Part shown: positions 1-64,000 of the stretch, piece after piece
Layout of the letters: the number at the start of each line of letters is the position of its first letter
How positions within the stretch are numbered: the first letter of the stretch is position 1
From: Methanoregula formicica SMSP
GTDB lineage: Archaea > Halobacteriota > Methanomicrobia > Methanomicrobiales > Methanospirillaceae
Assembly (NCBI RefSeq): GCF_000327485.1
Contig: NC_019943.1
Coordinates: 1,984,001 to 2,048,000 of the forward strand
Direction: 5' to 3'
DNA length: 64,000 bases
The notes under the pieces: model-generated
Database searches by the model: none
What the model was told of the DNA's origin: nothing
Seen by the model: the letters and a program-made list of their open reading frames with translations, nothing else
Position numbers and translations under genes: made by a program

Positions 1-87
1 CCCGGCCTTCGCCGCTTCTGCATGAGCCGGATCATCCGCGAGGATTGTTGCGAACGTCTGCCGGAACCGGAACGGGACCCGGATCAT
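1..87 (-). CDS. UPF0280 family protein, N-terminal fragment
   Basis: Only the first 29 codons are in the window and the gene runs off the left edge. The ATG overlaps the stop of the upstream ferredoxin gene as ATGA (84-87), indicating translational coupling. The translated start (MIRVPFRFRQTFATILADD...) resembles the start of UPF0280 proteins, which are ApbE-like and of unknown function. In methanogens this family often follows the homocysteine-biosynthesis protein and its NIL-ferredoxin, which is the order seen here. The identification rests on about 29 residues plus context. Confidence 0.6.
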   Translation of the reverse strand, partial: MIRVPFRFRQTFATILADDPAHAEAAKAG

Positions 88-470
88 AGCGGAAGGGTCA
101 GCGCCCGGTGCGGGCAGGCGTCAATGCATTTGCCGCAGAGAATGCATTTCTCGTCAGCGTACTGCAGCTTCCATTCCGCATCGAAACTGAAGACCTCGCG
201 GGGGCAGATGCTGATGCACGCTCCGCAGTCCACGCACTCGCTCTCGTTATAGATGATACCGTGCTCGAGGATATGCACCTTCGCCCCGAGCCCCGACATC
301 GAATCACGGACAAGCTGGCACTGGTCATCCGGAACGTCGATGAGCGCTTCGCCTTCGGACGAGTCGATGTTCGCCCGCTCCACGTTGATTAAGACACCGG
401 TGTCCCTGACCACCTGGGCGATGATGGGCTTCCTGCCCTTTCCGCGGGAAAATGTTACCAGCAGCTTCAT
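84..470 (-). CDS. NIL-domain 4Fe-4S ferredoxin, partner of the homocysteine biosynthesis enzyme
   Basis: About 128 residues. The N-terminal 75 residues look like a NIL ligand-binding domain (MKLLVTFSRGKGRKPIIAQV). The C-terminal half carries two 4Fe-4S motifs, CVDCGACISICP and CILCGKCIDACP. In Methanosarcina the orthologous pair makes homocysteine from aspartate semialdehyde, with the ferredoxin serving the sulfur-transfer/reduction step. I chose ATG 470 rather than the in-frame GTG at 479: the ATG overlaps the upstream stop as ATGA and has a strong Shine-Dalgarno (GGGAGGTGG) at the right distance. Cytoplasmic. It is the middle gene of a tightly overlapping three-gene operon. Confidence 0.9.
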   Translation of the reverse strand: MKLLVTFSRGKGRKPIIAQVVRDTGVLINVERANIDSSEGEALIDVPDDQCQLVRDSMSGLGAKVHILEHGIIYNESECVDCGACISICPREVFSFDAEWKLQYADEKCILCGKCIDACPHRALTLPL

Positions 471-1975
471 TTCAGCCACCTCCCGCCCAGCAGCTTCCCA
501 AGGTTCATGGCAGTGAGGAGCGCGATGACGCGGCGATCCCGGTCAATGACCGGCAGGGCGCTGATATTGTTCTGCTCCAGTTTCTGGATGGCGATGTCTA
601 CCGACTCTTCCGGGGCGGTCGTAATCACTTTTGTCTTCATGATGTCCCGGACAAGATGCGCTTTGCCGGGGTTTGCCACTGCCTTGGAGACATCGAAGGT
701 TGTGATGATCCCGACAAGGATCCCCTGACCGTTGACTACCGGCAGGTGGTTGGTCTCTCCCTTGAGAAGTTTCTTTGCCGCGGTCTGGATCGCCTCATCC
801 TCGCCAATCGTGATGACAGAGCGATCCATGATGTCAAGCACGCGAGGGCCTTTCTTCGACTGGTGCATGGGCTTGTTCTGCTTTTTCGGATCAATGGCAC
901 GGGTCGGCAGGGTCAGTTGCATCGTTCCGGACTCGACCCACTTTTTCAGTTCAAGTGCCACCCCCCGTGCCCTGCGGAAACTCGAAAGAGAGGAAGTGCG
1001 GATCTCCTCACCGTTGATCTCCACCGAGCCGGAGCGGAGCTCTGCGTATGTTGCCTTGCGGACAGTCGGGCGAGACCGGCTCGGGACTCCATAATCTTGG
1101 ATATCGACCGAGATGTCCTCGTCGCGGACGGCAGTTGCCCGGACAACATCGAGATCGAGCACCGGGAGCGGGATGCCAAGACCCACGTAGAGGGTCACGC
1201 CGTACCCGGTCATCGTCGCTGCCCGGAGATATTCCTGCGACATCTGCTTCATATCTCCGGTCACCATCAGAGTCCCGAACCCCCCCGTTGGGGAGTGCTG
1301 GGTACCTTCCCCGATAACCATGCCCGGCGCACCGCAGAGGAAGATCGGAACGCCGCTGCCGATCAGCCGGAGATTCGGGTCGTTTGAGAGCGGGTTTAAA
1401 ACACCGGCACCCGAGTACGTGACATTGCCGGAGCCCGGGAGGAGCGTTCCCATGTAGGTATGGAGGACGCGGTCAGTGGTGTTGGTAGCCGCGTTGTAGC
1501 GCTGGTACGCGTTCCGCGGATTGCACATGATGGCCTGGTTCAGGTTCTCGAGCAGCAGCTCGGTCGTGATCGTCCGCCGCGGGTAACAGTCCGTGCCGTG
1601 CGAGCTTGCACGAAGCTCCACGGTTTTTCCGGCAACCAGATCCTCTATGACATGCGCCCCGCCGTACTCGGCCTGGAGGGTGTCGGACTGCTGCGTTGCG
1701 CCAATGTAGGTGTCCACGGCCGCAAGCCCGCCGTACGCTTCGACATTGTTCAGCCAGATCCGCTCCATCCGGATGGGCGGTTCGGCATGGCCGAAGTTGA
1801 GGAACGCGCCGGATGAGCACATGGCCCCAAAGGTCCCCGTTGTGACAACGTCAACCTCTCTCAGTGCCCCTTCCTCCCCGAGTTCGGCGACAATGCCGGG
1901 CATCTCCTCAGCGGTGACGACCCGGGCACTGCCCTCGCGGATGCGTTCATTGATCTGGCCGATAGTCTTGTACAT
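467..1975 (-). CDS. homocysteine biosynthesis protein (DUF39) with C-terminal CBS pair; L-aspartate semialdehyde sulfurtransferase
   Basis: 502 residues. Residues 1 to about 360 match the DUF39/HcyBio family (MYKTIGQINERIREGSARVV; conserved GTFGAMCSSGAFLNFGH and GVPIFLCGAPGMVIGEGTQH). Residues about 375-497 form two CBS domains, which usually bind adenosyl ligands, so S-adenosylmethionine-type feedback is plausible. The family converts aspartate semialdehyde plus sulfide to homocysteine in methanogens that lack the usual pathway. The conserved Cys in CSSG is the likely sulfur carrier. First gene of the operon with the NIL-ferredoxin and UPF0280. An AT-rich TATA-like stretch lies 15-35 bases upstream. 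Confidence 0.92.
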   Translation of the reverse strand: MYKTIGQINERIREGSARVVTAEEMPGIVAELGEEGALREVDVVTTGTFGAMCSSGAFLNFGHAEPPIRMERIWLNNVEAYGGLAAVDTYIGATQQSDTLQAEYGGAHVIEDLVAGKTVELRASSHGTDCYPRRTITTELLLENLNQAIMCNPRNAYQRYNAATNTTDRVLHTYMGTLLPGSGNVTYSGAGVLNPLSNDPNLRLIGSGVPIFLCGAPGMVIGEGTQHSPTGGFGTLMVTGDMKQMSQEYLRAATMTGYGVTLYVGLGIPLPVLDLDVVRATAVRDEDISVDIQDYGVPSRSRPTVRKATYAELRSGSVEINGEEIRTSSLSSFRRARGVALELKKWVESGTMQLTLPTRAIDPKKQNKPMHQSKKGPRVLDIMDRSVITIGEDEAIQTAAKKLLKGETNHLPVVNGQGILVGIITTFDVSKAVANPGKAHLVRDIMKTKVITTAPEESVDIAIQKLEQNNISALPVIDRDRRVIALLTAMNLGKLLGGRWLK

Positions 1976-2066
1976 GCTTCAAAATATGTTTTAATGCATA
2001 TTTAAACTGATTGCTATTACCATTAGTAATAAATGTTCTTTAATCCCGGAACGGCGATGATCCTGT
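1976..2066. promoter_or_regulatory. divergent promoter region, DUF39 operon / nif3
   Basis: AT-rich spacer between divergent genes. Read on the minus strand, TTTAAATATGC (about 1994-2006) sits roughly 20-30 bases before the DUF39 start and fits an archaeal TATA box. Toward nif3 there is AGTAATAAATG (about 2024-2035). A small inverted repeat, ATTAC-cATTA-GTAAT (about 2015-2029), lies between them. TATA assignments are by eye. Confidence 0.45.
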
Positions 2067-2774
2067 ATGGATGTGAAGGCCTTCATTCAGGAGATGGACC
2101 GGCTTGCACCGCCCGACATTGCCGAGGACTTCGATGCAGGAAAGATCGGGCTCATCGTCGAAGGAGCACCGGAGTTCGACACGATTTGCTGTGCGCTCGA
2201 CGCAACGCCTGCTGTCGTGAACGAGGCAATACGGCTGAAGGTCGGGATGCTCGTTGTGCACCATACGCCACTCTGGTCGCCAGTCACATCGCTGACCGGG
2301 CCCACAGCATCCCTGATGCGGGAGATCCTTTCTGCACGAATGAACGTCTGGGTCATGCACACCAACTTCGACCATGCAGAAGAGGGGGTGAACGATGCGC
2401 TGGCAGAACTGTTGTCGCTGACAGATACCATCCCGCTCACTCTCGGCCTTGTCGGAACCTGTACCATCACCCCCGCTGAGATATCCCGGCGCCTCGGTTG
2501 CCCGCTCCGGATCTGGGGGGATCCCGGATCGTTCCGGCGTCTCGCGGTCATTGCCGGCAGCGGATTCGATCCGGAGTTCCTCCGCGAGGCTAAAGAAAAA
2601 GGGGCGGATACTGTCCTCTCGGCTGAACTGAAGCATTCCGTCATGCGCTCCGCCCCGCTTCCCTGCATCGAGGCAACGCACTATGCGCTTGAGGCCCCGG
2701 CCATGCGGCGGCTTGCCGCCCGGCGCGGCTGGCACTATATCGAGGACGAACCCCGTCTGAAAACGGTGCTATGA
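2067..2774 (+). CDS. Nif3-like dinuclear metal center protein
   Basis: 235 residues, the usual length for short archaeal Nif3/YbgI/DUF34 proteins. Visible motifs are the N-terminal VKAFIQEMDRLAPPDIAEDFD, the metal-binding histidine pair VGMLVVHHTPLW, the HTNFDHAEEGVNDALAE segment, and the late SAELKHS and EATHYALE signatures that supply further metal ligands. Members form hexameric toroids with a dinuclear metal site. The reaction is unsettled; the GTP cyclohydrolase I type 2 annotation is a transferred name. It overlaps the SWIM protein gene by 4 bases (ATGA), so the two are probably coupled. Confidence 0.88.
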   Translation: MDVKAFIQEMDRLAPPDIAEDFDAGKIGLIVEGAPEFDTICCALDATPAVVNEAIRLKVGMLVVHHTPLWSPVTSLTGPTASLMREILSARMNVWVMHTNFDHAEEGVNDALAELLSLTDTIPLTLGLVGTCTITPAEISRRLGCPLRIWGDPGSFRRLAVIAGSGFDPEFLREAKEKGADTVLSAELKHSVMRSAPLPCIEATHYALEAPAMRRLAARRGWHYIEDEPRLKTVL

Positions 2775-3103
2775 ACGAGAACGGGATCTGGCAGCGGCTC
2801 ACAGAGAAGAAGGAACTTGAACCGGATCTGCAGGAGGAAATCCGGGAGCAGTTTGGTTCCCGGGGAGCAAAGGCACTGGCCGCGATTGACGATGGGAAAG
2901 TCGTGAAATACCTGGACTTTTTTGTCGTCGAAGGCCGGACGTCCAGCTATATCGTAGAGGACGACTTCTGCACGTGCAGTGATTTCCTGTACCGGGGCCG
3001 GACCTGCTGGCACCTGCTGGCGGTCCGGATCGCTCTTGCAACCGGCACGTACCGGTCCGTTGACCGGTGGTACCAAGACCAGATGAGAGATTCTTCCCGA
3101 TAA
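2771..3103 (+). CDS. SWIM zinc finger protein
   Basis: 110 residues. The core is a compact SWIM finger, CTCSDFLYRGRTCWHLLAV (CxC...CxH), about residues 67-85. SWIM fingers bind DNA or protein; small archaeal versions are common but uncharacterised. The ATG overlaps the nif3 stop as ATGA (2771-2774), so translation is probably coupled. No other domain is visible. The function remains open. Confidence 0.8.
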   Translation: MNENGIWQRLTEKKELEPDLQEEIREQFGSRGAKALAAIDDGKVVKYLDFFVVEGRTSSYIVEDDFCTCSDFLYRGRTCWHLLAVRIALATGTYRSVDRWYQDQMRDSSR

Positions 3104-3217
3104 CGCCGAGAATGTATTCACCCAAATACCGCCGTTATTTCAGGAAAGATGGGCTATGAAAAAGAGTGGGGGATGGGGAGGTGTTCCGTACCCACGGGAG
3201 ATGATCAGGGGGATACT

Positions 3218-3751
3218 TCAGACTGCCGTATCGATGTCCGTCAGGAGTTGTTTTAAGTCAATCCAGATGATCAGCTCGTTCTTTTCCTTGTCTTTCACCT
3301 TTACCTTGCGCTTGATGATCCCGATGATGGCAGTATCCTGCGTATTGACTGAGGCTGAGGTATAATCGACCTGGTTTCCCTCAAAGGTCGAGACAGAAGT
3401 CACGTCGTCGACAAGGATGCCGATCTTTGAGGCTGCAATCTTGTCATCGAGAACGATGATCCTCGAAGCCTCAATCGACTTGGTGCTTTCTTCCCTGATG
3501 TTCAGCCGCTGCTTGAGGTCAACAATCATGGTGATTTCGCCACGGAGATCGATGATGCCCCGCACATGGGAGGGGACATTGGGTAGTTTGGTAATTGTCG
3601 TATATTCCACAACCTCCTTTACATCGAAGAGGTTGATCGCGAAGTTCTCGCTCCCGAGCAGGAACTCAACGACTTGGATGGATTCTGGCTCTTTTTGCTG
3701 GCCCGGGAGATCCGAACCCTTTGCTACCGGTTGGCTTGCCTTGGCACTCAT
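3218..3751 (-). CDS. cheW: chemotaxis protein CheW
   Basis: About 177 residues. A typical CheW SH3-like fold follows a 20-residue polar N-terminus: VVEFLLGSENFAINLFDVKEV, then KLPNVPSHVRGIIDLRGEI with the signature NxPxHVxGxIxLRG, and a C-terminal LIWIDLKQLL. CheW couples chemoreceptors to the kinase CheA. I start at ATG 3751 (MSAKASQP) because GGTGGAG precedes it; the in-frame GTG at 3763 is the alternative. It lies 17 bases downstream of the receptor gene, in the same transcript. No cheA or cheY is in this window. Confidence 0.92.
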   Translation of the reverse strand: MSAKASQPVAKGSDLPGQQKEPESIQVVEFLLGSENFAINLFDVKEVVEYTTITKLPNVPSHVRGIIDLRGEITMIVDLKQRLNIREESTKSIEASRIIVLDDKIAASKIGILVDDVTSVSTFEGNQVDYTSASVNTQDTAIIGIIKRKVKVKDKEKNELIIWIDLKQLLTDIDTAV

Positions 3752-3768
3752 GGGCTCCACCACCCGGT

Positions 3769-5247
3769 TTAGTCCACCTTAAACCTGCGGTTCGCTTCCA
3801 TTGCACCGAGTGCAACATCGTTCACAGTCTTGATCATATGGGAGATCTCATCAATGGCAGCAGCAGACTCTTCCGTTGCCGCAGCTGCATCACCGGCTTC
3901 CTTTGCTGTCCGCTCGATGAGATGGGCAACTTCGTTGACACTCGCTGTGATCTCTTCGGTTGTTGCAGCCTGTTCCTGAGTCGCAGCAGCGACTTCACTG
4001 GCACTATTTGCGACCATCTCGGCGGCTTTCTGAATCGTCTTGAATGCCTCGAGCGCCTGCTGTGCCTCGATTACACCTTTCTTGACAAGAGCCTGTGCAC
4101 CTTCCATCCCATCCGCGGCCTTCTTGGTGGCAACGTTCAGCTGGATGATCATCTCTTCGATCTTCTCTGCGCTCGAACGGGACTCCTGCGCAAGCGACTT
4201 GACCTCAGCGGCCACAACGGCAAAACCCCGCCCGTGTTCACCGGCACGGGCCGCCTCAATCGCGGCATTGAGTGCAAGCAAGTTTGTCTGGCTCGCGATA
4301 TCGCGGATGAGCACGATGATCTTGCCGATATCGGTCATCTGTTTCTCAATGTTCTGGATTACCTCATAGGTAGTACCTGCTGAGGTTGTGATTTCAGTCA
4401 TGTCTTTATTGACATTCTCTGCAAGACCTGCCCCAGTCTTTGCCGAATCCTTTGCATTGTTTGCCTGTGTTGAGACACTTTCCATGCTGGACGTAATTTC
4501 TTCCACTGCCGCACTCATATCTTGCATGGCTTTCGCCATCTGTTCAATACCCTCGGAGGACTTTTGAGCATTTTCAGAGACAAGACCGGCATTCCTTGCA
4601 GTCTGGTTGACGCTCTTTGATGCATCCTCAACGCTTCTCGTTGCGCTGTCGGACGTCGTGGTCAGGTTCTGCATCCGCTTGTTGACATCGCCGATATTGT
4701 TCTCCAGGCTGACGAGGATGCCCCGGACCGCGTCCCGAAGTTTCGTGAGTATCTCGTAATTTTCTCTTGTATCGGCATCGGGTTCGGTTATAGTATACCG
4801 TTGCGTCAGGTCTCCCTGCGCCATGATACCGTATATCCTGGCCATCTCATTGACTTCGTTTACCACATAGTCCTGGGCCTTGACCATCTTGGTGACATCA
4901 TTGTAGGCGATGTATACATACTCGATCTCACCTTTTTCGTCCAGCAGGGGAGTGATGGTACGGAGTACTTCAATTTTCCCCTTCGGGGTCTCGATAGTGG
5001 ACTGCCCGTGGACGGTGCGTTTCCGGGAAACAGCGTCCTCGAATGTTTCTCCGGTATCCTTGAGGTATTTCAGGATTCCCCGGTCCTTGAAGTCGGTAAT
5101 CTTGATGGAGAGAATGATGTCCTTTGAAACACCAGTAATCCGGCACAGTTCCTGGTTTGCCAGGATATTTTTGTAGTCCTTATCAACCAGCAACTGGGCG
5201 ATAGGCGTCTGTTCAAATATTGCCTCATAATCTTTCAGGTTTACCAT
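3769..5247 (-). CDS. soluble PAS-containing methyl-accepting chemotaxis protein
   Basis: About 492 residues with no transmembrane segment, so this is a cytosolic receptor. Residues 1-120 are a PAS domain ([20 protein letters not shown]...). A short HAMP-like linker follows (about 130-200), then a long coiled-coil signalling domain containing the conserved hairpin tip ([21 protein letters not shown] and [19 protein letters not shown]). It presumably senses an internal signal such as redox state or a ligand and reports to CheW, encoded just downstream. ATG 5247 (MVNLKD) is preferred over the GTG at 5262. The strand pair with CheW suggests a dedicated receptor-adaptor set. Confidence 0.92.
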
Positions 5248-5400
5248 GTTTGAAACACCCACACATAGTGCAATATCACGATTTTCTCATAAAATATTTA
5301 AATATTTTGTTTAATGATGATTATTGATATTGATTATTAATGACCACCAATAATGATAAATATCGTTAGCCGACAAAATTCTGGTAATAATTGATGTTGC
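5248..5400. promoter_or_regulatory. AT-rich divergent promoter with repeated ATTATTGAT-like words
   Basis: The spacer between the chemoreceptor and the PAS kinase is very AT-rich. It contains AAAATATTTAAATATTTTG (about 5290-5308), an inverted repeat that could hold back-to-back TATA boxes. Next come ATGATGATTATTGATATTG and ATTATTAATG...CAATAATGAT (about 5315-5358), direct and inverted copies of an ATTATT core. The layout resembles operator half-sites. No binding factor can be named from the sequence. Confidence 0.45.
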
Positions 5401-7089
5401 ATGGAACCCGTGAACGAACAGACACGGATCAGGAACCTGCTCAGGGACAATCCCAAGGGGCTGACCATCGAAGATGTCTCAAAGAAGCTCTCGCTCAACC
5501 GTGCAACGGCTGCAAAATACCTCAATTCAATGATGATATCAGGGCAGGCTGAGCTCCGCGAGCTTGGCCGTGCAAAAGTCTTCTACCTCTCCCAGCGGCT
5601 CCCCCTGACCAACCTGTTAAGCCTGTCTTCAGACTTCATCCTTATTCTCGACCGGGAACTCTTCATCCAGGAAGTTAATGATCCGTTCCTCTCCTTCTTC
5701 CACGTAACAAAAGACGAGCTGAAAGGAATACGGATCGATCATTCAGCCCTTGCACAGTATTTTCCCGAGGACTTTGTTGATTCCCTAACAAAGGCTGTCG
5801 AGGGAACCGAACTCTCATCTGAAGTTCATCTCCACATTGATAATGATGACCGGTACTTCAAGATCAAGCTGATCCCCCTGGTGTTTGAAAATGGAAGCCA
5901 TGCTGTCGGAATACTTCTGGAAGATATCACGGAGATGAAGCAGTACCAGCTCGAACTTGAGGAGCGGATCAAAGAGAGGACCAAAAACCTGGAGATCGAG
6001 ATCGAGCGGCACAAGAGAACGGAGAAAGCGCTCCGCGAGAACGATGCCGTCCTCAAAAGCATGCTTAATGCAACTCCGGTCGGAGTGGGCCTTCTCGTTG
6101 ACCGGGTTATTCAAAAGGTGAATAATTCCATGTGCGATCTTACCGGTTACACGAAGGCAGAACTGACCGGCCAGAGTGTCAGGATCCTGTACCCTGATGA
6201 CGAAGAGTATCACCGCATAAATCAAGAGTTATACAATAAAGCCGGTCAGAAAAACGTCAGGATAGTAGAATCACGAATCCTAAGGAAAGACGGATCAGTC
6301 ATTGATGTTATCATTAACTTAAGCCCGTTCAATCCGGACGATTCCTCCTCCGGGGTTACCGCAACAATCGTCGATATCACCGAACGGAAACGGGCTGCTG
6401 ATGCATTGCGACAGGCAAGCAACCAGGTTGCACTCTTAACAAGTGTCACGCGCCATGACATCCTGAACAAGATAACCCTGCTGAGAGGGTATATCGGTCG
6501 TATGAAGCAACTGGAAACCAGCGATGCATTACAAGAGATCCTGAAAAAAGAAGACGAGATCGCTGATACAATAGCGAACCTCATTACGTTTACCCGGGAT
6601 TACAAGGATATCGGAATCAAGCCCCCGGACTGGATCAGTGTTGAAGAAACGTCGAGGAGAATGAAAGAGACAGCGAACCTTGGACAGGTCGCCCTCCATC
6701 TTCCGGATGATGATTATACCGTGTTCGCCGATCCGCTCATAGAGAAAGTCTTCTATAACCTCTTTGACAATTCCCTTCGCCACGGAGGGAACGTGACAGA
6801 GATCCGGATCAGTACCGTTGAAAACGCTGACCGGTTGATCATCCTGTACGAGGACAACGGCATCGGTATTCCGGAGAACGAGAAAGAGATCATCTTTGAA
6901 CGGGACATGGGAAAGAACACCGGCCTCGGGCTCTTCCTTGCACGGGAGATCCTCGCCATCACCGGAATTACTATAACAGAGACCGGAGAACCCGGGAACG
7001 GTGCCCGGTTCGAGATGCATATTCCCAAAGGATCCTATTCGCGCACAGGGACCGCGAGCAAGAAAAACAAGAAAACAAGAAAATCATAG
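5401..7089 (+). CDS. HTH-PAS-PAS sensor histidine kinase
   Basis: 562 residues, no membrane segment. Residues 1-65 form a winged-helix-like module (LRDNPKGLTIEDVSKKLSLN, ATAAKYLNSMMISGQAELRE). PAS-1 spans about 70-185, a coiled coil about 185-215, and PAS-2 about 215-330 (MLNATPVGVGLLVDRVIQKV). The phospho-acceptor box is SVTRHDILNKITLL (about 345-360), followed by a HATPase with FDNSLRHGG (N box) and EDNGIGIPENE (G1). The N-terminal HTH on a kinase is a pattern seen repeatedly in Methanomicrobiales and suggests direct DNA contact or a regulator-kinase hybrid. No receiver gene is adjacent. Confidence 0.9.
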   Translation: MEPVNEQTRIRNLLRDNPKGLTIEDVSKKLSLNRATAAKYLNSMMISGQAELRELGRAKVFYLSQRLPLTNLLSLSSDFILILDRELFIQEVNDPFLSFFHVTKDELKGIRIDHSALAQYFPEDFVDSLTKAVEGTELSSEVHLHIDNDDRYFKIKLIPLVFENGSHAVGILLEDITEMKQYQLELEERIKERTKNLEIEIERHKRTEKALRENDAVLKSMLNATPVGVGLLVDRVIQKVNNSMCDLTGYTKAELTGQSVRILYPDDEEYHRINQELYNKAGQKNVRIVESRILRKDGSVIDVIINLSPFNPDDSSSGVTATIVDITERKRAADALRQASNQVALLTSVTRHDILNKITLLRGYIGRMKQLETSDALQEILKKEDEIADTIANLITFTRDYKDIGIKPPDWISVEETSRRMKETANLGQVALHLPDDDYTVFADPLIEKVFYNLFDNSLRHGGNVTEIRISTVENADRLIILYEDNGIGIPENEKEIIFERDMGKNTGLGLFLAREILAITGITITETGEPGNGARFEMHIPKGSYSRTGTASKKNKKTRKS

Positions 7090-7160
7090 AATAAACCCGC
7101 CCCGAGCAAAACCTAGATTAGCGTTCAACAGCAACAGTACAGACGATACGTGGTTTTGAC

Positions 7161-9902
7161 ATGCTCGAAGAGGAATACCAGCTCGATTATTTCAAGTCCC
7201 AGGGGATGATCCGCAAGGTCTGCAAGGCCTGCGGCTCGGCGTTCTGGACCCGCGATCCCTCGCGGGAAGTCTGCGGTGACGCCCCCTGCGAACCCTATAC
7301 CTTCATCGGCAACCCGATCTTTAAGCCCCATACCCTCGACACCATGCGCGAGGCGTACCTCTCGTTTTTTGAGAGGCAGGGGCACACCAGGATCGACCGG
7401 TACCCGGTTGCCGCCCGATGGCGGGACGACATTTACTTAACGATCGCGTCCATTGCCGATTTCCAGCCGTTCGTGACCAGCGGCGTCGTCCCCCCTCCGG
7501 CAAACCCGCTCACCATCTCGCAGCCCTGCATCCGGTTGAACGACCTGGACTCCGTGGGCAAATCCGGCCGGCACCTGACCACCTTCGAGATGATGGCCCA
7601 CCACGCCTTCAACACGCCCACCGAGGAGATCTACTGGAAGGACCGGACGGTCGAGCTCTGCGACCAGTTCATCGCCTCGATTGGCGGGGACATCAATAAA
7701 GTCACCTACAAGGAAAACCCCTGGATCGGCGGCGGCAACGCGGGCCCGAGCGTGGAGGTCTTAATCGGCGGCCTCGAAGTCGCGACGCTTGTATTCATGA
7801 GCCTCAGCCGGCAGAAGACACAGGAGAAAGGGTACGAGCTCAACGGCGAGATGTATTACCCGATGAAACTCCGGATCGTCGACACCGGCTACGGCCTCGA
7901 ACGCTTTGTCTGGGCATCGAAGGGCTCCCCGACCATCTACGACGCAGTATTCCCGGAGATGGTCAGCCATGTCATGGGACTTGCCGGGCTTGACCACATG
8001 CTCGGCAACAAGGACTATGCCAAGATCCTTGCGCTCAATGCAAAATATGCCGGCCTCATGGACATCTCGGGCACGAACCTCTTCAACTTACGAAAGAAAG
8101 TGGCCGCGGCCATCGATATCTCCCCCGACAAGCTGGACAAGATGATCACCCCGGTCGAGAAGGCCTACGCGATCTGTGACCACACCCGCTGCCTTGCCTA
8201 CATGCTCGGCGACTGCATCGTGCCCTCGAACGTCCGGGAAGGTTACCTTGCCCGGCTCGTCATCCGGCGGACCCTGCGGCTGATGAACGACCTGAAGATC
8301 ACAGAACCTCTTGCGGACCTGATCGAGCAGCAGACCCGGATCATGAGCAACCGGAGGTTCGAGCAGGACATCGCGGTGGTTCGCGAGATTTTAGACCGCG
8401 AGACCGAGAAGTATGCGGCAACCCTCGAACGTGGCACGCGGATCGTCCAGAAGGTGGCAAAGACCTACAAGGCCAAGAGCCAGCGGGTGCCCCTTGCCGA
8501 GGTCATGACCCTCTACGACTCGCACGGCATCCAGCCGGAAATGGTCAAGGAGATCGCGGCAATGGAAGGCGCCGTCGTGGACCTCCCCGACAACTTCTAC
8601 TCCATTGTTGCGGACATGCACTCCGAGTCAAAACCGGTAGAAGAAGAGGACAAGACTGCACACTACGCAGAGCGCGTCCGTGCCCTCCCACCCACAAAGA
8701 AACTCTATTACGAGCAGCCCTCGGACATCGAGTTCGAGGCGGTCGTGCTCGACTTCTTTGACGGATATGCCGTGCTCGACCAGACCCTCTTCTACCCGGA
8801 GGGTGGAGGCCAGCCAGCCGATACCGGCACGCTTGTCAGCTCTGACAGTATGGTCCAGGTCGACGGCGTTGTCAAGGTTGGTGAAGTCGTCCTCCACCAT
8901 ATCGCGGGTGGCGTCCTCCGCCGCGGAGAGCGGGTGAAGGGCATGGTGGACGAGGAACGGCGCTGGTCCTTAATGCGCCACCACACGGCGACCCACATCA
9001 TCCTCCATGCCGCAAAAGAGGTGCTTGGCGCACACATCCACCAGGCCGGTGCCCAGAAAGGCGCGGATAGTTCCCGCGTTGATATCCGGCACTTCAAGCA
9101 TATCACTGGTGATGAACTTCGGAGGATCGAGATCGCCGCAAACCGGATGATCATGACAAGCCAGCCGGTCGAGATTTCCGTTGAGGACCGCGGCAAGGCA
9201 GAGCAAAAATACGGGTTTGGCCTGTACCAGGGCGGCGTCCCGCCGGGCCGTGACATCCGTATCGTGAAGGTTGCCGGGGATATCGAAGCCTGCGCCGGCA
9301 CCCACTGCCGGAGCACCGGAGAGGTAGGCGTAATCAAGATCATCAGGGTCGAGCATATCCAGGATGGCATCGAACGGATCGAGTTTGCTGCTGGCGTTGC
9401 CGCGGTCTACTACATGCAGCACCTCGAGCAGATCGTCGCTTCTGCGGCCGACACCCTCTCCGTCCAGTACGAGAACCTGCCGGCGACCGTGACACGGTTC
9501 TTTACCGAGTGGAAGGACCTCAAGAAAGAGGTCGAGCGGATGAACTCGAAGATGGTAGACCTGGAGACACAGGCGCTGATCGCAGAGGTCGTGGGAGGAG
9601 TCAACGTTGTCATCAAGCGGGTTGACCTGCCGCAGAAGGAACTCTCGGCGCTTGCCTCATCCGTTGCAGCACGGGGCGGAGTGGCACTCGTCGGGGGTGC
9701 CGGCGACACCGCGCGGGTCGTCCTTGCTTCCGGTGACCTCCGGGTCAATGCCGGTGAGATCATCGGGCAGGTCTGCGAGCTCCTCGGGGGCAAGGGCGGG
9801 GGAAAACCCAACCTTGCGCAGGGCGGCGGCCCCGAAACCGGCAAACTCGACCTTGCCCTGAAAGTAGGACGTGAACGGATCCTTGCGGCGCTGAATGGCT
9901 GA
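7161..9902 (+). CDS. alaS: alanyl-tRNA synthetase
   Basis: 913 residues, the archaeal AlaRS length. The N-terminus has the archaeal zinc-binding extension (VCKACGSAFWTRD...CGDAPCEPY) before the class II catalytic core (FFERQGHTRIDRYPV; motif 3 YGLERFVW). The editing domain shows HHTATHIILH and CAGTHCRSTGEVG, the HxxxH and CxxxH metal ligands that clear Ser/Gly-tRNA-Ala. The C-terminal DHHA1/C-Ala region includes LLGGKGGGKPNLAQGGG. Charges tRNA-Ala; a tRNA-Ala gene lies at 37331. Its last 8 bases overlap the next gene. Confidence 0.98.
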   Translation: MLEEEYQLDYFKSQGMIRKVCKACGSAFWTRDPSREVCGDAPCEPYTFIGNPIFKPHTLDTMREAYLSFFERQGHTRIDRYPVAARWRDDIYLTIASIADFQPFVTSGVVPPPANPLTISQPCIRLNDLDSVGKSGRHLTTFEMMAHHAFNTPTEEIYWKDRTVELCDQFIASIGGDINKVTYKENPWIGGGNAGPSVEVLIGGLEVATLVFMSLSRQKTQEKGYELNGEMYYPMKLRIVDTGYGLERFVWASKGSPTIYDAVFPEMVSHVMGLAGLDHMLGNKDYAKILALNAKYAGLMDISGTNLFNLRKKVAAAIDISPDKLDKMITPVEKAYAICDHTRCLAYMLGDCIVPSNVREGYLARLVIRRTLRLMNDLKITEPLADLIEQQTRIMSNRRFEQDIAVVREILDRETEKYAATLERGTRIVQKVAKTYKAKSQRVPLAEVMTLYDSHGIQPEMVKEIAAMEGAVVDLPDNFYSIVADMHSESKPVEEEDKTAHYAERVRALPPTKKLYYEQPSDIEFEAVVLDFFDGYAVLDQTLFYPEGGGQPADTGTLVSSDSMVQVDGVVKVGEVVLHHIAGGVLRRGERVKGMVDEERRWSLMRHHTATHIILHAAKEVLGAHIHQAGAQKGADSSRVDIRHFKHITGDELRRIEIAANRMIMTSQPVEISVEDRGKAEQKYGFGLYQGGVPPGRDIRIVKVAGDIEACAGTHCRSTGEVGVIKIIRVEHIQDGIERIEFAAGVAAVYYMQHLEQIVASAADTLSVQYENLPATVTRFFTEWKDLKKEVERMNSKMVDLETQALIAEVVGGVNVVIKRVDLPQKELSALASSVAARGGVALVGGAGDTARVVLASGDLRVNAGEIIGQVCELLGGKGGGKPNLAQGGGPETGKLDLALKVGRERILAALNG

Positions 9903-10521
9903 TAATGTCCTTGTCCTGGAACCGGGCGATGAGCGGGCACAGAAAATAGCCAAAGCAATGGCCAGTTCCCTTGCAGGCGACATCCTCCAGTTTCTCGCAG
10001 ACGGGCCAAAAAGCCTGACTGCGATCACCGAGAAGCTCCAGATCCCGATGAATACGGCAAAGTACCATGTGGAGAACCTCCTTGATGCAGGTGTCATCGC
10101 GATTGCCGACACAAAATACAGCATCAAGGGGAGGGAGGTCAAGCTCTACTCCCTGACCGACCAGCTCCTCATCGTTGCCCCGCGCCGGGTGGACGTGCGT
10201 TCTCTGCTCCTGAAATATGCCTCGCTCTTCGGGATTGTGGCAGTATCGACACTGGCAATCTCAACAATCCTTCCGATGTTCTCCGCTCCGGTAATGAACG
10301 CCGAGATGGTCTCGCTCAAGGCGGCGCCGGCACCTGCGGTTGACACTGCTACCGGGGCGGGACGGGAAGCGGGGGCTGTTGCGCTTCAGGCAACGTTCGA
10401 CACGGCATCAGTAACTGCTCCGGCAACGCTGGACCCGGCCCTTGCGTTCTTCATCGGGGGCATATTCGTCATCGTAATTCTGCTCTGCTACGAAGCATGG
10501 CTCTGGAAGAAGACGCGGTGA
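9895..10521 (+). CDS. membrane-anchored winged-helix (ArsR-like) regulator
   Basis: 208 residues. Residues about 20-85 form a winged helix (MASSLAGDILQFLADGPKSL...NTAKYHVENLLDAGVI). A transmembrane segment follows at about 105-125 (YASLFGIVAVSTLAISTILP), then an Ala/Thr-rich loop of about 60 residues and a second segment at about 180-200 (AFFIGGIFVIVILLCYEAWL). The order HTH-TM-loop-TM implies a DNA-binding domain tethered to the membrane with an external low-complexity loop. It overlaps alaS by 8 bases and is probably co-transcribed. The target is unknown. Confidence 0.85.
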   Translation: MADNVLVLEPGDERAQKIAKAMASSLAGDILQFLADGPKSLTAITEKLQIPMNTAKYHVENLLDAGVIAIADTKYSIKGREVKLYSLTDQLLIVAPRRVDVRSLLLKYASLFGIVAVSTLAISTILPMFSAPVMNAEMVSLKAAPAPAVDTATGAGREAGAVALQATFDTASVTAPATLDPALAFFIGGIFVIVILLCYEAWLWKKTR

Positions 10522-10999
10522 TAGCGAAAGCCCGGGACAATCTTATTACTTTTTAATATCTGCTCTGTAGAAATCCTTCTTACAATGCACTCAGTGGAAC
10601 TACGAGTGTGACTCCCTCCCTCATTCGAGGAGTGCTGATGTACACTTCTCGACCTCCCTTCGGTCGGCCCCCAAAGGGGGAGTCCGAATGGTCCATCAGG
10701 ACCATGAGGAAAGAGAAGAACCCGAATGGTTCTTCGAGGGCGAGAAGATGCCGCGCACCTTCTCGTCTCGCGGTCCGATGGCTGCGAAGACAGCCCAAGG
10801 GAGCAAGCCCCCTTGACTCCCTATTTTCAACTTTTTTCAGGCCTGCAAACGGCTAAGATCCACGAGGCGAGGGTCGGAAGACCCCGAGCGCCCGTGGCTC
10901 CATCCCTATCTGATATAATCCAATACAGGTTTTCTACAGAGACCCCAAATCCACAAACAGTCTGCAGACAGGGTAAAGCAGCCAAAAAAAATTCTTTTA
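10522..10999. other. gene-free region with a dense hairpin array; candidate structured RNA
   Basis: I see no credible gene here. By eye, at least eight perfect stems follow one another: 10650-10666 (CGACC/GGTCG), 10668-10680 (CCCCC/GGGGG), 10688-10705 (7 bp), 10715-10735 (8 bp), 10741-10765 (7 bp), 10780-10795 (5 bp), 10797-10814 (5 bp) and 10860-10897. The last has 5+4+5 bp stacked under a GGAA tetraloop. A TATA-like TTTTTAATATC lies at 10549-10560, about 20-30 bases before the structured part on the plus strand. The minus strand also has ATTATATCAG (10909-10918). Orientation is uncertain. Confidence 0.35.
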
Positions 11000-11833
11000 T
11001 TACTGCACCCGTCGTGCAGCGAGCACCACAGCAATGCCCGCAGCCGCGATACCGGCTGCAACTGTCAGCGGGGAGAGCGGGGACTGTGTGGCCGTGGGCC
11101 ACGGGGTCGGCACGGTTGTGACAGTCGTACGGGTGGTTTTCACCACAGGCACCGTGGTTGTCGGCACGGTGGTGGCAACGGTCGGGGCAACAACAGTGAA
11201 GGACTTGCTCCCGATATACCCGTCGGCATCCGAGAACTCGACCGTGTAATCGCCGCCGCTTGTCACCGCAACTTTCTGGGTGAAGATACCGGCGCCGTTC
11301 TTGATATTGTTCTTTGTCTGGATCCACTGGGGCCCGTAGATCCGTCCGTCAGGGCCGTTAACCTCGAGCTCGATGCCATCATTGCCGCCATTCTTGAGTT
11401 CCCCCTCGATACGAAGCGCGTCCTTTAAGTCCTGCGTTACGGGAGAGGTGATCTCGATCTCGTCCGACCGGTCGATGACCTTGATCAGCTGCATGGTCGT
11501 TGAGTCGGACCGGAGCCGGGCTTCATCGGCACCGGTGTACTGCATCTCGGCCTTGTACGTGCCGCCCGGCAGGCCGGTCGTATCGACGATCACGTACTGC
11601 GTCCGCTGGTCGGACTGGATGGTAACCGGTTGTTTCCGGATCTGGGTCGTGGTATACCCGGACTGGTACAGGACAAGGTTGAAGGTTGTCCCGGGCGGGA
11701 AGTCGCTGTCTACGCTGCACTTGAGGGAGGCCCCCGCCGCGACCTCTTCACTGCACTTCAGATAGAGCCCGTACGCGGAGACCGGGCCCGCCATTGCCAG
11801 AAGAAAAAGTGCGATGAGAAGGATCCTTTTCAT
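11000..11833 (-). CDS. exported surface protein with C-terminal anchor
   Basis: 277 residues. Signal peptide at 1-20 (MKRILLIALFLLAMAGPVSA). The extracellular part (about 21-215) is predicted beta-rich, with LKCSEEVAAGASLKCSVDS and an Ig-like segment ending SGGDYTVEFSDADGYIGSKS. A Thr/Val/Pro-rich linker (about 215-250) leads to a C-terminal hydrophobic helix (LTVAAGIAAAGIAVVLAARR) with a basic end. This is the usual plan of archaeal cell-wall proteins held in the membrane by a C-terminal segment. No enzyme motif is visible. Two cysteines near the N-terminus may pair. Confidence 0.75.
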   Translation of the reverse strand: MKRILLIALFLLAMAGPVSAYGLYLKCSEEVAAGASLKCSVDSDFPPGTTFNLVLYQSGYTTTQIRKQPVTIQSDQRTQYVIVDTTGLPGGTYKAEMQYTGADEARLRSDSTTMQLIKVIDRSDEIEITSPVTQDLKDALRIEGELKNGGNDGIELEVNGPDGRIYGPQWIQTKNNIKNGAGIFTQKVAVTSGGDYTVEFSDADGYIGSKSFTVVAPTVATTVPTTTVPVVKTTRTTVTTVPTPWPTATQSPLSPLTVAAGIAAAGIAVVLAARRVQ

Positions 11834-11911
11834 GCCTACAGGATCTTTTGTGTGGCGTTAAATGCTTATCTGTATGAACCGTATGCGGGCAGCGGCCCCA
11901 AATGCCCGGGT

Positions 11912-12517
11912 TCAGACCATGCCGGTGAAATTTTCAAGCATCTTCAGGCCCGCGGCCCCGCTCTTCTCGGGATGGAACTGGACGCCATAGACATTACCCC
12001 GGAAGACGGCCGATGCAAACGGGCAGATGTATTCAGTCGTTGTCAGGGTGTACTCCGGAGTTGTGTCCGCGTAATAGGAATGGACGAAATAGACGCTCTC
12101 ATCCGGCCGGACTCCGGCAAGGAGCGGGTTGTCCGGCTTCTCCAGTGTAAGCGAGTTCCAGCCCATGTGGGGCACCTTGAACCCGGCCATCTTCGGGAAC
12201 CGCTTTACGTTGCCCGGGATGAGCCCGAGCCCCTTGTGGAAACCATGCTCCTCACTGGTCTCAAGGAGCATCTGCATGCCAAGGCAGATCCCCAGCAGAG
12301 GGACTTCCCGGGAGGATTGGATCACGACCTCCTGCAGCGTGCCGAGTTTATCCATTGCCTCGCGGAAGGCCCCGACGCCCGGGAGGACGATGCCATCCGA
12401 AGCCGCGATCTCCTCCGGATCGCACGTAACAACAATAGCCGCCCCGGCCTTCTCCAGCCCCCGCATGACACTCCGGAGGTTTCCCACACCATAATCAATA
12501 ATGGCTATCTGCGTCAT
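11912..12517 (-). CDS. hisH: imidazole glycerol phosphate synthase, glutaminase subunit
   Basis: 201 residues, normal HisH length. The class I glutamine amidotransferase triad is visible: nucleophile Cys in PLLGICLGMQMLLE (about residue 79) and His/Glu in YGVQFHPEKS near the C-terminus. The N-terminal IAIIDYGVGNLRSV is a HisH hallmark. It supplies ammonia to HisF for IGP and AICAR formation in histidine synthesis. It overlaps the upstream PAPS-reductase-like gene by 23 bases; no other his gene is in the window. Confidence 0.97.
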   Translation of the reverse strand: MTQIAIIDYGVGNLRSVMRGLEKAGAAIVVTCDPEEIAASDGIVLPGVGAFREAMDKLGTLQEVVIQSSREVPLLGICLGMQMLLETSEEHGFHKGLGLIPGNVKRFPKMAGFKVPHMGWNSLTLEKPDNPLLAGVRPDESVYFVHSYYADTTPEYTLTTTEYICPFASAVFRGNVYGVQFHPEKSGAAGLKMLENFTGMV

Positions 12518-13913
12518 TGTCCTCCGCCCTGCCTTCTTTTATTCTCCATCGCCCGTCCGCAACCCATGCTGCCGGAAGGCCCTGTGCCTGCTGCCATTCG
12601 CTGAGCTTTTCCGTCCAGCCCCTCCAGAGATCCGGGTAATCCCCGGCGATCATATGCAGTAATGCCATATCGCTTGACGGACACATGAAGCAACCGATCC
12701 GGTCCAGCCGGTGTCCGTACAGGGCATTGTACGGCGCCTCCTCACGCCAGATGTAGAGCCAGACATGCATTGCGGTCCAGTTGTGGATCGGGGCTGCCGA
12801 GAGCTGGACTTTTACGTTCCGGTTCCGCCAGACCCGGTCGCTCTGCGCCCGTGTCGCAGACTCGTACCGCCGCTGGCCGATGAACGAGAGGCATTCGCCC
12901 CACCTCTCCCGGACAAGGTCCAGCACGGGTGTCAGCTTGCAGACCCTGCAGCACCAGCGGGCATTGACCGCCGGAGGGCCCTGTTTCGTAAAGGTCTCCC
13001 AGAATGTGTTGTTGCCATCAGTCCGTATCACTTCAAGGCCGTACTTCTCTGACACTTCGCGGACATTCTCGTAGGTTTCCGGGAACTCGAGGCCCGTGTC
13101 GGCAAAGAGCATCGGGATCTTGCCGATCGCCTTTGTCACCACGAGCAGGGTCGCGAGGCTGTCTTTCCCCCCGGAGTAGGAGACGTTCGCCACGAGGCCG
13201 GGGTTCCTCTCCGTCACGGACTTCACAAATGCGACTGCTTCTGCCTCTGCATCCGCAAGCACCCGGGCATTGGCCCGCACCGCATCGTCCCAGCCGGCCC
13301 TGCCGGGCACGATCTGCGACGCGATGTTCCGCCGTGTCCGGACAATGGAGCCTTTCTCCATGGCCCGGGCCGTTGCCGCGTCCACTTTTGCCCGCCCGAC
13401 CCCGATACAGGTACCATTGCAGGCCATGATGAAGACCTCATCCCCGGCCCGGACTGAGTCATCGATCGAGACCATCCCCGGCCGGAGCACGCTCATGCCC
13501 TGGTCGCGGATGAACGGCACGGCATCGTCGCTCACTACGACAACGCGTTTTTTTGGTGTGAAGAGATTGCAGGCCTCGGGCCGGGGCACCGGCTCCCATG
13601 TACGTTTATCCGGGAAGTACCGGATGATACCCGCAACACCGCCGCCAGCGATCACCTCTTCCATACGGTCCTGATCGGGAACCTTGTTTAAGAGCGCGAG
13701 GTGTCCTTCGGGAATGAGCGGGGCGCCGAAATGATCGGTATAGATCCTGTTGATAAGCACAACATCTTCCGGAAACGCCGGCCGAGCATCGCCCGGCGGG
13801 GTGACCGGAACCTCGCGGGTTGCGGCACCGCAGGCGCACTGTTTTGCCATGACCGGCGTGTGGCAGGTATCGCACCAGCGGAGCAGGATCCTGCCAAGAT
13901 AGGATGGACGCAT
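12495..13913 (-). CDS. archaeal phosphoadenosine phosphosulfate reductase family protein with zinc ribbon and PUA domain
   Basis: About 472 residues. The N-terminal zinc ribbon reads WCDTCHTPVMAKQCACG. A PUA-like RNA-binding region lies at about 115-200 (KKRVVVVSDDAVPFIRDQGM). The PP-loop ATPase/PAPS reductase domain follows with ANVSYSGGKDSLATLLV, and cysteines in ARWCCRVCKLTPV and RIGCFMCPSSDM. The PUA and ribbon suggest an RNA or tRNA substrate, for example thiolation, rather than assimilatory sulfate reduction; that is an inference. I start at ATG 13913 (MRPSYLGRILLRWCDTC) with GAGAG upstream, not the GTG at 13952. It overlaps hisH. Confidence 0.85.
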   Translation of the reverse strand: MRPSYLGRILLRWCDTCHTPVMAKQCACGAATREVPVTPPGDARPAFPEDVVLINRIYTDHFGAPLIPEGHLALLNKVPDQDRMEEVIAGGGVAGIIRYFPDKRTWEPVPRPEACNLFTPKKRVVVVSDDAVPFIRDQGMSVLRPGMVSIDDSVRAGDEVFIMACNGTCIGVGRAKVDAATARAMEKGSIVRTRRNIASQIVPGRAGWDDAVRANARVLADAEAEAVAFVKSVTERNPGLVANVSYSGGKDSLATLLVVTKAIGKIPMLFADTGLEFPETYENVREVSEKYGLEVIRTDGNNTFWETFTKQGPPAVNARWCCRVCKLTPVLDLVRERWGECLSFIGQRRYESATRAQSDRVWRNRNVKVQLSAAPIHNWTAMHVWLYIWREEAPYNALYGHRLDRIGCFMCPSSDMALLHMIAGDYPDLWRGWTEKLSEWQQAQGLPAAWVADGRWRIKEGRAEDNDADSHY

Positions 13914-14009
13914 TTCTCTCTCATCATACGTCTTTTGGGAATAAAAATCCACGAGGCGGAGGCAAGGGAGTACCGATAAATACCCTCCTTTCCCATCTTT
14001 ACAGCAGAT

Positions 14010-14270
14010 ATGATCGATACCTGGCTCCTTGCCTCAGCCTGCCTTGTCCTCCTCCTGCTGGGGGCGGTTTTCCGCGTTATTCGTACAAAGAGCAGGAACG
14101 ACCGGTTCCTTGCAGCGCTGGTCGCAATAACGATCGGATCCGCAGCCGGTCTCACGCTCAGCATCTCGCAGGGTACGCTCCTTGTCCTCGACATCGCGAT
14201 CACCCTCTCGATCTTCTGCTTTGCCCTGCTCATTGCGGCAGCACGGTTCACCGGGGGTGCAGGAGCATGA
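14010..14270 (+). CDS. MrpF-like cation/proton antiporter subunit
   Basis: 86 residues with three hydrophobic helices (LLASACLVLLLLGAVFRVIR; FLAALVAITIGSAAGLTLSI; DIAITLSIFCFALLIAAARF), the size and shape of MrpF/MnhF. These small subunits occur in Mrp antiporters and in the membrane arm of energy-converting hydrogenases. The gene overlaps the MrpG-like gene as ATGA. A TATA-like ATAAATACC lies about 30 bases upstream. No MrpA-E genes are nearby, so the pair is an orphan here. Confidence 0.7.
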   Translation: MIDTWLLASACLVLLLLGAVFRVIRTKSRNDRFLAALVAITIGSAAGLTLSISQGTLLVLDIAITLSIFCFALLIAAARFTGGAGA

Positions 14271-14599
14271 GTTCATTCCTGGTTGATATCGCCATCTGGA
14301 TCCTCCTTTTTGGAGCGTTCGTGTTCGGTGTGCTCGGGTTTTTCGGGCTTTTAATCTTCCCGGATATCCGGAGCCGGATGTTCACGGCATTGCGGGCAAG
14401 CCTGATCGCTGCGGGGCTCGTGATCGCGTCCGTCTTCATCTACGGCATCAATGTCTACGGGGAGACCGGTGAGGGAATCTACTTCACACTTCTTGCCCAT
14501 ATGGCCCTCCTCGCCATCGTTCTCTGTGCCGGCACCGTTGTGGTGACGCGGATCCTGAAGCGCAGGATTGTTGAGACAATTCCCCCGCTTGAAGCATAG
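14267..14599 (+). CDS. MrpG-like cation/proton antiporter subunit
   Basis: 110 residues with three membrane helices. The segment FFGLLIFPDIRSRMFTALRA corresponds to the MrpG signature around its Pro-Asp-x-x-x-Arg core. Its start overlaps the MrpF-like stop (ATGA at 14267-14270). The two small subunits probably sit side by side in a larger membrane complex encoded elsewhere. A T-rich stretch after 14630 may terminate the transcript. Confidence 0.7.
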   Translation: MSSFLVDIAIWILLFGAFVFGVLGFFGLLIFPDIRSRMFTALRASLIAAGLVIASVFIYGINVYGETGEGIYFTLLAHMALLAIVLCAGTVVVTRILKRRIVETIPPLEA

Positions 14600-14706
14600 A
14601 AATGAGCTTTCAGTAAAAAATTGCAGATATTTTTTCCGGTTTTTTCCAGATTAATAAAAACAGCATGCCCGGATTGTGCCGGGTTGCGATATTCAGCAAA
14701 AAAGGA

Positions 14707-15048
14707 TTATTCCGGTTCTTCTTCCCGGATCTCTTCTGGTTCAAGGAAACAGAGTACGCCAGCAATACCGAGAATGATTACTGCCGGCATGTATAGGAAG
14801 AGGAGGTTTAACGACCCGGCGATCGGGACGGAAAGGGTGATGAACACCGCGGCGAATACGAGCATCCACCCGGCAAACCGCGTCTCCTTGTTGGCGATGG
14901 CGGCACCCATCAGGCCGAGGCTGGAAAACAATGCGGTCTGGACTCCTGAGAGGGTCTGCTCGCTGCTCATCGCTGATAGGATCACGTACACGGCGATCAG
15001 GATGCCACAAATTCCCCCGATGAGACCCAGGATGAACTGTTTCTTCAT
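14707..15048 (-). CDS. small four-helix membrane protein (DUF4064-like)
   Basis: About 113 residues with four hydrophobic stretches (FILGLIGGICGILIAVYVIL, TALFSSLGLMGAAIA, FAGWMLVFAAVFITLSVPIA, LLFLYMPAVIILGIAGVLCF) and an acidic tail (EPEEIREEEPE). The overall look matches DUF4064-type proteins of unknown function. I chose ATG 15048 (MKKQFILG); the longer in-frame start at 15111 adds a hydrophilic leader atypical for such proteins. Converges with the MrpG-like gene. Confidence 0.65.
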   Translation of the reverse strand: MKKQFILGLIGGICGILIAVYVILSAMSSEQTLSGVQTALFSSLGLMGAAIANKETRFAGWMLVFAAVFITLSVPIAGSLNLLFLYMPAVIILGIAGVLCFLEPEEIREEEPE

Positions 15049-15427
15049 AGGAGTAGCCTTGCTCTTGAGCTGAATAAAGGTTGCCCCCAAGTGTATTTTT
15101 GCGGGCGCCATGCGGCTCCCGTTTCAAAAATGCGGCACCCCACACCCATAAAATGCGCGTTCCTCCCCGGGAAACCGGCCGTTTCCCGGCCCCCCGAATC
15201 GTTCATAATCCCGCGGATTGGAAAACGAAGCCCGATGCAAAGGTTTGCGCAATTTCTGATGTATTACACTGATATGCTCTTTTTTTGGAGAAATGAGCAA
15301 TTTTTTTTGGGTAAAAGTGCTGGTTTATGCTGTTTCTATGCCCCAAAAAGCCATTGCGACCAAAATATTTATTAATGGACAAAATAACAGAAAATATAAC
15401 CCTTTCCGGTAGGAGGTGGATACCAAC
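15049..15427. promoter_or_regulatory. intergenic region with promoter and Shine-Dalgarno for the Lys/Ala peptide gene
   Basis: Only the last 70 bases carry clear signals. TATTTATTAATGG (about 15366-15377) and AAAATATAACC (about 15391-15401) are TATA candidates. AGGAGGTG at 15411-15418 is an almost perfect Shine-Dalgarno, nine bases before ATG 15428. The rest is AT-rich around 15270-15320 and shows no gene I can support. Confidence 0.6.
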
Positions 15428-15511
15428 ATGGCAGCAGCAAAGAAGGCGGCAGCTAAGAAGACGCCGGCAAAGAAGGCCCCAGCAAAGAAGGCGGCAGCTA
15501 AGAAGAAGTAA
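15428..15511 (+). CDS. 27-residue lysine/alanine-rich micro-protein (histone H1-tail-like)
   Basis: ATG 15428 to TAA 15511. Composition is 12 Ala, 11 Lys, 2 Pro, 1 Thr and the start Met, built from AAAKK, TPAKK and APAKK units as in eukaryotic H1 tails and bacterial HC-type DNA-compacting proteins. Support for real translation is an AGGAGGTG Shine-Dalgarno nine bases upstream and TATA-like sequence before that. The DNA contains an exact 24-base internal duplication (from 15437 and 15482), so the gene may expand or contract by slippage. A nucleic-acid-binding polycation is likely. The long hydrophobic minus-strand frame here is its shadow. Confidence 0.7.
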   Translation: MAAAKKAAAKKTPAKKAPAKKAAAKKK

Positions 15512-15632
15512 TCTTGGTACACAACACTACACCTTTTTTCCGGTTTGTTTTTTCGCATTCTCCCTTCGCGAACCCACAAGCGTTGCGCACTGTCCGCCGT
15601 TGCGAAAACGCGATCCGGACAGCGTTTGTCTT

Positions 15633-16538
15633 TCAATCGTCCCGCTGGAGAAAGAACCGCGGATCGTTCCGGGCGAGATCGCAGGCAACGAGGGCGCTCA
15701 CTTCCTTGTCCTTGATCTCCAGCATGATGTCACGGTCACAGGGACGGGAGTGATCAAGAAACGCGGAAAAACCGGCCGGGTCGATATGGTCGGCATGGCT
15801 TCCCGGGCGTTTGCCCGGGTGCTGCGAACTGTAATCTATCATCGGGATCCCGTCAGACTTCTTCCAGGTCTCTCCCGTCAGGAGCAGGGCCTTTGCCATC
15901 TCTTCACCCGCGTTGTTGCAGGCATGATGGAAGACATCGAACAGGACTGGAACGCCGGTTTCTTCATGGACATTCAGGCAATCTGCCGCAGTGAACCGCA
16001 GGTCGTCATTCTCGATGACAAGACGCCGGCGGATTGCCGGGTCGAGTTGTTCATAGGTCCTGGCAAACCGGGCGAGGCTCGCCTCCTTGTCACCATACAC
16101 ACCTCCAATATGGAGCTGGATCTTCGCTGTCCTGTCAAGACCCATCGCGTCCAGCACGCCCGCGTGGTACGCAAGCTCGGCGATGCTTCGGCCCGCGACC
16201 TCCATATCCGGCGCATTCAGGACAATAAACTGGTCCGGGTGCATCGATATCCGGATTCCGGCCTTCCGGATGAATTCTCCGGTCTCTGCAAGCTCATTTT
16301 TGAAATGTTCCTGCCAGGGAAACGTGCAGACCGGGTGGGACGCGAAGGGCACCAGGTCGGACGTGATCCGGAAGAAAAGAATACCGTTTTGCCGGTTCCA
16401 AACAAGGATTTTTTTCAGGCATGCAAGGTTCCCCGCAACGGTTTCGACCAGCCGCTCCTCCGAGTACGAGGCAAGACGGAAGGTCTTGTTGGCGCTGCAC
16501 CCGATCCCCCGGTTGATACAGGGATACCCGATCCGCAT
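15633..16538 (-). CDS. uvsE: UV DNA damage endonuclease UvsE
   Basis: 301 residues, the usual UvsE/UvdE core length. TIM-barrel motifs include the start MRIGYPCINRGIGCSANKTF, RISMHPDQFIVLN with metal-binding His, LVIENDD, PVLFDVFHHACNN, and IDYSSQ. The family nicks DNA 5' to UV photoproducts in an alternative excision-repair pathway. It is convergent with the micro-protein gene and 48 bases downstream of TspO on the same strand. Confidence 0.95.
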   Translation of the reverse strand: MRIGYPCINRGIGCSANKTFRLASYSEERLVETVAGNLACLKKILVWNRQNGILFFRITSDLVPFASHPVCTFPWQEHFKNELAETGEFIRKAGIRISMHPDQFIVLNAPDMEVAGRSIAELAYHAGVLDAMGLDRTAKIQLHIGGVYGDKEASLARFARTYEQLDPAIRRRLVIENDDLRFTAADCLNVHEETGVPVLFDVFHHACNNAGEEMAKALLLTGETWKKSDGIPMIDYSSQHPGKRPGSHADHIDPAGFSAFLDHSRPCDRDIMLEIKDKEVSALVACDLARNDPRFFLQRDD

Positions 16539-16586
16539 TCAGACACCGCGATGAATTTTGGCCATCATGCACCGGCCGTATTTTAC

Positions 16587-17084
16587 TCAGGGATTCAGCA
16601 GGTAGATGGATGCATTCAGCACCGTTGCGATGCTCACCCAGGCGATATAGGGGATGAGGAGATATGCTGCACCCTTCCGCACCCGGTAAAAAACCACGAT
16701 GGTTGCAAGGATCAGCCACCACAGGATGATGATGTCAATCAGACCGAGAAGGGGCGACCGGAGCCCAAAGAAGAGAAACGACCAGATGACGTTCAAGAAA
16801 AACTGGACCCCGAAAATGCCCACCGCGAACCGGACATCTGGCTTCTCAATCCCGAGTTCCCAGACAAGGAAGAGTGCAATACCCATCAGCGCAAAGAGCG
16901 TGACCCAGACCGGCGCAAAGACCCAGGCCGGCGGGGCAAAGAAGGGCTTGATCAGGCTTGAGTACCAGGAGCCCGGCGCGGGTGTGGTCACCACCGAGCC
17001 GAGGCTTCCGGCAATTTCACAGAAGAGGATCGCAGCGACGAGTCTCAGTAGCGCCGGTCCTTTCAGGTGCGAAGAAAATTCCAT
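16587..17084 (-). CDS. TspO/MBR family membrane protein
   Basis: About 165 residues with five membrane helices. TspO hallmarks are PGSWYSSLIKPFFAPPAWVF, the following PVWVTLFALMGIALFLVW, and NVIWSFLFFGLRSPLLGLID. TspO proteins bind porphyrins and related ligands and are tied to redox or stress responses. I prefer the ATG at 17084 (MEFSSHLKG), with GGAG seven bases upstream; an ATG at 17090 and a longer frame to 17138 exist. It may be co-transcribed with uvsE, consistent with light or oxidative stress. Confidence 0.92.
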   Translation of the reverse strand: MEFSSHLKGPALLRLVAAILFCEIAGSLGSVVTTPAPGSWYSSLIKPFFAPPAWVFAPVWVTLFALMGIALFLVWELGIEKPDVRFAVGIFGVQFFLNVIWSFLFFGLRSPLLGLIDIIILWWLILATIVVFYRVRKGAAYLLIPYIAWVSIATVLNASIYLLNP

Positions 17085-17167
17085 GTTCATTCTCCGTTTG
17101 TTTTCATTCTTAATCATTGAGGTCCTGTCATCATCCAAAAGAGGGGCGGGGTGATGAGGCCGTCCCC

Positions 17168-18613
17168 CTATCTCCGGTCGACAAACCGTTTCGGCCGGCC
17201 GGGCAGCCGGGAGAGCTCAAGGCCCTTGGGCGGAACAACGTTGAACCCGATCTCGAACAGGTTCTCCTCCTGCTTCTTCTGGAGCGTCGGTTTCCACGAG
17301 TAGAATGAGCGCCTGAACCGTTCTGCAATCCCCTCGCGGTCGCAGGAGGACAGATCTTTGCATTCCACGCTCACCCGGAGCAGGGTCTTCTCCTGGTCGT
17401 CGCCCGCGTACAGGAACGCCTCGTACTCCCCCGTGAGATATTCCATGTTCTCGCGCTGGAACACGCCGCGTTCCACATCCACCCGGTTCATGGGCGTGCC
17501 GTGGGCCCAGAACGTCTCGGCCTCCCGCTGGGGCGTGTAAATCCGCATGTGCGTCCGGCCGCAGGCGCACTTCTCCCGGCTGGTGACAACGGTCGTGTCA
17601 TCGGTGTCGTAGTTGATGAGGAGCATCCCGCACTTTGCCCCGACCGGGAGCAGTGTCGTGAGCACGATCCGCCCGCACTCGCCTTCCTTCACGAAATCCT
17701 TCAGCTGCGGATCGTAGAGGTCCATGTGGACGAGGTCTTCGGGCACATGGAGGCCCTGTTTTGCCGTGCACTCCCCGCACATCGATCCCTCGGTGCTGCC
17801 GTACGTGTTGAAGACATCGCAGCCCCAGAGTTCGGCAAGGTATTCCCGCGACTCGTCCGCAAAGGCCTCGCCGCCCGCGATGAGTTTTGTCACCCCGGAC
17901 TCCTTCGGGTTCAGGCCCTCGGCCTCCATCTGCCGTGCAAGCCGGATCAGCTTGAAGACACTGCCCACGATCCCGGTCGGCCGGTAGTTCGTGATGACGC
18001 GGAGCGGGAAGGTGCACTTACCGTACGGAACGACCGTGATCCCGAGGTCCCGGGCGGCAAGCGTCATCGTGTTCGCCCCCACGTTCATGCCATACGAGGC
18101 GCAGATCACCACCCGGTCGCCCCGGGTGAATCCCTGCGATGTGAAGATGCGGGCATATTTCTCGGCCAGCCGCTCCCATTCTTCCCAGCAGAGGAAAAAA
18201 CTCTTGGGCACTCCGCTCGTCCCGCTCGTCTCGTGGATGGTGAAGATATCCTGCGGTGCAACGGAGAGGAAACCAAAGTCCGGGCGGTTCGGGGGTTGGT
18301 TGGCCCGGACATCGCTGCCGGAGATGATCGGGAGCTCCTGGAGATCTTCGTGCTCCCGGATACTCGCCGGATCGATCTTGTGTTCGCGGAACCAGGTGCG
18401 GTAGAACGGTGAGTGATCGTTCGCATACTTCACAGTATAACGGACCCGCTCATCGATCAGGGCATCGAGCTCGGACCGTGGCAGGGTCTCGATCTTCTCG
18501 CGGTAGTATCGGCTGTTCAAGGTGCACACCCAATGAACAGTGAAGGCGTGCCGTGGTACATAATCATTTGCTTCAGGGACGTTTGGCCCGGGCTCTGGTA
18601 CCTGCACGGACAT
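17168..18613 (-). CDS. coenzyme F390 synthetase
   Basis: 481 residues, adenylate-forming PaaK-like family. The P-loop-like signature is TIHETSGTSGVPKSFFL; the acyl-adenylate motif is FNTYGSTEGSMCGECTAKQ. CACGRTHMRIYTPQ and other cysteines suggest a metal site. In methanogens this enzyme adenylylates (or guanylylates) oxidised coenzyme F420 to F390, a response to oxygen or low hydrogen. Other PaaK-like ligases have similar motifs; the N-terminal region and host support F390 synthetase. The gene is preceded by a divergent small membrane protein gene. Confidence 0.85.
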   Translation of the reverse strand: MSVQVPEPGPNVPEANDYVPRHAFTVHWVCTLNSRYYREKIETLPRSELDALIDERVRYTVKYANDHSPFYRTWFREHKIDPASIREHEDLQELPIISGSDVRANQPPNRPDFGFLSVAPQDIFTIHETSGTSGVPKSFFLCWEEWERLAEKYARIFTSQGFTRGDRVVICASYGMNVGANTMTLAARDLGITVVPYGKCTFPLRVITNYRPTGIVGSVFKLIRLARQMEAEGLNPKESGVTKLIAGGEAFADESREYLAELWGCDVFNTYGSTEGSMCGECTAKQGLHVPEDLVHMDLYDPQLKDFVKEGECGRIVLTTLLPVGAKCGMLLINYDTDDTTVVTSREKCACGRTHMRIYTPQREAETFWAHGTPMNRVDVERGVFQRENMEYLTGEYEAFLYAGDDQEKTLLRVSVECKDLSSCDREGIAERFRRSFYSWKPTLQKKQEENLFEIGFNVVPPKGLELSRLPGRPKRFVDRR

Positions 18614-18704
18614 GCCTTCGGGTAAGGAGCGGATGGGGGCGAATGAGAGAAAAAATGGATCTCTTTATTAAACCGGATATCATTCGTACATTTCAGGATC
18701 ATCC
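18614..18704. promoter_or_regulatory. divergent promoter, F390 synthetase / small membrane protein
   Basis: CTCTTTATTAAACCG (about 18660-18674) fits a TATA box 30-45 bases before ATG 18705 on the plus strand. No clear TATA is visible for the minus-strand gene. Confidence 0.4.
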
Positions 18705-18899
18705 ATGGAAACAAACCAGCTTGTCAGGTACGGATCGATAATCCTTGCCCTCTGCGTCATCGTTGCCAGCATCTGGGTCATCGTTACGCCGCCCGTTGGC
18801 GACGAAATCCAGGGAATCGCCCTGATGGCAATCGGCTTCATCATGCTTGCCGTTGTCTACCACATCATGCGGCTTGAACAGAAGTGCAAGACTGCCTGA
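18705..18899 (+). CDS. small two-helix membrane protein
   Basis: 64 residues: two membrane helices (YGSIILALCVIVASIWVIVT and IALMAIGFIMLAVVYHIMRL) joined by a short acidic turn, with a basic tail. I do not recognise the family. It has its own TATA-like box and is followed after 12 bases by a small soluble protein gene, so the two are probably co-transcribed. Confidence 0.65.
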   Translation: METNQLVRYGSIILALCVIVASIWVIVTPPVGDEIQGIALMAIGFIMLAVVYHIMRLEQKCKTA

Positions 18900-18911
18900 T
18901 TTTTTGATCGC

Positions 18912-19220
18912 ATGGTGACGATACACGGTTCACCGGAAGATGCCGTGCTCTTACTAGAGGAGCGGATCAAGGCACTGAACGCGGTGAAGAAAGACGGGGC
19001 CGGCCTTGACTATTACGACTTCGTCCGCTGGTGCTCGAAGACCTGGCAGACCGTCGAGGGGATCTACGGGGCTGATGACCCCCGCGTAGAGGAACTCCGG
19101 ACCCTCGCCCTCTTCAACTGCTCCTGCAATGCCTCGATGCAGGCCCTCATCCTGGCAGAGGATTACCATGCCCGGTTGATCTCATTCATTGACGAGATCC
19201 GGGAGGGCATGGCCGGATAA
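18912..19220 (+). CDS. small helical hypothetical protein
   Basis: 102 residues, mostly charged and predicted helical (AVLLLEERIKALNAVKKDGA; YYDFVRWCSKTWQTVEGIYG). Two close cysteines occur in LFNCSCNAS. No domain is recognised. The codon pattern is like its neighbours and the frame is open with a plausible start, so I treat it as real. Probably co-transcribed with the preceding membrane protein. Confidence 0.65.
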   Translation: MVTIHGSPEDAVLLLEERIKALNAVKKDGAGLDYYDFVRWCSKTWQTVEGIYGADDPRVEELRTLALFNCSCNASMQALILAEDYHARLISFIDEIREGMAG

Positions 19221-19298
19221 GATTGTACGGTGCTGAACCATCGCAGGATCAGGAAATTCCCTTGCCCGACACTATCCCTGTTTTTGTGAAAACGCAGG

Positions 19299-19910
19299 TC
19301 AACCTGCCTTCACCGGCCCGCTCCGGAAGAACAGGCCCAGCACAACAAACGGCGCAAGGTACAGAATATCGATGTACCCGATTCCCGCCCAGATGAAAGC
19401 AACCCCGAGCACCGCCACGCCAAGCGGCACGAGGAATTTTTTTGCCAGGAACGATGCCTCGGTCTCCTCAAGCGCCGGCTCAAGGAGTTCTATGTGCGTG
19501 CGGGCATGGTGCCACTGCCAGACAAGGACAAGGGAGAGGGCGAGATAGTTGACCTGGAAAAGGATGTTCGAGGCCGGGACCTCGTCGCTCATGGAAGCGA
19601 AACTCTGGGTGAAAGGGACAAAGACCACGATCATCAGCGAGAGCAGGTGGAGGTAGATGAACCGGAAATCAAAGGTCTTCATCCGGTGAAACATCTGGAA
19701 GTAAAAAAGCCAGAACATGCCGAGGATCAGAAATGCGCCGGCAAAGTCGATGATCTCCAGGATGACCGAGACAAGGTAAAGAACAAAGGAGGTGTCTGTT
19801 GTTATCGACCCTGCCACGGGTGTCGTGATGTTCCTTACCATCAGGGTCATCGTGAACGCGTAGATGCCGTTCGTGATCCGTTCGAGGTTCACCTTGCTGA
19901 TCGGGTCCAT
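19299..19910 (-). CDS. TMEM175-like (DUF1211) membrane protein
   Basis: 203 residues with about six membrane helices. The N-terminal LERITNGIYAFTMTLMVRNI corresponds to the TMEM175/DUF1211 helix I. The usual FSDG filter-region signature is degenerate (ITNG), so potassium channel activity is uncertain. The FLILGMFWLFYFQMFHRM and FDFRFIYLHLLSLMIVVFVP segments also fit the family. Stand-alone gene. Confidence 0.8.
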   Translation of the reverse strand: MDPISKVNLERITNGIYAFTMTLMVRNITTPVAGSITTDTSFVLYLVSVILEIIDFAGAFLILGMFWLFYFQMFHRMKTFDFRFIYLHLLSLMIVVFVPFTQSFASMSDEVPASNILFQVNYLALSLVLVWQWHHARTHIELLEPALEETEASFLAKKFLVPLGVAVLGVAFIWAGIGYIDILYLAPFVVLGLFFRSGPVKAG

Positions 19911-20123
19911 GCAGGATTCACATTCCTGCCCGGGAAATGTGCGCCGCAGGGTATTGTTCTTTACGGAATGCAGGGCCCGGCAACCGGAGGGTCAGGACAC
20001 CGGTAGCAAAAGCCCGGGCTTTTCCCCTTGACGACATGCCCTCCGGGCAACGCCGAGCATAGCGAGGAGAGGGAGCCATCGCAATTTTTAAGTGCTTCCA
20101 TACCGAGGAGGATGTCAAAAAAA

Positions 20124-22175
20124 TCACCAGATCACCGCCCGCTCGCTCTCGTTCCGGTACAGGGCATCGCCCGGTTGGATCTCCGGGAATGTCTCATAGA
20201 ACTCGGGGATGTTGAAGACAACGCCGTTGACCCGGTATTTCGATGCCGAATGCGGGTCGGTGTATACCCAGTTCCGCTCCGCCTCCTCCCGGGCGTTCTC
20301 CCGCCAGACCTGGGCATATGCATAGAAGAACTCCCGCTCATTTACCGGATCGGATGCCGGTCCTGCGGCACTCCTCCAGGCATGGTAGGCAATCGTTACG
20401 CCCCCGAGGTCCGCGATGTTCTCCCCCAGGGTCAGGTTGCCATTGAGGGGGAGGCCGGGAAGGACCTCGAACTGGTTATACTCGCTCACGAGGAGGGCAG
20501 TGCGGCCGGTGAACTGCGCTCTATCCTCTTCCGTCCACCAGTCTGCAAGGTTCCCGTCCTTGTCATACTGCCGGCCCTGATCATCGAACCCGTGCGTCAT
20601 CTCGTGGGCAACCACCGCCCCGAGAGCGCCGTAGTTCCTTGCGGCGTCCGCATCCGGGTCAAAGAACGGCGGCTGGAGGATCGCCGCGGGGAAGACAATC
20701 TCGTTTGTCGACGGGTTGTAATACGCATTCACGGTCTGCGGCGACATGAACCAGACATCCGGGTCAACCGGCCGGCCAATCCGTCCGAGTCCATAGGGCC
20801 CGTGGATCAGGTTGTATGCCGAGGCAGCACGGACATTCCCGCTGTAGGAGCCGGTGAGTTCCAGGCCCGCGTAATCCATCCATGTGTCCGGGTATGCGAT
20901 CTTCTGGCGCATGGCAGCGAGTTTCTCCCGGGCCCGTTCTTTTGTGGCGCTGCCCATCCAGGTGAGGTTCCCCATCCGTGCATCGAACGTCTGCCGGATC
21001 GTTTGGAACATCCCGGTCACCATGCCGTGGGTACGGGGGTCGACGTATTCGGCAACGTACTGTTTTCCCACAAGGTCGCCCAGCTGGGAGTCGCCGGTGT
21101 GCACGACCCGTTTCCATCGGGGCAGCATCTCGGTCACGCCGTTGAGGGTCCGGTCATAGAAAGCAAAATGTTCCTCCTCGAAGGATGCGCCGAGGTACGG
21201 TGAGGTTTCATCGATCAGCCGGTACCGGAGATAGAGTTTCCAGTCCGCGAGCGGTGCAGTCGAGATCTCCTTCTCCAGGGTGTCCAGGTACTTCGGCTGG
21301 TACACGTTCACCTTCGTCACCTGCCCGGATCCCGGAATGGACGTGAGCCGGTCCCATCCGATCGACGGCCAGCGCTCCTTCAGTTCCGCAAGGGTGTAGA
21401 CATTGGTTGTCCGCTGCGGGTCGCGGTTCTCCTCGTTCGTGAACTGGCCGAGGGCAAGGGTCTTCTCCATGGCATAGATCGTCTTTGCATCCGCGGCGGC
21501 CTGTGCCCCGGATTCTCCGGAGAGGACCAGTACCTTCCTGATGTGGTCCTGGTAGGCCTCCTGCGTTGCCACGCTCTTATTGTCCGTCCGCGTGTAATAG
21601 TCGCGGTCGGGCATGCCGAGCCCACCCTGCCAGAGCGTCGCGATCACTTCGGTAGTATTCCGTGTATTGACCTCGCCCAGGTAGAAATAGAGCGGGGTTG
21701 CCCCGCGCTCCAGCAGGACGACGGTGACGTTCGCCAGGTCCTCCCGGGAACCAATCGCATCGATCGCAGCAAGGTCCGCGGAAAGCGTTTCGAGCCCTTC
21801 GGCATCGATCGCCTGCGTGTCCATTCCCGAGCGGTAGAACTGCCCGATGAGGGCGGTGTTCCGGTCTGTCGTCGTTACGGTCGCGTTCGCGGCCCGGCTC
21901 ATGAGGGCATGGAGATCTTCGTCAGCCTTGTCGCGCAACAGGGTAAGGGTCCCGACATACTTCTTGTCGGCAGGAATCGGATTCTCCCGCTGCCAGGCGT
22001 CATTCACATGGGTATAAAAGTCGTCACCCGGCCGGATGGATTCATTCAGCGTGTACCACGGCTGGGGAGCCGGCGTTGCGCTCACCGGATGTCCCGCCCC
22101 GGTACCAATGGGGGTGGTGCACCCGGCAGCAGCGAGACAGGCAATAAGCGATACGATCAGGAGCAAGCGTTTCAC
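20124..22175 (-). CDS. M13 family zinc metallopeptidase lipoprotein (neprilysin/PepO-like)
   Basis: 683 residues. A lipoprotein signal with lipobox (ACLAAAGC, Cys about 19) places it on the outer face of the membrane. The start of the M13 fold is ESIRPGDDFYTHVNDAWQRE. Catalytic motifs are VVAHEMTHGFDDQGRQYD (HExxH) and GENIADLGGVTIAYHAW (downstream Glu), followed by a typical M13 C-terminus ending CxxW-like as RAVIW (the Cys is absent). It would cleave short peptides. Extracytoplasmic M13 peptidases occur in some archaea. Confidence 0.93.
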   Translation of the reverse strand: MKRLLLIVSLIACLAAAGCTTPIGTGAGHPVSATPAPQPWYTLNESIRPGDDFYTHVNDAWQRENPIPADKKYVGTLTLLRDKADEDLHALMSRAANATVTTTDRNTALIGQFYRSGMDTQAIDAEGLETLSADLAAIDAIGSREDLANVTVVLLERGATPLYFYLGEVNTRNTTEVIATLWQGGLGMPDRDYYTRTDNKSVATQEAYQDHIRKVLVLSGESGAQAAADAKTIYAMEKTLALGQFTNEENRDPQRTTNVYTLAELKERWPSIGWDRLTSIPGSGQVTKVNVYQPKYLDTLEKEISTAPLADWKLYLRYRLIDETSPYLGASFEEEHFAFYDRTLNGVTEMLPRWKRVVHTGDSQLGDLVGKQYVAEYVDPRTHGMVTGMFQTIRQTFDARMGNLTWMGSATKERAREKLAAMRQKIAYPDTWMDYAGLELTGSYSGNVRAASAYNLIHGPYGLGRIGRPVDPDVWFMSPQTVNAYYNPSTNEIVFPAAILQPPFFDPDADAARNYGALGAVVAHEMTHGFDDQGRQYDKDGNLADWWTEEDRAQFTGRTALLVSEYNQFEVLPGLPLNGNLTLGENIADLGGVTIAYHAWRSAAGPASDPVNEREFFYAYAQVWRENAREEAERNWVYTDPHSASKYRVNGVVFNIPEFYETFPEIQPGDALYRNESERAVIW

Positions 22176-22287
22176 AATGAGTACCCATACTCAGTCAACA
22201 CGAATAAGAGTTGCCAGGAGCGGCAGGATACGTACAGCAAAAACGACCCGGTTGTAAAAAACCCGGAGTCGGGGGTTCCGGCCCGGA

Positions 22288-22752
22288 TCAGGGCTTTTCG
22301 ATCCGGCACTCTGCCGCCACTTCGCCGACTTCAGCAAACATCGCAGCGATCGGGCAGAGCCGGGCAAGCGTCTCATCGATAATGTGCTTCATCATCGCGT
22401 CATCCACATCCGCCCGCAGCGTGATCACCAGATGAACATGATCGAAAAATGCCGGCATCGTCTTCTTCCGCGTCCCGTGGATCGCAATCTTCATCTCTGA
22501 CGGTACGATGCCGTTATCTCCAAGAGCCAGCAGGATCTTCACGCCAATGCATCCCCCGAGCGAGCCGATAAGGTACTGGATGGGATTCGGGGCATTCCCA
22601 TGCCCGCCCATACCGACCGGGGCCTCCATCGGAAAGGTAATGTCACCGGAGACTGTGCGGGCAGTGAACGCACCATTGCCGGTGTACGTAACAATCATGT
22701 CAACCGGTTTCCACTCCTTCCGCGATTCGGCCCAGGGGATCTCCGTGCTCAT
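22288..22752 (-). CDS. OsmC family peroxiredoxin-like protein
   Basis: 154 residues. Both family cysteines are present: LIGSLGGCIGVKIL and ARLCPIAAMF. The alternating beta region MIVTYTGNGAFTARTVSG is typical. OsmC/Ohr proteins reduce organic hydroperoxides or bind small hydrophobic molecules. Here the spacing is more like the archaeal OsmC-like group than true Ohr. It is the last gene before a 1.5 kb gene-free stretch. Confidence 0.88.
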   Translation of the reverse strand: MSTEIPWAESRKEWKPVDMIVTYTGNGAFTARTVSGDITFPMEAPVGMGGHGNAPNPIQYLIGSLGGCIGVKILLALGDNGIVPSEMKIAIHGTRKKTMPAFFDHVHLVITLRADVDDAMMKHIIDETLARLCPIAAMFAEVGEVAAECRIEKP

Positions 22753-23197
22753 GCAATACCGGTTGTCCTTGCTGCATAAGAAATCGTGCGGGAAACCACG
22801 AACGCAGATTTGTCCTCACCTTTGACGACAACAAGGAATATGCTTAAAAAATTTGTTGACCGGCTCTTGCATGAACAGGTCCATTGCTGGAGGCTGGACG
22901 CAACGTCGAAATACAATTACTATGAGTGCCAGTTTTATTGTGAAGCAGTCTGCTGAATGATGAGCAGGGGCACGGAATATCACGGTGGATCCAGTGTGAG
23001 GGTGACTCTCCCGGGAAATTTCCGACGAAAAGAATTGCTCCTCCGTCGGTACGATCCCGCTTAAAACCCCCTCCCGGTTCGTTTTGTGTGCTCATATCCA
23101 GAAAAAACAAGGATCGATGAACAGGGAGGGAATATACTGGCATTTTTTTACGTATAATCCAGTCTCTATTGGGCAAAAAAACGATAATTTATGGGAC

Positions 23198-23287
23198 TTT
23201 TCAAAATGGTGTACTGTAATTCGGTAAAAAGTGCGAACCTCCAAAAGTCGGTTTTTCAAAATGAGCCCGGATTCGAAAAAGAATCTC
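23198..23287. repeat. interspersed repeat, copy 1 (partner at 44147-44236)
   Basis: Hand alignment without gaps to 44147-44236 gives about 64 identities in 90 positions, including the exact word CTGTAATTCG and the shared TTTTnCAAAATG. Both copies are intergenic and in the same orientation. Confidence 0.6.
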
Positions 23288-23440
23288 TATACGGGCAGAT
23301 TTGTTTCCGGCAGCCGGGCATCGTACAACGAGGGGTACGGAAGGGAGCTCACCTGCGACAGGCCGGTTTTCCGTGGACCGGACCCGTAGGGAGAGTTTGT
23401 GGGTATGCACGTGCTATGATGCATTGAGCAAATCCTGTCG

Positions 23441-23829
23441 GAAATTTTTGTGCCGGACCCTGCCCAAAAATCTTTCAGCGCGACCACGATTGCGATTGAT
23501 TTGCTGATCCGGATCAACCGGACCCTGGTGAAACATTTTTGAGCGGCCCCTTATCAAAAAAATTTCAGCAGACCCTGCCTGCGAAATATTCCATGGATCT
23601 GTATGAACGGAAAACCTGCATGGTGCATCATCGACGAGGAGACTTCCGGATTTTCGTGCAGACCCTGCGCAATTTTTTCCGGGCAGTCCTTGCTCAAAAT
23701 TTTTGCAGCAGACTCTGCTTGAATTTTTTTTGCCGGACCCTGCTCACAATTTTTCAAACGCGATCGGGATCGCGATTGAGAATGTGTTTTGGATCAATCA
23801 GACATTGATTGAATATTTTTTGCCGGACT
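23441..23829. repeat. 25-base tandem repeat within a larger degenerate duplication
   Basis: The words GCAGACCCTGC, GCAGTCCTTGC, GCAGACTCTGC and CCGGACCCTGC start at 23658, 23683, 23708 and 23733, exactly 25 bases apart. Each is followed by an AATTTTT run. GCAG-ACC-CTGC is itself a small inverted repeat. Separately, 23451-23550 aligns without gaps to 23731-23830 at about 67 of 100 positions. Similar words occur at 23568. Units are adjacent with no spacers. Confidence 0.65.
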
Positions 23830-23894
23830 ATAGGTATGAACTGTAAAGCTCACGCAAACGATGCGATGCCCTACGCGCGAAAGGTCTGCCGACT

Positions 23895-24085
23895 ACTCCA
23901 AGAGTGTTGATACTCACTTCTCGCAGTTCAGGTTTGAAAACCTTCACCGGCTCGAAGAACACACTGGCGTTCATCTCGTGTCTCGACATTACGCAACTCA
24001 CTTACCTGTACGAGAACTTGCGTACAGGCCGTTGCCCGACGAGGGAGCGACGACCCCCCCGAGCGACCGCTAGGCGGGGGGATCT
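23895..24085. other. hairpin-rich segment related to the 10.6-10.9 kb array
   Basis: It contains AGAGTGTTGAT followed by CACTTCTCG, close to AGTGCTGATGTACACTTCTCG at 10631-10651. Perfect stems include 23902-23915 (4 bp), 23930-23943 (5 bp with TGAA loop), 24005-24028 (8 bp, CCTGTACG/CGTACAGG) and 24055-24081 (6 bp of C/G). Candidate relative of the 10.6 kb element. Confidence 0.35.
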
Positions 24086-24291
24086 CAAATATTACTCCGG
24101 GTTTTCGACCATCCCTTCACGGGGAAGATTAACACGGCAAAATGCTTTGGCGGATGGCTGCCGCGACAGGTAGTGGTGGACTAAAACCCGCTGCTTAAGA
24201 GGTCCGCACTCCACATCAGATCTTTTCAAATGCCTCAATGAAAGCTTCCCGGGAAATAATAAGGAGATCGTTTGGAAAAAAGATTGCGGAT

Positions 24292-25473
24292 TTAGAAATC
24301 CGTCATAACCCTGAACTGGTCAATCTCATCACGGTTGAGCTGCTCTAAGAACTCGTCGGCAGCATGGCCGATGTCCTTGCTCGCAGTGATAGCACGGCCG
24401 ACCACGAGGATGTCGGCGCCGGACTTCAGCGCTTCCTTCACAACATCCACGCGGATACCGCCGGCGGTTGCGACCAGCAGCTTGCCGCCTGCCGCCTTCT
24501 TGATGGCCGGGATGTCGCCCCAGGCATGGGCGGTCTCTTCCACATCGATTGCGCGGTGGAGCTCCACGATGTCAGGTTTTACTTTCAGGCTCGCGATCAG
24601 TTTTGCCGGGTTCGTGACGTTCAGCATATCGATGATCGAGTAGATGCCGACCTTCCGGGCCTCGGAGATCGCCTTCTCGATGGTGGAGGTCGGGGCAAGG
24701 CCCGAGACCACGACCGCGTCGGCCGTTGCATCGGCCGCCATGCGGGCTTCGAGATTGCCGGTGTCGAGGATCTTCATGTCCGCGATGATGAACGCGTTCG
24801 GGCGGAGTTTCCGGATCTCGCCAAGCACCGAGAGGCCGAACTTCTTGATGAGCGGGGTGCCGGCCTCGATGATCACGTGGTCGTTGTCGGGCACGCTCTT
24901 CAGGACCTGGGCAACCTTGCCCATGTCCACGAGATCCATTGCCACCTGCAGGTACGGCGGGTCCCAGAGCCGGGTAACCTTGAAGCCCATGATGGCATGG
25001 GCTGCACGGTCCTTCTCGAAAACAAGCGTCTTGGTGTCCGGGAACTTCTCGAGCGCCCGGTGGATCGCAAGCTTCGTCGCCCCGTAGTTGTAGCGGTAGA
25101 TCTTGTTGTAGTCCTTTGCATCCGGGTGGACAAACGCCGAGCAGATGATAACGGTGTTCTCGATGTCGAGACCGGCAAAGGCGTTCTCCTCAACGCAGTC
25201 GGCTACAGCCTTCGCAACCGCGGCCTGCACCGGGCCGAACATCTCGTTGACCTGGTCCATGTCCTTCAAGGTGACCTTCGGGATGATGACAGTCGCAGGC
25301 TTGGTCAGCAGGTTCGGGCGTACTACGGCAAGAAGGGGCGTGTGCCCCTGGGAAAGCTGCGAGATCGCGTTTGCGAACGCGTTCCCGACCGGGCCTTCCT
25401 TATCTCCCATAAGGAGGTCGATGTGCGCCAGTTCCGCGCCATCGCCAATCAGTGCTTCTCCGACAAGATACAT
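24292..25473 (-). CDS. fae-hps: bifunctional formaldehyde-activating enzyme / 3-hexulose-6-phosphate synthase
   Basis: 393 residues. The N-terminal Fae domain (about 1-160: MYLVGEALIGDGAELAHIDL, catalytic His in AHID) condenses formaldehyde with tetrahydromethanopterin. The C-terminal Hps domain (about 170-393: LWDPPYLQVAMDLVDMGKVA, IIADMKILDTG, VVVSGLAPTSTIEKA, DILVVGRAIT) interconverts ribulose-5-phosphate plus formaldehyde and hexulose-6-phosphate. In methanogens the fusion supplies pentoses from hexoses and traps formaldehyde. ATG 25473 has CGGAG six bases upstream; the open frame continues to 25626 but that part does not match the family. Confidence 0.96.
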   Translation of the reverse strand: MYLVGEALIGDGAELAHIDLLMGDKEGPVGNAFANAISQLSQGHTPLLAVVRPNLLTKPATVIIPKVTLKDMDQVNEMFGPVQAAVAKAVADCVEENAFAGLDIENTVIICSAFVHPDAKDYNKIYRYNYGATKLAIHRALEKFPDTKTLVFEKDRAAHAIMGFKVTRLWDPPYLQVAMDLVDMGKVAQVLKSVPDNDHVIIEAGTPLIKKFGLSVLGEIRKLRPNAFIIADMKILDTGNLEARMAADATADAVVVSGLAPTSTIEKAISEARKVGIYSIIDMLNVTNPAKLIASLKVKPDIVELHRAIDVEETAHAWGDIPAIKKAAGGKLLVATAGGIRVDVVKEALKSGADILVVGRAITASKDIGHAADEFLEQLNRDEIDQFRVMTDF

Positions 25474-25663
25474 GGAATACTCCGTGTTGCTAATTATCTG
25501 CCGTTTATCTATGATAAAGTTACGAGCCGGGCTCTGAACCGTAGGGACGATCGCACCATCCCGCACACAGTTTGGTATAATATATGAGGCCCGCGCCGGG
25601 CTCAAAGAGGCACCGAGGAGAGGCACCGAGGCTGTGACTCGTTGCAGGCGGCCGTTGCCGTGC

Positions 25664-26227
25664 CTATCCTGCGATCATGTGCGAGAGAAGGATATTCAGC
25701 CCGATCGCGATCAGGATAAGGCCACCCGCGATCTCGATCCGTTTCCCGAGAACGGACTTGAGCTGTATTCCCGATAAAACACCCGCACACGAAAAAATGA
25801 AGGCCACGATCCCAATGATGAGAGCGGGCATAAGCACATCCATGTGGAGGAATGCAAAGGACACACCCACCGCAAGAGCATCGATGCTTGTTGCAAAAGA
25901 GAGAAGCATCACCGGAACAAAGGCAAGGTTGCTGATCTTCTCTTCTTCTTCCCCGGTTTCCAGCCCTTCATGGATCATCTTTGCGCCAATGACCGCGAGC
26001 AGGATGAACGCCACCCAGTGATCGAACCCGGCAATAAACACCGTTAATCCGGTGCCGGCAGCCCATCCAACCAGCGTCATGCCGGCCTGGAAACTCCCAA
26101 AGCAGAGCGCAATGATGAGCGCTGTTTTCAAAAGATTTGCCTTTGTCGATGTCCCGATGGCAAGAGAGACTGCCAGGCAGTCCATTGCAAGCGCGATGCC
26201 AATGAGAACGGGGGTGACGAGGTCCAT
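25664..26227 (-). CDS. mntP: manganese efflux pump MntP
   Basis: 187 residues with six helices in a two-fold repeat. The conserved acidic membrane motifs are IGIALAMDCLAVSLAIGTS and LSFATSIDALAVGVSFAF. A cytoplasmic loop is acidic (EGLETGEEEEK). MntP exports Mn2+. The start at 26227 (MDLVTPVL) is the family start; the frame extends to 26278 without similarity. CCTTATTTCCCCC about 20-35 bases upstream looks like the promoter, shared with the next gene's promoter. Confidence 0.93.
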   Translation of the reverse strand: MDLVTPVLIGIALAMDCLAVSLAIGTSTKANLLKTALIIALCFGSFQAGMTLVGWAAGTGLTVFIAGFDHWVAFILLAVIGAKMIHEGLETGEEEEKISNLAFVPVMLLSFATSIDALAVGVSFAFLHMDVLMPALIIGIVAFIFSCAGVLSGIQLKSVLGKRIEIAGGLILIAIGLNILLSHMIAG

Positions 26228-26239
26228 GGATTTGTTAAT

Positions 26240-26262
26240 TGTTCGAGCCGGGGGAAATAAGG
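26240..26262 (-). promoter_or_regulatory. promoter element of mntP (CTTATTTCCCCCGGC)
   Basis: Minus-strand CCTTATTTCCCCCGGC about 20-35 bases before ATG 26227. The same CTTTATTTCCCCCGGC sits at a similar distance before the PhzF gene (27095-27112). The TTATTT part would be the TATA box, giving a very short leader. Confidence 0.45.
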
Positions 26263-26296
26263 GCACTGGACGCTCCACGATTATTCAGATGAACGA

Positions 26297-27088
26297 TTAT
26301 ACGAGGAGTTTTCCCGAGAAGACCTGCACCGCATTGCCCGAAAGGATGATCCGGTCGCCCGCAAGTCTCACTCGTACCGATCCTCCCCGTACTGAGCACT
26401 GGAACCCGGTCATCTCCGTCTTGTTCAGCTTCTCTCCCCAGTACGGCGCAAGGCAGCAGTGGGCCGAGCCGGTCACCGGGTCCTCGGGCACGCCAACGGC
26501 CGGCGCAAAGAACCGTGAGACAAAGTCAAAATGCGGCAGATCGGATACCGCCGTAACAATGATGCCCCGCGCCTTGATGAGGGCGAGTGCCTCCATGTCC
26601 GGTTCCAGGCTGCATACATCATCGGCAAGGGGAAGCTCGACAAGGATGTCGAACCGGTTCCGGCCGGTGTAGAGCGGCTCGATCCCAAGCGCCTGACCGA
26701 GGCCGGGGATCGCCATGGAGGTCTTCGGGGGTTCGGCCGGGAAGTCCATGCTGATCCAGTCGCCGTCCTTTCGGGCTGTCAGCCTGCCGGAGAGCGTTTC
26801 GAAAACGATCTCCCGGTCTTCTGGAACGCGGCGGGTCTCGTAGAGAACTGACGCTGCCGCAAGTGTTGCATGCCCGCACAGCTCGATCTCCTTTGCGGGC
26901 GTGAACCACCGCAGCCGCCAGCCCTGCCCCTCAGGGGAGAGGAACGCGGTCTCGGAGTGCTTCAGCTCGGCGGCCACCTGCTGCATCCATGTATCGTCAG
27001 CCGGGCCGTCCGGGATACAGACACCCGCCGTGTTCCCGCGGAACGGTGAACTCGTGAAGGCGTCAACGAGGTGCAGTTCTGCTTCCAT
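26297..27088 (-). CDS. PhzF family isomerase/epimerase-like protein
   Basis: 263 residues, normal for PhzF. Family motifs are LHLVDAFTSSPFRGNTAGVC at the start, the catalytic-Glu region LKHSETAFLSPE, LCGHATLAAASVLYE, and the late GVPEDPVTGSAHCCLAPYW. Members fold like diaminopimelate epimerase, but most substrates are unknown. Start chosen at 27088 (MEAELHL); the frame to 27136 includes promoter sequence. Confidence 0.93.
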   Translation of the reverse strand: MEAELHLVDAFTSSPFRGNTAGVCIPDGPADDTWMQQVAAELKHSETAFLSPEGQGWRLRWFTPAKEIELCGHATLAAASVLYETRRVPEDREIVFETLSGRLTARKDGDWISMDFPAEPPKTSMAIPGLGQALGIEPLYTGRNRFDILVELPLADDVCSLEPDMEALALIKARGIIVTAVSDLPHFDFVSRFFAPAVGVPEDPVTGSAHCCLAPYWGEKLNKTEMTGFQCSVRGGSVRVRLAGDRIILSGNAVQVFSGKLLV

Positions 27089-27094
27089 GGAAGA

Positions 27095-27112
27095 GAGGTT
27101 GCGTGCCGGGGG
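27095..27112 (-). promoter_or_regulatory. promoter element of the PhzF gene
   Basis: Minus-strand CTTTATTTCCCCCGGC, about 20-25 bases upstream of ATG 27088, shares 15 bases with the mntP promoter element. The mRNA would be leaderless or nearly so. Confidence 0.45.
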
Positions 27113-27163
27113 AAATAAAGGATCGGGAGAGGGCACGGGAAAAGAAAATCTTAAGAGAAAACG

Positions 27164-27337
27164 TGGGGTTGGTGAGATTTGAACTCACGATCGACGGGTC
27201 TCTCCGACATGCGCATCAGTGCTCCAACGGGTCATCATAGAATGTTTCTCAGTAGACCCATTGTTCATCATCTGCGAGCACGAAAGAACGCAAAGACCGC
27301 TGGAGCCCGTCGCCATACCGGGCTAGGCCACAACCCC
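27164..27337 (-). tRNA. tRNA-Trp (CCA) with a 100-base intron
   Basis: Minus strand: acceptor GGGGTTG pairs with CAACCCC (discriminator A at 27164; CCA not encoded). D arm lies around GGCCTAGCCCGGTATGGC. The anticodon stem ACGGG/CCCGT encloses the loop CTCCAGA, giving anticodon CCA. The T arm is GTGAG-TTCAAAT-CTCAC. The intron (27299-27200) lies between positions 37 and 38, the classic site for euryarchaeal tRNA-Trp. The mature tRNA is 74 bases. TATA-like sequence (27373-27394) lies 35-55 bases upstream. Confidence 0.95.
27200..27299 (-). ncRNA. box C/D guide RNA in the tRNA-Trp intron
   Basis: On the minus strand the intron has box C ATGATGA (27271-27265), D' CTGA (27252-27249), C' ATGATGA (27238-27232) and D CTGA (27219-27216). 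The D guide pairs over ten positions (one G-U) with the anticodon region GCUCCAGCGG; the N+5 rule selects C34. The D' guide pairs with AGACCCGU at the intron-exon 2 junction and selects position 39. In other Euryarchaeota this intron directs 2'-O-methylation of nucleotides 34 and 39 of its own pre-tRNA. Here residue 39 is C, so Cm39 rather than Um39 is predicted. Confidence 0.92.
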
Positions 27338-27496
27338 TCACGCCAGCAGGGACGGTATTCCCATACTGACTCAATAAAATCGCACTGTATAAACTTAAGA
27401 GTTTTGTTCCCGTGCCGGCCCGGGCAAGAGGGCAGGTGCACCACTTCCGCCACGGATCATCACGCATATAAAATCCCATGCCCCAGTACTGGTGCA
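27338..27496. promoter_or_regulatory. promoters for tRNA-Trp (minus) and acyl-CoA synthetase (plus)
   Basis: Toward tRNA-Trp, minus-strand TTTATACAG (27386-27394) and ATTTTATT (27373-27380) are TATA candidates. Toward the synthetase, ATATAAAAT (27467-27475) lies about 22-30 bases before ATG 27497, so that mRNA is probably leaderless. I looked for a second tRNA around 27400-27460 and found none that folds. Confidence 0.5.
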
Positions 27497-29197
27497 ATGG
27501 TCGAGGGCAGTTACACGTGCGGAACATCAGCAGTCCCCCTGCTGGGCATGACCATCGGCGAGATGGTCGATAGTATTGCGGCAAAATACCCGGACACCGA
27601 TGCGGTCGTGTCCATGCACCAGAATATCCGGTGGACCTACAAGGAATTCCTCGAACAGGTGGACACCGTTGCCCGGGCACTGATGGGCCTTGGCGTAGAG
27701 AAGGGCAACCGCGTCGGCATCTGGGCGATGAACTATGCCGAGTGGGTCGTGGTGCAGTTTGCCACCTCCAAGATCGGCGCCATCATGGTGAACATCAACC
27801 CGGCGTACCGGACCTACGAGCTCGAGTACGTGCTCAAGCAGGCCGAGATCCAGACCCTGATCGTCCAGGGCCGGTTCAAGACCTCGGACTACGTGGGAAT
27901 GTTCTACGAGGCCTGCCCCGAGGTGTATGAATGCAAGCCCGGCAAGATCGCAAGCGAGAAGTTCCCGTTCTTAAAGCACGCGATCTTCCTTGGTGACATC
28001 CCCTATAACGGCATGTTCACGTGGGGGGATTTCCTGAAAAAATCCGAGGAGATCTCTGTTGACGAACTGAAAGAGCGTGGCGAGGGACTCACCTTTGACG
28101 ATCCCATCAACATCCAGTACACGAGCGGCACCACGGGATTCCCGAAAGGTGTTGTCCTGACGCACCACAATGTCCTCAACAACGGGTACATCATCGGAGA
28201 AGGCATGGGCTTTTCCGACAAGGACCGGCTCTGCATTCCCGTCCCGTTCTACCACTGTTTCGGCATGGTCCTCTCCAACCTCGCCTGCGTCACCCATGGC
28301 TCGACCATGGTCCTGCCCGCACCGACCTTCGACGCCGAGGAAGTCCTCAAGACCGTCGAGAAGGAGCACTGCACGGCTCTCCACGGCGTCCCGACCATGT
28401 TCATCGCCGAGCTCGCCCACCCGAACTTCGCGAAGTACGACCTCCGTTCCCTCCGGACCGGCATCATGGCCGGTTCTCCCTGCCCCATTGAAGTGATGAA
28501 AGAAGTCAACACCCGGATGAATATGAGCGAGATCGTGATCGTGTACGGCCAGACCGAGACTGCTCCCGGCGTCACCATGACCACGACAAAGGACCCGCTC
28601 GACCGCCGGGTCACGACCGTTGGCCGGGCATTCCCGCACACCGAGCTCAAGATCATCGACCCCAATACCGGCAAGATCGTCCCCACGGGAGCGATTGGCG
28701 AGATCTGCGCTCGTGGCTACTGCGTGATGAAGTGCTACTACAACAATCCCGCGGCCACCCATGCAACGCTCGACAAGGATCGCTGGAACCATACGGGAGA
28801 CCTCGGCACCATGGACGATGAGGGATATTTCAAGATCGTTGGCCGGCTCAAGGACATGGTGATCCGGGGCGGCGAGAACATCTATCCCCGCGAGATCGAA
28901 GAGTTCCTGCACCACCACGAGAAGATCTCCGATGTCTACATCACAGGGGTGCCGGATGTCAAGTACGGAGAGGAGCTTTGCGCCTGGGTGAAACTGAAAC
29001 CGGGCGTGACCATGACCGAGCAGGAGGTCAAGGACTATTGCAAAGGGAAGATCGCCCGGTACAAGATCCCCCGGTACGTGCTGTTCGTGCAGGAGTTCCC
29101 GATCACAATCTCGGGAAAGATCCAGAAGTTCAAGATGCGCGAAGAATCAATCAAGGTGCTCGGCCTGGAAGAGGCTGCGCATATCCAGACAGCGTAA
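27497..29197 (+). CDS. AMP-binding acyl-CoA synthetase (medium/long-chain type)
   Basis: 566 residues, ANL superfamily. Core motifs are [20 protein letters not shown] (P-loop), [57 protein letters not shown] and the C-terminal catalytic Lys region [14 protein letters not shown]. It activates a carboxylic acid as acyl-AMP and forms acyl-CoA. The chain length cannot be read from sequence. ATG 27497 is used because the frame upstream of it crosses the tRNA-Trp gene. A TATA box 25 bases upstream implies a leaderless message. Confidence 0.92.
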
Positions 29198-29613
29198 CTT
29201 TTTTTCGTGATATTCATCATTCACGAAATCAGAGATCGCTGGTACGTTCTTCTCATCCCCGAGGCCCGATGGCCTCTTGGAACCTGAAGAAGCTGCGGAC
29301 ATCGAGATGGCGGATCCATCAGGATTTTCCTTTTTTATCCCAATCGTTGCGGAGTTACGGATGACATACAATCATACCGAAAACTTACACCGCGGGTTTT
29401 TCATAAAGGCTCCGGCTTGGCAGAAAAGCCGGTTCGGGCATGCCAGCGCAGGGGTTTTCCAATAATTTTGTAAAAAAAACGGGACATTTTATACAACGCG
29501 ATTTACATCCATATAAAAATTTTGGTTTTCATCGGTAGAAAACGGGGAAAAGTGGTGCATATACTTAAGTATCCGATAAATTAATGTACAATCGTTAACT
29601 CCGGAGAGAGAGG
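29198..29613. promoter_or_regulatory. intergenic: terminator hairpin, then promoter with ATACTTAAGTAT palindrome
   Basis: A stem TTTCGTGA/TCACGAAA (29203-29228, 8 bp, 10-base loop) sits right after the synthetase stop and a T run. The middle part shows nothing. The last 60 bases have GTGCATATAC (29554-29563), the perfect palindrome ATACTTAAGTAT (29561-29572), and CGGAGAGAGAGG as a strong Shine-Dalgarno before ATG 29614. Confidence 0.5.
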
Positions 29614-31998
29614 ATGAAATTTGAATTACGGATAATCTGCTTTGTTTTTCTGATCGGGTTGTGCCTGGTACCGTCCGCCGTTATGGCGGCAACGAAAATA
29701 ACATGTGATGGTGTTTATACTTATGATGAACTTGATGTCCCACTCATGGAAGGGAAGACGTACTGTTCCCTGAACGCCGATGTCAATTCAACGAAGACAT
29801 TGGGGAATGTAACCTCATTCGATAAGACGTTTACCCTCCAATCCAATGGCCATACGATCCTTCTCAACAATACCCTCCGGTTCAACGGTGTCGGTAAAAC
29901 AGTCACATTTGCGGATGCTGCACGCTTCCAGTACGATCCGGATGGTACCAATGATCGGTTCCTCGATGCAAGCCTGATTAAGCTGGATGGCACTAGCATG
30001 ACCATTACCACTAATGGGAATCCAGTCCTTTCAGCCGGATCGTTCAGCAAAACGGGGATTAATGTCAGCGGGAACAGCAACAATCTCGGTGCCTGGGAAA
30101 TTTCCGGCTCGTCAATCTCCCCGATTGTCAATGTTTCCGGTTCCCAGAACCAGATCACCCTCTCATCTTCTTCAACGGTAGCATCCTCGCTGGCAGCGGC
30201 AAAGGGGATAAACCTTGTCGGAGATTCCAACACAATCTCCTTTAACACCACAAACATCACGGCAGCCGGGGGGAAAGTATGGCTTGAATCCACTGCATCT
30301 GGAAATACTTTGTCAGATACCGGGTTTGTGCCGGTAGTATACATATACAACGGGACTGCGGTAAAAAACACATATGCATGGTATTTCTTTAACGAAAGCT
30401 GGTCACCCTCCGGATTAAACCAGAATATGACTATCAACGTCACTCATTGTCTCCCCCTTGCCGGGAATGTGGGAATATCTGCAAATTTCACCAATATGTC
30501 GGGCACTGTCACAGATCAGCACACGAATACATCCCTTGATGTGGTCAATGGCTATTCCGGAGGACTCCTGTTCAATTATACCAAGAATACTGTTTTTTAC
30601 AAGTTCCCTGCAGAGATCCCTGTCAATATAACATTTGGTGACAACTCATTCGGGAGCTCATACCAGGAATTCAAAATCGGTACTGTTGTAGTCCTGAACT
30701 TCGATCCTGTACATTCTGTCACCATGCCCAGCGGGATGCAGTTCAATGAGACGCAGACCACCAACTGGTCGACTATCCCGGACTTCACTGCCGCATCCAA
30801 CCTTCGCTTTGTTGCCGAAGATGCAGCAACACACACACTCCGCGGTAACCTGAGTTTCTCAGACATCCTTGATCTGACAGATCCGACAACCGGTTCCGCC
30901 CTTCAAAACCTCGGTAATAACCTGAACATCGCTTCTGCGGGAAACAGCATAGACCTTATTGTATCTTCTGCAGGAATGTCAGCATTCAACAAGAAAGCAA
31001 TCTTAACCGTCTACCCAACGGGATTTAACTTTGCATCAGGAAATGACATCAAGATCACTGCCACAACGGATGCTGGTACATCCTATGTCCTTTATAACAA
31101 AGGCATATGGCTTGATAAAGCTGGATTTGTTGCCACTGGCGACGATGTAACGATCGGCTCCGGCTGGATCCGACTCCCGGTCCAACACTTCAGCAAATAT
31201 GATTTCGGCGAGGGGTCATCCGGCAGCGGATCCAGCAGCGGATCATCCACGAGCGGGAATGGCGGCAGTTCCGATCCCCCTGGAATGACCTCAGTTTCAA
31301 AGACAAAGGATGTGGTTAATGTCGGAGGCGGTTCGGCCGTGACAAGCGTGGAGGCAGTTGGTACTAACCTTGGGAAAAATCTTGTCATCACCGCCCGACC
31401 GGTGAGCCCCCTGCCCTCGACCATCAAATCACTTTCAACACCCGTTTACCAATATATCTCAATCACGACTAGTACTATCCCCGGTACACTCAGCCAGGCA
31501 ATTCTCTCATTCAATGTACCAAAATCATGGCTCTCTGCTAACGCGCTCACGAAAGGGGATATCGTCATGATGCACTATGTCAACGGACAGTGGCAAGCAC
31601 TCGAGACCCGGTTTATCTCAGAAAACGCAGACTCCGTGAGGTATGAGGCAATCTCCCCGAGTTTCTCCTACTTTGCAATCGCTTACCAGCAGAATGGCAC
31701 AAACATGTCGGCAGTATCAACATCATCAGCTACCACTGCAGTAGTTACTATGTCTTCGGATAAGATGTCCTCCGGCATGAACCCTACGACCCCAAGGATA
31801 ACGGTGGCATCGATCACAACAACACAAACAACGGTTGCATCATCATCCCTGTTGTCGCCACCTGTTGAAGGGACGCCCATTTCGATAATGGTTGTAACCG
31901 GAATACTTGGGGTCGCGGCAATCATCATGGGGGCATTCCTTGTTCACCGGCGGTCGGTGCGCCGTCAGAACCCTACATTATTTGATAATTCAAGATAA
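29614..31998 (+). CDS. large secreted surface protein with PGF-pre-PGF domain and C-terminal anchor
   Basis: 794 residues. Signal peptide at 1-25 (FLIGLCLVPSAVMA). The N-terminal half is repetitive and beta-helix-like (ISGSSISPIVNVSGSQNQIT; GINLVGDSNTISFNTTNIT), rich in potential Asn glycosylation sites. A Gly/Ser linker at about 535-555 is followed by a PGF-pre-PGF-type domain (about 560-690: VVNVGGGSAVTSVEAVGTNL; LSFNVPKSWLS; VMMHYVNGQWQAL). Then come a Thr/Ser-rich stalk and a C-terminal helix (ISIMVVTGILGVAAIIMGAF) with a basic tail. Likely a cell-envelope or adhesion protein. Confidence 0.85.
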   Translation: MKFELRIICFVFLIGLCLVPSAVMAATKITCDGVYTYDELDVPLMEGKTYCSLNADVNSTKTLGNVTSFDKTFTLQSNGHTILLNNTLRFNGVGKTVTFADAARFQYDPDGTNDRFLDASLIKLDGTSMTITTNGNPVLSAGSFSKTGINVSGNSNNLGAWEISGSSISPIVNVSGSQNQITLSSSSTVASSLAAAKGINLVGDSNTISFNTTNITAAGGKVWLESTASGNTLSDTGFVPVVYIYNGTAVKNTYAWYFFNESWSPSGLNQNMTINVTHCLPLAGNVGISANFTNMSGTVTDQHTNTSLDVVNGYSGGLLFNYTKNTVFYKFPAEIPVNITFGDNSFGSSYQEFKIGTVVVLNFDPVHSVTMPSGMQFNETQTTNWSTIPDFTAASNLRFVAEDAATHTLRGNLSFSDILDLTDPTTGSALQNLGNNLNIASAGNSIDLIVSSAGMSAFNKKAILTVYPTGFNFASGNDIKITATTDAGTSYVLYNKGIWLDKAGFVATGDDVTIGSGWIRLPVQHFSKYDFGEGSSGSGSSSGSSTSGNGGSSDPPGMTSVSKTKDVVNVGGGSAVTSVEAVGTNLGKNLVITARPVSPLPSTIKSLSTPVYQYISITTSTIPGTLSQAILSFNVPKSWLSANALTKGDIVMMHYVNGQWQALETRFISENADSVRYEAISPSFSYFAIAYQQNGTNMSAVSTSSATTAVVTMSSDKMSSGMNPTTPRITVASITTTQTTVASSSLLSPPVEGTPISIMVVTGILGVAAIIMGAFLVHRRSVRRQNPTLFDNSR

Positions 31999-32158
31999 TT
32001 TTTTAATTATAGAACGGGAGACACGAGGGAGGAATCCTTCGAATAGTATAGTATGTTTTCTCTTTTGGACTTTTTCCTGCCGAAACAGATAAAGCAGAAC
32101 CTCTTTTTTGGATTCAAAGGGAAAAACTATTTCTCCAGAACAACTCATTCTGCATCAT

Positions 32159-32584
32159 ATGAACGGTGATCGTCTCATGCCGGTTCTTGGCTTTGTGCTT
32201 ATTATCCTTGCTGCATCTACCATGGCGGGATGTATATCGCCGAAGACTGAGACAACGGTGCCGGAGACCATCACCTCGATACCGCAGAACTTCAATGCAA
32301 ACGACTGCTTCTTCCAGGTCGATGATTCTGCGCACAGCATGAATTACGGGCCGGTGCGGGAGATCACGATCACCGGTCATGTCAGCAACATCTGCAGCAT
32401 CCCGATGGACAAGCTCACGGTGCGGGCAACATTCTATGACACTACCGGAAAACGACTCGCTTCGGCCGACGGGTATGCCGGGCGTGTCGGGTACCACGAG
32501 ATCGTGCCATTCACGCTCACGGCAGATATTCCCTCGGACGCCGGTGCGTTCAGGTACACCCTGGAACCGGTATTTCTCCGGTAA
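32159..32584 (+). CDS. small lipoprotein, FxLYD-like
   Basis: About 141 residues from ATG 32159. A hydrophobic leader ends in a lipobox (ASTMAGC). The mature domain has one beta-sandwich-like unit (VREITITGHVSNICSIPMDK; KLTVRATFYDTTGKRLASAD), typical of FxLYD-type archaeal lipoproteins. Two cysteines (in NDCFF and NICSI) may form a disulfide. A longer frame to 32108 would bury the leader, so I reject it. Function unknown. Confidence 0.75.
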   Translation: MNGDRLMPVLGFVLIILAASTMAGCISPKTETTVPETITSIPQNFNANDCFFQVDDSAHSMNYGPVREITITGHVSNICSIPMDKLTVRATFYDTTGKRLASADGYAGRVGYHEIVPFTLTADIPSDAGAFRYTLEPVFLR

Positions 32585-32605
32585 CCGGGAAGAGCGCTCT
32601 CCCGT

Positions 32606-33176
32606 TTAGCCCACGCGGTAACCGGTGTAGTCCATCTGCGCCGCAATCTTTTTTCGCACTTCAGGCCCGGCGATGGTTTCGCACAGGTACAGGCCGAGAT
32701 CGATGCCTGCTGTCACCCCGCCGGCCGTGATGATGTTCCCTTCATCAACGATCCGGTCCGGCAGGACTTCGCCCGCGAAGTGATTCAGGAATCCCGCAAA
32801 CTGCGGGTGCGTTGTCGCCCGCTTTCCCTTTCAGCAAACCGGCAGCCCCGAGCAGGAGCGATCCGCCGCAAAGGGCTGCAACCGTTGTTCTAGGAGAGGC
32901 CACCGCGATCCAGCGCAGGAATTCCGGGTCCTTCATGAGCGGCTGGATCCCGTCGCCGCCCGGAACGATGACATAATCATATTCTGAGAGATCGGGTGCT
33001 GCCCTGTCGGCTGCAAGCCGGGCCCCTTCCGATGACCGGACATCTCCCGTGCGGGAGCAGATATCGTACGTAAGATCGGGAACAAATCCCATGGTCTTCA
33101 GCCGGGTCAGGGGATCATAGGCACCGGCAAAATCGAGCAGGGTGAGATTATCGTACACAACAAACGCGATCTTCAT
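32606..33176 (-). pseudogene. DJ-1/PfpI family protein, frameshifted
   Basis: The frame from ATG 33176 encodes a good DJ-1/PfpI N-terminus (MKIAFVVYDNLTLLDFAGAY; YVIVPGGDG; catalytic elbow VAALCGGSLLLGAAGLLKGK). It then runs into nonsense after about residue 117. Shifting by one base at GGGAAAGCGG (about 32812-32821) restores a typical C-terminus (THPQFAGFLNHFAGEVLPDR, GNIITAGGVTAGIDLGLYLC), ending at TAA 32608-32606. One extra A therefore breaks an otherwise intact gene of about 190 codons. This is either a recent mutation or a sequencing error. Confidence 0.85.
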
Positions 33177-33206
33177 GGGAAATTTCTCCAGGATAAGAAA
33201 AATGGA

Positions 33207-33416
33207 TCAGAGGACGCCGAACAACGCAATATACGACGTCGAGATCATAATGACGAGGAGCACGATCAGGATCTTGTACCCGCAGGTCTCGCAGATACCG
33301 AGGAACGAGGGATTCTTCCCCTGATCGTACGATTCCGAACAGATGCGGCATGCCCGCGAATTCTCACCGTGCCCTGAGTGATCGTGATGATTGAATGCCT
33401 CGTGATGATGGGTCAT
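33207..33416 (-). CDS. small His-rich, two-CxxC, single-helix membrane protein
   Basis: 69 residues. The N-terminus is histidine-rich (MTHHHEAFNHHDHSGHGE), followed by two CxxC pairs (RACRICSES and GICETCGY) that form a likely zinc ribbon. A C-terminal membrane helix follows (ILIVLLVIMISTSYIALFGV). I do not recognise the family. A TTTTACC box about 30 bases upstream suggests a short leader. Metal binding at the membrane surface is a reasonable inference. Confidence 0.65.
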   Translation of the reverse strand: MTHHHEAFNHHDHSGHGENSRACRICSESYDQGKNPSFLGICETCGYKILIVLLVIMISTSYIALFGVL

Positions 33417-33489
33417 AGTACCGTCATTTGTCGGTAAAAGGGTAAAACGCTGTCGACCTTTTCCGGCGAAAAATACGTTCTTTGCACGG

Positions 33490-33705
33490 TCAGGAACGCT
33501 TCCTGAGTTTCTCCACCAGGCCGGATACCCGGGCCTTTGCCGCGGCAGTTGCTTCTTCGTCCCGCTCCAGCATGACGGTGATCACGTCCCCCTCCCGGCT
33601 GCCCGGGGGGAGGAGCAGCGCCGGGATGCTGATGTGCCGGGTACCGTCTTCACGGTCGATAAGGATGGCAATCCCATTCTCGATCCGGTCGATGGTTGCC
33701 TTCAT
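33490..33705 (-). CDS. DUF3006 family protein
   Basis: 71 residues: MKATIDRIENGIAILIDRED followed by LLPPGSREGDVITVMLERDE, the small beta-barrel typical of DUF3006. The start ATG overlaps the stop of the secreted metallo-beta-lactamase-fold gene (ATGA, 33702-33705). DUF3006 proteins often neighbour ComEC-type hydrolases, as here. Cytoplasmic; function unknown. Confidence 0.85.
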   Translation of the reverse strand: MKATIDRIENGIAILIDREDGTRHISIPALLLPPGSREGDVITVMLERDEEATAAAKARVSGLVEKLRKRS

Positions 33706-35108
33706 GCCTCTGCCTCATCTGCCCGCGTGTCGATAATCGTCCCGGTGCCGTCCCGCAGGATCGCGAGGTCGCCGCTGTTGCCCCAGAGAGGGGATGACCT
33801 GCCCATGTAGAGCGCCGTATCGTTCATGCTGCCGCTCCCGGAAAAGACCGTGACCGACGATGATGGGAGAAGGAGGACGGCCGGGAAGGTGAAGGTGCCC
33901 GAGCCGGTTTTATCGGAGAGCGTCCAGCCGGGGATCAGGACCGCCTCGTCTCCGCGGTTCGTGACCGTGACCCATTCCCCGTTCAGGTTTTCCCGGTCAT
34001 CGCCCGGTGCATCGAACTGCACCCTGCTGATGTAAACGCCGGAAGCGTTCCCGAGCTGGACCAGAGGGAGCGTTACCGGCATCGTGACATTCGCGGGGAG
34101 GGACGATGCAAGATCAGCCATATCCAGGGAGATTGTCGGCTGGGATGGTACCGGACTGCTGGTTGCCGGAACCGGATGCGTTGCCGTGACTGCCGCATTC
34201 CAGAAACCCGCATCCCCGTTCTCTGTTGTAACCGAGATCGTATTCCCGTCGCTCTCCACGCGGATCGTCCCGTCCGTATCCGTGCGGAAGACCGTGGGAC
34301 CTGCAGCGTTCAGCCGTTCGAGCGTCTCCCTGTGGGGATGCCCGTAATCATTTCCTTTCCCCAGGGACAGGATGGCAACCTGCGGATTAACACGGGAAAG
34401 GAACGCTGCCGAGCTTGCGCCGGAACTCCCGTGGTGGCCGACCTTCAGCACCTGTGCGTCCAGCGGGTAGCCGGATTTCGCCAGTGACTCTTCCGCAGGA
34501 ATCGTCGCATCACCCATATAAAGCAGGTTCACGGTGCCGTACGAGACCCGGAGGACGATGCTGTTGGTGTTGAGATCGTCGCTATTCCGCTCTTTGGGGG
34601 GCGAGAGCACGAGGAGGCGGAGCGCGGGATCGATCCCGATGGTCTGGCCCCGTTCCGCGACAATGTAGGGGATCTGTTTCCGGTCGATCGTAAGAAGGAA
34701 CTTCTCGTACAGGGACGATGAGGAGGGGAGACCGGAGTCGAGAACTTTGCCGACCTCGAAATTCGCAAGCACGTCCTGCATCCCGCCAATATGGTCAGCG
34801 TGCGGGTGCGTTGCCACGAGGAGATCGATCTTCCTGACACCAAGATCCTGCAGGGCACGAACAACCGTGTCGCCCCGGTCCGTGTCACCGGCATCGATCA
34901 GGATCACCGCGTCCCGGAAGAGAATGACCGACGAGTCGCCCTGCCCGGCATCCAGGAAATATACCTTGAGGTCGCCCGTGGTGCTCTGGTTGAGAACCGG
35001 GCCGGAGTGCGTGCCCGAGGAGGTGCATCCGGCAAGAAGGAGTGCAAAAACAAGGATGAGGGTGAGGCAGGCACCGGCCCGCAGTTGAAACGGAGAAGAC
35101 ACCCGCAT
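33702..35108 (-). CDS. secreted ComEC-type metallo-beta-lactamase-fold lipoprotein with C-terminal lamin-tail domain
   Basis: 468 residues from ATG 35108. A lipobox (FALLLAGC, about residue 27) anchors it outside the membrane. The MBL domain (about 45-290) has VYFLDAGQGDSSVILFRDAV, ATHPHADHIGGMQDVL (metal-binding HxHxDH), VNLLYMGDATIPAE and VLKVGHHGSSGA. It resembles the C-terminal hydrolase part of ComEC, which degrades one DNA strand during uptake. A Ser/Pro linker leads to a lamin-tail-like domain (about 355-465: GEWVTVTNRGDEAVLIPGWT). Translationally coupled to DUF3006. An extracellular nuclease role is an inference. Confidence 0.88.
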   Translation of the reverse strand: MRVSSPFQLRAGACLTLILVFALLLAGCTSSGTHSGPVLNQSTTGDLKVYFLDAGQGDSSVILFRDAVILIDAGDTDRGDTVVRALQDLGVRKIDLLVATHPHADHIGGMQDVLANFEVGKVLDSGLPSSSSLYEKFLLTIDRKQIPYIVAERGQTIGIDPALRLLVLSPPKERNSDDLNTNSIVLRVSYGTVNLLYMGDATIPAEESLAKSGYPLDAQVLKVGHHGSSGASSAAFLSRVNPQVAILSLGKGNDYGHPHRETLERLNAAGPTVFRTDTDGTIRVESDGNTISVTTENGDAGFWNAAVTATHPVPATSSPVPSQPTISLDMADLASSLPANVTMPVTLPLVQLGNASGVYISRVQFDAPGDDRENLNGEWVTVTNRGDEAVLIPGWTLSDKTGSGTFTFPAVLLLPSSSVTVFSGSGSMNDTALYMGRSSPLWGNSGDLAILRDGTGTIIDTRADEAEA

Positions 35109-35116
35109 AGGTTTCC

Positions 35117-36442
35117 TTATCCCGATTGTGCCCGTTCGACAAGAGCAACAGCCGCTTCCGCGGCCCCGTTCAGCACATATGCCTCGTCGGGGATACCGCG
35201 GTCGAGCATCAGCACGCGGCCATTGCAGATCGTGGTCTCGACCGAACCGCCGTTCGTGGAGTAGACGAGATTCGAGGTCGCGTTGTGGAGCGGGATGTTG
35301 CAGGCATCGCGGTTGCTGACAAGGATGATGTCGGCCGGTACACCGGCAACGAGCCGTCCGGTGGGGAGGCCGAGCGCCTTTGCGCCGTTTGCTGAGGCCA
35401 TGGCAAGGGCCTCCGGCGCCGGAAGCACGGTGGGATTGTTCCAGAAGAACTTCTGGAGGATGGCTGCGACCTTCATCTCTTCGAGCATGTCGAGGTTGTT
35501 GTTCGAAGCGCACCCGTCCGTGCCAAGGCAGGTGTTCGCACCGGCTGCCTTCAGGTCAGCATACGGCATGGCCCGGTTGGTGGCAAGCTTCATGTTGCTG
35601 ACCGGGTTGTGGGCAGCCGAGACGCCGCGTTCGCCCAGCAGCCGGCACTCTGCATCGTCCAGCCAGCAGCAGTGGGCGGCGACGGTACGGGGTGTTAAGA
35701 TGCCGCAGGAGTCGAGATGGGCGGCCGGTCGTTTCCCATGGGTTGCAACGCAGTCGGTCACCTCCTTCTCGGTCTCGGACAGGTGGATGTGGATGCCGAT
35801 CTTCTGCTGCTGTGCAAACTCGGCGCACCACTTCAGGCCTTCCGGGGAGACCGTGTAGATCGCGTGCGGCCCGACGGCTGCGGTGATCCGGGGGTTGTCC
35901 AGGGATTTGATGTGCGCTGCGAGATTCTCGGTTGCCTTGCACTCGGCCTCCCGTTTCTCCGCGTTGAAGAGGTCGATGAACCCGTACGAGAGGACGGCCC
36001 GGATGCCGGTCTCGTTCACGGCCTTCGCTGCCTGGTCCATCATGAAGTACATGTCGTTGAACGCAGTCGTGCCGGACCGGATCATCTCGATGCAGGCAAG
36101 CTTCGTCGCCCAGTAGATATCCTCGGGTTTCAGGTGGGCCTCCAAGGGCCAGATCTTCTGGGAAAGCCAGTCCTGCAGGATCATGTCGTCGGCATAGCCC
36201 CGCAGGAGGGTCATCGCCGCATGGGTGTGCGTGTTGACAAGTCCCGGGAGGGCAAGCGCCCCGTTCCCGTCAATCAGGAAGTCCTCGTCGCCCTTCCACG
36301 CCTTTCCTGCCATCTCCCCGACTGAGGTGATGATCCCCTTTTCATCGATGACGATGTCGACCTTTTTGGTATCCACCACAACATTTGTTATCAGCAGGGA
36401 GTGATTCTTCCCGAATATCCCGTCCATATCATCTGAAGTCAT
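35117..36442 (-). CDS. dadD: 5'-deoxyadenosine / 5'-methylthioadenosine / S-adenosylhomocysteine deaminase
   Basis: 441 residues, amidohydrolase fold. Metal ligands are visible in GLVNTHTHAAMTLLRGYADD (HxH), IGIHIHLSETEKEV, AAHCCWLDD and LGTDGCASNNNLDML. The family deaminates 5'-deoxyadenosine, MTA and SAH to inosine forms in methanogens. The next gene downstream of its promoter side encodes the phosphorylase that would cleave the products, so the two form a salvage route for by-products of SAM chemistry. It ends 9 bases before the secreted MBL protein gene starts. Confidence 0.94.
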   Translation of the reverse strand: MTSDDMDGIFGKNHSLLITNVVVDTKKVDIVIDEKGIITSVGEMAGKAWKGDEDFLIDGNGALALPGLVNTHTHAAMTLLRGYADDMILQDWLSQKIWPLEAHLKPEDIYWATKLACIEMIRSGTTAFNDMYFMMDQAAKAVNETGIRAVLSYGFIDLFNAEKREAECKATENLAAHIKSLDNPRITAAVGPHAIYTVSPEGLKWCAEFAQQQKIGIHIHLSETEKEVTDCVATHGKRPAAHLDSCGILTPRTVAAHCCWLDDAECRLLGERGVSAAHNPVSNMKLATNRAMPYADLKAAGANTCLGTDGCASNNNLDMLEEMKVAAILQKFFWNNPTVLPAPEALAMASANGAKALGLPTGRLVAGVPADIILVSNRDACNIPLHNATSNLVYSTNGGSVETTICNGRVLMLDRGIPDEAYVLNGAAEAAVALVERAQSG

Positions 36443-36459
36443 TGATCTTCCCGCTCCAT

Positions 36460-37134
36460 TCAGCTCATGTGTGCAATGATCGTGTTCATAATCTCTTCTG
36501 TCCTGTCCTTGTGCTGCCGCGAAACGCTGACCATATGCTCGTACGTCAGGACTTCCTTTCCAAGGCCGTTCGCATAGTTCTCGATGGTGCAGAGTGCGGC
36601 AAACTCAATCCCCAGTTCGCGGGCAAGGGTAGCTTCGGATGCGACCGTCATGCCGACAACATCTGCGATCTTCGCGAGCGCTTCCACCTCCGCAATGGTT
36701 TCGATCCGCGGACCCCGCGTCTGGACGTAAACACCGCCGTACCGGGCCGAAGGGACCAGTTCTTTCAGTTTTTTTGCCAGACGTTCCGAGAGCTCGGGGC
36801 GGACGTGCTCGATTGCGTGGTCGTGGATGGAGGGGATGTCCGTCATGCTCACATAGTCTGTGGGGATAAGCAGAGAACCGGGCGCGATCTCCTGTTTCAG
36901 CGAACCCGTTGACCCGAATGCCACGATCCGTGTAACGCCCGCGATTGCCATGGCCGCAAGGTTCGCCCGGTAGTTGATCCGGTGCGGGGGGCGGTTGTTC
37001 TGGTGGCGCATCAGCATGACGAGATCCCTGCCGCAGAGCAGGTCGGCAGGGCCAAACGGCGTTGCCACCGTCTTCTTTGCTAACTGCGGGAGCGTGGAGA
37101 AGAGCAGGCTCGTGCCCCCGATGATCCCGAGCAT
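36460..37134 (-). CDS. S-methyl-5'-thioinosine phosphorylase (MTAP family)
   Basis: 224 residues, short MTAP/PNP type. Motifs are LGIIGGTSLL, phosphate-binding MRHQNNRPPHRINYRANL, IVAFGSTGSLKQEI, YVQTRGPRIET and VVGMTVASEATLARELGIEF. In Methanocaldococcus the orthologue acts on methylthioinosine made by DadD, giving hypoxanthine and methylthioribose-1-phosphate. It lies 17 bases upstream of dadD in the same operon. GGAGGGG precedes the ATG. Confidence 0.9.
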   Translation of the reverse strand: MLGIIGGTSLLFSTLPQLAKKTVATPFGPADLLCGRDLVMLMRHQNNRPPHRINYRANLAAMAIAGVTRIVAFGSTGSLKQEIAPGSLLIPTDYVSMTDIPSIHDHAIEHVRPELSERLAKKLKELVPSARYGGVYVQTRGPRIETIAEVEALAKIADVVGMTVASEATLARELGIEFAALCTIENYANGLGKEVLTYEHMVSVSRQHKDRTEEIMNTIIAHMS

Positions 37135-37330
37135 CAGCCCCTCCCGGGAGGGATACCGGGTGGCAGAAGAGTTCTAACAGCCATGGAATTCTTTCCTTCC
37201 TTAAGGAAAGGTTGGCGGCGATGCACTAATACATACCGAATTATGGGGAGGAACTGACGCGGGCACCAGGGCCCGGGCCGGGAGTTGACGAACAATTCTT
37301 TTATCCTATGCCAACCTACTAGATAGGAGC

Positions 37331-37402
37331 GGGCCGGTAGATCAGTGGTAGATCGCTTCCTTGGCATGGAAGAGGCCGCGGGTTCAATTCCCGCCCGGTC
37401 CA
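37331..37402 (+). tRNA. tRNA-Ala (GGC)
   Basis: 72 bases. Acceptor GGGCCGG pairs with CCGGTCC (one G-U); discriminator A at 37402; CCA not encoded. Anticodon stem CTTCC/GGAAG encloses TTGGCAT, giving anticodon GGC. T arm is GCGGG-TTCAATT-CCCGC. No intron. CTTTTATCC about 30 bases upstream is a TATA candidate. Confidence 0.95.
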
Positions 37403-37624
37403 TTTCTTCTCCCGCAATCTCTCCATTTCTCCCGTTTTTTTGTATTATGCCAGACAGTTCCTGCGGTTTTTCCCCGTTCCGGCAGATTCTCCCGGAATCG
37501 ATTTCGGAATACATAAGAAAGGTGAAGGCGAAACAGTCGCATCAGCTGCACCACATCCCCGCCAACCGCGTTTTTTCCGGGATGGGTGCGGAACGATACA
37601 CCCGTAAGGAGGGAAGTTACCCGT

Positions 37625-38938
37625 ATGGTCGGATTGAACCGGTTCTCCGGCAGGAGGATCGTTGTTGTCGAGGACAGCCGCACCCAGGCCGAGTACCTCT
37701 GCCATCTCCTGGAACTGGAAGGGGCTCTGGTCGTAGCAGCATCCGCGGGAGAGGAAGCGCTGGCAGCGATCCGGAACAATCCTCCCGATATCGTACTCAC
37801 CGACATCGTGATGCCGGGCATGGACGGGTACGAGCTCTGTCATACAATCAAGTCTGATCCCACAACGGCAGGGATACCGGTCATCCTCGTCACCCAGCTC
37901 CATGATCCTTCTGACGTGCTGAAGGGACTTGTGGCCGGAGCAGAGAACTTCATTGTCAAACCCTATGATCCGGAGCAGGTCCATTCCCGGATTGCCTCTG
38001 CATTTGACGCGAAAAATACACCCGACCCGGATGGGCAGCGGGATGCGTTTGAGTACATCCTTGACGGGCAGCTGTATACCATCACGTTCAGCCGATCACG
38101 GATCCTCGACGTCCTTCTCTCCACGTACGAGTTTGCTATCAAAAAGAACACCGAGCTGCAGGAGGCACACGAGCACATGACCGCCTTAAACGAGGAACTG
38201 ATGGCGGCAGTCGAGGACCTCCAGCAGGCAAACCGGAACCTTTCAACGGAGAATGCCGAGCGGGGGCGGGTGGAGAGGGCGCTTGCCAATGCCAACCGGA
38301 AGCTCAATCTCATGACGAGCGTAACCCGGCACGACATCAACAACCAGATCCTCTCGCTCCATGGTTACATCGAGCTTGCGGAGATGGAGGTCCAGGACGC
38401 AAAAGTCATTGAATACATCGGGAAAGCGAAGGCAGCCGCACAGAAGATCCAGCGGCAGATCGCGTTCACCAAGCAGTACGAGGACATCGGGGTTAAGGCC
38501 CCCCGCTGGCAGGACCTCGCCACGGCGATCGATCCGCTCCGGCAGACCCTCGTCGGCGAGTCCATCGAGCTCGTAACCCGCGATCTCCACTACGAGATCT
38601 ATGCCGACCCGCTCTTTTCCCGGGTCTTCGAGAACCTGGCTGATAACTCCATCCGCCACGGGAAGCAAGTCCGACGGATCACCATCTCCGCAGAGCGGTC
38701 CCTCGATGGCGGGCTGCTCATCATGTACGAAGATGACGGAGGAGGGGTGGACGAAGCCGAAAAGACAAAAATCTTCGAGAAAGGATTCGGCAGGAACACC
38801 GGCCTTGGTCTCTTCCTTTCGCGGGAGATCCTCGAGTTCACCGGGATCTCGATCCGGGAGAACGGCGTACCCGGAAAGGGTGCCCTGTTCGAGATCACGG
38901 TCCCGCCGGAAGAAGTAAGGAAAGCCGGTTCGCAGTAA
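37625..38938 (+). CDS. response regulator-histidine kinase hybrid
   Basis: About 437 residues, soluble. The N-terminal receiver domain (1-120) has RRIVVVEDSRTQAEYLCHLL, phospho-acceptor Asp in PPDIVLTDIVMPGMDGYELC and NFIVKPYD. A long coiled coil spans about 165-225. The histidine box is SVTRHDINNQILSLHGYIEL, then a HATPase with ADNSIRHGK and EDDGGGVDEAE. The H box is nearly the same as in the PAS kinase at 5401, a Methanomicrobiales type. The ATG at 37625 follows AAGGAGGG by 11-12 bases. Divergent from mtnP across the tRNA-Ala. Confidence 0.9.
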   Translation: MVGLNRFSGRRIVVVEDSRTQAEYLCHLLELEGALVVAASAGEEALAAIRNNPPDIVLTDIVMPGMDGYELCHTIKSDPTTAGIPVILVTQLHDPSDVLKGLVAGAENFIVKPYDPEQVHSRIASAFDAKNTPDPDGQRDAFEYILDGQLYTITFSRSRILDVLLSTYEFAIKKNTELQEAHEHMTALNEELMAAVEDLQQANRNLSTENAERGRVERALANANRKLNLMTSVTRHDINNQILSLHGYIELAEMEVQDAKVIEYIGKAKAAAQKIQRQIAFTKQYEDIGVKAPRWQDLATAIDPLRQTLVGESIELVTRDLHYEIYADPLFSRVFENLADNSIRHGKQVRRITISAERSLDGGLLIMYEDDGGGVDEAEKTKIFEKGFGRNTGLGLFLSREILEFTGISIRENGVPGKGALFEITVPPEEVRKAGSQ

Positions 38939-39065
38939 GAGGCTCCATCCCTGCCGGGCCAGCTGACGGTAGGAAACAATCCTGTACGGCAAACCGCTGC
39001 CGGTACGCAGACTTCCTGAGAACTCACTTTTTTATAGTCCGGCAATAAGGGTACGACCGGAGATT

Positions 39066-39695
39066 ATGCGCATCCGTGACCTGATCCTGCCGGAAGACAA
39101 GGTCTTCTTCACGCTCTTTTTAGAGATGGCCGAGAAGATCGGCGAGGCCGCGTCAACGTTCAACGAGATCACCCACGAGCTCCCGGGCGGGACCGAGAAA
39201 GCCCACAAGGTGCGGCAGATCGAGCACCACGGGGACGAGATCACCCGGAAGATCTTCGAGCAGCTGGACGAATCGCTCATCACTCCGCTCGAACCCGAGG
39301 AGATCGCCCGCCTCGCCCCGGTGCTTGATGATGTCCTTGACCGGCTCGACTGGGTCACCCACCAGCTCTGCAACTACGAGATCCCGGCGACAAATGATGT
39401 ACTCAAGGAATACTCCTACCTTATCCTGCTCGCGGGCACCGAGATTGGGCATGCAACAAAGAGCCTCTCGACGCTGAAGAACGCCGAGGAGGTAAAGACC
39501 CATACCCGCGAGATCAGCCGGCTCTACAACCTCTCGACCGAGCTCCTCTCGCGGGCAATCCTCGAGCTCTTCAAGACGCAGGATCTCCTGATGATCATCA
39601 AGCTTAAGGATATCTACGAGGGCATGGCGAAGGTCATGGAGAAATGCAACGATGTCGGCCACGTGATCCACGACATCGCGATGGCCCACGCGTGA
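39066..39695 (+). CDS. DUF47 family PhoU-like phosphate transport regulator, copy 1
   Basis: 209 residues, all-helical PhoU-like. IRDLILPEDKVFFTLFLEMA, QIEHHGDEITRKIFEQLD and a D/E-rich LDDVLDRLDWV segment give the metal-binding pattern of DUF47. Genes of this type sit directly upstream of PiT transporters and are thought to modulate them. Here it abuts PiT copy 1. Confidence 0.93.
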   Translation: MRIRDLILPEDKVFFTLFLEMAEKIGEAASTFNEITHELPGGTEKAHKVRQIEHHGDEITRKIFEQLDESLITPLEPEEIARLAPVLDDVLDRLDWVTHQLCNYEIPATNDVLKEYSYLILLAGTEIGHATKSLSTLKNAEEVKTHTREISRLYNLSTELLSRAILELFKTQDLLMIIKLKDIYEGMAKVMEKCNDVGHVIHDIAMAHA

Positions 39696-39700
39696 CGGTC

Positions 39701-40882
39701 ATGGAGCCCCTCGTCCTCTTCGGCATCATCCTGGCCCTGGCTCTCAATTTTGTCAACGGGCTCAACGATGCTTCGCATTCCATTGCAACAGTTGTGGCCA
39801 CAAAAGCCCTCTCACCGTTCAAGGCCGTCATCTATACCGGGCTCTGTAATATCGCAGGGCCATTCGTCTTCACGACTGCAGTCGCAGCCACCATCGGGAC
39901 GGCCATCGTCCACGCAGACGGGCTTACCCCGCTCTCGATCGTAGTCGCCATGGGAGCAGCGATCATCCTCGTCTTCGTTGCCACCCGTTCCGGTATCCCC
40001 ATCTCGAGCAGCCATGCCATGGTCGGGGGACTTCTCGGTGCCGGCATTGCAGTCATGGGGCCGGCTGCGGTGCTCCTGCCGTCAGCGCTTGAGGTTGAGG
40101 AGGTCATAGGCGCTGCCCTCATCGGTGGTGCGGTCGGGGGAGTCCTCCTCGGCCTCTTTGTTGCGTCCTTCCACGAGGATGTACGGCTCGGCGCGCTGCT
40201 CGGGGCGATCTGCGGGGCAGCGCTCGCCATCCCGTTTTTGATGTTCATTGGCATCCTGAAACTCTCCGGCCTCTTTGCCATCGTCCTCTTCATCTTCATC
40301 TCCCCTATCATTGGGATCACCGGTGCGTTCTTCTTCGACCTGCTGGTCATCCACCTCTTCCGGCACTCCCGCCGGAACCGGATGAGACGGATCTTCCAGC
40401 CGCTTCACGTCCTTGCCTGCCTGGTCCAGGCGACTGCCCATGGGGGTAACGACGGGCAGCATGCCATCGGTGTCATCACGGCCCTGCTCGTCTCGTCCGG
40501 GATCCTCCTGAGCTTCGATGTCCCGTTCTGGGTGGTCGCCACCTCCGCCCTTGCTATCGGCCTTGGCACCTGCTTTGGGGGCTGGCAGGTAGTGGACAAG
40601 ATGGCAAGGGAGATCACGAAGATCCGGCCGTACCAGGGGTTCTGTGCGGCAACCGCGAGCAGTGCGATCCTCGTCTCGGTCACTCACGCGGGTATCCCGG
40701 TCTCCTCAACGCACGCGATCAACGGGGCAATCATCGGGGTCGGGGCAACCCGGGGCAAAAGTGCGGTCCAGTGGAAGGTGGTCCGCGAGATGATGACCGC
40801 GTGGATCATTACGATACCCCTCGCACTTGCCATTGCATGGGCCGGATACTTCGTTGTCGCGTTTGTCACCGGGCTTTTTTAG
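39701..40882 (+). CDS. pit: PiT family inorganic phosphate transporter, copy 1
   Basis: 393 residues, about ten membrane helices. The two inverted PiT signatures are NFVNGLNDASHSIATVVATK and TAHGGNDGQHAIGVITALL. A charged cytoplasmic loop occurs near RHSRRNRMRR. ATG 39701 is used; a GTG at 39692 overlapping the DUF47 stop (GTGA) is an alternative. PiT carriers move phosphate with H+ or Na+ at low affinity. This copy is longer than, and clearly diverged from, copies 2 and 3. Confidence 0.93.
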   Translation: MEPLVLFGIILALALNFVNGLNDASHSIATVVATKALSPFKAVIYTGLCNIAGPFVFTTAVAATIGTAIVHADGLTPLSIVVAMGAAIILVFVATRSGIPISSSHAMVGGLLGAGIAVMGPAAVLLPSALEVEEVIGAALIGGAVGGVLLGLFVASFHEDVRLGALLGAICGAALAIPFLMFIGILKLSGLFAIVLFIFISPIIGITGAFFFDLLVIHLFRHSRRNRMRRIFQPLHVLACLVQATAHGGNDGQHAIGVITALLVSSGILLSFDVPFWVVATSALAIGLGTCFGGWQVVDKMAREITKIRPYQGFCAATASSAILVSVTHAGIPVSSTHAINGAIIGVGATRGKSAVQWKVVREMMTAWIITIPLALAIAWAGYFVVAFVTGLF

Positions 40883-40941
40883 GACACGGCCCGTTTCGCT
40901 AAATTTTTATCATCTCCGGCCGATTTACCAACGGGTTTGTT

Positions 40942-41571
40942 ATGGGTTTGCGGGAATTGCTGATACCCCAGGACAAGGTTTTTTTCGACCTGTTCGAGAA
41001 ACAGGCAGGGATCGTGAAGGAGGCTGCATGGCAGCTCGTTGCCCTCACGGAAGATTTCACGAATGTCAAGGATAAGCGCCACGCCATTGAGAAACTGGAG
41101 CACAAGGGCGATCTTTTAACGCACGATATCTACAACCAGTTGAACACCACTTTCATCACGCCGCTCGATCCCGAGGAGATCTCCCGGCTTGCCGCGAGCC
41201 TTGATGACGTTCTGGACTTTATTGACGGTGCGACGGAGAAGATGCAGTATTACGGGATCGATGCAGCCGACTCCCACATGGTCGAGCTCGCAAAGCTGAT
41301 CCATATGTCCACGCTCGAGATCGAGAGTGCGGTCAAGGGCATCCGGTCGATCAAGGACCCCCGCTATGTCGAGGAGCGCTGCATCGAGGTCAACCGGCTC
41401 GAGAACCTTGCCGACGACGTGCTCGCCCATGCGGTCACGGACCTTTTCAAGACCAATGACGCGATCATGATCATCAAGTTCAAGGACATCTACGAGCATC
41501 TCGAGACCGCGACCGACCGGTGCGAGGACGTGGCAAACGTCCTGTCCGATATTGCGATCCGTCACTCATGA
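40942..41571 (+). CDS. DUF47 family PhoU-like phosphate transport regulator, copy 2
   Basis: 209 residues, same length and plan as copy 1 (LRELLIPQDKVFFDLFEKQA; KLEHKGDLLTHDIYNQLN; LDDVLDFIDGATEKMQYYG). Lies 33 bases upstream of PiT copy 2. AAATTTTTATC about 35 bases before the ATG is a plausible own promoter. Together with copy 1 it shows a duplicated regulator-transporter pair. Confidence 0.93.
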   Translation: MGLRELLIPQDKVFFDLFEKQAGIVKEAAWQLVALTEDFTNVKDKRHAIEKLEHKGDLLTHDIYNQLNTTFITPLDPEEISRLAASLDDVLDFIDGATEKMQYYGIDAADSHMVELAKLIHMSTLEIESAVKGIRSIKDPRYVEERCIEVNRLENLADDVLAHAVTDLFKTNDAIMIIKFKDIYEHLETATDRCEDVANVLSDIAIRHS

Positions 41572-41603
41572 GACGGTAGCGGGAGACGTGAGGTGGCGGC
41601 AGA

Positions 41604-42635
41604 TTGATCGAGGCAACATGGGAACTGATCCTGATCATCATCGGTATTGCACTGATCTTTGACTTCACGAACGGGTTCCACGATTCAGCAAATTCCATCT
41701 CAACGGTTGTATCTACAAAGGTCCTCTCCCCTAGGAAAGCCGTAGTCTTTGCAGCCTTCTTCAACTTCATCGCGGCGTTCGGCTTTGGCGTTGCCGTTGC
41801 AAGCACCATCAGCAAGATCATCCACCTCGACGTTGTCGAGACCGCGGTCGTCCCCTACATCATCCTTGCGGCACTCATCGGGGCAATCTCCTGGAATATC
41901 ATCACGTGGTTCTTCGGCCTGCCAACATCTTCGTCCCATGCCCTGATTGGGGGGCTTGCAGGTGCCGGCATCTCCGCAGCGGGGCTTGCCGCAATCAAGT
42001 GGTCGACGGTCGAAGTGGTTGTTGCTTTCATGATCCTCTCGCCCATAATCGGGCTCATCTGCGGTTTTTTGTTCATGGCGGCCGTTCTCTGGCTCACCCG
42101 GAAGTCAAACAAACAGTCGGCCGAGAAGAACTTCCGGAACCTCCAGCTCGTCTCGGCAGCGGCTAACTGTTTCAGCCATGGCACAAACGATGCGCAGAAG
42201 ACCATCGGGATCATCCTCCCCCTCCTCTTTGCCATCGGATATTACGGCGTATCCGTGGATCCAAACCATCTCCCGGTGCCATTCTGGGTCATCATACTTG
42301 CTTATACTGCAATCGCACTCGGGACACTTGCCGGGGGATGGAGGATTGTCAAGACAATGGGTTACAACATCATCAAAATGCGGCCGGTCCACGGATTTGC
42401 CGCCAATGCCGCGAGCGCATCCACCATCATCGGGGCATCCATTGCCGGCATCCCTGTGAGCACCACCCATGTCATCTGCTCGTCCATCATGGGCGTAGGG
42501 ACAACTATGGGTTCGAACTCCGTGAAGTGGGGGGTTGCCCGGACCATAATGTGGGCATGGATTCTCACTATCCCGATCAGCGCCGTGATAGGGTTTGCCG
42601 CGTTCTTGGTGATCCGGGTCGTGATTGGGTACTAA
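41604..42635 (+). CDS. pit: PiT family inorganic phosphate transporter, copy 2
   Basis: 343 residues. Signatures are DFTNGFHDSANSISTVVSTK and FSHGTNDAQKTIGIILPLL, plus STTHVICSSIMGVGTT. The start is a TTG (41604) preceded by GAGGTGG; the parallel MIEA start of copy 3, which has an ATG, supports it. It is translated closely after DUF47 copy 2. Confidence 0.93.
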   Translation: MIEATWELILIIIGIALIFDFTNGFHDSANSISTVVSTKVLSPRKAVVFAAFFNFIAAFGFGVAVASTISKIIHLDVVETAVVPYIILAALIGAISWNIITWFFGLPTSSSHALIGGLAGAGISAAGLAAIKWSTVEVVVAFMILSPIIGLICGFLFMAAVLWLTRKSNKQSAEKNFRNLQLVSAAANCFSHGTNDAQKTIGIILPLLFAIGYYGVSVDPNHLPVPFWVIILAYTAIALGTLAGGWRIVKTMGYNIIKMRPVHGFAANAASASTIIGASIAGIPVSTTHVICSSIMGVGTTMGSNSVKWGVARTIMWAWILTIPISAVIGFAAFLVIRVVIGY

Positions 42636-42643
42636 CATCATTT

Positions 42644-42658
42644 TTCTGCTTGGCAGAA
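42644..42658 (+). terminator. short hairpin after PiT copy 2
   Basis: TTCTGC-TTG-GCAGAA, a perfect 6-bp stem preceded by a T run, eight bases after the stop codon. It may end or process the transcript before PiT copy 3. The rest of the 238-base gap to 42872 holds no gene. Confidence 0.4.
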
Positions 42659-42872
42659 TACCAATCATCCTGTTAGGATCGCCCACCTTGCGCCTCTGAA
42701 ACGTCCAGCAGAACATTGAGGAAGAGAAGAAGCTTCAGCGTTCTTCGAACAGTACCAGACTAAAAGAGCCTTTCAGGGTTTTCTCACGACGGTCAAGCAG
42801 AACCATTCCCTGTAGAAAAACCGCCCCACCGACAGCTTAACGAGATCTTCCCGTGATAAGGGATACTATGGT

Positions 42873-43904
42873 ATGATCGAAGCTTCGTGGGGCCTGATCG
42901 TCTTCATCATCGGCGTTGCACTGGTCTTTGACTTTACCAACGGCTTCCACGACTCGGCAAACTCCATCTCCACGGTTGTATCAACCAAGGTCCTCTCTCC
43001 CCGGAGTGCCGTGCTCTTTGCAGCCTTCTTCAACTTTATTGCCGCATTCGGCTTTGGTGTCGCGGTGGCGAGCACCATCAGCAAGATCATCCGGTTGAAT
43101 ATTGTCGATACTGCTGCCGTCCCGTACATCATTCTCTGTGCTCTTGTCGGCGCCATATCCTGGAACCTGATCACCTGGTTCTTCGGGATTCCCACCTCGT
43201 CGTCCCACGCGCTCATCGGGGGGATGACCGGTGCGGGCCTGTCCGCGGCCGGGATTGCCGCGATTAAATGGTCAACGGTCGGGGAAGTTGCCCTGTTCAT
43301 GATCATCTCACCCCTGATTGGCCTTGCCTGCGGATTCCTCTTTATGGCAGCCATCCTCAACATCACGAAGACGGCAAACAAACTTTCCGCAGAGACCCAT
43401 TTCAGGCGGCTCCAGCTCTTTTCCGCGGCCGCCTACAGTTTCAGCCATGGCACGAACGATGCGCAGAAGACCATGGGGATCATCGTCCCGCTTCTCTTCT
43501 CTATCGGGTACTTCGGGGCAGCCGCCGACCCGAACCACCTTCCGGTCCCTCTCTGGGTGATCCTCATCGCCCATACGGCCATTGCGCTTGGCACGCTCTC
43601 GGGCGGCTGGCGGATCGTCAGGACCATGGGTTACAAGATCACCAAGCTCCGCCCGGTCCACGGGTTTGCTGCAGAGACTGCCGGGGCTTCGACCATCATC
43701 GGTGCATCGGTTGCCGGCATCCCGGTCAGCACCACGCACATCATCTGCACCTCCATCATGGGTGTCGGGACAACCATGGGGACGAGCACGGTGAAGTGGG
43801 GCGTTGCACGGACCATCATGTGGGCGTGGATCCTCACGATCCCTATCAGTGCCCTGATCGGGTTTGTTGCGTTTGCGGTGACACGGATAATGATAGGGTA
43901 CTGA
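42873..43904 (+). CDS. pit: PiT family inorganic phosphate transporter, copy 3
   Basis: 343 residues, same length as copy 2 and very similar along the whole chain (DFTNGFHDSANSISTVVSTK identical; FSHGTNDAQKTMGIIVPLL). This is a recent tandem duplicate. It has an ATG start and no DUF47 partner of its own. About 90 residues differ conservatively by eye. Confidence 0.94.
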   Translation: MIEASWGLIVFIIGVALVFDFTNGFHDSANSISTVVSTKVLSPRSAVLFAAFFNFIAAFGFGVAVASTISKIIRLNIVDTAAVPYIILCALVGAISWNLITWFFGIPTSSSHALIGGMTGAGLSAAGIAAIKWSTVGEVALFMIISPLIGLACGFLFMAAILNITKTANKLSAETHFRRLQLFSAAAYSFSHGTNDAQKTMGIIVPLLFSIGYFGAAADPNHLPVPLWVILIAHTAIALGTLSGGWRIVRTMGYKITKLRPVHGFAAETAGASTIIGASVAGIPVSTTHIICTSIMGVGTTMGTSTVKWGVARTIMWAWILTIPISALIGFVAFAVTRIMIGY

Positions 43905-44293
43905 ACTCTATCGTCACCTTCCGGCAATCCCGGCATTATTGGGCCCTAATAAGACCTCCGTCGAAAATCCTGATAAGTTCCACGAACGATGATCCGTTAT
44001 CCGGAGGTCCGGCTCCCCCTGCCGGTTCCTTCAGCCCCACACTTCCCCGAATTCCCCCCTCGCGATCGATCAGAAGGGCAACAATTAATCCGATTTTGGC
44101 GTCTATTTTCCAACCCGATCCACAAAATCTCCCCTATGCAGCGATATTTCCAAAAAGGTACTCTGTAATTCGCCAAAAACCGCGACTATCCGGAAACCCG
44201 TTTTCCAAAATGGCCTCCGATCCTAAAAATAACCTCAAATTAAAGAGATAATTCTATGGCAAAGAGTCTCCCCGAAATCCTCCCTGCCGCCCC
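43905..44293. other. gene-free spacer between convergent PiT 3 and phoU, contains repeat copy 2
   Basis: No credible frame. The second half holds the 90-base repeat described at 44147-44236. Before it are C-rich tracts (CCGGCTCCCCCTGCCGG-like) without a clear terminator. Confidence 0.5.
44147..44236. repeat. interspersed repeat, copy 2 (partner at 23198-23287)
   Basis: About 64 of 90 positions match copy 1 without gaps, in the same orientation, including CTGTAATTCG, CAAAATG and the AAAAA-AA-CTC end. Confidence 0.6.
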
Positions 44294-44944
44294 TCAGTGG
44301 ATCTCCACCCTCTCCCCGGTCTCCATGTACTGGACGTTCTCGGCGATCTTGCAGGCATGGTCGGCGCAGCGTTCGAGGTACCGGGCAACCATGATGTAGT
44401 GCGTGCACCGCGAGATGGTCCGCGGATCTTCCATCATGTAGGTGATCCCCTGGCGGAAGATCGAGTGACGGAGGGCGTCGATGGTGTCGTCCCGCTGCGT
44501 GAATGCCTCGATGAGCCGGAGATTGTCGGTATCGTAGGCCTCGATCGCGTCGTCTACCATATCGATGACGAGCTCGGCCATGTGGGGGAGGCTCATGAGG
44601 TTTGCGATATGCGGGTTGTCGGAGAGGTCCCGGACAATGTTTGCGATCACCTTCCCGTAGCGCCCGATGCGGAGCGATGCCGTGATCACCTTGAGGGTGC
44701 AGGCAATGATCCGCATGTCCTTTGCCATCGGCTGGTTGAGCGCAATGAGCTGGTAGCAGCGCTCTTCGAGCCGGACTTCCATTTTGTGGATCTCCTCCTT
44801 CCTGTCGACAACGGAGACGGCAAGGTCCTCATCCTGCCGGATGAGGGCATCCACGGCATCCCGCAGCATGGACCTCCCGAAGTGTGCCATCTCCACTGCT
44901 TCCTTCCTGAGTTCTGAAAGCTCCGTGTGGAATTTTTCTGCCAT
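44294..44944 (-). CDS. phoU: phosphate signalling/transport regulator PhoU
   Basis: 216 residues, canonical two-repeat PhoU: FHTELSELRKEAVEMAHFGR, a metal-site ERCYQLIALNQPMAKDMRII, and ARYLERCADHACKIAENVQY. PhoU proteins damp PstSCAB-dependent uptake and signalling. Last gene of the pst operon, 7 bases after pstB. Confidence 0.96.
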   Translation of the reverse strand: MAEKFHTELSELRKEAVEMAHFGRSMLRDAVDALIRQDEDLAVSVVDRKEEIHKMEVRLEERCYQLIALNQPMAKDMRIIACTLKVITASLRIGRYGKVIANIVRDLSDNPHIANLMSLPHMAELVIDMVDDAIEAYDTDNLRLIEAFTQRDDTIDALRHSIFRQGITYMMEDPRTISRCTHYIMVARYLERCADHACKIAENVQYMETGERVEIH

Positions 44945-44951
44945 GGTTCAC

Positions 44952-45713
44952 CTACCCGAACCGCCCGGTAATGTAATTCTCGGTCAGCTCTTCGGCCGGG
45001 TGCTCGAAGATCTGTTTCGTCTTTCCGCACTCGATCAGTTTGCCGAGGTACATGAACCCCGTGTAATCGCTGACCCGCGCTGCCTGCTGCATGTTGTGGG
45101 TCACGATGATGACCGTGTAGTCCGCCTTGAGCATCTCGATGAGGTTCTCGATCTTCGCGGTCGCGATCGGGTCGAGCGCCGAGCAGGGCTCGTCCATCAG
45201 GATCACTTCCGGCTCTACAGCAAGCGTCCGCGCAATGCAGAGCCGCTGCTGCTGGCCGCCCGAGAGGCCGAGAGCCGAGTCGTTCAGCCGGTCCTTCACT
45301 TCATCCCAGAGTGCGGCATGGCGGAGGCTCTGCTCCACGATCCGGTCGAGCTCGCACTTGTCGCGGATCCCGTGGACCCGGGGGCCGTACGCGATGTTGT
45401 CGTAGATGGTCTTCGGGAACGGGTTGGGCTTCTGGAAGACCATGCCGACCTTCTTCCGGAGGGTCACGACATCGGTGGACGGAGCATGGATGTTCTCGTC
45501 ATCGAGCGTGATCTCGCCCGTGATCTTCACGTGGTCGATGAGGTCGTTCAGCCGGTTGAAGCACCGGAGCAGGGTCGATTTCCCGCAGCCCGAGGGGCCG
45601 ATCAGGGCGGTGACCCGGTTCTTCGGCATCTTCATCGAGACAGACTCGAGGGCGTGCTTCCCGTTATACCAGAGGTTGAGGTTGTTTGTGGTGATAATTG
45701 CGGATTCGGACAT
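44952..45713 (-). CDS. pstB: phosphate ABC transporter ATP-binding protein PstB
   Basis: 253 residues. Walker [14 protein letters not shown]-loop [23 protein letters not shown] signature [18 protein letters not shown], Walker [15 protein letters not shown] and H-loop [10 protein letters not shown]. It energises phosphate import through the fused PstCA permease encoded 3 bases upstream. Confidence 0.98.
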
Positions 45714-45716
45714 GGG

Positions 45717-47669
45717 TTATCCCCGTGCTTTGTTCTGGAAATGAGTTCTTGCCAGGATCGCGACTGCATAGAACCCGATAACGAGCAGGAGCAGGACGAG
45801 TGCGGTCCCGTATTTGTTCATCGACGATCCGGGCACGTTGGTTGCCAGGATGAAGAGGTGGTACGGCAGCGCCATGACCGGGTCGAAGACCGAGTCGGGC
45901 AGGAACCGGCTTGAGAAGACAACCGCCGTGAACATGATCGGTGCGGTCTCCCCGGCAGCCCGGCCGATGGAGAGGATGGCGCCGGTCACGATCCCCGGCA
46001 CGGCCGGGGGTATGACGACCTGGCTGATGGTCTGCCACTTGGTTGCCCCGAGCGCAAGGCTTCCCTCGCGGAGCGACTGCGGGATGTTTTTTAACGATTC
46101 CTCTGTTGTCCGGATGACGGTCGGCAGGACCATCAGGGCAAGCGTGATCTGCCCGGCCAGGAGCGAGACCCCGACGCCCAGGTAGAGGACGATGAAGGCA
46201 AACCCGAAGAGGCCGAAAACGATGGAGGGCGTGCCGTTGAGCAGGTCGACACCGGTCCGGATGACTTTCGTGATCTTCCCTTCCCGGGTGTATTCGACAA
46301 GGTAGACTGCCGCCCCTACGCCAAAAGGCAGGGCAATGGCGATCGCGCCGGCAACGAGATACAGCGTCCCGATAATGGCCGGGAAGATCCCGCCTTCGCG
46401 GCCCAGGTCCCGTGGCGTCTGGGTGAGGAAATCCCAGTTAAGGGCCGGCAGACCGTGGACAACGATGTCGGAGAGGATGATGAAGAGGATGGCAAGCACG
46501 ATGATCGTTGCAAGGCCGACCAGGCAGAAAGCCAGGGTCTGGATCCTTTTCTCCGAAAGATACGGTCTTCCGGCCAGCCACAGGCAGCCGGCCATGAGGA
46601 TGACCGGTGCCAGCCACCAGGAGACCGATGTCAGGAAGACCAGCAGCACCGCGAGCGCGAGCATCTCCGCGATGAAAACAACCTTCCGCCGGGTCTCCGG
46701 TGCGAGGAAGGGTTGTTTCCCGGCCGTGGTTGTCCGCCGTTCTTTCAGCCGGTGGAGGATCGCGACCGCAGAGAGGTTGATGATGAGCGTGATGACAAGC
46801 AGGACAACGGCGATCCCGAAGAGGGCGCTGTAGTGTTCGCTGCCCACCGGGACCTCACCCATCTCGATCCCGAGCGTTGCGGTCAGGGTCCGGAGCGGCG
46901 AGAGGATGTTCCAGATCGGGTCCGGGATGATGGCCGCATTCCCGGCAACCATCAGCACGGCCATGGTCTCGCCGACCACCCGGCCGATGCCGAGGATGAT
47001 CGCGGCGGCGATGCCGGAGAGCGCGGCCGGCACGAGGACCTGGCTGATGGTCTGCCACCGGGTTGCCCCGATGGCAAGCGACCCCTCCTTGTACTCGTGG
47101 GGGACGGAGCTGATCGCGTCCTCCGAGACGCTGATGATCGTGGGGAGGGCCATGATCCCGAGCAGGACCGATGCGGCAAGCCAGGTCTCGCCCGATGGAA
47201 TGTCAAAGGTTATCCGGATAACATTCGTGAGAACGATGAGCCCGAAGAACCCGTACACGACCGAGGGGATCCCGGCCAGAAGTTCAACCGCGGGCTTGAG
47301 GACTGCCCTGACTTTCGGGGAGGCGAGTTCGGAGATGTAAATAGCACAGCCAAGGGAAAGCGGGACGGAGAAGATCATCGCGCCCAGGGTGACGAGGAGC
47401 GTCCCGACAATGAGCGGCCAGATGCCGTACAACGGCTCTGCTGCGGTCGGGGCCCAGACAGGCCCGAAGAGGAAATTCGCGATACCAACGTCAGCAAAGA
47501 TCGGGTATGCGTCCCGGAACAAGAAGAGCAGGATGAATGATACGACTATTACGGCAAAAGCGGCGGTGAAGAAGAAGACGGTTTTAACAGAACGTTCCTT
47601 AAGAACAAAGAGGCGTACAGTGTTCCCGGATCGTGGGGTGACACCGTTTGTTTTTCCCGTGAAGTCCAA
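45717..47669 (-). CDS. pstCA: fused phosphate ABC permease PstC-PstA
   Basis: 650 residues; two permeases joined head to tail. The N-half (about 1-300) is PstC-like (YGIWPLIVGTLLVTLGAMIF; ELLAGIPSVVYGFFGLIVL; EGSLAIGATRWQTISQVLVP). The C-half (about 330-650) is PstA-like (FPAIIGTLYLVAGAIAIALP; DLLNGTPSIVFGLFGFAFIV; EGSLALGATKWQTISQVVIP). Each half has its EAA-type loop for PstB. Extra helices between the halves join them. The only in-frame start is TTG at 47669; there is no ATG before the first helix. Confidence 0.95.
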   Translation of the reverse strand: MDFTGKTNGVTPRSGNTVRLFVLKERSVKTVFFFTAAFAVIVVSFILLFLFRDAYPIFADVGIANFLFGPVWAPTAAEPLYGIWPLIVGTLLVTLGAMIFSVPLSLGCAIYISELASPKVRAVLKPAVELLAGIPSVVYGFFGLIVLTNVIRITFDIPSGETWLAASVLLGIMALPTIISVSEDAISSVPHEYKEGSLAIGATRWQTISQVLVPAALSGIAAAIILGIGRVVGETMAVLMVAGNAAIIPDPIWNILSPLRTLTATLGIEMGEVPVGSEHYSALFGIAVVLLVITLIINLSAVAILHRLKERRTTTAGKQPFLAPETRRKVVFIAEMLALAVLLVFLTSVSWWLAPVILMAGCLWLAGRPYLSEKRIQTLAFCLVGLATIIVLAILFIILSDIVVHGLPALNWDFLTQTPRDLGREGGIFPAIIGTLYLVAGAIAIALPFGVGAAVYLVEYTREGKITKVIRTGVDLLNGTPSIVFGLFGFAFIVLYLGVGVSLLAGQITLALMVLPTVIRTTEESLKNIPQSLREGSLALGATKWQTISQVVIPPAVPGIVTGAILSIGRAAGETAPIMFTAVVFSSRFLPDSVFDPVMALPYHLFILATNVPGSSMNKYGTALVLLLLVIGFYAVAILARTHFQNKARG

Positions 47670-47717
47670 GGCAACCAGCCCCCGTTCAAGAAAATGTGTT
47701 GTTTCTTCCCTCGCACA

Positions 47718-48719
47718 TCAACCGACGGTCACGTATCCTTCGTCAGCCACGATCTTCTGGCCGTCTGCGCTGAGGATGTAGGTGATGAAGTCGCCGGTAA
47801 GCCCGGAGGGCTGGCCATTTGTTATGACATAGAGGTTACGGGAGACCGGGTAATCGCGGGACTTGACATTCTCAAGGTTCGGCGCAATGACCTTGTCGGC
47901 ATTATACCAGATCGGAAGTGCCGTGACATCCTTGCTCACGAAACCAATCGAGACATAGCCGATTGAACCGGGTGTCTGGGCAACGGTCTGGAGAACGGCG
48001 CCGTTGGAGTTCTTCTCAAGCATCTTTGCCGTCGGGGTCTTCTTTGCCAGCAGGTGTTCATCGAAGAAGGCGCGGGTGCCCGAGGCGCTGTCACGGCCGA
48101 TCACAACGATCTGGTTGTTGGTGCCGGGGACACCGGCTCCGGTGATCTCGGTCCACTTGGTGGTCTTGCCCAGGTAGATATTCTTGATCTGGTCGAGCGT
48201 GATGTAATCGATCGTGTTGGCCGGATTGACGACAACGGCGATACCATCCTGTGCAACCGTGGTCACAACGAACGAGGGGTACTTGGTCATCTCGGCACTG
48301 GTGATGTCACGCGAGGACATGCCGATGTCAACGGTCTTTGCACCGATGGCCTGGATACCAACGCCGGATCCGCCGCCGGATATCTGGATGTCCGCGTCCG
48401 GGTGGCTTGCCATGTACTGGTCGGCAGCCTTCTGGACGATCGGGAGGACCGTGGTCGAGCCGCTGATCCTGAGAGTCTGCTTCTGGCCGGTGGGGGCAGA
48501 GAGGGGCTTTTCTGCCGGTGTTTCGGCAACGGTTGCTTCGGGCGAAGCAGGGGCCGCTGCCGGGATCTGGTCCATGGCCGCAGCAGGAACTGCGGTGGGG
48601 TCAACGGTCTTTGCTTCCGCACCAGTACGGGGAGCGGTACAACCGGCAGCCATTGCAAACATGACGAGTGCAATGAGGCTTACGGCAACAATCAGGATGG
48701 AACTCCGATTCGCATTCAT
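47718..48719 (-). CDS. pstS: phosphate-binding lipoprotein PstS
   Basis: 333 residues. Lipobox FAMAAGC (about residue 27), a Pro/Ala linker, then the type II periplasmic-binding fold with phosphate-loop motifs LRISGSTTVLPIVQKAADQY, SGGGSGVGIQAI, VVIGRDSASGTRAFFDEHLL and TPGSIGYVSIGFVS. Delivers phosphate to PstCA at the outer membrane face. First gene of the pst operon. Confidence 0.97.
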   Translation of the reverse strand: MNANRSSILIVAVSLIALVMFAMAAGCTAPRTGAEAKTVDPTAVPAAAMDQIPAAAPASPEATVAETPAEKPLSAPTGQKQTLRISGSTTVLPIVQKAADQYMASHPDADIQISGGGSGVGIQAIGAKTVDIGMSSRDITSAEMTKYPSFVVTTVAQDGIAVVVNPANTIDYITLDQIKNIYLGKTTKWTEITGAGVPGTNNQIVVIGRDSASGTRAFFDEHLLAKKTPTAKMLEKNSNGAVLQTVAQTPGSIGYVSIGFVSKDVTALPIWYNADKVIAPNLENVKSRDYPVSRNLYVITNGQPSGLTGDFITYILSADGQKIVADEGYVTVG

Positions 48720-48853
48720 GGATGTTCTATCAGCAATTTCACGGGAGCATATATACTGATTTTCGACATAAACTATAAAGATATATATACACTAAAGAGG
48801 AAGATAGAGACATATAGGTGACTCGGATTATCCGGGACGCAAAGGGGGGAACA
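48720..48853. promoter_or_regulatory. divergent promoter, pst operon / AbrB-PhoU regulator
   Basis: GCATATATAC (48748-48757) is a symmetric TATA candidate 30-40 bases before pstS on the minus strand. ATATATATAC (48781-48790) is the candidate for the regulator on the plus strand. GGGGGGA precedes ATG 48854. A regulator divergent from its likely target suggests the AbrB-PhoU protein binds here. Confidence 0.6.
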
Positions 48854-49888
48854 ATGGAGATCAGGAGAGTGCAGGTAACCGGCGGGGCATCATTTGTCGT
48901 CACCCTGCCGAAGGCATGGGCTGATGAACAGAAAATCAAAAAGAACGATCCGGTCGGGCTCGAGGTTCAGCCGGACGGGGCGCTTCTCGTAACAAAGAAG
49001 ATCACGGACGAGCCGGTCCAGCGGGTGAAGGTTATCGACAGCAAATCTTTCTCGGACCCGGCATTTCTCTTCCGGATGCTGATTGGCGCCTACATCACCG
49101 GATTTACGACGATCCGGCTCACCACAAAGGACAGGTTCCCCCCCTTTGTCCGCACCGTTGTCCGGGACTTCACCCAGATGACAATCGGCCAGGAGGTCGT
49201 TGAAGAGACGGCAACTTCGATCGCCATCAAGGACCTCCTCAACCCGGCCGAGATGCCGTTTGAGAATACCATCAGGAGGATGTACGTTGTTGCACGAGCC
49301 ATGCACGAGGATGCCATCACGGCGCTTGAGACACAGAACAAGACCCTTGCCCATGATGTTATCAACCGGGACACGGATGCCGACCGGCTCAACTGGCTTG
49401 TTGCCCGGCAGACAAACATGATCATGCAGAACGCGTTGCTCTCGCGGAAGATGGCAATCTCGCCCTCCATGGTGATGCATTACTATATGCTGAGCCGGAT
49501 CATCGAGCGGGTCGGCGACCACGCGGTCCGCATTGCCGAACACGCGCTCCCGATCATCGATGCCGACGTTGATAAAAAAGTCCTCGCGGCAATCCGCAAG
49601 GCCAGCGCCATGTCGCTTGAAACCTTCGACCGGAGCATTGTTTCGTTCTTCGAGGCCGACATGAAAGAGGCTCACCGGAATATCGAATCCATCAGTGCGC
49701 TCGAAAAGATCTGCGGGGACATCAACAACATGGTCCTGAAACTGGACACGCCGGTCGCGATCAACCTTGGCTATATCGCAGAGAGCATCCGGCGTTCAGG
49801 GGAATATGCCGGGGACATCTCGGAAACGGTCATCAACCTGCTGGTCGAGCACGAGCATGGCCCGCACAAGTCCCGTGCCGGGAAGTAA
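48854..49888 (+). CDS. AbrB-type DNA-binding/PhoU phosphate regulator
   Basis: 344 residues. Residues 1-45 form a SpoVT/AbrB swapped-hairpin DNA-binding domain (IRRVQVTGGASFVVTLPKAW, NDPVGLEVQPDGALLVTKK). The rest (about 95-335) is PhoU-like helical (YMLSRIIERVGDHAVRIAEH). Archaeal PhoU proteins of this kind probably act as transcription factors for pst. It is divergent from pstS. ATG 48854 has a GGGGGGA site; the frame to 48818 includes promoter. Confidence 0.92.
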   Translation: MEIRRVQVTGGASFVVTLPKAWADEQKIKKNDPVGLEVQPDGALLVTKKITDEPVQRVKVIDSKSFSDPAFLFRMLIGAYITGFTTIRLTTKDRFPPFVRTVVRDFTQMTIGQEVVEETATSIAIKDLLNPAEMPFENTIRRMYVVARAMHEDAITALETQNKTLAHDVINRDTDADRLNWLVARQTNMIMQNALLSRKMAISPSMVMHYYMLSRIIERVGDHAVRIAEHALPIIDADVDKKVLAAIRKASAMSLETFDRSIVSFFEADMKEAHRNIESISALEKICGDINNMVLKLDTPVAINLGYIAESIRRSGEYAGDISETVINLLVEHEHGPHKSRAGK

Positions 49889-49926
49889 TTTCCGTTTCCA
49901 TTCTGCTGCCGCGGACAGGCGATCTC

Positions 49927-50109
49927 GTGACAGGCGACCTGATTGCCGCTGAGGCCATGGACTGTGCGGGCCGGTTCCCTGAGTATTACCGGCGCACTGC
50001 GCAACCGAACGAGCGGACTGCCCGGTTCATGGAACGCATTGGCAGGGAAACACTGAAATCCGAGCTGTTATCATTACTTCCCTGTATACCAGGTGAAATG
50101 GTGAGATGA
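49927..50109 (+). CDS. 60-residue protein resembling the C-terminal tail of nitrite/sulfite reductase-type proteins
   Basis: Starts with GTG 49927 (ATG 49957 is possible). The sequence GRFPEYYRRTAQPNERTARF then MERIGRETLKSELLSLLP looks like the terminal helix-rich segment of siroheme reductase-like proteins. No cofactor domain precedes it. It lies between the phosphate regulator and the cupin, almost touching the latter. It may be a real small protein or a remnant. I am unsure of the family. Confidence 0.45.
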   Translation: MTGDLIAAEAMDCAGRFPEYYRRTAQPNERTARFMERIGRETLKSELLSLLPCIPGEMVR

Positions 50110-50110
50110 G

Positions 50111-50449
50111 ATGAAGATCACGGATGTAGCAAAGGTCGTGTCGGGCCCGAACCCGCACCATGTGGATGCACGAAAAGTATACGACTCCCCCCACGCGATG
50201 GCCGTCGTCATCACGCTCAAGCCCGGCGAGGCACTCAAAAAACACATCACCCCTGTCGATGTCTTCTTCTACGTGCTGGAAGGGACTGGTGTTGTCGAGA
50301 TCGGGAGCGAGAAGCAGAGCGTGGGAAAAGACATGCTGGTCGAGAGCCCGGCAAAGATCCCGCACAAATGGACGAACGAGAGCAACGCGGTCTTCCGCGT
50401 GCTGGTCGTGAAAGTGCCCAAGCCCACGGAAGAGACGAAGCTGCTGTAA
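50111..50449 (+). CDS. small cupin-domain protein
   Basis: 112 residues, one cupin barrel: ITLKPGEALKKHITPVDVFF (motif 1, with His), YVLEGTGVVEIGSEKQSVGK, and SPAKIPHKWTNESNAVFRVL (motif 2). It could bind a metal and a small ligand. The upstream 60-residue gene ends one base before it, so they are co-transcribed. Confidence 0.85.
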   Translation: MKITDVAKVVSGPNPHHVDARKVYDSPHAMAVVITLKPGEALKKHITPVDVFFYVLEGTGVVEIGSEKQSVGKDMLVESPAKIPHKWTNESNAVFRVLVVKVPKPTEETKLL

Positions 50450-50846
50450 GCAGGGAACCAAACTCAGTAAGGCACACACAGATACCCAACGGTCTGCATG
50501 GTCGTCCCAAGGCGCGATCCTGGTGGAGGCGGACAGCGGCGGGGTATCATGGGGCTGCCGCCGGTATGGTGCGGCGATACGGTTTACGCTGCGGCGGGTA
50601 AACGTACAATAAAAGAAACTCTATCGTCACCCTTCAGATTTCGTTACCGGGAAACATATTTTTAAAAAGGAAAATCTGCCACAGGAATAGTATTTTCCCG
50701 GGTTTTTTCTGGAACATACTTAACTTTTCATAGGTCCGATCATGATTGGGTTTGAACATTTTTTTCCCGATCAAAACCGGATCTGAAAAAAGTTAACCAG
50801 ATCTGAAAAATGAATCACAGAAAAAAATTGATATCCGGGCAAATTC
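50450..50846. other. AT-rich spacer between convergent genes
   Basis: No gene seen. It contains T-rich stretches suitable for termination and a direct repeat AACCGGATCTGAAAAAA / AACCAGATCTGAAAAAT (about 50776-50810). Confidence 0.5.
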
Positions 50847-51491
50847 TCATGAAGAATTCCGGTTCCACCGGCACATCCCCCGGATCACACATTCCCCGCA
50901 CAGCGGCTTTTTCGCATCGCAGGTCACCCGCCCGTGCGCAATCAGGACATCGGTGAGGTCGCCCCAGTCCTTCTTTGGGAAGATCGCCATGAGATCGCGC
51001 TCGATGACTTCGACATTGTCCGTATCTGAAAACCCAATCCGCTGCGCCAGCCTTCGGACGTGGGTGTCGACCGCGATCCCCTCGTTCTTCCCCAGCGCAT
51101 GGTAGAGCACGATGTTTGCGGTTTTCCGCCCAACACCCGGAATCGTAAGCAGTTCGTCCATCGTCTCCGGCACGCTGCCGCCGAACTGGTCGATCAGCGT
51201 CTGCGATGCGGCGATGATATTCTTTGCTTTCGCGTGATAGTACCCGAGGCTGTGGATGATCGTCTCCACGTCTCCGGCCTTCGCCTTTGCGAGTTTCGCG
51301 GGCGTCGGGTACTGTGAGAAGAGGGCGGGCTTTACCTTCAGGACAGCCTTGTCTGTTGTCTGGGCCGAGAGGATGGTGAGGACGATGACCTCGAACGGGG
51401 AGCCGCGACAGATCTTGCCGGCAGGTTCGCGGGCATCCGGATAGCGTTTTAAAAGAGCGGCATAGATCCGGGCTGCATCCTGCTTTCTCAT
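50847..51491 (-). CDS. nth: endonuclease III
   Basis: 214 residues. Helix-hairpin-helix and catalytic lysine LLTIPGVGRKTANIVLYHAL, catalytic Asp in GIAVDTHVRRLAQRIG, and the C-terminal cluster CDAKKPLCGECVIRGMC (C-x6-C-x2-C-x5-C, 4Fe-4S). A base-excision-repair glycosylase/AP lyase for oxidised pyrimidines. ATG 51491 is only six bases from the 3' end of tRNA-Pro on the same strand; the region just upstream is the tRNA itself. Confidence 0.96.
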   Translation of the reverse strand: MRKQDAARIYAALLKRYPDAREPAGKICRGSPFEVIVLTILSAQTTDKAVLKVKPALFSQYPTPAKLAKAKAGDVETIIHSLGYYHAKAKNIIAASQTLIDQFGGSVPETMDELLTIPGVGRKTANIVLYHALGKNEGIAVDTHVRRLAQRIGFSDTDNVEVIERDLMAIFPKKDWGDLTDVLIAHGRVTCDAKKPLCGECVIRGMCRWNRNSS

Positions 51492-51497
51492 GACAAA

Positions 51498-51572
51498 TGG
51501 GGTAGGGCGGATTCGAACCGCCGTCAAAGCGTCCCAAACGCTCTAGGATGGACCAGGCTACCCTACTACCCC
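51498..51572 (-). tRNA. tRNA-Pro (TGG)
   Basis: 75 bases on the minus strand. Acceptor GGGGTAG/CTACCCC, discriminator A at 51498, no encoded CCA. Anticodon stem GAGCG/CGCTT (one G-U pair) encloses TTTGGGA, giving TGG. T arm GGCGG-TTCGAAT-CCGCC. No intron. CCTTTTTGTAC (minus, about 51597-51607) lies 25-35 bases upstream as TATA. Confidence 0.95.
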
Positions 51573-51749
51573 GTGCCATCATAGATGGGGCGGGGGAGTA
51601 CAAAAAGGGTGGGGATGCGGTCGCTCACGCGCACTGCCCGGCATGCGTCCGGATCTGTTTGTGCTGCAAACAGCGTCTGCCGATACCGGCATTGAGAGAT
51701 GCAGGCCATGGCACATCTGCATGTTGGTTAAAATATTTTAGCAATAAGC

Positions 51750-51794
51750 CAAAAAGTTTATACATAATGCACAATATATTGTGCATGTGATAGC
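51750..51794 (+). promoter_or_regulatory. promoter with perfect 20-bp palindromic operator for the DUF3821 gene array
   Basis: TATA-like AAGTTTATAC (51755-51763) is followed by the perfect palindrome ATGCACAATATATTGTGCAT (51767-51786), then GTGAT as a Shine-Dalgarno remnant, then ATG 51795. The palindrome would cover the transcription start and fits a repressor site. ATGCACAA-N9-CATGTGAT recurs at 56762-56786 before the 416-residue DUF3821 protein. Confidence 0.65.
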
Positions 51795-54056
51795 ATGAAA
51801 CAGAAAACCCTTGTCATCGGCAGCAGCCTTGCTGTCGGGATAATCGCCGTCATCATCTGTGTCGGCATGGTCTCCGGATCCCCGGCTGAAAAGCCGTTCA
51901 TTTCCGTTGACACGGTGAGCGACAGGAACATCGGCGACCAGTTCGTCATAACAGGGAACACCAGCCTTCCGGCCGGCAGCGAGATAATGATTGAAATCTA
52001 TCCTGCTTCGCTGGACCGCAGCATCGGTATCATCTTCGATCAGGAGACCGGCGTTGCGTCAATGGTGGGAACTGCTGAAACGACAGGAGTGCTAACCGTA
52101 GGAAACAATCCCACCGGCATTGCAGCATGGTCATTTCCGGTCAACACCACGCCATTCGTACGCGGGGATTATAAGGTCGTGGCAACAGCCATCGCGAATG
52201 GGAAACCCGGCGGTCTTTCCGCGGAAACGCAGTTTGTCATGCATAAGAGTGCCGCAGGGACCGGACAGTATATCCGGATCGACCCCATTGCCGATATGAC
52301 AACCGGGAACCTCCTGATCATCACGGGATCGACCGATCTTCCGGAAGGGACCATCCTGATGGTGCGGACGCAGGGATCTGCGGGGGATGCCATGGTCCGC
52401 AGGGGCAGCAATGGCACCAACCAGTTCTTTGTGCCGGTTGATACATCCATCATAAAACCCGGAAAGAAGACGATCTCGATCACCCAGATGACCGGTGATC
52501 CGGCTCAGGGAACCTATCACCCGGGAGATGTCACGGCAACCACGAATTTCACGTTGTCGGGCAATTACCTTGGTTCGGAAACCCCGGTGAAGCCGGCACT
52601 CTCGCAGGACGATTATATCCACCTGGACAAAATCGTCAACCGCTCGGCCGGGAACCTGTTCCTTGTCACCGGGACAACGAGCCTTCCGGTCGGAACGGAG
52701 GTCCTCTGGCAGGTGACACCAACGGCCCTCTCGACTGATCCCAACCAGACCGGGACGTTCTCGGGCATGATGGCGAATTCTCAGGTGACACGGGGCCAGG
52801 GCATGGCGAACCGGGTCACCTTTGCCATGGACAGCTATGCGCTCCAGCCGGCGGAGTACAATGTCTCCGTTTCGATCAGTGCCGGCGATCTCGATGCAGG
52901 GGATTTCCGGCCGGGCGAACTCTCTGCCTCCCGGTTCTTCACCCTGAACGCAGGCGCGGGGACCGGAAATGGTATGGAGTACATCAGCGTTGACCCGGTC
53001 AGCGATAAAAACCAGGGAGACAAGTTCACCATCACCGGTACGACCAGCCTCCCGGCAGGAAAAGAGCTCCAGGTGGAGGTCTACGCCTCATCCTTCGAGA
53101 GCCATATGAGCGATACCGGGGAGTTCAGCGGCGCTGTCGGGGGAGTTGACGTTGTTGCCGGGACCGGGGGGATCAATACCTGGTCCATGGACCTTGACAC
53201 AACGTCATTTGTACCCATGGAATATCTCGTGAACGTATCCGTATTCACGGGAGATGTAAGCAAAGGTGATTTCTCCACGAGCGGCCCGGTCGGCAGGACA
53301 ACCTTCATGCTCCACCCGGCACCAGCAACGTCGGCATCCCCGGGCCCGGCCCGTGCGGTTGCAGGAGGGATCCTTATCGATCCCATCCGTGATACGCCCC
53401 GGGGGTCGCTCCTTGCAGTCTCCGGAAAGACCAATCTCTCAGCCGGTACGGATCTCCTGGTACGAATCGTCCCGGCCTCCATGGCCGGCGGGCAGATGAC
53501 CGGCGATTTCCAGAGAACGGAGAATTCAGCCGTGACAGCCGTGACCAGAGGGACCGGCGAGAATAACCTCTTCTCGGTATCGCTTGACACGCGGCTCCTC
53601 TCCCCTGCTGAACATATCGTTATCATTGCCCCGGCAGAAGGCAGGACAACCGGCACCGGCCCGGAGAACGGAAGTCTCACCAGCTCAGCGATCTTCAACA
53701 TCCTCGCAGCTCCGGCGGGCACCGGTTCCCCCGCCAGTACGCCGGGTATCTTCATCAATCCCATCGGCGACGTTATGGCGGGTGACGGCATGGTGGTCTC
53801 CGGAACCACTAACGTTCCTCCGGGAACGAAGTTCCTTGTCAGCGTCATTCCGGAATCATTGGACGAGGCGACCGTACAGCAGAATATCGCTAACCCGAAA
53901 TTCAGCGCAACGGTATCTGCCGTCAAGGGTTCGACGGATTCAAGTATCTTTTCCGTGAAGGTAGCGACAAAAAACCTCTCACCGGGACAGTACATCCTGT
54001 TTGTCTCCGCTGAGAACTACGAGATCACCGGGTCTGCCCTGTTCAGCGTGAAGTAG
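51795..54056 (+). CDS. DUF3821 repeat surface protein, six repeats
   Basis: 753 residues. An N-terminal hydrophobic segment (LVIGSSLAVGIIAVIICVGM) acts as signal/anchor. Six repeats of about 115-130 residues follow, each opening with ISVDPVSD-like words and then ITGTTSLPAGxE; they start near residues 35, 160, 275, 397, 527 and 655 (for example YISVDPVSDKNQGDKFTITG). Each repeat ends with a YxVxV strand such as PMEYLVNVSVFTGD. The fold looks like a beta sandwich. There is no C-terminal anchor. Family known mainly from Methanomicrobiales; function unknown. First gene of the array. Confidence 0.88.
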   Translation: MKQKTLVIGSSLAVGIIAVIICVGMVSGSPAEKPFISVDTVSDRNIGDQFVITGNTSLPAGSEIMIEIYPASLDRSIGIIFDQETGVASMVGTAETTGVLTVGNNPTGIAAWSFPVNTTPFVRGDYKVVATAIANGKPGGLSAETQFVMHKSAAGTGQYIRIDPIADMTTGNLLIITGSTDLPEGTILMVRTQGSAGDAMVRRGSNGTNQFFVPVDTSIIKPGKKTISITQMTGDPAQGTYHPGDVTATTNFTLSGNYLGSETPVKPALSQDDYIHLDKIVNRSAGNLFLVTGTTSLPVGTEVLWQVTPTALSTDPNQTGTFSGMMANSQVTRGQGMANRVTFAMDSYALQPAEYNVSVSISAGDLDAGDFRPGELSASRFFTLNAGAGTGNGMEYISVDPVSDKNQGDKFTITGTTSLPAGKELQVEVYASSFESHMSDTGEFSGAVGGVDVVAGTGGINTWSMDLDTTSFVPMEYLVNVSVFTGDVSKGDFSTSGPVGRTTFMLHPAPATSASPGPARAVAGGILIDPIRDTPRGSLLAVSGKTNLSAGTDLLVRIVPASMAGGQMTGDFQRTENSAVTAVTRGTGENNLFSVSLDTRLLSPAEHIVIIAPAEGRTTGTGPENGSLTSSAIFNILAAPAGTGSPASTPGIFINPIGDVMAGDGMVVSGTTNVPPGTKFLVSVIPESLDEATVQQNIANPKFSATVSAVKGSTDSSIFSVKVATKNLSPGQYILFVSAENYEITGSALFSVK

Positions 54057-54244
54057 GTCATCATGCATACAACGCGAAGACATCCGTCAATTTTTGCCGG
54101 GTGCAGGAAAACACCGAAAAATCCGCAGCGTGCGGGAACCGATTCATCGAAAAAGTACCTGTTTGTCATAATCCGGGACAGGATCCGGCAGTTGTTCTCT
54201 GCTCCGGGAAAGAAAGATCCCCGGCAAACCAGAAAGGAGAGGTT
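54057..54244. other. 188-base spacer before the first lipoprotein gene of the array
   Basis: No gene seen. The end contains GAAAGGAGAGG as a good Shine-Dalgarno for ATG 54245; no separate TATA box is evident. Confidence 0.4.
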
Positions 54245-54823
54245 ATGAGCCCGGCTCCGAACGCCAGGTCCATTGCCTGCCTTGTGCTGCTTATTGTTAT
54301 CGCACTCATCGCATTCGCCGGATGCACGGATTCCGCGGGCGAACAGGGAGGTCAGGGGACGCCGGCAACAACCGGGGTGAATGATAATCATCATGCCGTG
54401 ACAGAAGCCATCACCGTAAAAACACCGTCAGCGCAGAAAACCGCTCAGCCGATGCCGACACCGGGTTCATCCACCGGTGTCATACGGATCGATGCCATCA
54501 GCGGGAAAACCACCGGTGAAAAATTTACTCTCACGGGAACAACCAGCCTTCCCGAAGAGACAAACATATTTCTGCAGATTATGCCGGACACCGGAACACC
54601 GCCAACGGGTCTCGATCCGGACTCGATGATGAGTGTCGGGGGTAATTACCGGGTAACGAAAGGGGAGGGGACCATGAACCGGATTGCCCTGTCAGTTGAC
54701 CTTGGCCAGCTGATCCCGGGGAACTATGTTGCAATCGTGGGAAAGATGAAAGGGGATCCGGGATCCGCGCCGGTCTTTGAGATAGACAAGGATTACGGGT
54801 ACGCATACTTCACGCTGAAATAA
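54245..54823 (+). CDS. DUF3821 lipoprotein, one repeat
   Basis: 192 residues. Lipobox LIAFAGC (about 29) after a strong hydrophobic leader. A Thr/Pro/Gln linker follows, then one repeat (VIRIDAISGKTTGEKFTLTG; SVDLGQLIPGNYVAIVGKMK) to the end. AAGGAGAGG lies just before ATG 54245. Same strand and spacing as its neighbours. Confidence 0.85.
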   Translation: MSPAPNARSIACLVLLIVIALIAFAGCTDSAGEQGGQGTPATTGVNDNHHAVTEAITVKTPSAQKTAQPMPTPGSSTGVIRIDAISGKTTGEKFTLTGTTSLPEETNIFLQIMPDTGTPPTGLDPDSMMSVGGNYRVTKGEGTMNRIALSVDLGQLIPGNYVAIVGKMKGDPGSAPVFEIDKDYGYAYFTLK

Positions 54824-54875
54824 ACCCGGCAGCGAAAGAATTGCCCGGCATCTCCTCTGTGCAGGAAAACCAGGA

Positions 54876-55829
54876 ATGAGAATGCCAGATGCAGGAAAAA
54901 CCATGACCACACCATCGCGAAGATCTGTCGTACTGGCATCCCTTGTCCTTCTCCTTTTGATTGCAGCCCTCGGAATTTCCGGTTGCACGGATGCTTCCCG
55001 GGATACCGTTTACCCGGCCGGGGCTCCCGGAGAAACACCGCAGGAGAGTACGGCTGCTGCCGGAACCACCGGAACTGCGGCCGGTGTTCCGGTTCACGCA
55101 ACAACGGTTCAGCACACACCTGCACCGGATGCTTCCGCCCCGTACATCACCTTCGATCCCATCAGCGGAAAGAACATTGGCGACCTGCTGGTCTTCTCCG
55201 GCACAACGAACCTGCCGGAGAAGACCGCAGTGTACCTGTACCGGACCTTCGGGAGTACGGGAGAAGAGAAACTGGTCTCCAACCGCGAAGTCTTTGCCGG
55301 ACCGGACGGAACTAACCGGTGGAGGTTTGTTTCCGATTCCAGCGGGTTTGATCCGGGCTTGTATTCCGTGACGGTCACGACCGGAGAAAAAGACGTGAAA
55401 GGATCCGCACAGTTCACCCTGTCGGGGACATCGCTCCGCCCAGAGAGCGTGATATATTATTCCGGGACAAAGAAGTCATCAACCGGCACGCCCGCGATCA
55501 CGGTGAATCCCATCGCAGACCATATGCAGGGCGACATCTTCCTCATCACCGGCACGTCCGGCCTTGAAGAAGGAACGCTCCTGTTGTGCGACATCCATCC
55601 GGTCTACTTTGACGACGCATCAAAGAGACCCGCAACAGTGTATAACGGCCCTTCGGGTACTGCCGGAGACACCATCGTGGTCCGGGGAACGGGAGGGCTC
55701 AACACGTGGTCGTTTGCCCTGGACACCCGTGCGTTCGAGAAGACGGATTATGTCGTGAACATCACAACGGTCAGTGAGGATTTTACGATCCGCGAGATTG
55801 TCGGAAAAGCACAATTCGCCCTCAAGTAA
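54876..55829 (+). CDS. DUF3821 lipoprotein, two repeats
   Basis: Up to 317 residues. ATG 54903 (MTTPSRRSV) is an equally good start. Lipobox AALGISGC. Linker, then two repeats opening at about 84 (YITFDPISGKNIGDLLVFSG) and 205 (AITVNPIADHMQGDIFLITG). The body is predicted extracytoplasmic. Confidence 0.85.
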   Translation: MRMPDAGKTMTTPSRRSVVLASLVLLLLIAALGISGCTDASRDTVYPAGAPGETPQESTAAAGTTGTAAGVPVHATTVQHTPAPDASAPYITFDPISGKNIGDLLVFSGTTNLPEKTAVYLYRTFGSTGEEKLVSNREVFAGPDGTNRWRFVSDSSGFDPGLYSVTVTTGEKDVKGSAQFTLSGTSLRPESVIYYSGTKKSSTGTPAITVNPIADHMQGDIFLITGTSGLEEGTLLLCDIHPVYFDDASKRPATVYNGPSGTAGDTIVVRGTGGLNTWSFALDTRAFEKTDYVVNITTVSEDFTIREIVGKAQFALK

Positions 55830-55844
55830 CAGGAGTCCCAGGGA

Positions 55845-56696
55845 ATGAAACCTGATGTATTTAACATCGTTGCAATAATCGCGATCCTTATCACGGTTCT
55901 TATCTCCGGGTGTACAGGTGAGAATCCCCCAATTACCGGGTCAGGAAGTATGGCCGCAACACAGCAGGTGACCCAGGCTACAATACGCCAGACTATATTA
56001 GTAACTCCCGTACCAACAATGCCCGGCTGCGCCTACCCTCCGCTGAACCCCTGGACGTGGGTGCCGGAATCGTACGAGCCGGTGACAACAACGAAGATTC
56101 CACCTGAACCCGGTGCAATGGTCAGCAAGGCAGACCTTTTCGGTACGCCGTCCCTTAAATGGGAAGAATATGCATATTTCCAGAAGATCCGCAGCCTTCC
56201 CGATTCACAGGGAATATCGAGAATGGAAAAAACCCGAAAGATGCATCAGGGCCGGCCCGCAATCCATGAAAATCATACGTATTTCCTTCTAATAGAAGGC
56301 ATGTCAGAAGAGCTTGCCGATACAACGATGGATGACATGTACTATGATGAGTACGGAAATATGATTTCCATGCACCGTCGGGTTATCAGGAACGGAGAGT
56401 TTCTTGAAGATGCAGACAGACCTCCGGTGAATATGAGCAGGGGGACACCGGACTGTTCCGGAACTGTCTTCGCTCTCCGGTACACGTTCGTAGGGAAGGA
56501 TCCGGTTACCGTCCCGGCAGGGCACTACCCGGACGCAATGAAATATACCCGGAAGGATATCGATGAGTCCTTCCCGGGAAAAGAGACGCTCCTCACGTAC
56601 TGGATTGACCCAGCTGTTCCTGAACCGGTAAAAATTGTGATCGATGATCCCGGGGAAGGATTGCTTTTCACGTATGAATTACGAGGCTGGGGATAG
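55845..56696 (+). CDS. lipoprotein of unknown family in the DUF3821 array
   Basis: 283 residues. Lipobox ITVLISGC (about 23), Thr-rich linker, then a domain not clearly DUF3821: SLKWEEYAYFQKIRSLPDSQ, TMDDMYYDEYGNMISMHRRV, and a C-terminal YWIDPAVPEPVKIVIDDPGE that recalls LolA/DUF-type lipoprotein folds. It lies between DUF3821 members and shares their export type, so it probably works with them. Confidence 0.75.
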   Translation: MKPDVFNIVAIIAILITVLISGCTGENPPITGSGSMAATQQVTQATIRQTILVTPVPTMPGCAYPPLNPWTWVPESYEPVTTTKIPPEPGAMVSKADLFGTPSLKWEEYAYFQKIRSLPDSQGISRMEKTRKMHQGRPAIHENHTYFLLIEGMSEELADTTMDDMYYDEYGNMISMHRRVIRNGEFLEDADRPPVNMSRGTPDCSGTVFALRYTFVGKDPVTVPAGHYPDAMKYTRKDIDESFPGKETLLTYWIDPAVPEPVKIVIDDPGEGLLFTYELRGWG

Positions 56697-56744
56697 GGAA
56701 CGACTTCCTTGGCACGGGACTTTTCCAATATCTATTGACAATGA

Positions 56745-56790
56745 TAAAAATTTTTAACCCGATGCACAAAAAACATTACATGTGATCCGA
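56745..56790 (+). promoter_or_regulatory. second promoter of the array, shares an operator-like word with 51767-51790
   Basis: TTTTTAACCC (56751-56760) fits TATA. ATGCACAA (56762-56769), nine bases, CATGTGAT (56779-56786) repeats the arrangement found before the six-repeat gene with identical spacing. Only the first half of the palindrome is kept. Confidence 0.55.
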
Positions 56791-58041
56791 ATGAGGAAGA
56801 GTTACCTGAAATATGCCGGCATTGTTTCTGCTATCATACTGGCGATCATGTTCGCAGGTATCCTCATGACCGGATCCTTCACTATCTTTCCTGCCGTAAC
56901 TGTCGATCCCATTCCGGACCATGCAGCGGGGGATCTTGTCATCATCACGGGGACAACAAACCTGAAGGAAAATACCCGGCTGGAACTGGAGATCACTTCT
57001 GCGTCTCCCCTTCCCGAAAGAGAATCGCGTGTTGGGGCTACGGACGCATATATCGTCAGGAGCGGCGGGATGACGAATACCTGGTCGGGTGCGCTCGATA
57101 CTTCGGCGATCCCGCCGGGGGAATACCGGGTGAAAGCCTATCCCCTGAATACCGTCAATGTCTCTTACAGCAGGGGGGACCTTCTCGCAACATCCCGCTT
57201 CACGCTGACAAACGCCACACCGGATCCGGACAGGATCACACGACGGGGTGAGCAGCATGAGATTGAGTTCATAAAAATCGATCATATCGGAACCATCTTC
57301 CGCGGAGAGAAGATCCTTGTTACCGGGACAACGAACCTCCCGGCAGAGACTGAATTATTGTATATCGTGATCCCGCGATCCAATACCTCTGTCCTGAAGA
57401 TCGACCCGAAGACCGGAATGCGGGAGGTCCAGCAGGGTTTCACACGATCAGGCCTGACACCGGTCCTGGCAGGAGCGTACGAAGGCAACCACTGGTCGTT
57501 TGCCATCGACACCACGGAGTTCATCCAGGACGAGTACGAGATTATCGTAACAACGGACTCGGTCAGCTCGGACAAGATCGGCAAGGAAGGAACTTTTAGA
57601 ACGACATCCATGACCGTGTTGGAAGCGGATCTCAGTCTTCCACCCTTGCCGGGGCCTGCAGCCGGCTCCTGCCAGATCATCAGGATCGATCCCATCCCTA
57701 ATGTTCCGACCGGCAAGATCTGGACAATAACGGGAACCACAAGCCTGCAGCCCGGAACGGAACTGCTGATGCAGGTCCTTCCCGTTGAATTTGATATTGG
57801 TATAAACCCGGCGACCGGGAATATTTCAGGGGCACTGAACGGGGCGATGGGCACTACGGAGGTGGTTCCGGGATCCGGCGGGAACAACACCTGGTCCCTG
57901 GAGATGGATCCATCCCGGCTCCCACCAAACGAATATCTCGTGAATGTCAGCAACGACCGGATCGATTCCCGGACCTATGAGACCCGGTACGGGAACGCAT
58001 ACTGTTCCCGGCGAATCACCATCACGGGAGACACCGCATGA
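56791..58041 (+). CDS. DUF3821 membrane-anchored protein, three repeats
   Basis: 416 residues from ATG 56791 (GTG 56782 also in frame). N-terminal anchor YAGIVSAIILAIMFAGILMT, then three repeats opening near 35, 160 and 295 (AVTVDPIPDHAAGDLVIITG; FIKIDHIGTIFRGEKILVTG; IIRIDPIPNVPTGKIWTITG). Ends in ATGA overlap with the next gene. Confidence 0.86.
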   Translation: MRKSYLKYAGIVSAIILAIMFAGILMTGSFTIFPAVTVDPIPDHAAGDLVIITGTTNLKENTRLELEITSASPLPERESRVGATDAYIVRSGGMTNTWSGALDTSAIPPGEYRVKAYPLNTVNVSYSRGDLLATSRFTLTNATPDPDRITRRGEQHEIEFIKIDHIGTIFRGEKILVTGTTNLPAETELLYIVIPRSNTSVLKIDPKTGMREVQQGFTRSGLTPVLAGAYEGNHWSFAIDTTEFIQDEYEIIVTTDSVSSDKIGKEGTFRTTSMTVLEADLSLPPLPGPAAGSCQIIRIDPIPNVPTGKIWTITGTTSLQPGTELLMQVLPVEFDIGINPATGNISGALNGAMGTTEVVPGSGGNNTWSLEMDPSRLPPNEYLVNVSNDRIDSRTYETRYGNAYCSRRITITGDTA

Positions 58042-58976
58042 TCAAAAAGAAGTATCTTTTATTTGCCGGGGTCCTGTCGGCAATTATCCTGACCGGCATG
58101 TTCCTTGTCATCATCGTGACCGCATTCTTCCCGTCGCTCTTTCTGCCGGCCATTGCAATCGACCCGGTAACGAACGCAAATATCGACACTCACAACCGGC
58201 TGGTCCTGACGGGCACGACCACCCTGTCCGACATGAACCAGATTCACCTCACTATCGTCCGCAGGTCCCCGGGGCCGGTGCAGGGTGCCGGGTCACCGGC
58301 TACAGAAGTGCGGGGATTTGCCCGGTTGCTGTCAGATACCGGGGAACGAAATCCCTGGAAGGGATATGCCGATATCTCATCGCTGGACCCGGGAGACTAT
58401 CTCATCACGTTTGTGACAGTCACGTATTCGGAAAACTTCACGAAACGGACGGAGAGCGAACCTCTCGCCACGCTCCCGTTCACCCTGGGAGATGAAAGAG
58501 CCGGTCCCGGGAGCCTGCGAAAGAACGTCATTGCAGATATTCCCTTCAAACGGATCAATACACCCAATGCAACAGAATATCAGGGAACGCAGGATTACAT
58601 CACCATCGATACCTTTCCTGAAATTCAGACCGATGATGTCTACACCCTCTCCGGGACAACCAGTCTCCCGCCGGGCGAGGAACTGATGGTCGAGGTCCTG
58701 CCGTATGTTTCCGGCGCGGGAATCGATCTTGTCATCGACCCAAAAAGCCAGTCCCAGATGACCGGGATCTTTTCATCGGTAGTCGGCATGGTGTCCGTTT
58801 CGGACGGGAGTTATGGCCCGGACTACTGGACATTCGAGCTGGAGACTTACCTGCTGGCACCGGGACAGTACATCATGAAGGTCAGTAACAATGAGTATAA
58901 TCAGGCGAACATGACAAAACCTGCCGGTGGACTCTCCTCTTCCCGGGTATTCACCGTAACGGAGCGATCATCATGA
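58038..58976 (+). CDS. DUF3821 membrane-anchored protein, two repeats
   Basis: 312 residues. N-terminal anchor LFAGVLSAIILTGMFLVIIV very like the preceding protein. Two repeats open near 38 (AIAIDPVTNANIDTHNRLVL) and 190 (YITIDTFPEIQTDDVYTLSG). The start overlaps the previous stop and its stop overlaps the next start (ATGA both times), so the three genes are coupled. Confidence 0.86.
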   Translation: MIKKKYLLFAGVLSAIILTGMFLVIIVTAFFPSLFLPAIAIDPVTNANIDTHNRLVLTGTTTLSDMNQIHLTIVRRSPGPVQGAGSPATEVRGFARLLSDTGERNPWKGYADISSLDPGDYLITFVTVTYSENFTKRTESEPLATLPFTLGDERAGPGSLRKNVIADIPFKRINTPNATEYQGTQDYITIDTFPEIQTDDVYTLSGTTSLPPGEELMVEVLPYVSGAGIDLVIDPKSQSQMTGIFSSVVGMVSVSDGSYGPDYWTFELETYLLAPGQYIMKVSNNEYNQANMTKPAGGLSSSRVFTVTERSS

Positions 58977-59551
58977 AACGCACCACCTATCTTGCCGCAT
59001 CCCTCATCGTGGCCAGCATGGTTGCCGCGATGGTCGGGTGGTCGATGGCTGCCGGCAATTTCCTTGTTGTGGTCATCGCCATCCCGCTTGGTATTATTGT
59101 CGTTCTTGCCTGCCGGGCCCAAGTCGATGTTGTCATGGCAGACGAACGGGAGACAAGGATCCGGAGCAAAGCCGCACTCCGCACGCTTGAGGTCCTCACG
59201 ATTGGCGGGGCCATCGCCGCGGTCATCCTTTATTCCTATGTAGTAAGCGTCCCGCTCGCCCCGGTTATTACCGGAAAACTGGTTATCCATGACGATGGCA
59301 GACAATCCATGACCATCGCCGAGTACCAGCCGGGGAGCGTCCCGGGCCCGGATACCCTGGTCCGGTCAACAACCATTGATGACCTGAACTCCATGAACGA
59401 GAGCGAGGCAAGAACCTATTGCACGTACGTACGGGAAGGATTTCGGGAGAATGAGGAGCGCGGTCTTGCCGGACTGACGCTTGGTTTCACCCTTGCGGTG
59501 ATGCTCGCAGTCTTCGGAGCGTTTTATCTTTATTACGGCAGAAAGTACTAA
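58973..59551 (+). CDS. DUF2178 family membrane protein
   Basis: 192 residues. Two N-terminal helices (LIVASMVAAMVGWSMAAGNF; VVVIAIPLGIIVVLACRAQV), the cytosolic DUF2178 motif MADERETRIRSKAALRTLEV, a third helix (about 80-100), an external loop of about 60 residues and a final helix. DUF2178 proteins are often encoded next to small XRE regulators, as here. Coupled by overlap to the DUF3821 gene. Confidence 0.85.
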   Translation: MKRTTYLAASLIVASMVAAMVGWSMAAGNFLVVVIAIPLGIIVVLACRAQVDVVMADERETRIRSKAALRTLEVLTIGGAIAAVILYSYVVSVPLAPVITGKLVIHDDGRQSMTIAEYQPGSVPGPDTLVRSTTIDDLNSMNESEARTYCTYVREGFRENEERGLAGLTLGFTLAVMLAVFGAFYLYYGRKY

Positions 59552-59565
59552 CCACAAGGCTTGTC

Positions 59566-59790
59566 ATGAAGAACCGGATCAGGGTACTGCGGGCCGAACA
59601 CGAGATGACCCAGGAGCAGCTCGCCGAGCTTGTCGGGGTCACCCGCAATACCATCATCTCTATCGAAAAGGACAAGTACTGTCCTTCGTTGAAACTTGGC
59701 TACCGGATCGCCCGTATCTTCAACGTGGACATCAACGAAGTGTTCACGTACGAAGAGGAGAAAGACGGGCCCGCATCAGAAGAGGAATAG
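59566..59790 (+). CDS. small XRE-type helix-turn-helix regulator
   Basis: 74 residues, one HTH (RIRVLRAEHEMTQEQLAELV, then NTIISIEKDKYCPSLKLGYR) and an acidic tail. Cytosolic dimeric DNA-binding protein by family. It is the last gene of the array, so it is the obvious candidate to bind the palindrome at 51767-51786, by inference only. Confidence 0.93.
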   Translation: MKNRIRVLRAEHEMTQEQLAELVGVTRNTIISIEKDKYCPSLKLGYRIARIFNVDINEVFTYEEEKDGPASEEE

Positions 59791-59819
59791 GGACCTGAAG
59801 ATCGCTTTTAAAAAGGATA

Positions 59820-60524
59820 TTACACCGGCAGCGCCTTCTTCTTTGCGTCCGAGACTACCGTGCCCCGGAACTTCCCTTTCAGGATCGCCTCGGCAAGATT
59901 CTCGGGTTTGCGGCCGTCGATGACGATGAGCGGGATCCCGCTCCTCTCCACTACGCGGGCCGCTACAATGTCGAGCACGTTGTTGGAGCCGGCGCCAAGT
60001 GCGGTCTTGCCCACGATCTCCAGCAGTTTCTGTGGCGTGATCGCATCGAACCGGGTTGCCTTCGGGTTCTTCTTCGGGTCTTCGGAATAGATCCCGTCAA
60101 CGGAAGTAGCGTTGATAAACGCCGTTGCGCCCACCCGCTCGGCAAGGACGGCTGCAACGGCATCGGTGGTCTGGCCCGGGGTGATGCCCCCCATCACCAC
60201 GATCTTGCCGTGCTCGGAAAATTTCTTCGCCTCAGCGTGGCTCTCGGCAACCTTCGGGTACGCAGCATCGCCCAGCGCCGCGATGAGCATGGTGGCATTG
60301 AGCCGGGTGATCAGGATGCCTATCTCGTCAGAGGTGCCCTCATCGATCCCCAGCTCGCGGGCGATACCAATGTACCGCCGGGCCTCGCCGCCGCCACCAA
60401 CCACAACGAAAAGCCGGCTCTTCTTTGCGATCTTCTGCAGCACCGGGACATATTCACGGATCGTGTGGTTTTCCAGCGACGGGATGAGGATCGAGCCTCC
60501 CAGCGAGATGACAACCTTCTTCAT
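59820..60524 (-). CDS. pyrH: UMP kinase, archaeal type
   Basis: 234 residues. MKKVVISLGGSILIPSLENH, VVGGGGEARRYIGIARELGI, ITPGQTTDAVAAVLAE, INATSVDGIYSEDPKKNPKA and IDGRKPENL are the amino-acid-kinase-fold signatures of the archaeal UMPK. It phosphorylates UMP to UDP. Divergent from the zinc-ribbon gene. Confidence 0.97.
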   Translation of the reverse strand: MKKVVISLGGSILIPSLENHTIREYVPVLQKIAKKSRLFVVVGGGGEARRYIGIARELGIDEGTSDEIGILITRLNATMLIAALGDAAYPKVAESHAEAKKFSEHGKIVVMGGITPGQTTDAVAAVLAERVGATAFINATSVDGIYSEDPKKNPKATRFDAITPQKLLEIVGKTALGAGSNNVLDIVAARVVERSGIPLIVIDGRKPENLAEAILKGKFRGTVVSDAKKKALPV

Positions 60525-60567
60525 TGCACTAGTTTTTGTACCGGGTGCTCATAAAGAGTTATTTGCT

Positions 60568-60768
60568 ATGTTGTACTGTCCCCGCTGCAAAAGCCGGGAA
60601 GTGTTCCCGGAAACAGGAGGGTATATCGGTTCAATCTACATCTGCAAGGATTGCGGGTACCGCGGGTCGTTCGTGCTTGAAGTCGATTCGCCGGAAGGCA
60701 TTAAGGATGTTGAAAGGGAGGAACGGAAGCATAAAAAGCCCGTTCGCTCACACACAAAAGAAGGATAA
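60568..60768 (+). CDS. small zinc-ribbon protein
   Basis: 66 residues. Ribbon MLYCPRCKSREVFPETGG...YICKDCGYRGSFVLEV with two CxxC pairs, then a charged, basic tail. Such ribbons occur in several archaeal small proteins of unknown role. Its stop is only six bases before the amrS start. Confidence 0.8.
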   Translation: MLYCPRCKSREVFPETGGYIGSIYICKDCGYRGSFVLEVDSPEGIKDVEREERKHKKPVRSHTKEG

Positions 60769-60774
60769 CAGGGT

Positions 60775-61788
60775 ATGCATGAAGCACGCCAGTATGAAAA
60801 ACGCGATACCAATGCCGTGAAGTGCTCGCTCTGCAACCACCGGTGCTCGATCAACGAAGGGAAGCATGGGATCTGCGGGGTCAGGATCAATGAAAAGGGG
60901 ACGCTGTATGCCGCAACCTACGGGAAGATCAGCGCTGAAGCAGTCGACCCGATCGAGAAGAAGCCGCTCTTCCACTACTTCCCGGGCACGACATCCTATT
61001 CCCTCGGGAGCATCGGCTGCAACTTCCACTGCAGGCACTGCCAGAACTGGCACATTTCCCGTGCTGACCTTGAGACGGCACGCCTCCGCACCCTGTCACC
61101 GGAAGAGGGCGTGAGCCGGGCTGTTGGCAGTGGTTGTGCAAGCATCTCCTGGACCTACAACGAACCCACCATCTGGCACGAGTACGCGCTCGACATGGGT
61201 ACGCTCGCCCGTGCCCGGGGGCTGGGCACGGTGTACGTCACCAACGGCTACATCACGGAAGAGGCCCTGCGGGAACTCGCGCCCATGCTTGGGGCATACC
61301 GGGTCGACCTCAAGGCATTCACCGAAGATTTTTACAAAAAGGTCTGCGGGGCGCACCTCCAGCCGGTGCTCGATTCGGCAGTGCTCGCCCGCGAACTGGG
61401 CATGCATCTCGAGACCGTGACGCTTGTCATCCCGGGCCTGAACGACAGCATGGAAGAGCAGGAGGCACTCATCCGCTGGGTGATCGAACATCTCGGCCCC
61501 GACACCCCCATGCACTTCTCGGCCTTCCACCCGGACTACCAGATGACCGACCGGGCCGGGACACCGGTTGCCACCCTGGAGAAGATCTACGAGAAGGCAA
61601 AAGCGCTTGGGCTCCACTACCCGTATCTCGGCAATGTTTATCATCACCGGTACGAAAACACCTTTTGTCCGTCCTGCGGGGCCACGCTTATCGAGCGGCG
61701 GGGATTCTCCAGCCAGCCCATCGGCCTTGACGGGACCCGGTGCAGGAACTGCGGGGAGACAATTGCGGTCGTGACCCATGCCGGTTGA
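60775..61788 (+). CDS. amrS: AmmeMemoRadiSam system radical SAM enzyme
   Basis: 337 residues. The N-terminal zinc-binding region (VKCSLCNHRCSINEGKHGIC) and radical SAM motif IGCNFHCRHCQNWHIS (C-x3-C-x2-C) are diagnostic. SWTYNEPTIWHEY and VYVTNGYITEEAL follow. The C-terminal zinc ribbon is CPSCGATLIERRG...CRNCGE. Partner AMMECR1/Memo proteins are not in the window. Overlaps the Mut7-C gene by 11 bases. Confidence 0.94.
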   Translation: MHEARQYEKRDTNAVKCSLCNHRCSINEGKHGICGVRINEKGTLYAATYGKISAEAVDPIEKKPLFHYFPGTTSYSLGSIGCNFHCRHCQNWHISRADLETARLRTLSPEEGVSRAVGSGCASISWTYNEPTIWHEYALDMGTLARARGLGTVYVTNGYITEEALRELAPMLGAYRVDLKAFTEDFYKKVCGAHLQPVLDSAVLARELGMHLETVTLVIPGLNDSMEEQEALIRWVIEHLGPDTPMHFSAFHPDYQMTDRAGTPVATLEKIYEKAKALGLHYPYLGNVYHHRYENTFCPSCGATLIERRGFSSQPIGLDGTRCRNCGETIAVVTHAG

Positions 61789-62287
61789 ATGTCAGAACGA
61801 TACACGGTTCATTGCAGACAGGATGCTTGGCACCCTGACGCGCTACCTCCGGTTCATGGGCTATGACACCGAGAGCGCAAACTCCCTTGAGGAAGGGAAT
61901 ACAAAAGAGGACACCCTCCTTCTCGGGATGGCAAAAGAGCAGCACCGCATCCTCCTGACCCGGGACGCGGAACTTGCACGGCGAGCACAGGGGCAGGCCA
62001 TTTATCTCCGGTCAGAGGATGTTATGGACCAGGTCCAGCAGCTGATCGATTACCGGGTCATCGAGCGCCGGCTGACCCTGAGCCGGTGCTCGCTCTGCAA
62101 CACGAAACTCCGGGAAGCAAACACCTGCGAGATCGAACGGACCGGTTACGCCCCCCGCGACTGGAGGAGCACAAGGTTCTACTGGTGCGAGCAGTGCCAC
62201 AAGCTGTACTGGAACGGCTCGCACGGAAAGCAGCTGGAAACAAGGATCGGGACAGAAAGAAACGAAGAATCCAATAATCTACCCTGA
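61778..62287 (+). CDS. Mut7-C RNase domain protein with zinc ribbon
   Basis: 169 residues. PIN-like Mut7-C: RFIADRMLGTLTRYLRFMGY, acidic residues in LLTRDAELARRAQ. Zinc ribbon SRCSLCNTKLREAN ... YWCEQCHKLYWNGSH. Predicted RNase. Its start lies within the end of amrS, so they are translated together. Confidence 0.88.
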   Translation: MPVECQNDTRFIADRMLGTLTRYLRFMGYDTESANSLEEGNTKEDTLLLGMAKEQHRILLTRDAELARRAQGQAIYLRSEDVMDQVQQLIDYRVIERRLTLSRCSLCNTKLREANTCEIERTGYAPRDWRSTRFYWCEQCHKLYWNGSHGKQLETRIGTERNEESNNLP

Positions 62288-62298
62288 ATGCGCAGGCC

Positions 62299-63078
62299 TC
62301 AGATCGCTTCAACCAGCACCTTGTAGAACTTCTCGGAGGCGCCCCGCTCGATCCACGGACGGTGGCCGCACTTCTCCAAAAGGATGAACTCGAAATCCGG
62401 AAGAGCCTTTGACAGCGGACCATTCACGCCATCGGCAGGGTGAGGATCCCAGTCGCCGTGAATCGCAACAACCGGGCACCGGATCTCCCGGGACATGTGG
62501 AGGATCGCCTGCTTCCTCCGCAGTTCGGCTGCCTCGTCCCAGACACCCCGGAAGACATCGTACTGGCAGTGGAAGCCCTCCTCCGGCACATTGGCCGGGT
62601 CGTAGGCGTCGGCACGGGCAAGGAGGGTGCCGAGTTCCGCGAGGAGCGCGTTCTTGCCGGCTTCGGTGGTGCCGTCAAGCCCTTCGATAAGCATATTCAC
62701 CCGGTCGCGGTCCGTTTTTTTGAGGCGGGCCATCCGTGTCCGGGTGATGGACGCGGCATGCCCCTCCTCAAACGGGGGGCATCCCACAAGGATCAGTTTC
62801 TTCACCTGATCGGGATACCGGGCAGCAAGCATCCACGAGAGGAACGCACCCCACGAGAAGCCGATCAGGGTGACGGGGAGCATGCCATGCTGCGACAGGA
62901 CCGACCGGAGCTCCTGCACCTGTCCTTCGAGCGTTGTCTCTGTCTGGAAGGGTTCGAGCACCCCCGTTACCGATGACAGCTCGCGGGCAACCGGTGCCAT
63001 CTCCCCCGGTGCTCCCGGCCCGCCGTGGATCACTGCCACGGTATAGGGCCCGGGCCCCCATTTCCGTACCGGCTTCAT
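62299..63078 (-). CDS. alpha/beta hydrolase
   Basis: 259 residues. Oxyanion HGGPGAPG near the N-terminus, nucleophile elbow LIGFSWGAFLSWML (GxSxG), catalytic Asp in AIHGDWDPHPADG and His in KCGHRPWIERGA. The substrate is unknown; proline-iminopeptidase-like members share the HGGPG start. Downstream of the hydrogenase-like genes on the same strand. Confidence 0.88.
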   Translation of the reverse strand: MKPVRKWGPGPYTVAVIHGGPGAPGEMAPVARELSSVTGVLEPFQTETTLEGQVQELRSVLSQHGMLPVTLIGFSWGAFLSWMLAARYPDQVKKLILVGCPPFEEGHAASITRTRMARLKKTDRDRVNMLIEGLDGTTEAGKNALLAELGTLLARADAYDPANVPEEGFHCQYDVFRGVWDEAAELRRKQAILHMSREIRCPVVAIHGDWDPHPADGVNGPLSKALPDFEFILLEKCGHRPWIERGASEKFYKVLVEAI

Positions 63079-63141
63079 TGCACGTACCGGTTATCGTGCG
63101 GGTGTAATAAAATGTCCTTGGGGATGCAAAAAAGCGGGGGG

Positions 63142-63660
63142 TCAGCGTGTCCTGCCGGCATGTCTCATCAGCGCGAGCAGGCCGGAAAGGATCTCCTTTG
63201 GGGCCGGCGGGTTGCCCGGGATCTTCAGATCGACTGGAACAATCTTCTCTGCCCCGCCGAGCACGGCGTAAGAACCGGCAAAGATCCCGCCGGTGCAGGC
63301 ATCGTCGCCCACGGCCACCACGAACTTCGGCGACGGCATGGCATCGTAGGTCTTTTGTGCCGCTGCCGCCATGTTGTGGGTCACCGCTCCGGTCACCAGG
63401 AGCACGTCCGCATGGCGGGGAGAAGCCACGAACGTGATGCCGAACCGCTCGACATCGTAATACGGATTCGTGAGATTGTTGATCTCGATCTCGGCTGCAT
63501 TGTCGCTCCCCGTATCAAGTTCGCGGATCGCGAGACTCCCGCCAAACACGGCGTCGACCTCGCGCCGGATCTCCCGGCCCAGTGTCTCGATCTCTTCATC
63601 CCGTGCCGGAATGTCAGCTGTTACTTTCCTCTTCAGCAGGCAGGATAGTACGTTCACCAT
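63142..63660 (-). CDS. membrane-bound hydrogenase/complex-I-like small subunit lacking the cluster cysteines
   Basis: 172 residues of the NuoB/MbhJ/EchC family: NNLTNPYYDVERFGITFVAS, DVLLVTGAVTHN, GGIFAGSYAVLGGAEKIVPV. The usual GSCNGCDIEI is DTGSDNAAEIEI (Asp53/Ala56 for the CxxC), GDCA is GDDA (Asp120), and PGCPP is PGNPP (Asn150). All four residues that should hold the proximal 4Fe-4S cluster are thus replaced. Fold regions are well kept, so the protein is under selection. It lies just after the large-subunit gene. Role inferred: structural or non-redox part of an energy-converting complex. Confidence 0.85.
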   Translation of the reverse strand: MVNVLSCLLKRKVTADIPARDEEIETLGREIRREVDAVFGGSLAIRELDTGSDNAAEIEINNLTNPYYDVERFGITFVASPRHADVLLVTGAVTHNMAAAAQKTYDAMPSPKFVVAVGDDACTGGIFAGSYAVLGGAEKIVPVDLKIPGNPPAPKEILSGLLALMRHAGRTR

Positions 63661-63672
63661 TGTTACGTCACC

Positions 63673-64000
63673 TCACAGGTCTGTCCCCGCGTAGGACAGG
63701 TTCAGGCTCTTGTTGATGAGCGGGAAATCCGGAACAATCTCCCCCTGGACTGCATGTTCGATGGCCAGCCAGTTGCAGTACGAGGCGGTCCGTACCTTGT
63801 AGCGTTCGACAACCCCGTTCCGGATCCAGACCCAGCAGAGGCTCTGGCCCCGTGCAGATTCCACGAGGGTGAGAGCATAACCGTCCTTTGCTTCCCATGC
63901 CACCCGTACCGGCCCTTCCGGCAGGGAGTCAAGCAGCCGCTCGATCAGGTCGAGCGAGTCCAGGATCTCGGATGCCCGGACGGTAAACCGGGAGAGCACG
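63673..64000 (-). CDS. hydrogenase/complex-I-like large subunit, C-terminal part, no nickel cysteines
   Basis: About 109 residues to the window edge; the start is outside. KVRTASYCNWLAIEHAVQGE and IVPDFPLINKSLNLSYAGTDL match the end of Mbh/Ech/NuoD-type large subunits. Nickel-binding subunits have DPCxxC at this place; here it reads NLSYAGT. The apparent start at 63999 is just an internal Val codon (GTG). It ends 12 bases before the small subunit starts. Confidence 0.8.
   Translation of the reverse strand, partial: VLSRFTVRASEILDSLDLIERLLDSLPEGPVRVAWEAKDGYALTLVESARGQSLCWVWIRNGVVERYKVRTASYCNWLAIEHAVQGEIVPDFPLINKSLNLSYAGTDL

Follow-up and report, generated by a model that had tools for sequence, protein, structure and literature searches.

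We have identified a conserved gene for a 27-residue lysine/alanine peptide in the complete archaeal genome of Methanoregula formicica SMSP (2,820,858 bases), within the 64-kb stretch of DNA analysed here (the window). Judging from its pattern of conservation, the frame at 15428-15511 (+) is a real protein-coding gene, which selection has maintained across two families of Methanomicrobiales. As to function, we lean, with about as much confidence as doubt, towards a free, disordered, lysine-only cationic peptide resembling a histone H1 tail, which would be made from its own short mRNA and would most likely bind nucleic acids.

The gene and its expression signals

On re-reading, the small frame, its 11 Lys and 12 Ala among 27 residues, and the Shine-Dalgarno sequence exactly 9 nt 5' of the ATG were all as the initial annotation had given them (Table 1). 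On the other hand, the internal duplication, reported as an exact repeat of 24 bases, measured 27 nt (copies at 15435 and 15480); this is the longest exact internal repeat of the frame, and a periodicity of five residues (15 nt) underlies it. The TATA-like box noted upstream proved to be an archaeal BRE/TATA element, most columns of which are invariant within the genus.

Table 1. Features of the peptide gene and its surroundings (positions in the window)
Feature	Position	Strand	Remarks
PUA and PAPS-reductase-domain gene, syntenic anchor	12495..13907	-	conserved near the peptide gene
Small membrane protein gene, divergent, conserved neighbour	14707..15048	-	weak DUF4064
Far-upstream conserved block	15244..15256	.	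TTTGCGCAATTTC, palindromic core TTGCGCAA; kept with small changes in relatives having sequence there
Conserved upstream element	15333..15341	+	TTTCTATGC here, ATTCTATGC in most relatives
BRE/TATA promoter element	15358..15376	+	GACCAAAATATTTATTAAT; most columns invariant or nearly so
Predicted leader hairpin masking the Shine-Dalgarno sequence	15400..15419	+	CC.UUUCC-GGUA-GGAGG.GG; folding compared with shuffled leaders
Shine-Dalgarno sequence	15411..15418	+	AGGAGGTG; 9 nt before ATG 15428
27-aa Lys/Ala peptide gene	15428..15511	+	MAAAKKAAAKKTPAKKAPAKKAAAKKK, net +11; genus-wide orthologues, in-frame pN/pS 0.19-0.22
T-tract, presumed transcription terminator	15534..15539	+	22 nt past the stop codon

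In the aligned relatives, the BRE/TATA element GACCAAAATATTTATTAAT is followed by AACCCTTTCCGGTAGGAGGTGG and then by ATGG, and the GGAGGTG of the Shine-Dalgarno sequence is invariant in 22 aligned Methanoregula leaders. The position of the BRE/TATA element implies a transcription start near 15397-15400, and in the transcript inferred in this way the first ~20 nt rank with the best conserved DNA of the locus. The leader is unique in its own genome, the one other match having three mismatches and being at chance level. Most orthologues, taken from all three groups, have a T5 tract 12-31 nt after the stop codon (typically about 21). Directly downstream, a UvdE (UV damage endonuclease) gene occupies 15633-16538 on the minus strand, and no co-transcribed downstream gene is conserved among the compared orthologue loci. 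Considering the implied start, the T-tract, and a downstream gene that is unconserved and here on the opposite strand, the mRNA is most likely monocistronic, with a length of about 140 nt. UvdE also lies downstream in two other loci (L043 and L051), and not in most other relatives.

The leader hairpin is predicted to leave an unpaired fraction of 0.04 for the Shine-Dalgarno sequence, against 0.41 in shuffled leaders (P about 0.04). For the majority of leaders in Methanoregula and Methanoculleus, the predicted fraction is about 0.04-0.2, compared with about 0.35-0.5 after shuffling, with single-sequence P values mostly of 0.02-0.15, and the predicted hairpin covering the Methanoculleus Shine-Dalgarno sequence differs in sequence from that of Methanoregula. 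Because the Shine-Dalgarno sequence is fixed, covariation within the hairpin can hardly be expected. Since several variants weaken the stem and the hairpin is mostly absent in the related genus g20, we go no further than to hypothesise that it may exert translational control.

Farther upstream, the element at 15333-15341 is a possible regulator site, and its common form ATTCTATGC is not enriched within the 64-kb window. The block at 15244-15256 may belong to the divergent gene. In Methanoregula, the TTGCGCAA-like block and ATTCTATGC are conserved at a nearly fixed distance, and both are possible regulator sites of the peptide gene or of the divergent gene.

Conservation and selection in Methanomicrobiales

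In a protein search of 39 Methanoregula genomes, many gave matches covering all or nearly all of the peptide, with E-values kept weak by its shortness and simplicity; the gene is much better recognised by its promoter and leader than by the peptide sequence. When 84,980 prokaryote species genomes were scanned for exact matches to a degenerate leader pattern, 25 stretches were found, all from records of Methanoregula, Methanoregulaceae or Methanomicrobiales, and every one is followed by a Lys/Ala frame (24 complete, 1 ended by a contig edge). R1, a model built from the promoter and leader sequences, matched in 33 of the 39 genomes. One of these matches (G016, E 6.5e-4) marks a gene that has decayed to a remnant close to the anchor, and one more genome, G008, carries the frame at a contig end, so that the same small frame with its Shine-Dalgarno sequence, which the initial annotation had suggested looking for in relatives, is carried by 33/39 genomes. 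The gene is absent at the locus in G001 (99% complete) and was not found in G002, G017, G024 and G035, which are 71-82% complete; in all of these but G017 the anchor gene is close to a contig end. The remnant of gene and leader in G016 (L099, G016:C1:1852638-1852702) belongs to a Methanoregula of 1.95 Mb, and neither this degenerate match nor the weak leader-model matches L100, L105, L109 and L110 were accepted as members.

Among 28 distinct Methanoregula coding sequences, pN was 0.116 and pS 0.524 (ratio 0.22), and in equal-length pairs pN/pS was 0.19 in frame versus 1.65 and 1.61 for the two shifted frames. The differences are mostly at third positions and all length changes are whole codons. 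Taken together, these patterns argue that the peptide itself is conserved, beyond the DNA alone. For the Methanoculleus type described below the contrast is weaker, with 0.36-0.37 in frame and 1.48 and 0.53 out of frame. The earlier suspicion of an overlooked small gene is thus strongly supported by the recurring leader and frame and by frame-specific purifying selection. That the frame arose by chance in low-complexity DNA and is not translated might be suspected from the repeat and from the weak E-values of the protein search alone; this idea deserves hardly any credence, being refuted by the frame-specific selection and by the conservation of leader and frame in dozens of genomes.

The gene extends beyond the genus. 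In g20, a sister genus of the same family, R1 finds it in 7 of 8 genomes and synteny in the eighth, with peptides of the K/A type (e.g., MAAAKKPAAKKAAKKPAAKKAKKK). R1 also weakly finds a second peptide type in family f5, and a model built from this type (R2) finds it in 33 of the 35 genomes of genus g5, which we take to be Methanoculleus, and also in g32, g33 and g34. These Methanoculleus-type peptides (e.g., MAKDRKPQDKKQDKKTEKVQDKAKKN) have 19-31 residues, combine Lys with Gln, Asp and Glu, and typically follow a leader of the form ATCCCACCTCGGGAGGGAGGTGTGTCA..ATGGCA, unlike that of Methanoregula. Both types are found in the vicinity of the same PUA-PAPS-reductase gene. They are divergent from it and lie about 0.6-1.6 kb away in most genomes, and about 9-30 kb away in g32, g33 and g34 where measurable. 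Because the K/A type of the sister genus and the K/Q/D/E type share this place, we consider on grounds of synteny that the peptide family covers two families of the order. The anchor gene family itself is present in 228/232 genomes of Methanomicrobiales; beside it, no lysine-rich small frame with a Shine-Dalgarno sequence was found in representatives of most other genera, and in G054 and G127 the locus lacks the gene.

Other occurrences were noted in family f4 (genus g4). In two genomes (G043 and G038; L207 and L208), a similar, possibly related 31-residue lysine-rich peptide, MADKKKPAAKKPEEVKPETAKSAPAKGGKRK, with a Shine-Dalgarno sequence and a TATA-like box, is encoded behind a purM-like gene. 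A third genome (L225, G135:C5:8000-27900) holds a Methanoculleus-like block of ~11 kb with PAPS-reductase and peptide genes in addition to a second, native PAPS gene elsewhere, which is probably a horizontal transfer or an assembly mix. A viral origin was rejected, as three exact pattern matches in viral contigs belong to an unrelated 129-aa protein.

Peptide composition, expanded copies and resemblance to H1-like proteins

The Methanoregula peptides have a Lys/Ala/Pro composition, with no Arg, Cys or aromatic residues, and carry net charges of +9 to +13. In nearly all Methanoculleus-type peptides the net charge is +5 to +7, and it holds though length and acidic residues vary. The standard deviation of net charge is 0.63 in the Methanoculleus type and 0.91 in Methanoregula, against about 3.5 and 2.7 for random residue draws; because such draws ignore shared ancestry, a range narrower than random is suggestive only.

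Length variants had been expected from the internal duplication, and they do occur in relatives, at 19-31 residues and as versions of 112 and 120 residues. The 120-residue version (G034) lies next to the PAPS gene, in the orthologous position, and the 112-residue version (G015) is a second copy; both have the same leader and retain the composition. With the HC2 model PF07382 (cut-off 40 bits), the 112-residue version (L112) scores 59 bits and passes, the 120-residue version fails at 32.9 bits, and the 27-residue peptide, at 13.3 bits, falls outside HC2. The match of the 112-residue version is mostly driven by composition, but it shows that this gene is able to expand into something that databases would label H1-like. 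K/A-rich tails like the peptide are also seen on unrelated proteins of the genus, which from sequence reading are ribosomal protein L32e, PurM (AIR synthase), carboxymuconolactone-decarboxylase-like proteins and a branched-chain aminotransferase-like protein (G000:C1:2573941-2573985, L002; G000:C1:48573-48638, L027; L014, L019, L033 and L009-L012).

The likeness to a free histone H1 tail drawn in the initial annotation is apt, considering the Ala/Pro/Lys composition without Arg in the short Methanoregula peptides and the 112-residue relative above the HC2 cut-off. With the eukaryotic H1 C-terminal tail the peptide shares AKK/PAKK units and presumed disorder, but it is a free archaeal peptide without a winged-helix domain, and the likeness need not be homology. 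Bacterial H1-like nucleoproteins (chlamydial HC2, AlgP, Burkholderia H1-like proteins and mycobacterial Rv3852) share the K/A/P repeats, the lack of a globular domain and the length variation by repeat number. However, the typical peptide here is archaeal, has 26-28 residues and its own promoter and leader, and scores 16.7 bits with the Rv3852 model (cut-off 100); the resemblance need not reflect common descent. By description, it also resembles a 74-residue lysine-rich nucleoid protein candidate from proteomics of Methanomassiliicoccales (WP_019177984.1; PMC7613761), which is likewise small, basic and archaeal but longer.

Possible function and meaning

The genome encodes two proteins with a histone fold and one Alba. 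Across the order, histones are present in 222/232 genomes and Alba in 217/232, whereas MC1 is found in 0/232. A Pfam scan of the 27-residue peptide gave no histone-fold, Alba or MC1 match, only the sub-threshold HC2 one. A replacement for missing histones is thus ruled out, and the peptide adds to the usual chromatin proteins rather than substituting for them. It is not essential to methanogen chromatin, because the gene is not found in most other genera, is missing in G001, decayed in G016 and off the locus in G054 and G127. In the literature searched, the gene was not reported; the paper on the small proteome of M. mazei says nothing, in its main text, of these genera or of lysine.

In our proposal, the short mRNA would yield an intrinsically disordered peptide whose charge lets it bind DNA, rRNA or mRNA in the way of an H1 C-terminal tail without the globular domain. 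It would contribute to the neutralisation or condensation of DNA or RNA next to archaeal histones and Alba, and the leader hairpin hiding the ribosome site may tune its output. The role put forward in the initial annotation, compaction of DNA or RNA or else charge neutralisation, is thus a plausible candidate. A nucleic-acid ligand is the best reading because the peptide is presumably disordered, lysine-only and narrow in charge range; which of DNA, rRNA and mRNA is the target is indistinguishable from sequence. Against a DNA condenser stands the Methanoculleus form, which is less charged (about +6) and has many Gln, Asp and Glu residues.

The main rival, which we hold to be unlikely yet worth keeping in view, is that the peptide serves the ribosome as a small accessory protein comparable to eL41, its lysines touching rRNA. 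The peptide is tiny and basic and has strong promoter and Shine-Dalgarno signals, ribosomal proteins typically have lysine-rich tails (L32e here has a long K/A/P/E tail), and the only PDB sequence matches, which are weak, are to the eL14 tail. However, no ribosomal protein family model, eL41 included, matches it, Arg and aromatic residues for specific contacts are missing, the sequence drifts freely between the K/A and K/Q/D/E types, and most of the order appears to do without the gene. Being a pure polycation, the peptide could instead bind another polyanion such as polyphosphate or the cell envelope, or act against membranes or competitors, and there is a precedent in the H1-like protein AlgP of Pseudomonas, which is reported to influence polyphosphate granules (PMC9239181). 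We find such a role doubtful, since there is no evident signal sequence and no conserved export or immunity gene nearby, and the +6 K/D/E/Q form is unlike an antimicrobial peptide.

An RNA, either small regulatory or dual-function, could be the main product with the peptide secondary, and the conserved transcript start and the Shine-Dalgarno sequence inside a predicted hairpin would suit it. This seems quite improbable, as protein-level selection is clear and the leader changes between genera while the lysine-rich peptide persists. Also, the whole transcript is not folded beyond shuffles (z -0.11) and has no Rfam match over the gathering score, which rules out a structured RNA over its full length. 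A leader peptide or attenuator would likewise place a short Lys/Ala-rich frame after a strong promoter. It is scarcely credible here and was rejected on synteny, because the downstream genes vary by genome and are often on the opposite strand and no co-transcribed gene is conserved; in addition, a T-tract follows the stop codon.

Returning to the nucleic-acid-binding peptide, a more specific version, which we regard as rather improbable, is that the family provides histone-like tails in trans. Its members, as free polylysine peptides, would then act on DNA packed by tail-less archaeal histones (or on ribosomes), and their synthesis would be balanced by the hairpin masking the Shine-Dalgarno sequence, which the peptide itself may bind. 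A precedent is the archaeal RNA-binding protein L7Ae, which governs translation via its own 5' leader through a k-turn (PMC6298567), whereas for the leader here only a short hairpin over the Shine-Dalgarno sequence is predicted.

The orthologous K/A and K/E/Q types represent a natural test of selection on charge alone. Common gene callers such as Prodigal have a 90-nt minimum, and this gene, at 81-87 nt, falls under it and was possibly missed for that reason. Annotations of Methanoregula and Methanoculleus, which produce methane in wetlands and digesters, may therefore lack a basic peptide that is conserved and probably well expressed. Ribosome binding, if that is its activity, would make it a new ribosomal factor specific to this lineage. 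DNA binding would instead mean that archaeal chromatin does possess a tail component, supplied apart from the histone.

What the first reader, a model, noticed from the sequence alone, without database searches (positions are those of the whole stretch)
63142..64000. Hydrogenase-like module with the metal ligands replaced
Seen: the small subunit keeps its NuoB/MbhJ fold motifs, but all four cluster positions are Asp53, Ala56, Asp120 and Asn150. The large subunit ends NLSYAGTDL where hydrogenases have DPCxxCT. Known: related complexes (complex I, Mbx/Mbs) lost nickel ligands but normally keep the proximal 4Fe-4S cluster. Losing both would leave no redox path at this site. Inference: this is a repurposed energy-converting complex, or a pseudo-catalytic core of an ion pump.
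Basis: partly seen in the sequence, partly recalled or inferred. Interest (0 to 1): 0.82.

Follow-up and report, generated by a model that had tools for sequence, protein, structure and literature searches.

The report
Hydrogenase-like membrane complex without metal sites
This methanogen carries a six-part membrane complex built like a hydrogen-making enzyme, but both of its metal sites have been replaced by a fixed set of mostly acidic amino acids, so it probably moves ions without any electron transfer; many archaea and some bacteria have the same version.

Summary
The small subunit (63142-63660, minus strand) has Asp53, Ala56, Asp120 and Asn150 where E. coli HycG and two other hydrogenase-type proteins of the same genome have four cysteines. 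The large subunit lacks all four nickel-iron cysteines. The genes are the last two of a six-gene hydrogenase-4-type operon, B-C-E-F-G-I, that runs out of the window. This is an Ehr complex (energy-converting hydrogenase-related), a group already noted in 2009 for Methanospirillum and Methanosarcina as lacking nickel ligands. What I did not find in the papers I could search is the second loss: a class of 65 among 112 distinct small subunits (Methanomicrobiales, Methanosarcina, Altiarchaeota, Bathyarchaeota, Dehalococcoidia and others) has none of the four cluster cysteines, with Asp53 in 65/65, Asp/Glu120 in 65/65 and Asn150 in 64/65. Glu237, Asn241, Thr490 and Arg212 of the large subunit are fixed with them. 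dN/dS is 0.03-0.19 and ion-channel residues are intact, so it is not decaying. Six archaeal relatives that keep the cluster also carry a ferredoxin-like subunit that this class lacks. Best reading: a redox-silent ion-translocating complex. In the window's order a carbonic anhydrase gene lies beside it in 15 of 29 testable genomes. Function is untested.

The parts
63142..63660 (-). small subunit (HyfI/NuoB-like, 172 aa), last gene of the operon
   Evidence: AlphaFold2 pLDDT 92.5; fold of MbhJ 6cfw_J, rmsd 1.5-1.9 A over 137 residues or columns
63502..63504 (-). codon of Asp53, in place of the first cluster cysteine
   Evidence: D in 65 of 65 distinct members of this class
63493..63495 (-). codon of Ala56, in place of the second cluster cysteine
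   Evidence: A 25, T 34, P 6 of 65
63301..63303 (-). codon of Asp120, in place of the third cluster cysteine
   Evidence: D 61, E 4 of 65
63211..63213 (-). codon of Asn150, in place of the fourth cluster cysteine
   Evidence: N 64, D 1 of 65
63673..64000 (-). C-terminal 108 aa of the large subunit (HyfG/NuoC-NuoD-like, 527 aa in all; the rest lies outside the window, L005:4001-5256)
   Evidence: the model made is of the orthologue in L068 (89% identical): pLDDT 86.1, closest to HycE 7z0s_E, TM 0.85 at rmsd 7.9
63676..63702 (-). C-terminal motif NLSYAGTDL in place of DPCxxCT; the protein ends here

Best explanation
A hydrogenase-4-type Ehr complex (subunits B, C, E, F, G, I) whose nickel-iron site and proximal [4Fe-4S] site have both been converted into a conserved polar, mostly acidic set of residues. 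SHOWN by sequence: both sets of ligands are lost; the cysteines that recur in the six subunits are scattered single positions; no ferredoxin-type gene lies between G and I; purifying selection acts on all six genes; charged channel residues are retained in both antiporter-like subunits (B, F) and in the NuoH- and HyfE-like subunits (C, E). INFERRED: the residues form one pocket, and the complex works as a redox-silent ion-translocating machine. The membrane arm carries H+ and/or Na+/K+, and the G/I arm acts through the charged loops of subunit C as a non-redox ligand- or cation-sensing (or new catalytic) module that gates or drives transport by conformational change, as the quinone/NiFe module does in complex I and Mbh.
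For: Distinct sequences: D53 65/65, D/E120 65/65, N150 64/65; large subunit E237 63/63, N241 62/63, T490 62/62, R212 63/63, all different in most or all relatives of the other classes. dN/dS 0.03-0.19 in 9 pairs x 6 genes (one B gene compared in part). Channel residues, rows with repeats: B E143 92/93, K219 92/93, K347 93/93, E402 92/93; F E135 95/95, K222 94/95, K341 95/95; C E195, D202, E209, E215 91/91 each; E K72 and E167 83/83. Archaeal loci that keep four cysteines have a two-motif ferredoxin between G and I, 6 of 6 (in L149 in one frame with I; Pfam run on L152 only); 0 of 68 loci of this class have one there. Predicted folds intact. Carbonic anhydrase beside the operon in 15 of 29 genomes.
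Against: Transport is not tested here. The pocket is inferred from alignment; the subunits were modelled apart and no coordinates were available. In the large-subunit model residues 169-211 and the last four have pLDDT under 50. Loss of a neighbouring ferredoxin does not track the cluster in bacteria: 22 of 23 bacterial four-cysteine loci also show no such ORF. F420-dependent formate dehydrogenase genes lie near the operon in six genomes (also PMC11346949), which would suit a redox role. No energy source for transport is identified.
Confidence: 0.5

Rival explanations
1. It is still an electron-transfer complex, fed by a soluble partner such as F420-dependent formate dehydrogenase or ferredoxin, with a cofactor (flavin, F420, a substrate) that sits in the remodelled cavity without cysteine ligands.
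For: FdhA- and FdhB-like genes flank the operon in G043 and G066, an FdhB-like gene is near it in G182, G146, G154 and G177. PMC11346949 (passages read) calls hyfBCEFGI of Methanospirillum a putative formate-dependent hydrogenase inside a formate/Hdr/Fmd gene cluster. Authors on other Ehr complexes propose an FDH-Ehr chain (PMC6349859, passages).
Against: No cluster ligands in G or I, no ferredoxin-type gene between G and I in 68 loci, no flavin domain among the Pfam and NCBIfam matches of the six subunits; no FdhA/FdhB hit at the locus in genomes of the window's genus.
Confidence: 0.2
2. The acidic residues hold a metal: an oxygen-ligated iron-sulphur cluster or a mononuclear ion (Zn, Fe, Mg, Ca) that does redox or acid-base chemistry.
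For: D53, D119, D/E120 and N150 with D236 and E237 of the large subunit are nearly invariant in the class, at or beside positions that hold metals in hydrogenases.
Against: The second ligand position is A, T or P, and I know of no [4Fe-4S] cluster without any sulphur ligand from the protein. A redox-inert cation would be compatible with the best explanation.
Confidence: 0.15
3. The complex is an assembly or regulatory partner (pseudoenzyme) of another complex and moves no ions itself.
For: The window's genome also has two group-4 operons with intact cysteines.
Against: The whole membrane arm with its channel residues is kept. The six-gene unit also occurs in unrelated bacteria and archaea with varying neighbours in the loci listed.
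Confidence: 0.1
4. A decaying pseudogene operon or a sequencing artefact.
For: None found.
Against: dN/dS 0.03-0.19; the same residues in 65 distinct sequences from many phyla; open frames throughout the own operon.
Confidence: 0.02

Closest known systems
[quoted passage not shown]
   Same: Group-4 hydrogenase-like subunits with antiporter-like membrane subunits; large subunit without the nickel-iron cysteines (PMC2686161, PMC6349859, PMC10284858, PMC7304191, PMC10432482: passages read).
   Different: Small subunit also without any proximal-cluster cysteine. The passages I read speak only of the NiFe or large-subunit ligands. The Pseudomonadota loci and six archaeal loci here keep all four cluster cysteines.
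Hydrogenase 4 / formate hydrogenlyase of E. coli (Hyf, Hyc)
   Same: Closest solved relatives by sequence: HycG (E 5e-38) and HycE (E 4e-77); gene order B-C-E-F-G-I as in hyf.
   Different: No HyfA, D, H or J; all eight metal-ligand cysteines absent; E. coli HyfG runs 32 residues further at its end.
Complex I / Mbs-type complexes
   Same: NuoB and NuoD folds without a nickel-iron site.
   Different: These keep the proximal cluster (recalled); here it is lost. Tyr87 of T. thermophilus Nqo4, the quinone-site tyrosine (role recalled), falls on Gly235 by my count in the alignment.
DAB bicarbonate pump and Mrp antiporters
   Same: Non-redox members of the same membrane-protein superfamily; DAB pairs it with a carbonic-anhydrase-like protein (recalled).
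   Different: Neither has NuoB/NuoD-like subunits (recalled); here a separate beta-carbonic anhydrase gene lies nearby, seen only in the window's order among the stretches examined.

Membership tests
[quoted passage not shown]
   PRK08667 and PRK08676 over cut-off
Ehr complexes | Large subunit lacks the CxxC nickel-iron ligands | tested here: met
   S234, E237, S521, G524
Ehr complexes | Falls apart from true hydrogenases in a tree | tested here: met
   77 relatives form one group (support 100, quick tree) against E. coli HyfI/G and two own paralogues; that tree held one row with a wrong large subunit (L133). The tree without it was used for the AU test and not printed. No published Ehr sequence was labelled in the set, apart from the operon's likely identity with Pmh
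[NiFe] group-4 hydrogenase | Two CxxC pairs binding NiFe | tested here: not met
[NiFe] group-4 hydrogenase | Proximal [4Fe-4S] cysteines in the small subunit | tested here: not met
[NiFe] group-4 hydrogenase | C-terminal tail removed during nickel insertion | tested here: inconclusive
   no residue beyond the motif here, 32 in E. coli HyfG and 33 in one own paralogue, but the other own paralogue, with all its cysteines, has none either
Complex I / F420H2 dehydrogenase | Cluster N2 ligands in NuoB | tested here: not met
Mbh/Mbs (Mrp-containing) | Mrp-type gene set beside MbhJ/L | tested here: not met
   six genes of Hyf type
Ion-translocating complex | Conserved charged channel residues | tested here: met
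   their roles are recalled from complex I work
Ion-translocating complex | Measured ion flux | not testable with these tools
   needs purified complex

The most novel reading that the evidence does not exclude
A non-redox branch of the complex I superfamily in which the NuoB/NuoD arm has become a binding or catalytic site for CO2/bicarbonate (or formate), coupling CO2/HCO3-/H+ chemistry, with a neighbouring beta-carbonic anhydrase in Methanomicrobiales, to H+ or Na+ movement through the antiporter arm: a DAB-like pump built on a hydrogenase core.
Probability: 0.13. Interest if true: 0.88.

Novelty: new variant of a known kind. Interest (0 to 1): 0.6.

Why it matters
In complex I and its relatives, energy is thought to pass from a redox reaction beside the NuoB cluster into the membrane arm. 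A widely conserved member that kept the arm and lost every known redox site would show that the same machine can be run, or gated, by something else. It offers a natural separation-of-function case for asking how the coupling works. It also bears on genome annotation: hyfBCEFGI of Methanospirillum is labelled in print as an H2-evolving [NiFe]-hydrogenase (PMC11346949, figure legend), which these sequences do not support.

Tried and rejected
Pseudogene or artefact: rejected. Misalignment, with Cys122 as a shifted third ligand: C122 is in 65/65 rows of this class but also in 18 of 34 four-cysteine rows next to the true ligand, and is I or V in class 2, so it does not replace the ligand. Mbh/Mrp complex: rejected by gene content. 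One or two losses of the cluster: in the tree class 2 (Patescibacteria and Cryobacterium) and class 3 (this one) are separate, but holding all of them together is not rejected (AU p 0.31), so undecided; convergence on Asp is possible, not shown. General carbonic-anhydrase link: tblastn with two beta-type queries over the stretches held hit only loci of the window's order; other carbonic anhydrase classes were not searched. A CxDxR-bearing gene beside one Magasanikbacteria locus has no homologue in the other loci. Redox-stress genes upstream (Dps-like, glutaredoxin, FTR, thioredoxin-like): present only in part of the window's genus, and in part in a sister genus. Absence of a C-terminal tail as an argument against hydrogenase: dropped, because one intact own paralogue has none either. 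Papers without a relevant passage: PMC3578206, PMC10787695 and PMC11087674. In search 16 the ten papers listed were on health records.

Rows dropped: L133 from the second tree and from large-subunit counts (a membrane subunit was picked up as G); the L079 large subunit reads into another frame at its end and is the one odd row at position 521; large fragments under 300 aa (L061, L099, L103) and loci without a G hit (L095, L108, L115, L121, L147) were not in large-subunit counts. The 123 locus rows contain repeats, so final counts use 112 distinct small and 105 distinct large subunits. Searches count rows before removal of repeats. Large-subunit numbers printed are 115 too high because a wrong start was used, corrected. 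The four-cysteine class includes two Aquificota loci (L108, L133) whose large subunit was not checked and which may be true hydrogenases.

Full report
WHAT IS THERE. The window is bases 1984001-2048000 of a single-contig 2,820,858-base genome, by length Methanoregula formicica (recalled). The finding sits at its right edge; the genome continues, and I read on (L005; window position = L005 position + 60000). On the minus strand six genes overlap or nearly touch: B (L005 10292-8358), C (8370-7420), E (7423-6731), F (6734-5253), G (5256-3673) and I (3660-3142). B and F score over the cut-off of NCBI's 'hydrogenase membrane subunit' families PRK08667 and PRK08676. C is NuoH-like, E weakly like hydrogenase-4 HyfE, G a fused NuoC-NuoD-like large subunit and I NuoB-like. 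This is the gene order of E. coli hyf without hyfA, D and H.

THE OBSERVATION. Against HycG of solved formate hydrogenlyase the four cluster cysteines become D53, A56, D120 and N150. E. coli HyfI and two other NuoB-like proteins of the same genome, from operons that I read as Ech-like and Mbh-like, are CCCC (ORFs). In the large subunit the four nickel-iron cysteines become S234, E237, S521 and G524, and the protein stops right after the second motif. E. coli HyfG has 32 more residues and one own paralogue 33, but the other own paralogue has none, so the missing tail proves nothing.

NOT DECAY. In the order, 35 of 199 genomes have an orthologue at E below 1e-60; the next matches, near 1e-34, are of the level of the ordinary paralogues. 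Among the 31 small-subunit rows first aligned (the own protein plus loci of 30 other genomes), D53, N54, E57, D119, C122 and N150 are invariant. dN/dS (Nei-Gojobori) over nine pairs and six genes is 0.03-0.19.

HOW WIDE, AND THE STEPS OF LOSS. None of the large subunits readable at these positions has the nickel-iron set; one (L150 or L151) has a single Cys, at 234. The small subunits fall into three classes. Class 1: 34 keep CCCC: 26 Pseudomonadota, six archaeal loci and two Aquificota. Class 2: 13, from Patescibacteria-type MAGs (three titled only 'bacterium') and one Cryobacterium: TCDD 6, DCDD 4, DCDN, DTDD and SEGD 1 each, so two of these also lack all four cysteines; in the 11 with both genes placed, G lies after I, as in I-B-C-E-F-G. 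Class 3: 65, to which this window belongs, D-A/T/P-D/E-N (one ends in D), from Methanomicrobiales, Methanosarcina, Altiarchaeota, Bathyarchaeota, Thermoplasmata, Woesearchaeota and Dehalococcoidia records. In class 3 the large subunit changed in step: E237 63/63 (S, T or N elsewhere), N241 62/63 (H or Y elsewhere), T490 62/62 (D elsewhere), S276 63/63 (N elsewhere), R212 63/63 (K in 38 of 42 others). Tree: the relatives form one group against hydrogenases (which held one faulty row, L133). Whether classes 2 and 3 lost the cluster once or twice is open (AU p 0.31).

In the phylum-level scan, 36 of 392 genomes have a match above 200 bits. I read the small subunit in 26 of these 36: 21 are class 3 and 5 are class 1. 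Ten (G117, G438, G472, G492, G458, G482, G392, G384, G388, G484) were not read.

WHAT WENT WITH THE CLUSTER. In the archaeal class-1 loci a ferredoxin with two CxxCxxCxxxC motifs lies between G and I, 6 of 6 (L135, L149, L152-L155; in L149 in the same open frame as I; Pfam confirmed it for L152, the one submitted). No class-3 locus (0 of 68 over 9 kb, repeats included, ORFs of 80 aa or more) has one there. Any ORF with that motif occurs in 8 of 68 class-3 loci (seven FdhB-like, one other), 0 of 11 class-2 loci and 7 of 29 class-1 loci. Bacterial class-1 loci mostly lack an adjacent ferredoxin too (1 of 23 has such an ORF), so the correlation holds for archaea only. Cysteine columns that recur in classes 2 and 3 are scattered single positions in B, G and I.

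WHAT WAS KEPT. The charged residues that line the ion paths of complex I-like antiporter subunits (roles recalled) are conserved: B E143, K219, K347, E402; F E135, K222, K341; C E195, R198, D202, E209, E215; E K72, E167 (counts; class 2 is thinly represented for E). The small-subunit model (pLDDT 92.5) has the MbhJ/NuoB fold (Z 20.3 to 6cfw_J, 1.5 A over 137 residues). The large-subunit model, made for the L068 orthologue (pLDDT 86.1), is closest to HycE (TM 0.85, rmsd 7.9), with residues 169-211 and the last four uncertain.

NEIGHBOURS. In the window's order a beta-carbonic anhydrase (PF00484 for L164) lies within about 1.3 kb of the operon in 15 of 29 genomes with enough flank: divergent upstream in 8 (seven of the window's genus, one of a sister genus; in G109 only part of the gene aligned) and in 2 of the Methanospirillum-type genus, same strand upstream in 3 of that genus, convergent downstream in 2. 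Six of 35 genomes had too little flank upstream and were left out; two of the 29 had under 1.6 kb downstream. 175 of 199 genomes of the order have this gene, most a single copy, so repeated adjacency in different arrangements is unlikely to be chance, although shared descent inflates the count. In the window's own genome the single copy is about 200 kb away. PMC11346949 (passages) independently shows hyfBCEFGI, carbonic anhydrase, formate dehydrogenases and heterodisulphide reductase in one Methanospirillum cluster. Beta-type queries hit nothing in the stretches held from outside the order. FdhA/FdhB-like genes lie near the operon in six genomes.

MECHANISM. Shown: both redox sites are gone, the replacement set is fixed, the ion path is kept. 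Inferred: the complex moves ions without redox chemistry, with the G/I arm as gate or non-redox engine. The acidic residues could bind a cation, or CO2/bicarbonate/formate given the neighbours in Methanomicrobiales; that last step is a guess. Confidence 0.5 for redox-silent transport.

WHAT IS KNOWN. Anderson et al. 2009 (PMC2686161, passages) already noted that the large subunits of the M. hungatei operon Mhun_1817-1822 ('Pmh') and its Methanosarcina relatives appear to lack the nickel-binding cysteines. Later papers group such complexes as Ehr (PMC6349859, PMC10284858, PMC7304191, PMC10432482; passages). None of the passages I read mentions the small-subunit ligands, and the listings of searches showed me no paper that does. 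Marreiros et al. 2013, which I recall as central, is not held; Coppi 2005 was not looked up; so priority is not certain. Membership: Ehr, yes; hydrogenase, no. Novelty: a new variant of a known kind.

Noticed in passing
L005:10688-12606 (genome 2054688-2056606), beyond the window: Upstream of the operon lie a thioredoxin-like protein (my reading; no Pfam match), a ferredoxin-thioredoxin-reductase-like protein with a rubredoxin domain, a glutaredoxin and a Dps/ferritin-like protein; the same run is conserved beside the operon in part of the genus.
   Followed up: partly
L164, L165, L169, L172, L173, L175, L176, L177, L180, L182, L184, L185, L186 (upstream of gene B): A GNAT-type acetyltransferase (Pfam run on L164 only) is the gene in front of B in 13 of the 35 genomes, not in the window's genome.
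   Followed up: partly
L082:14290-19313 (Altiarchaeales MAG nzgw1): A second copy of membrane genes B-C-E-F follows the complete operon without G or I behind it on the stretch read; another G/I-like pair exists elsewhere in that genome.
   Followed up: partly
L150/L151 (G230, G237): In these two diverged members the Ser at large-subunit position 234 is Gly in one and Cys in the other.
   Followed up: no
window 51795-58976: A run of secreted or lipoprotein-like ORFs with a repeated domain containing 'GTTSLPxG'-like motifs, by eye.
   Followed up: no
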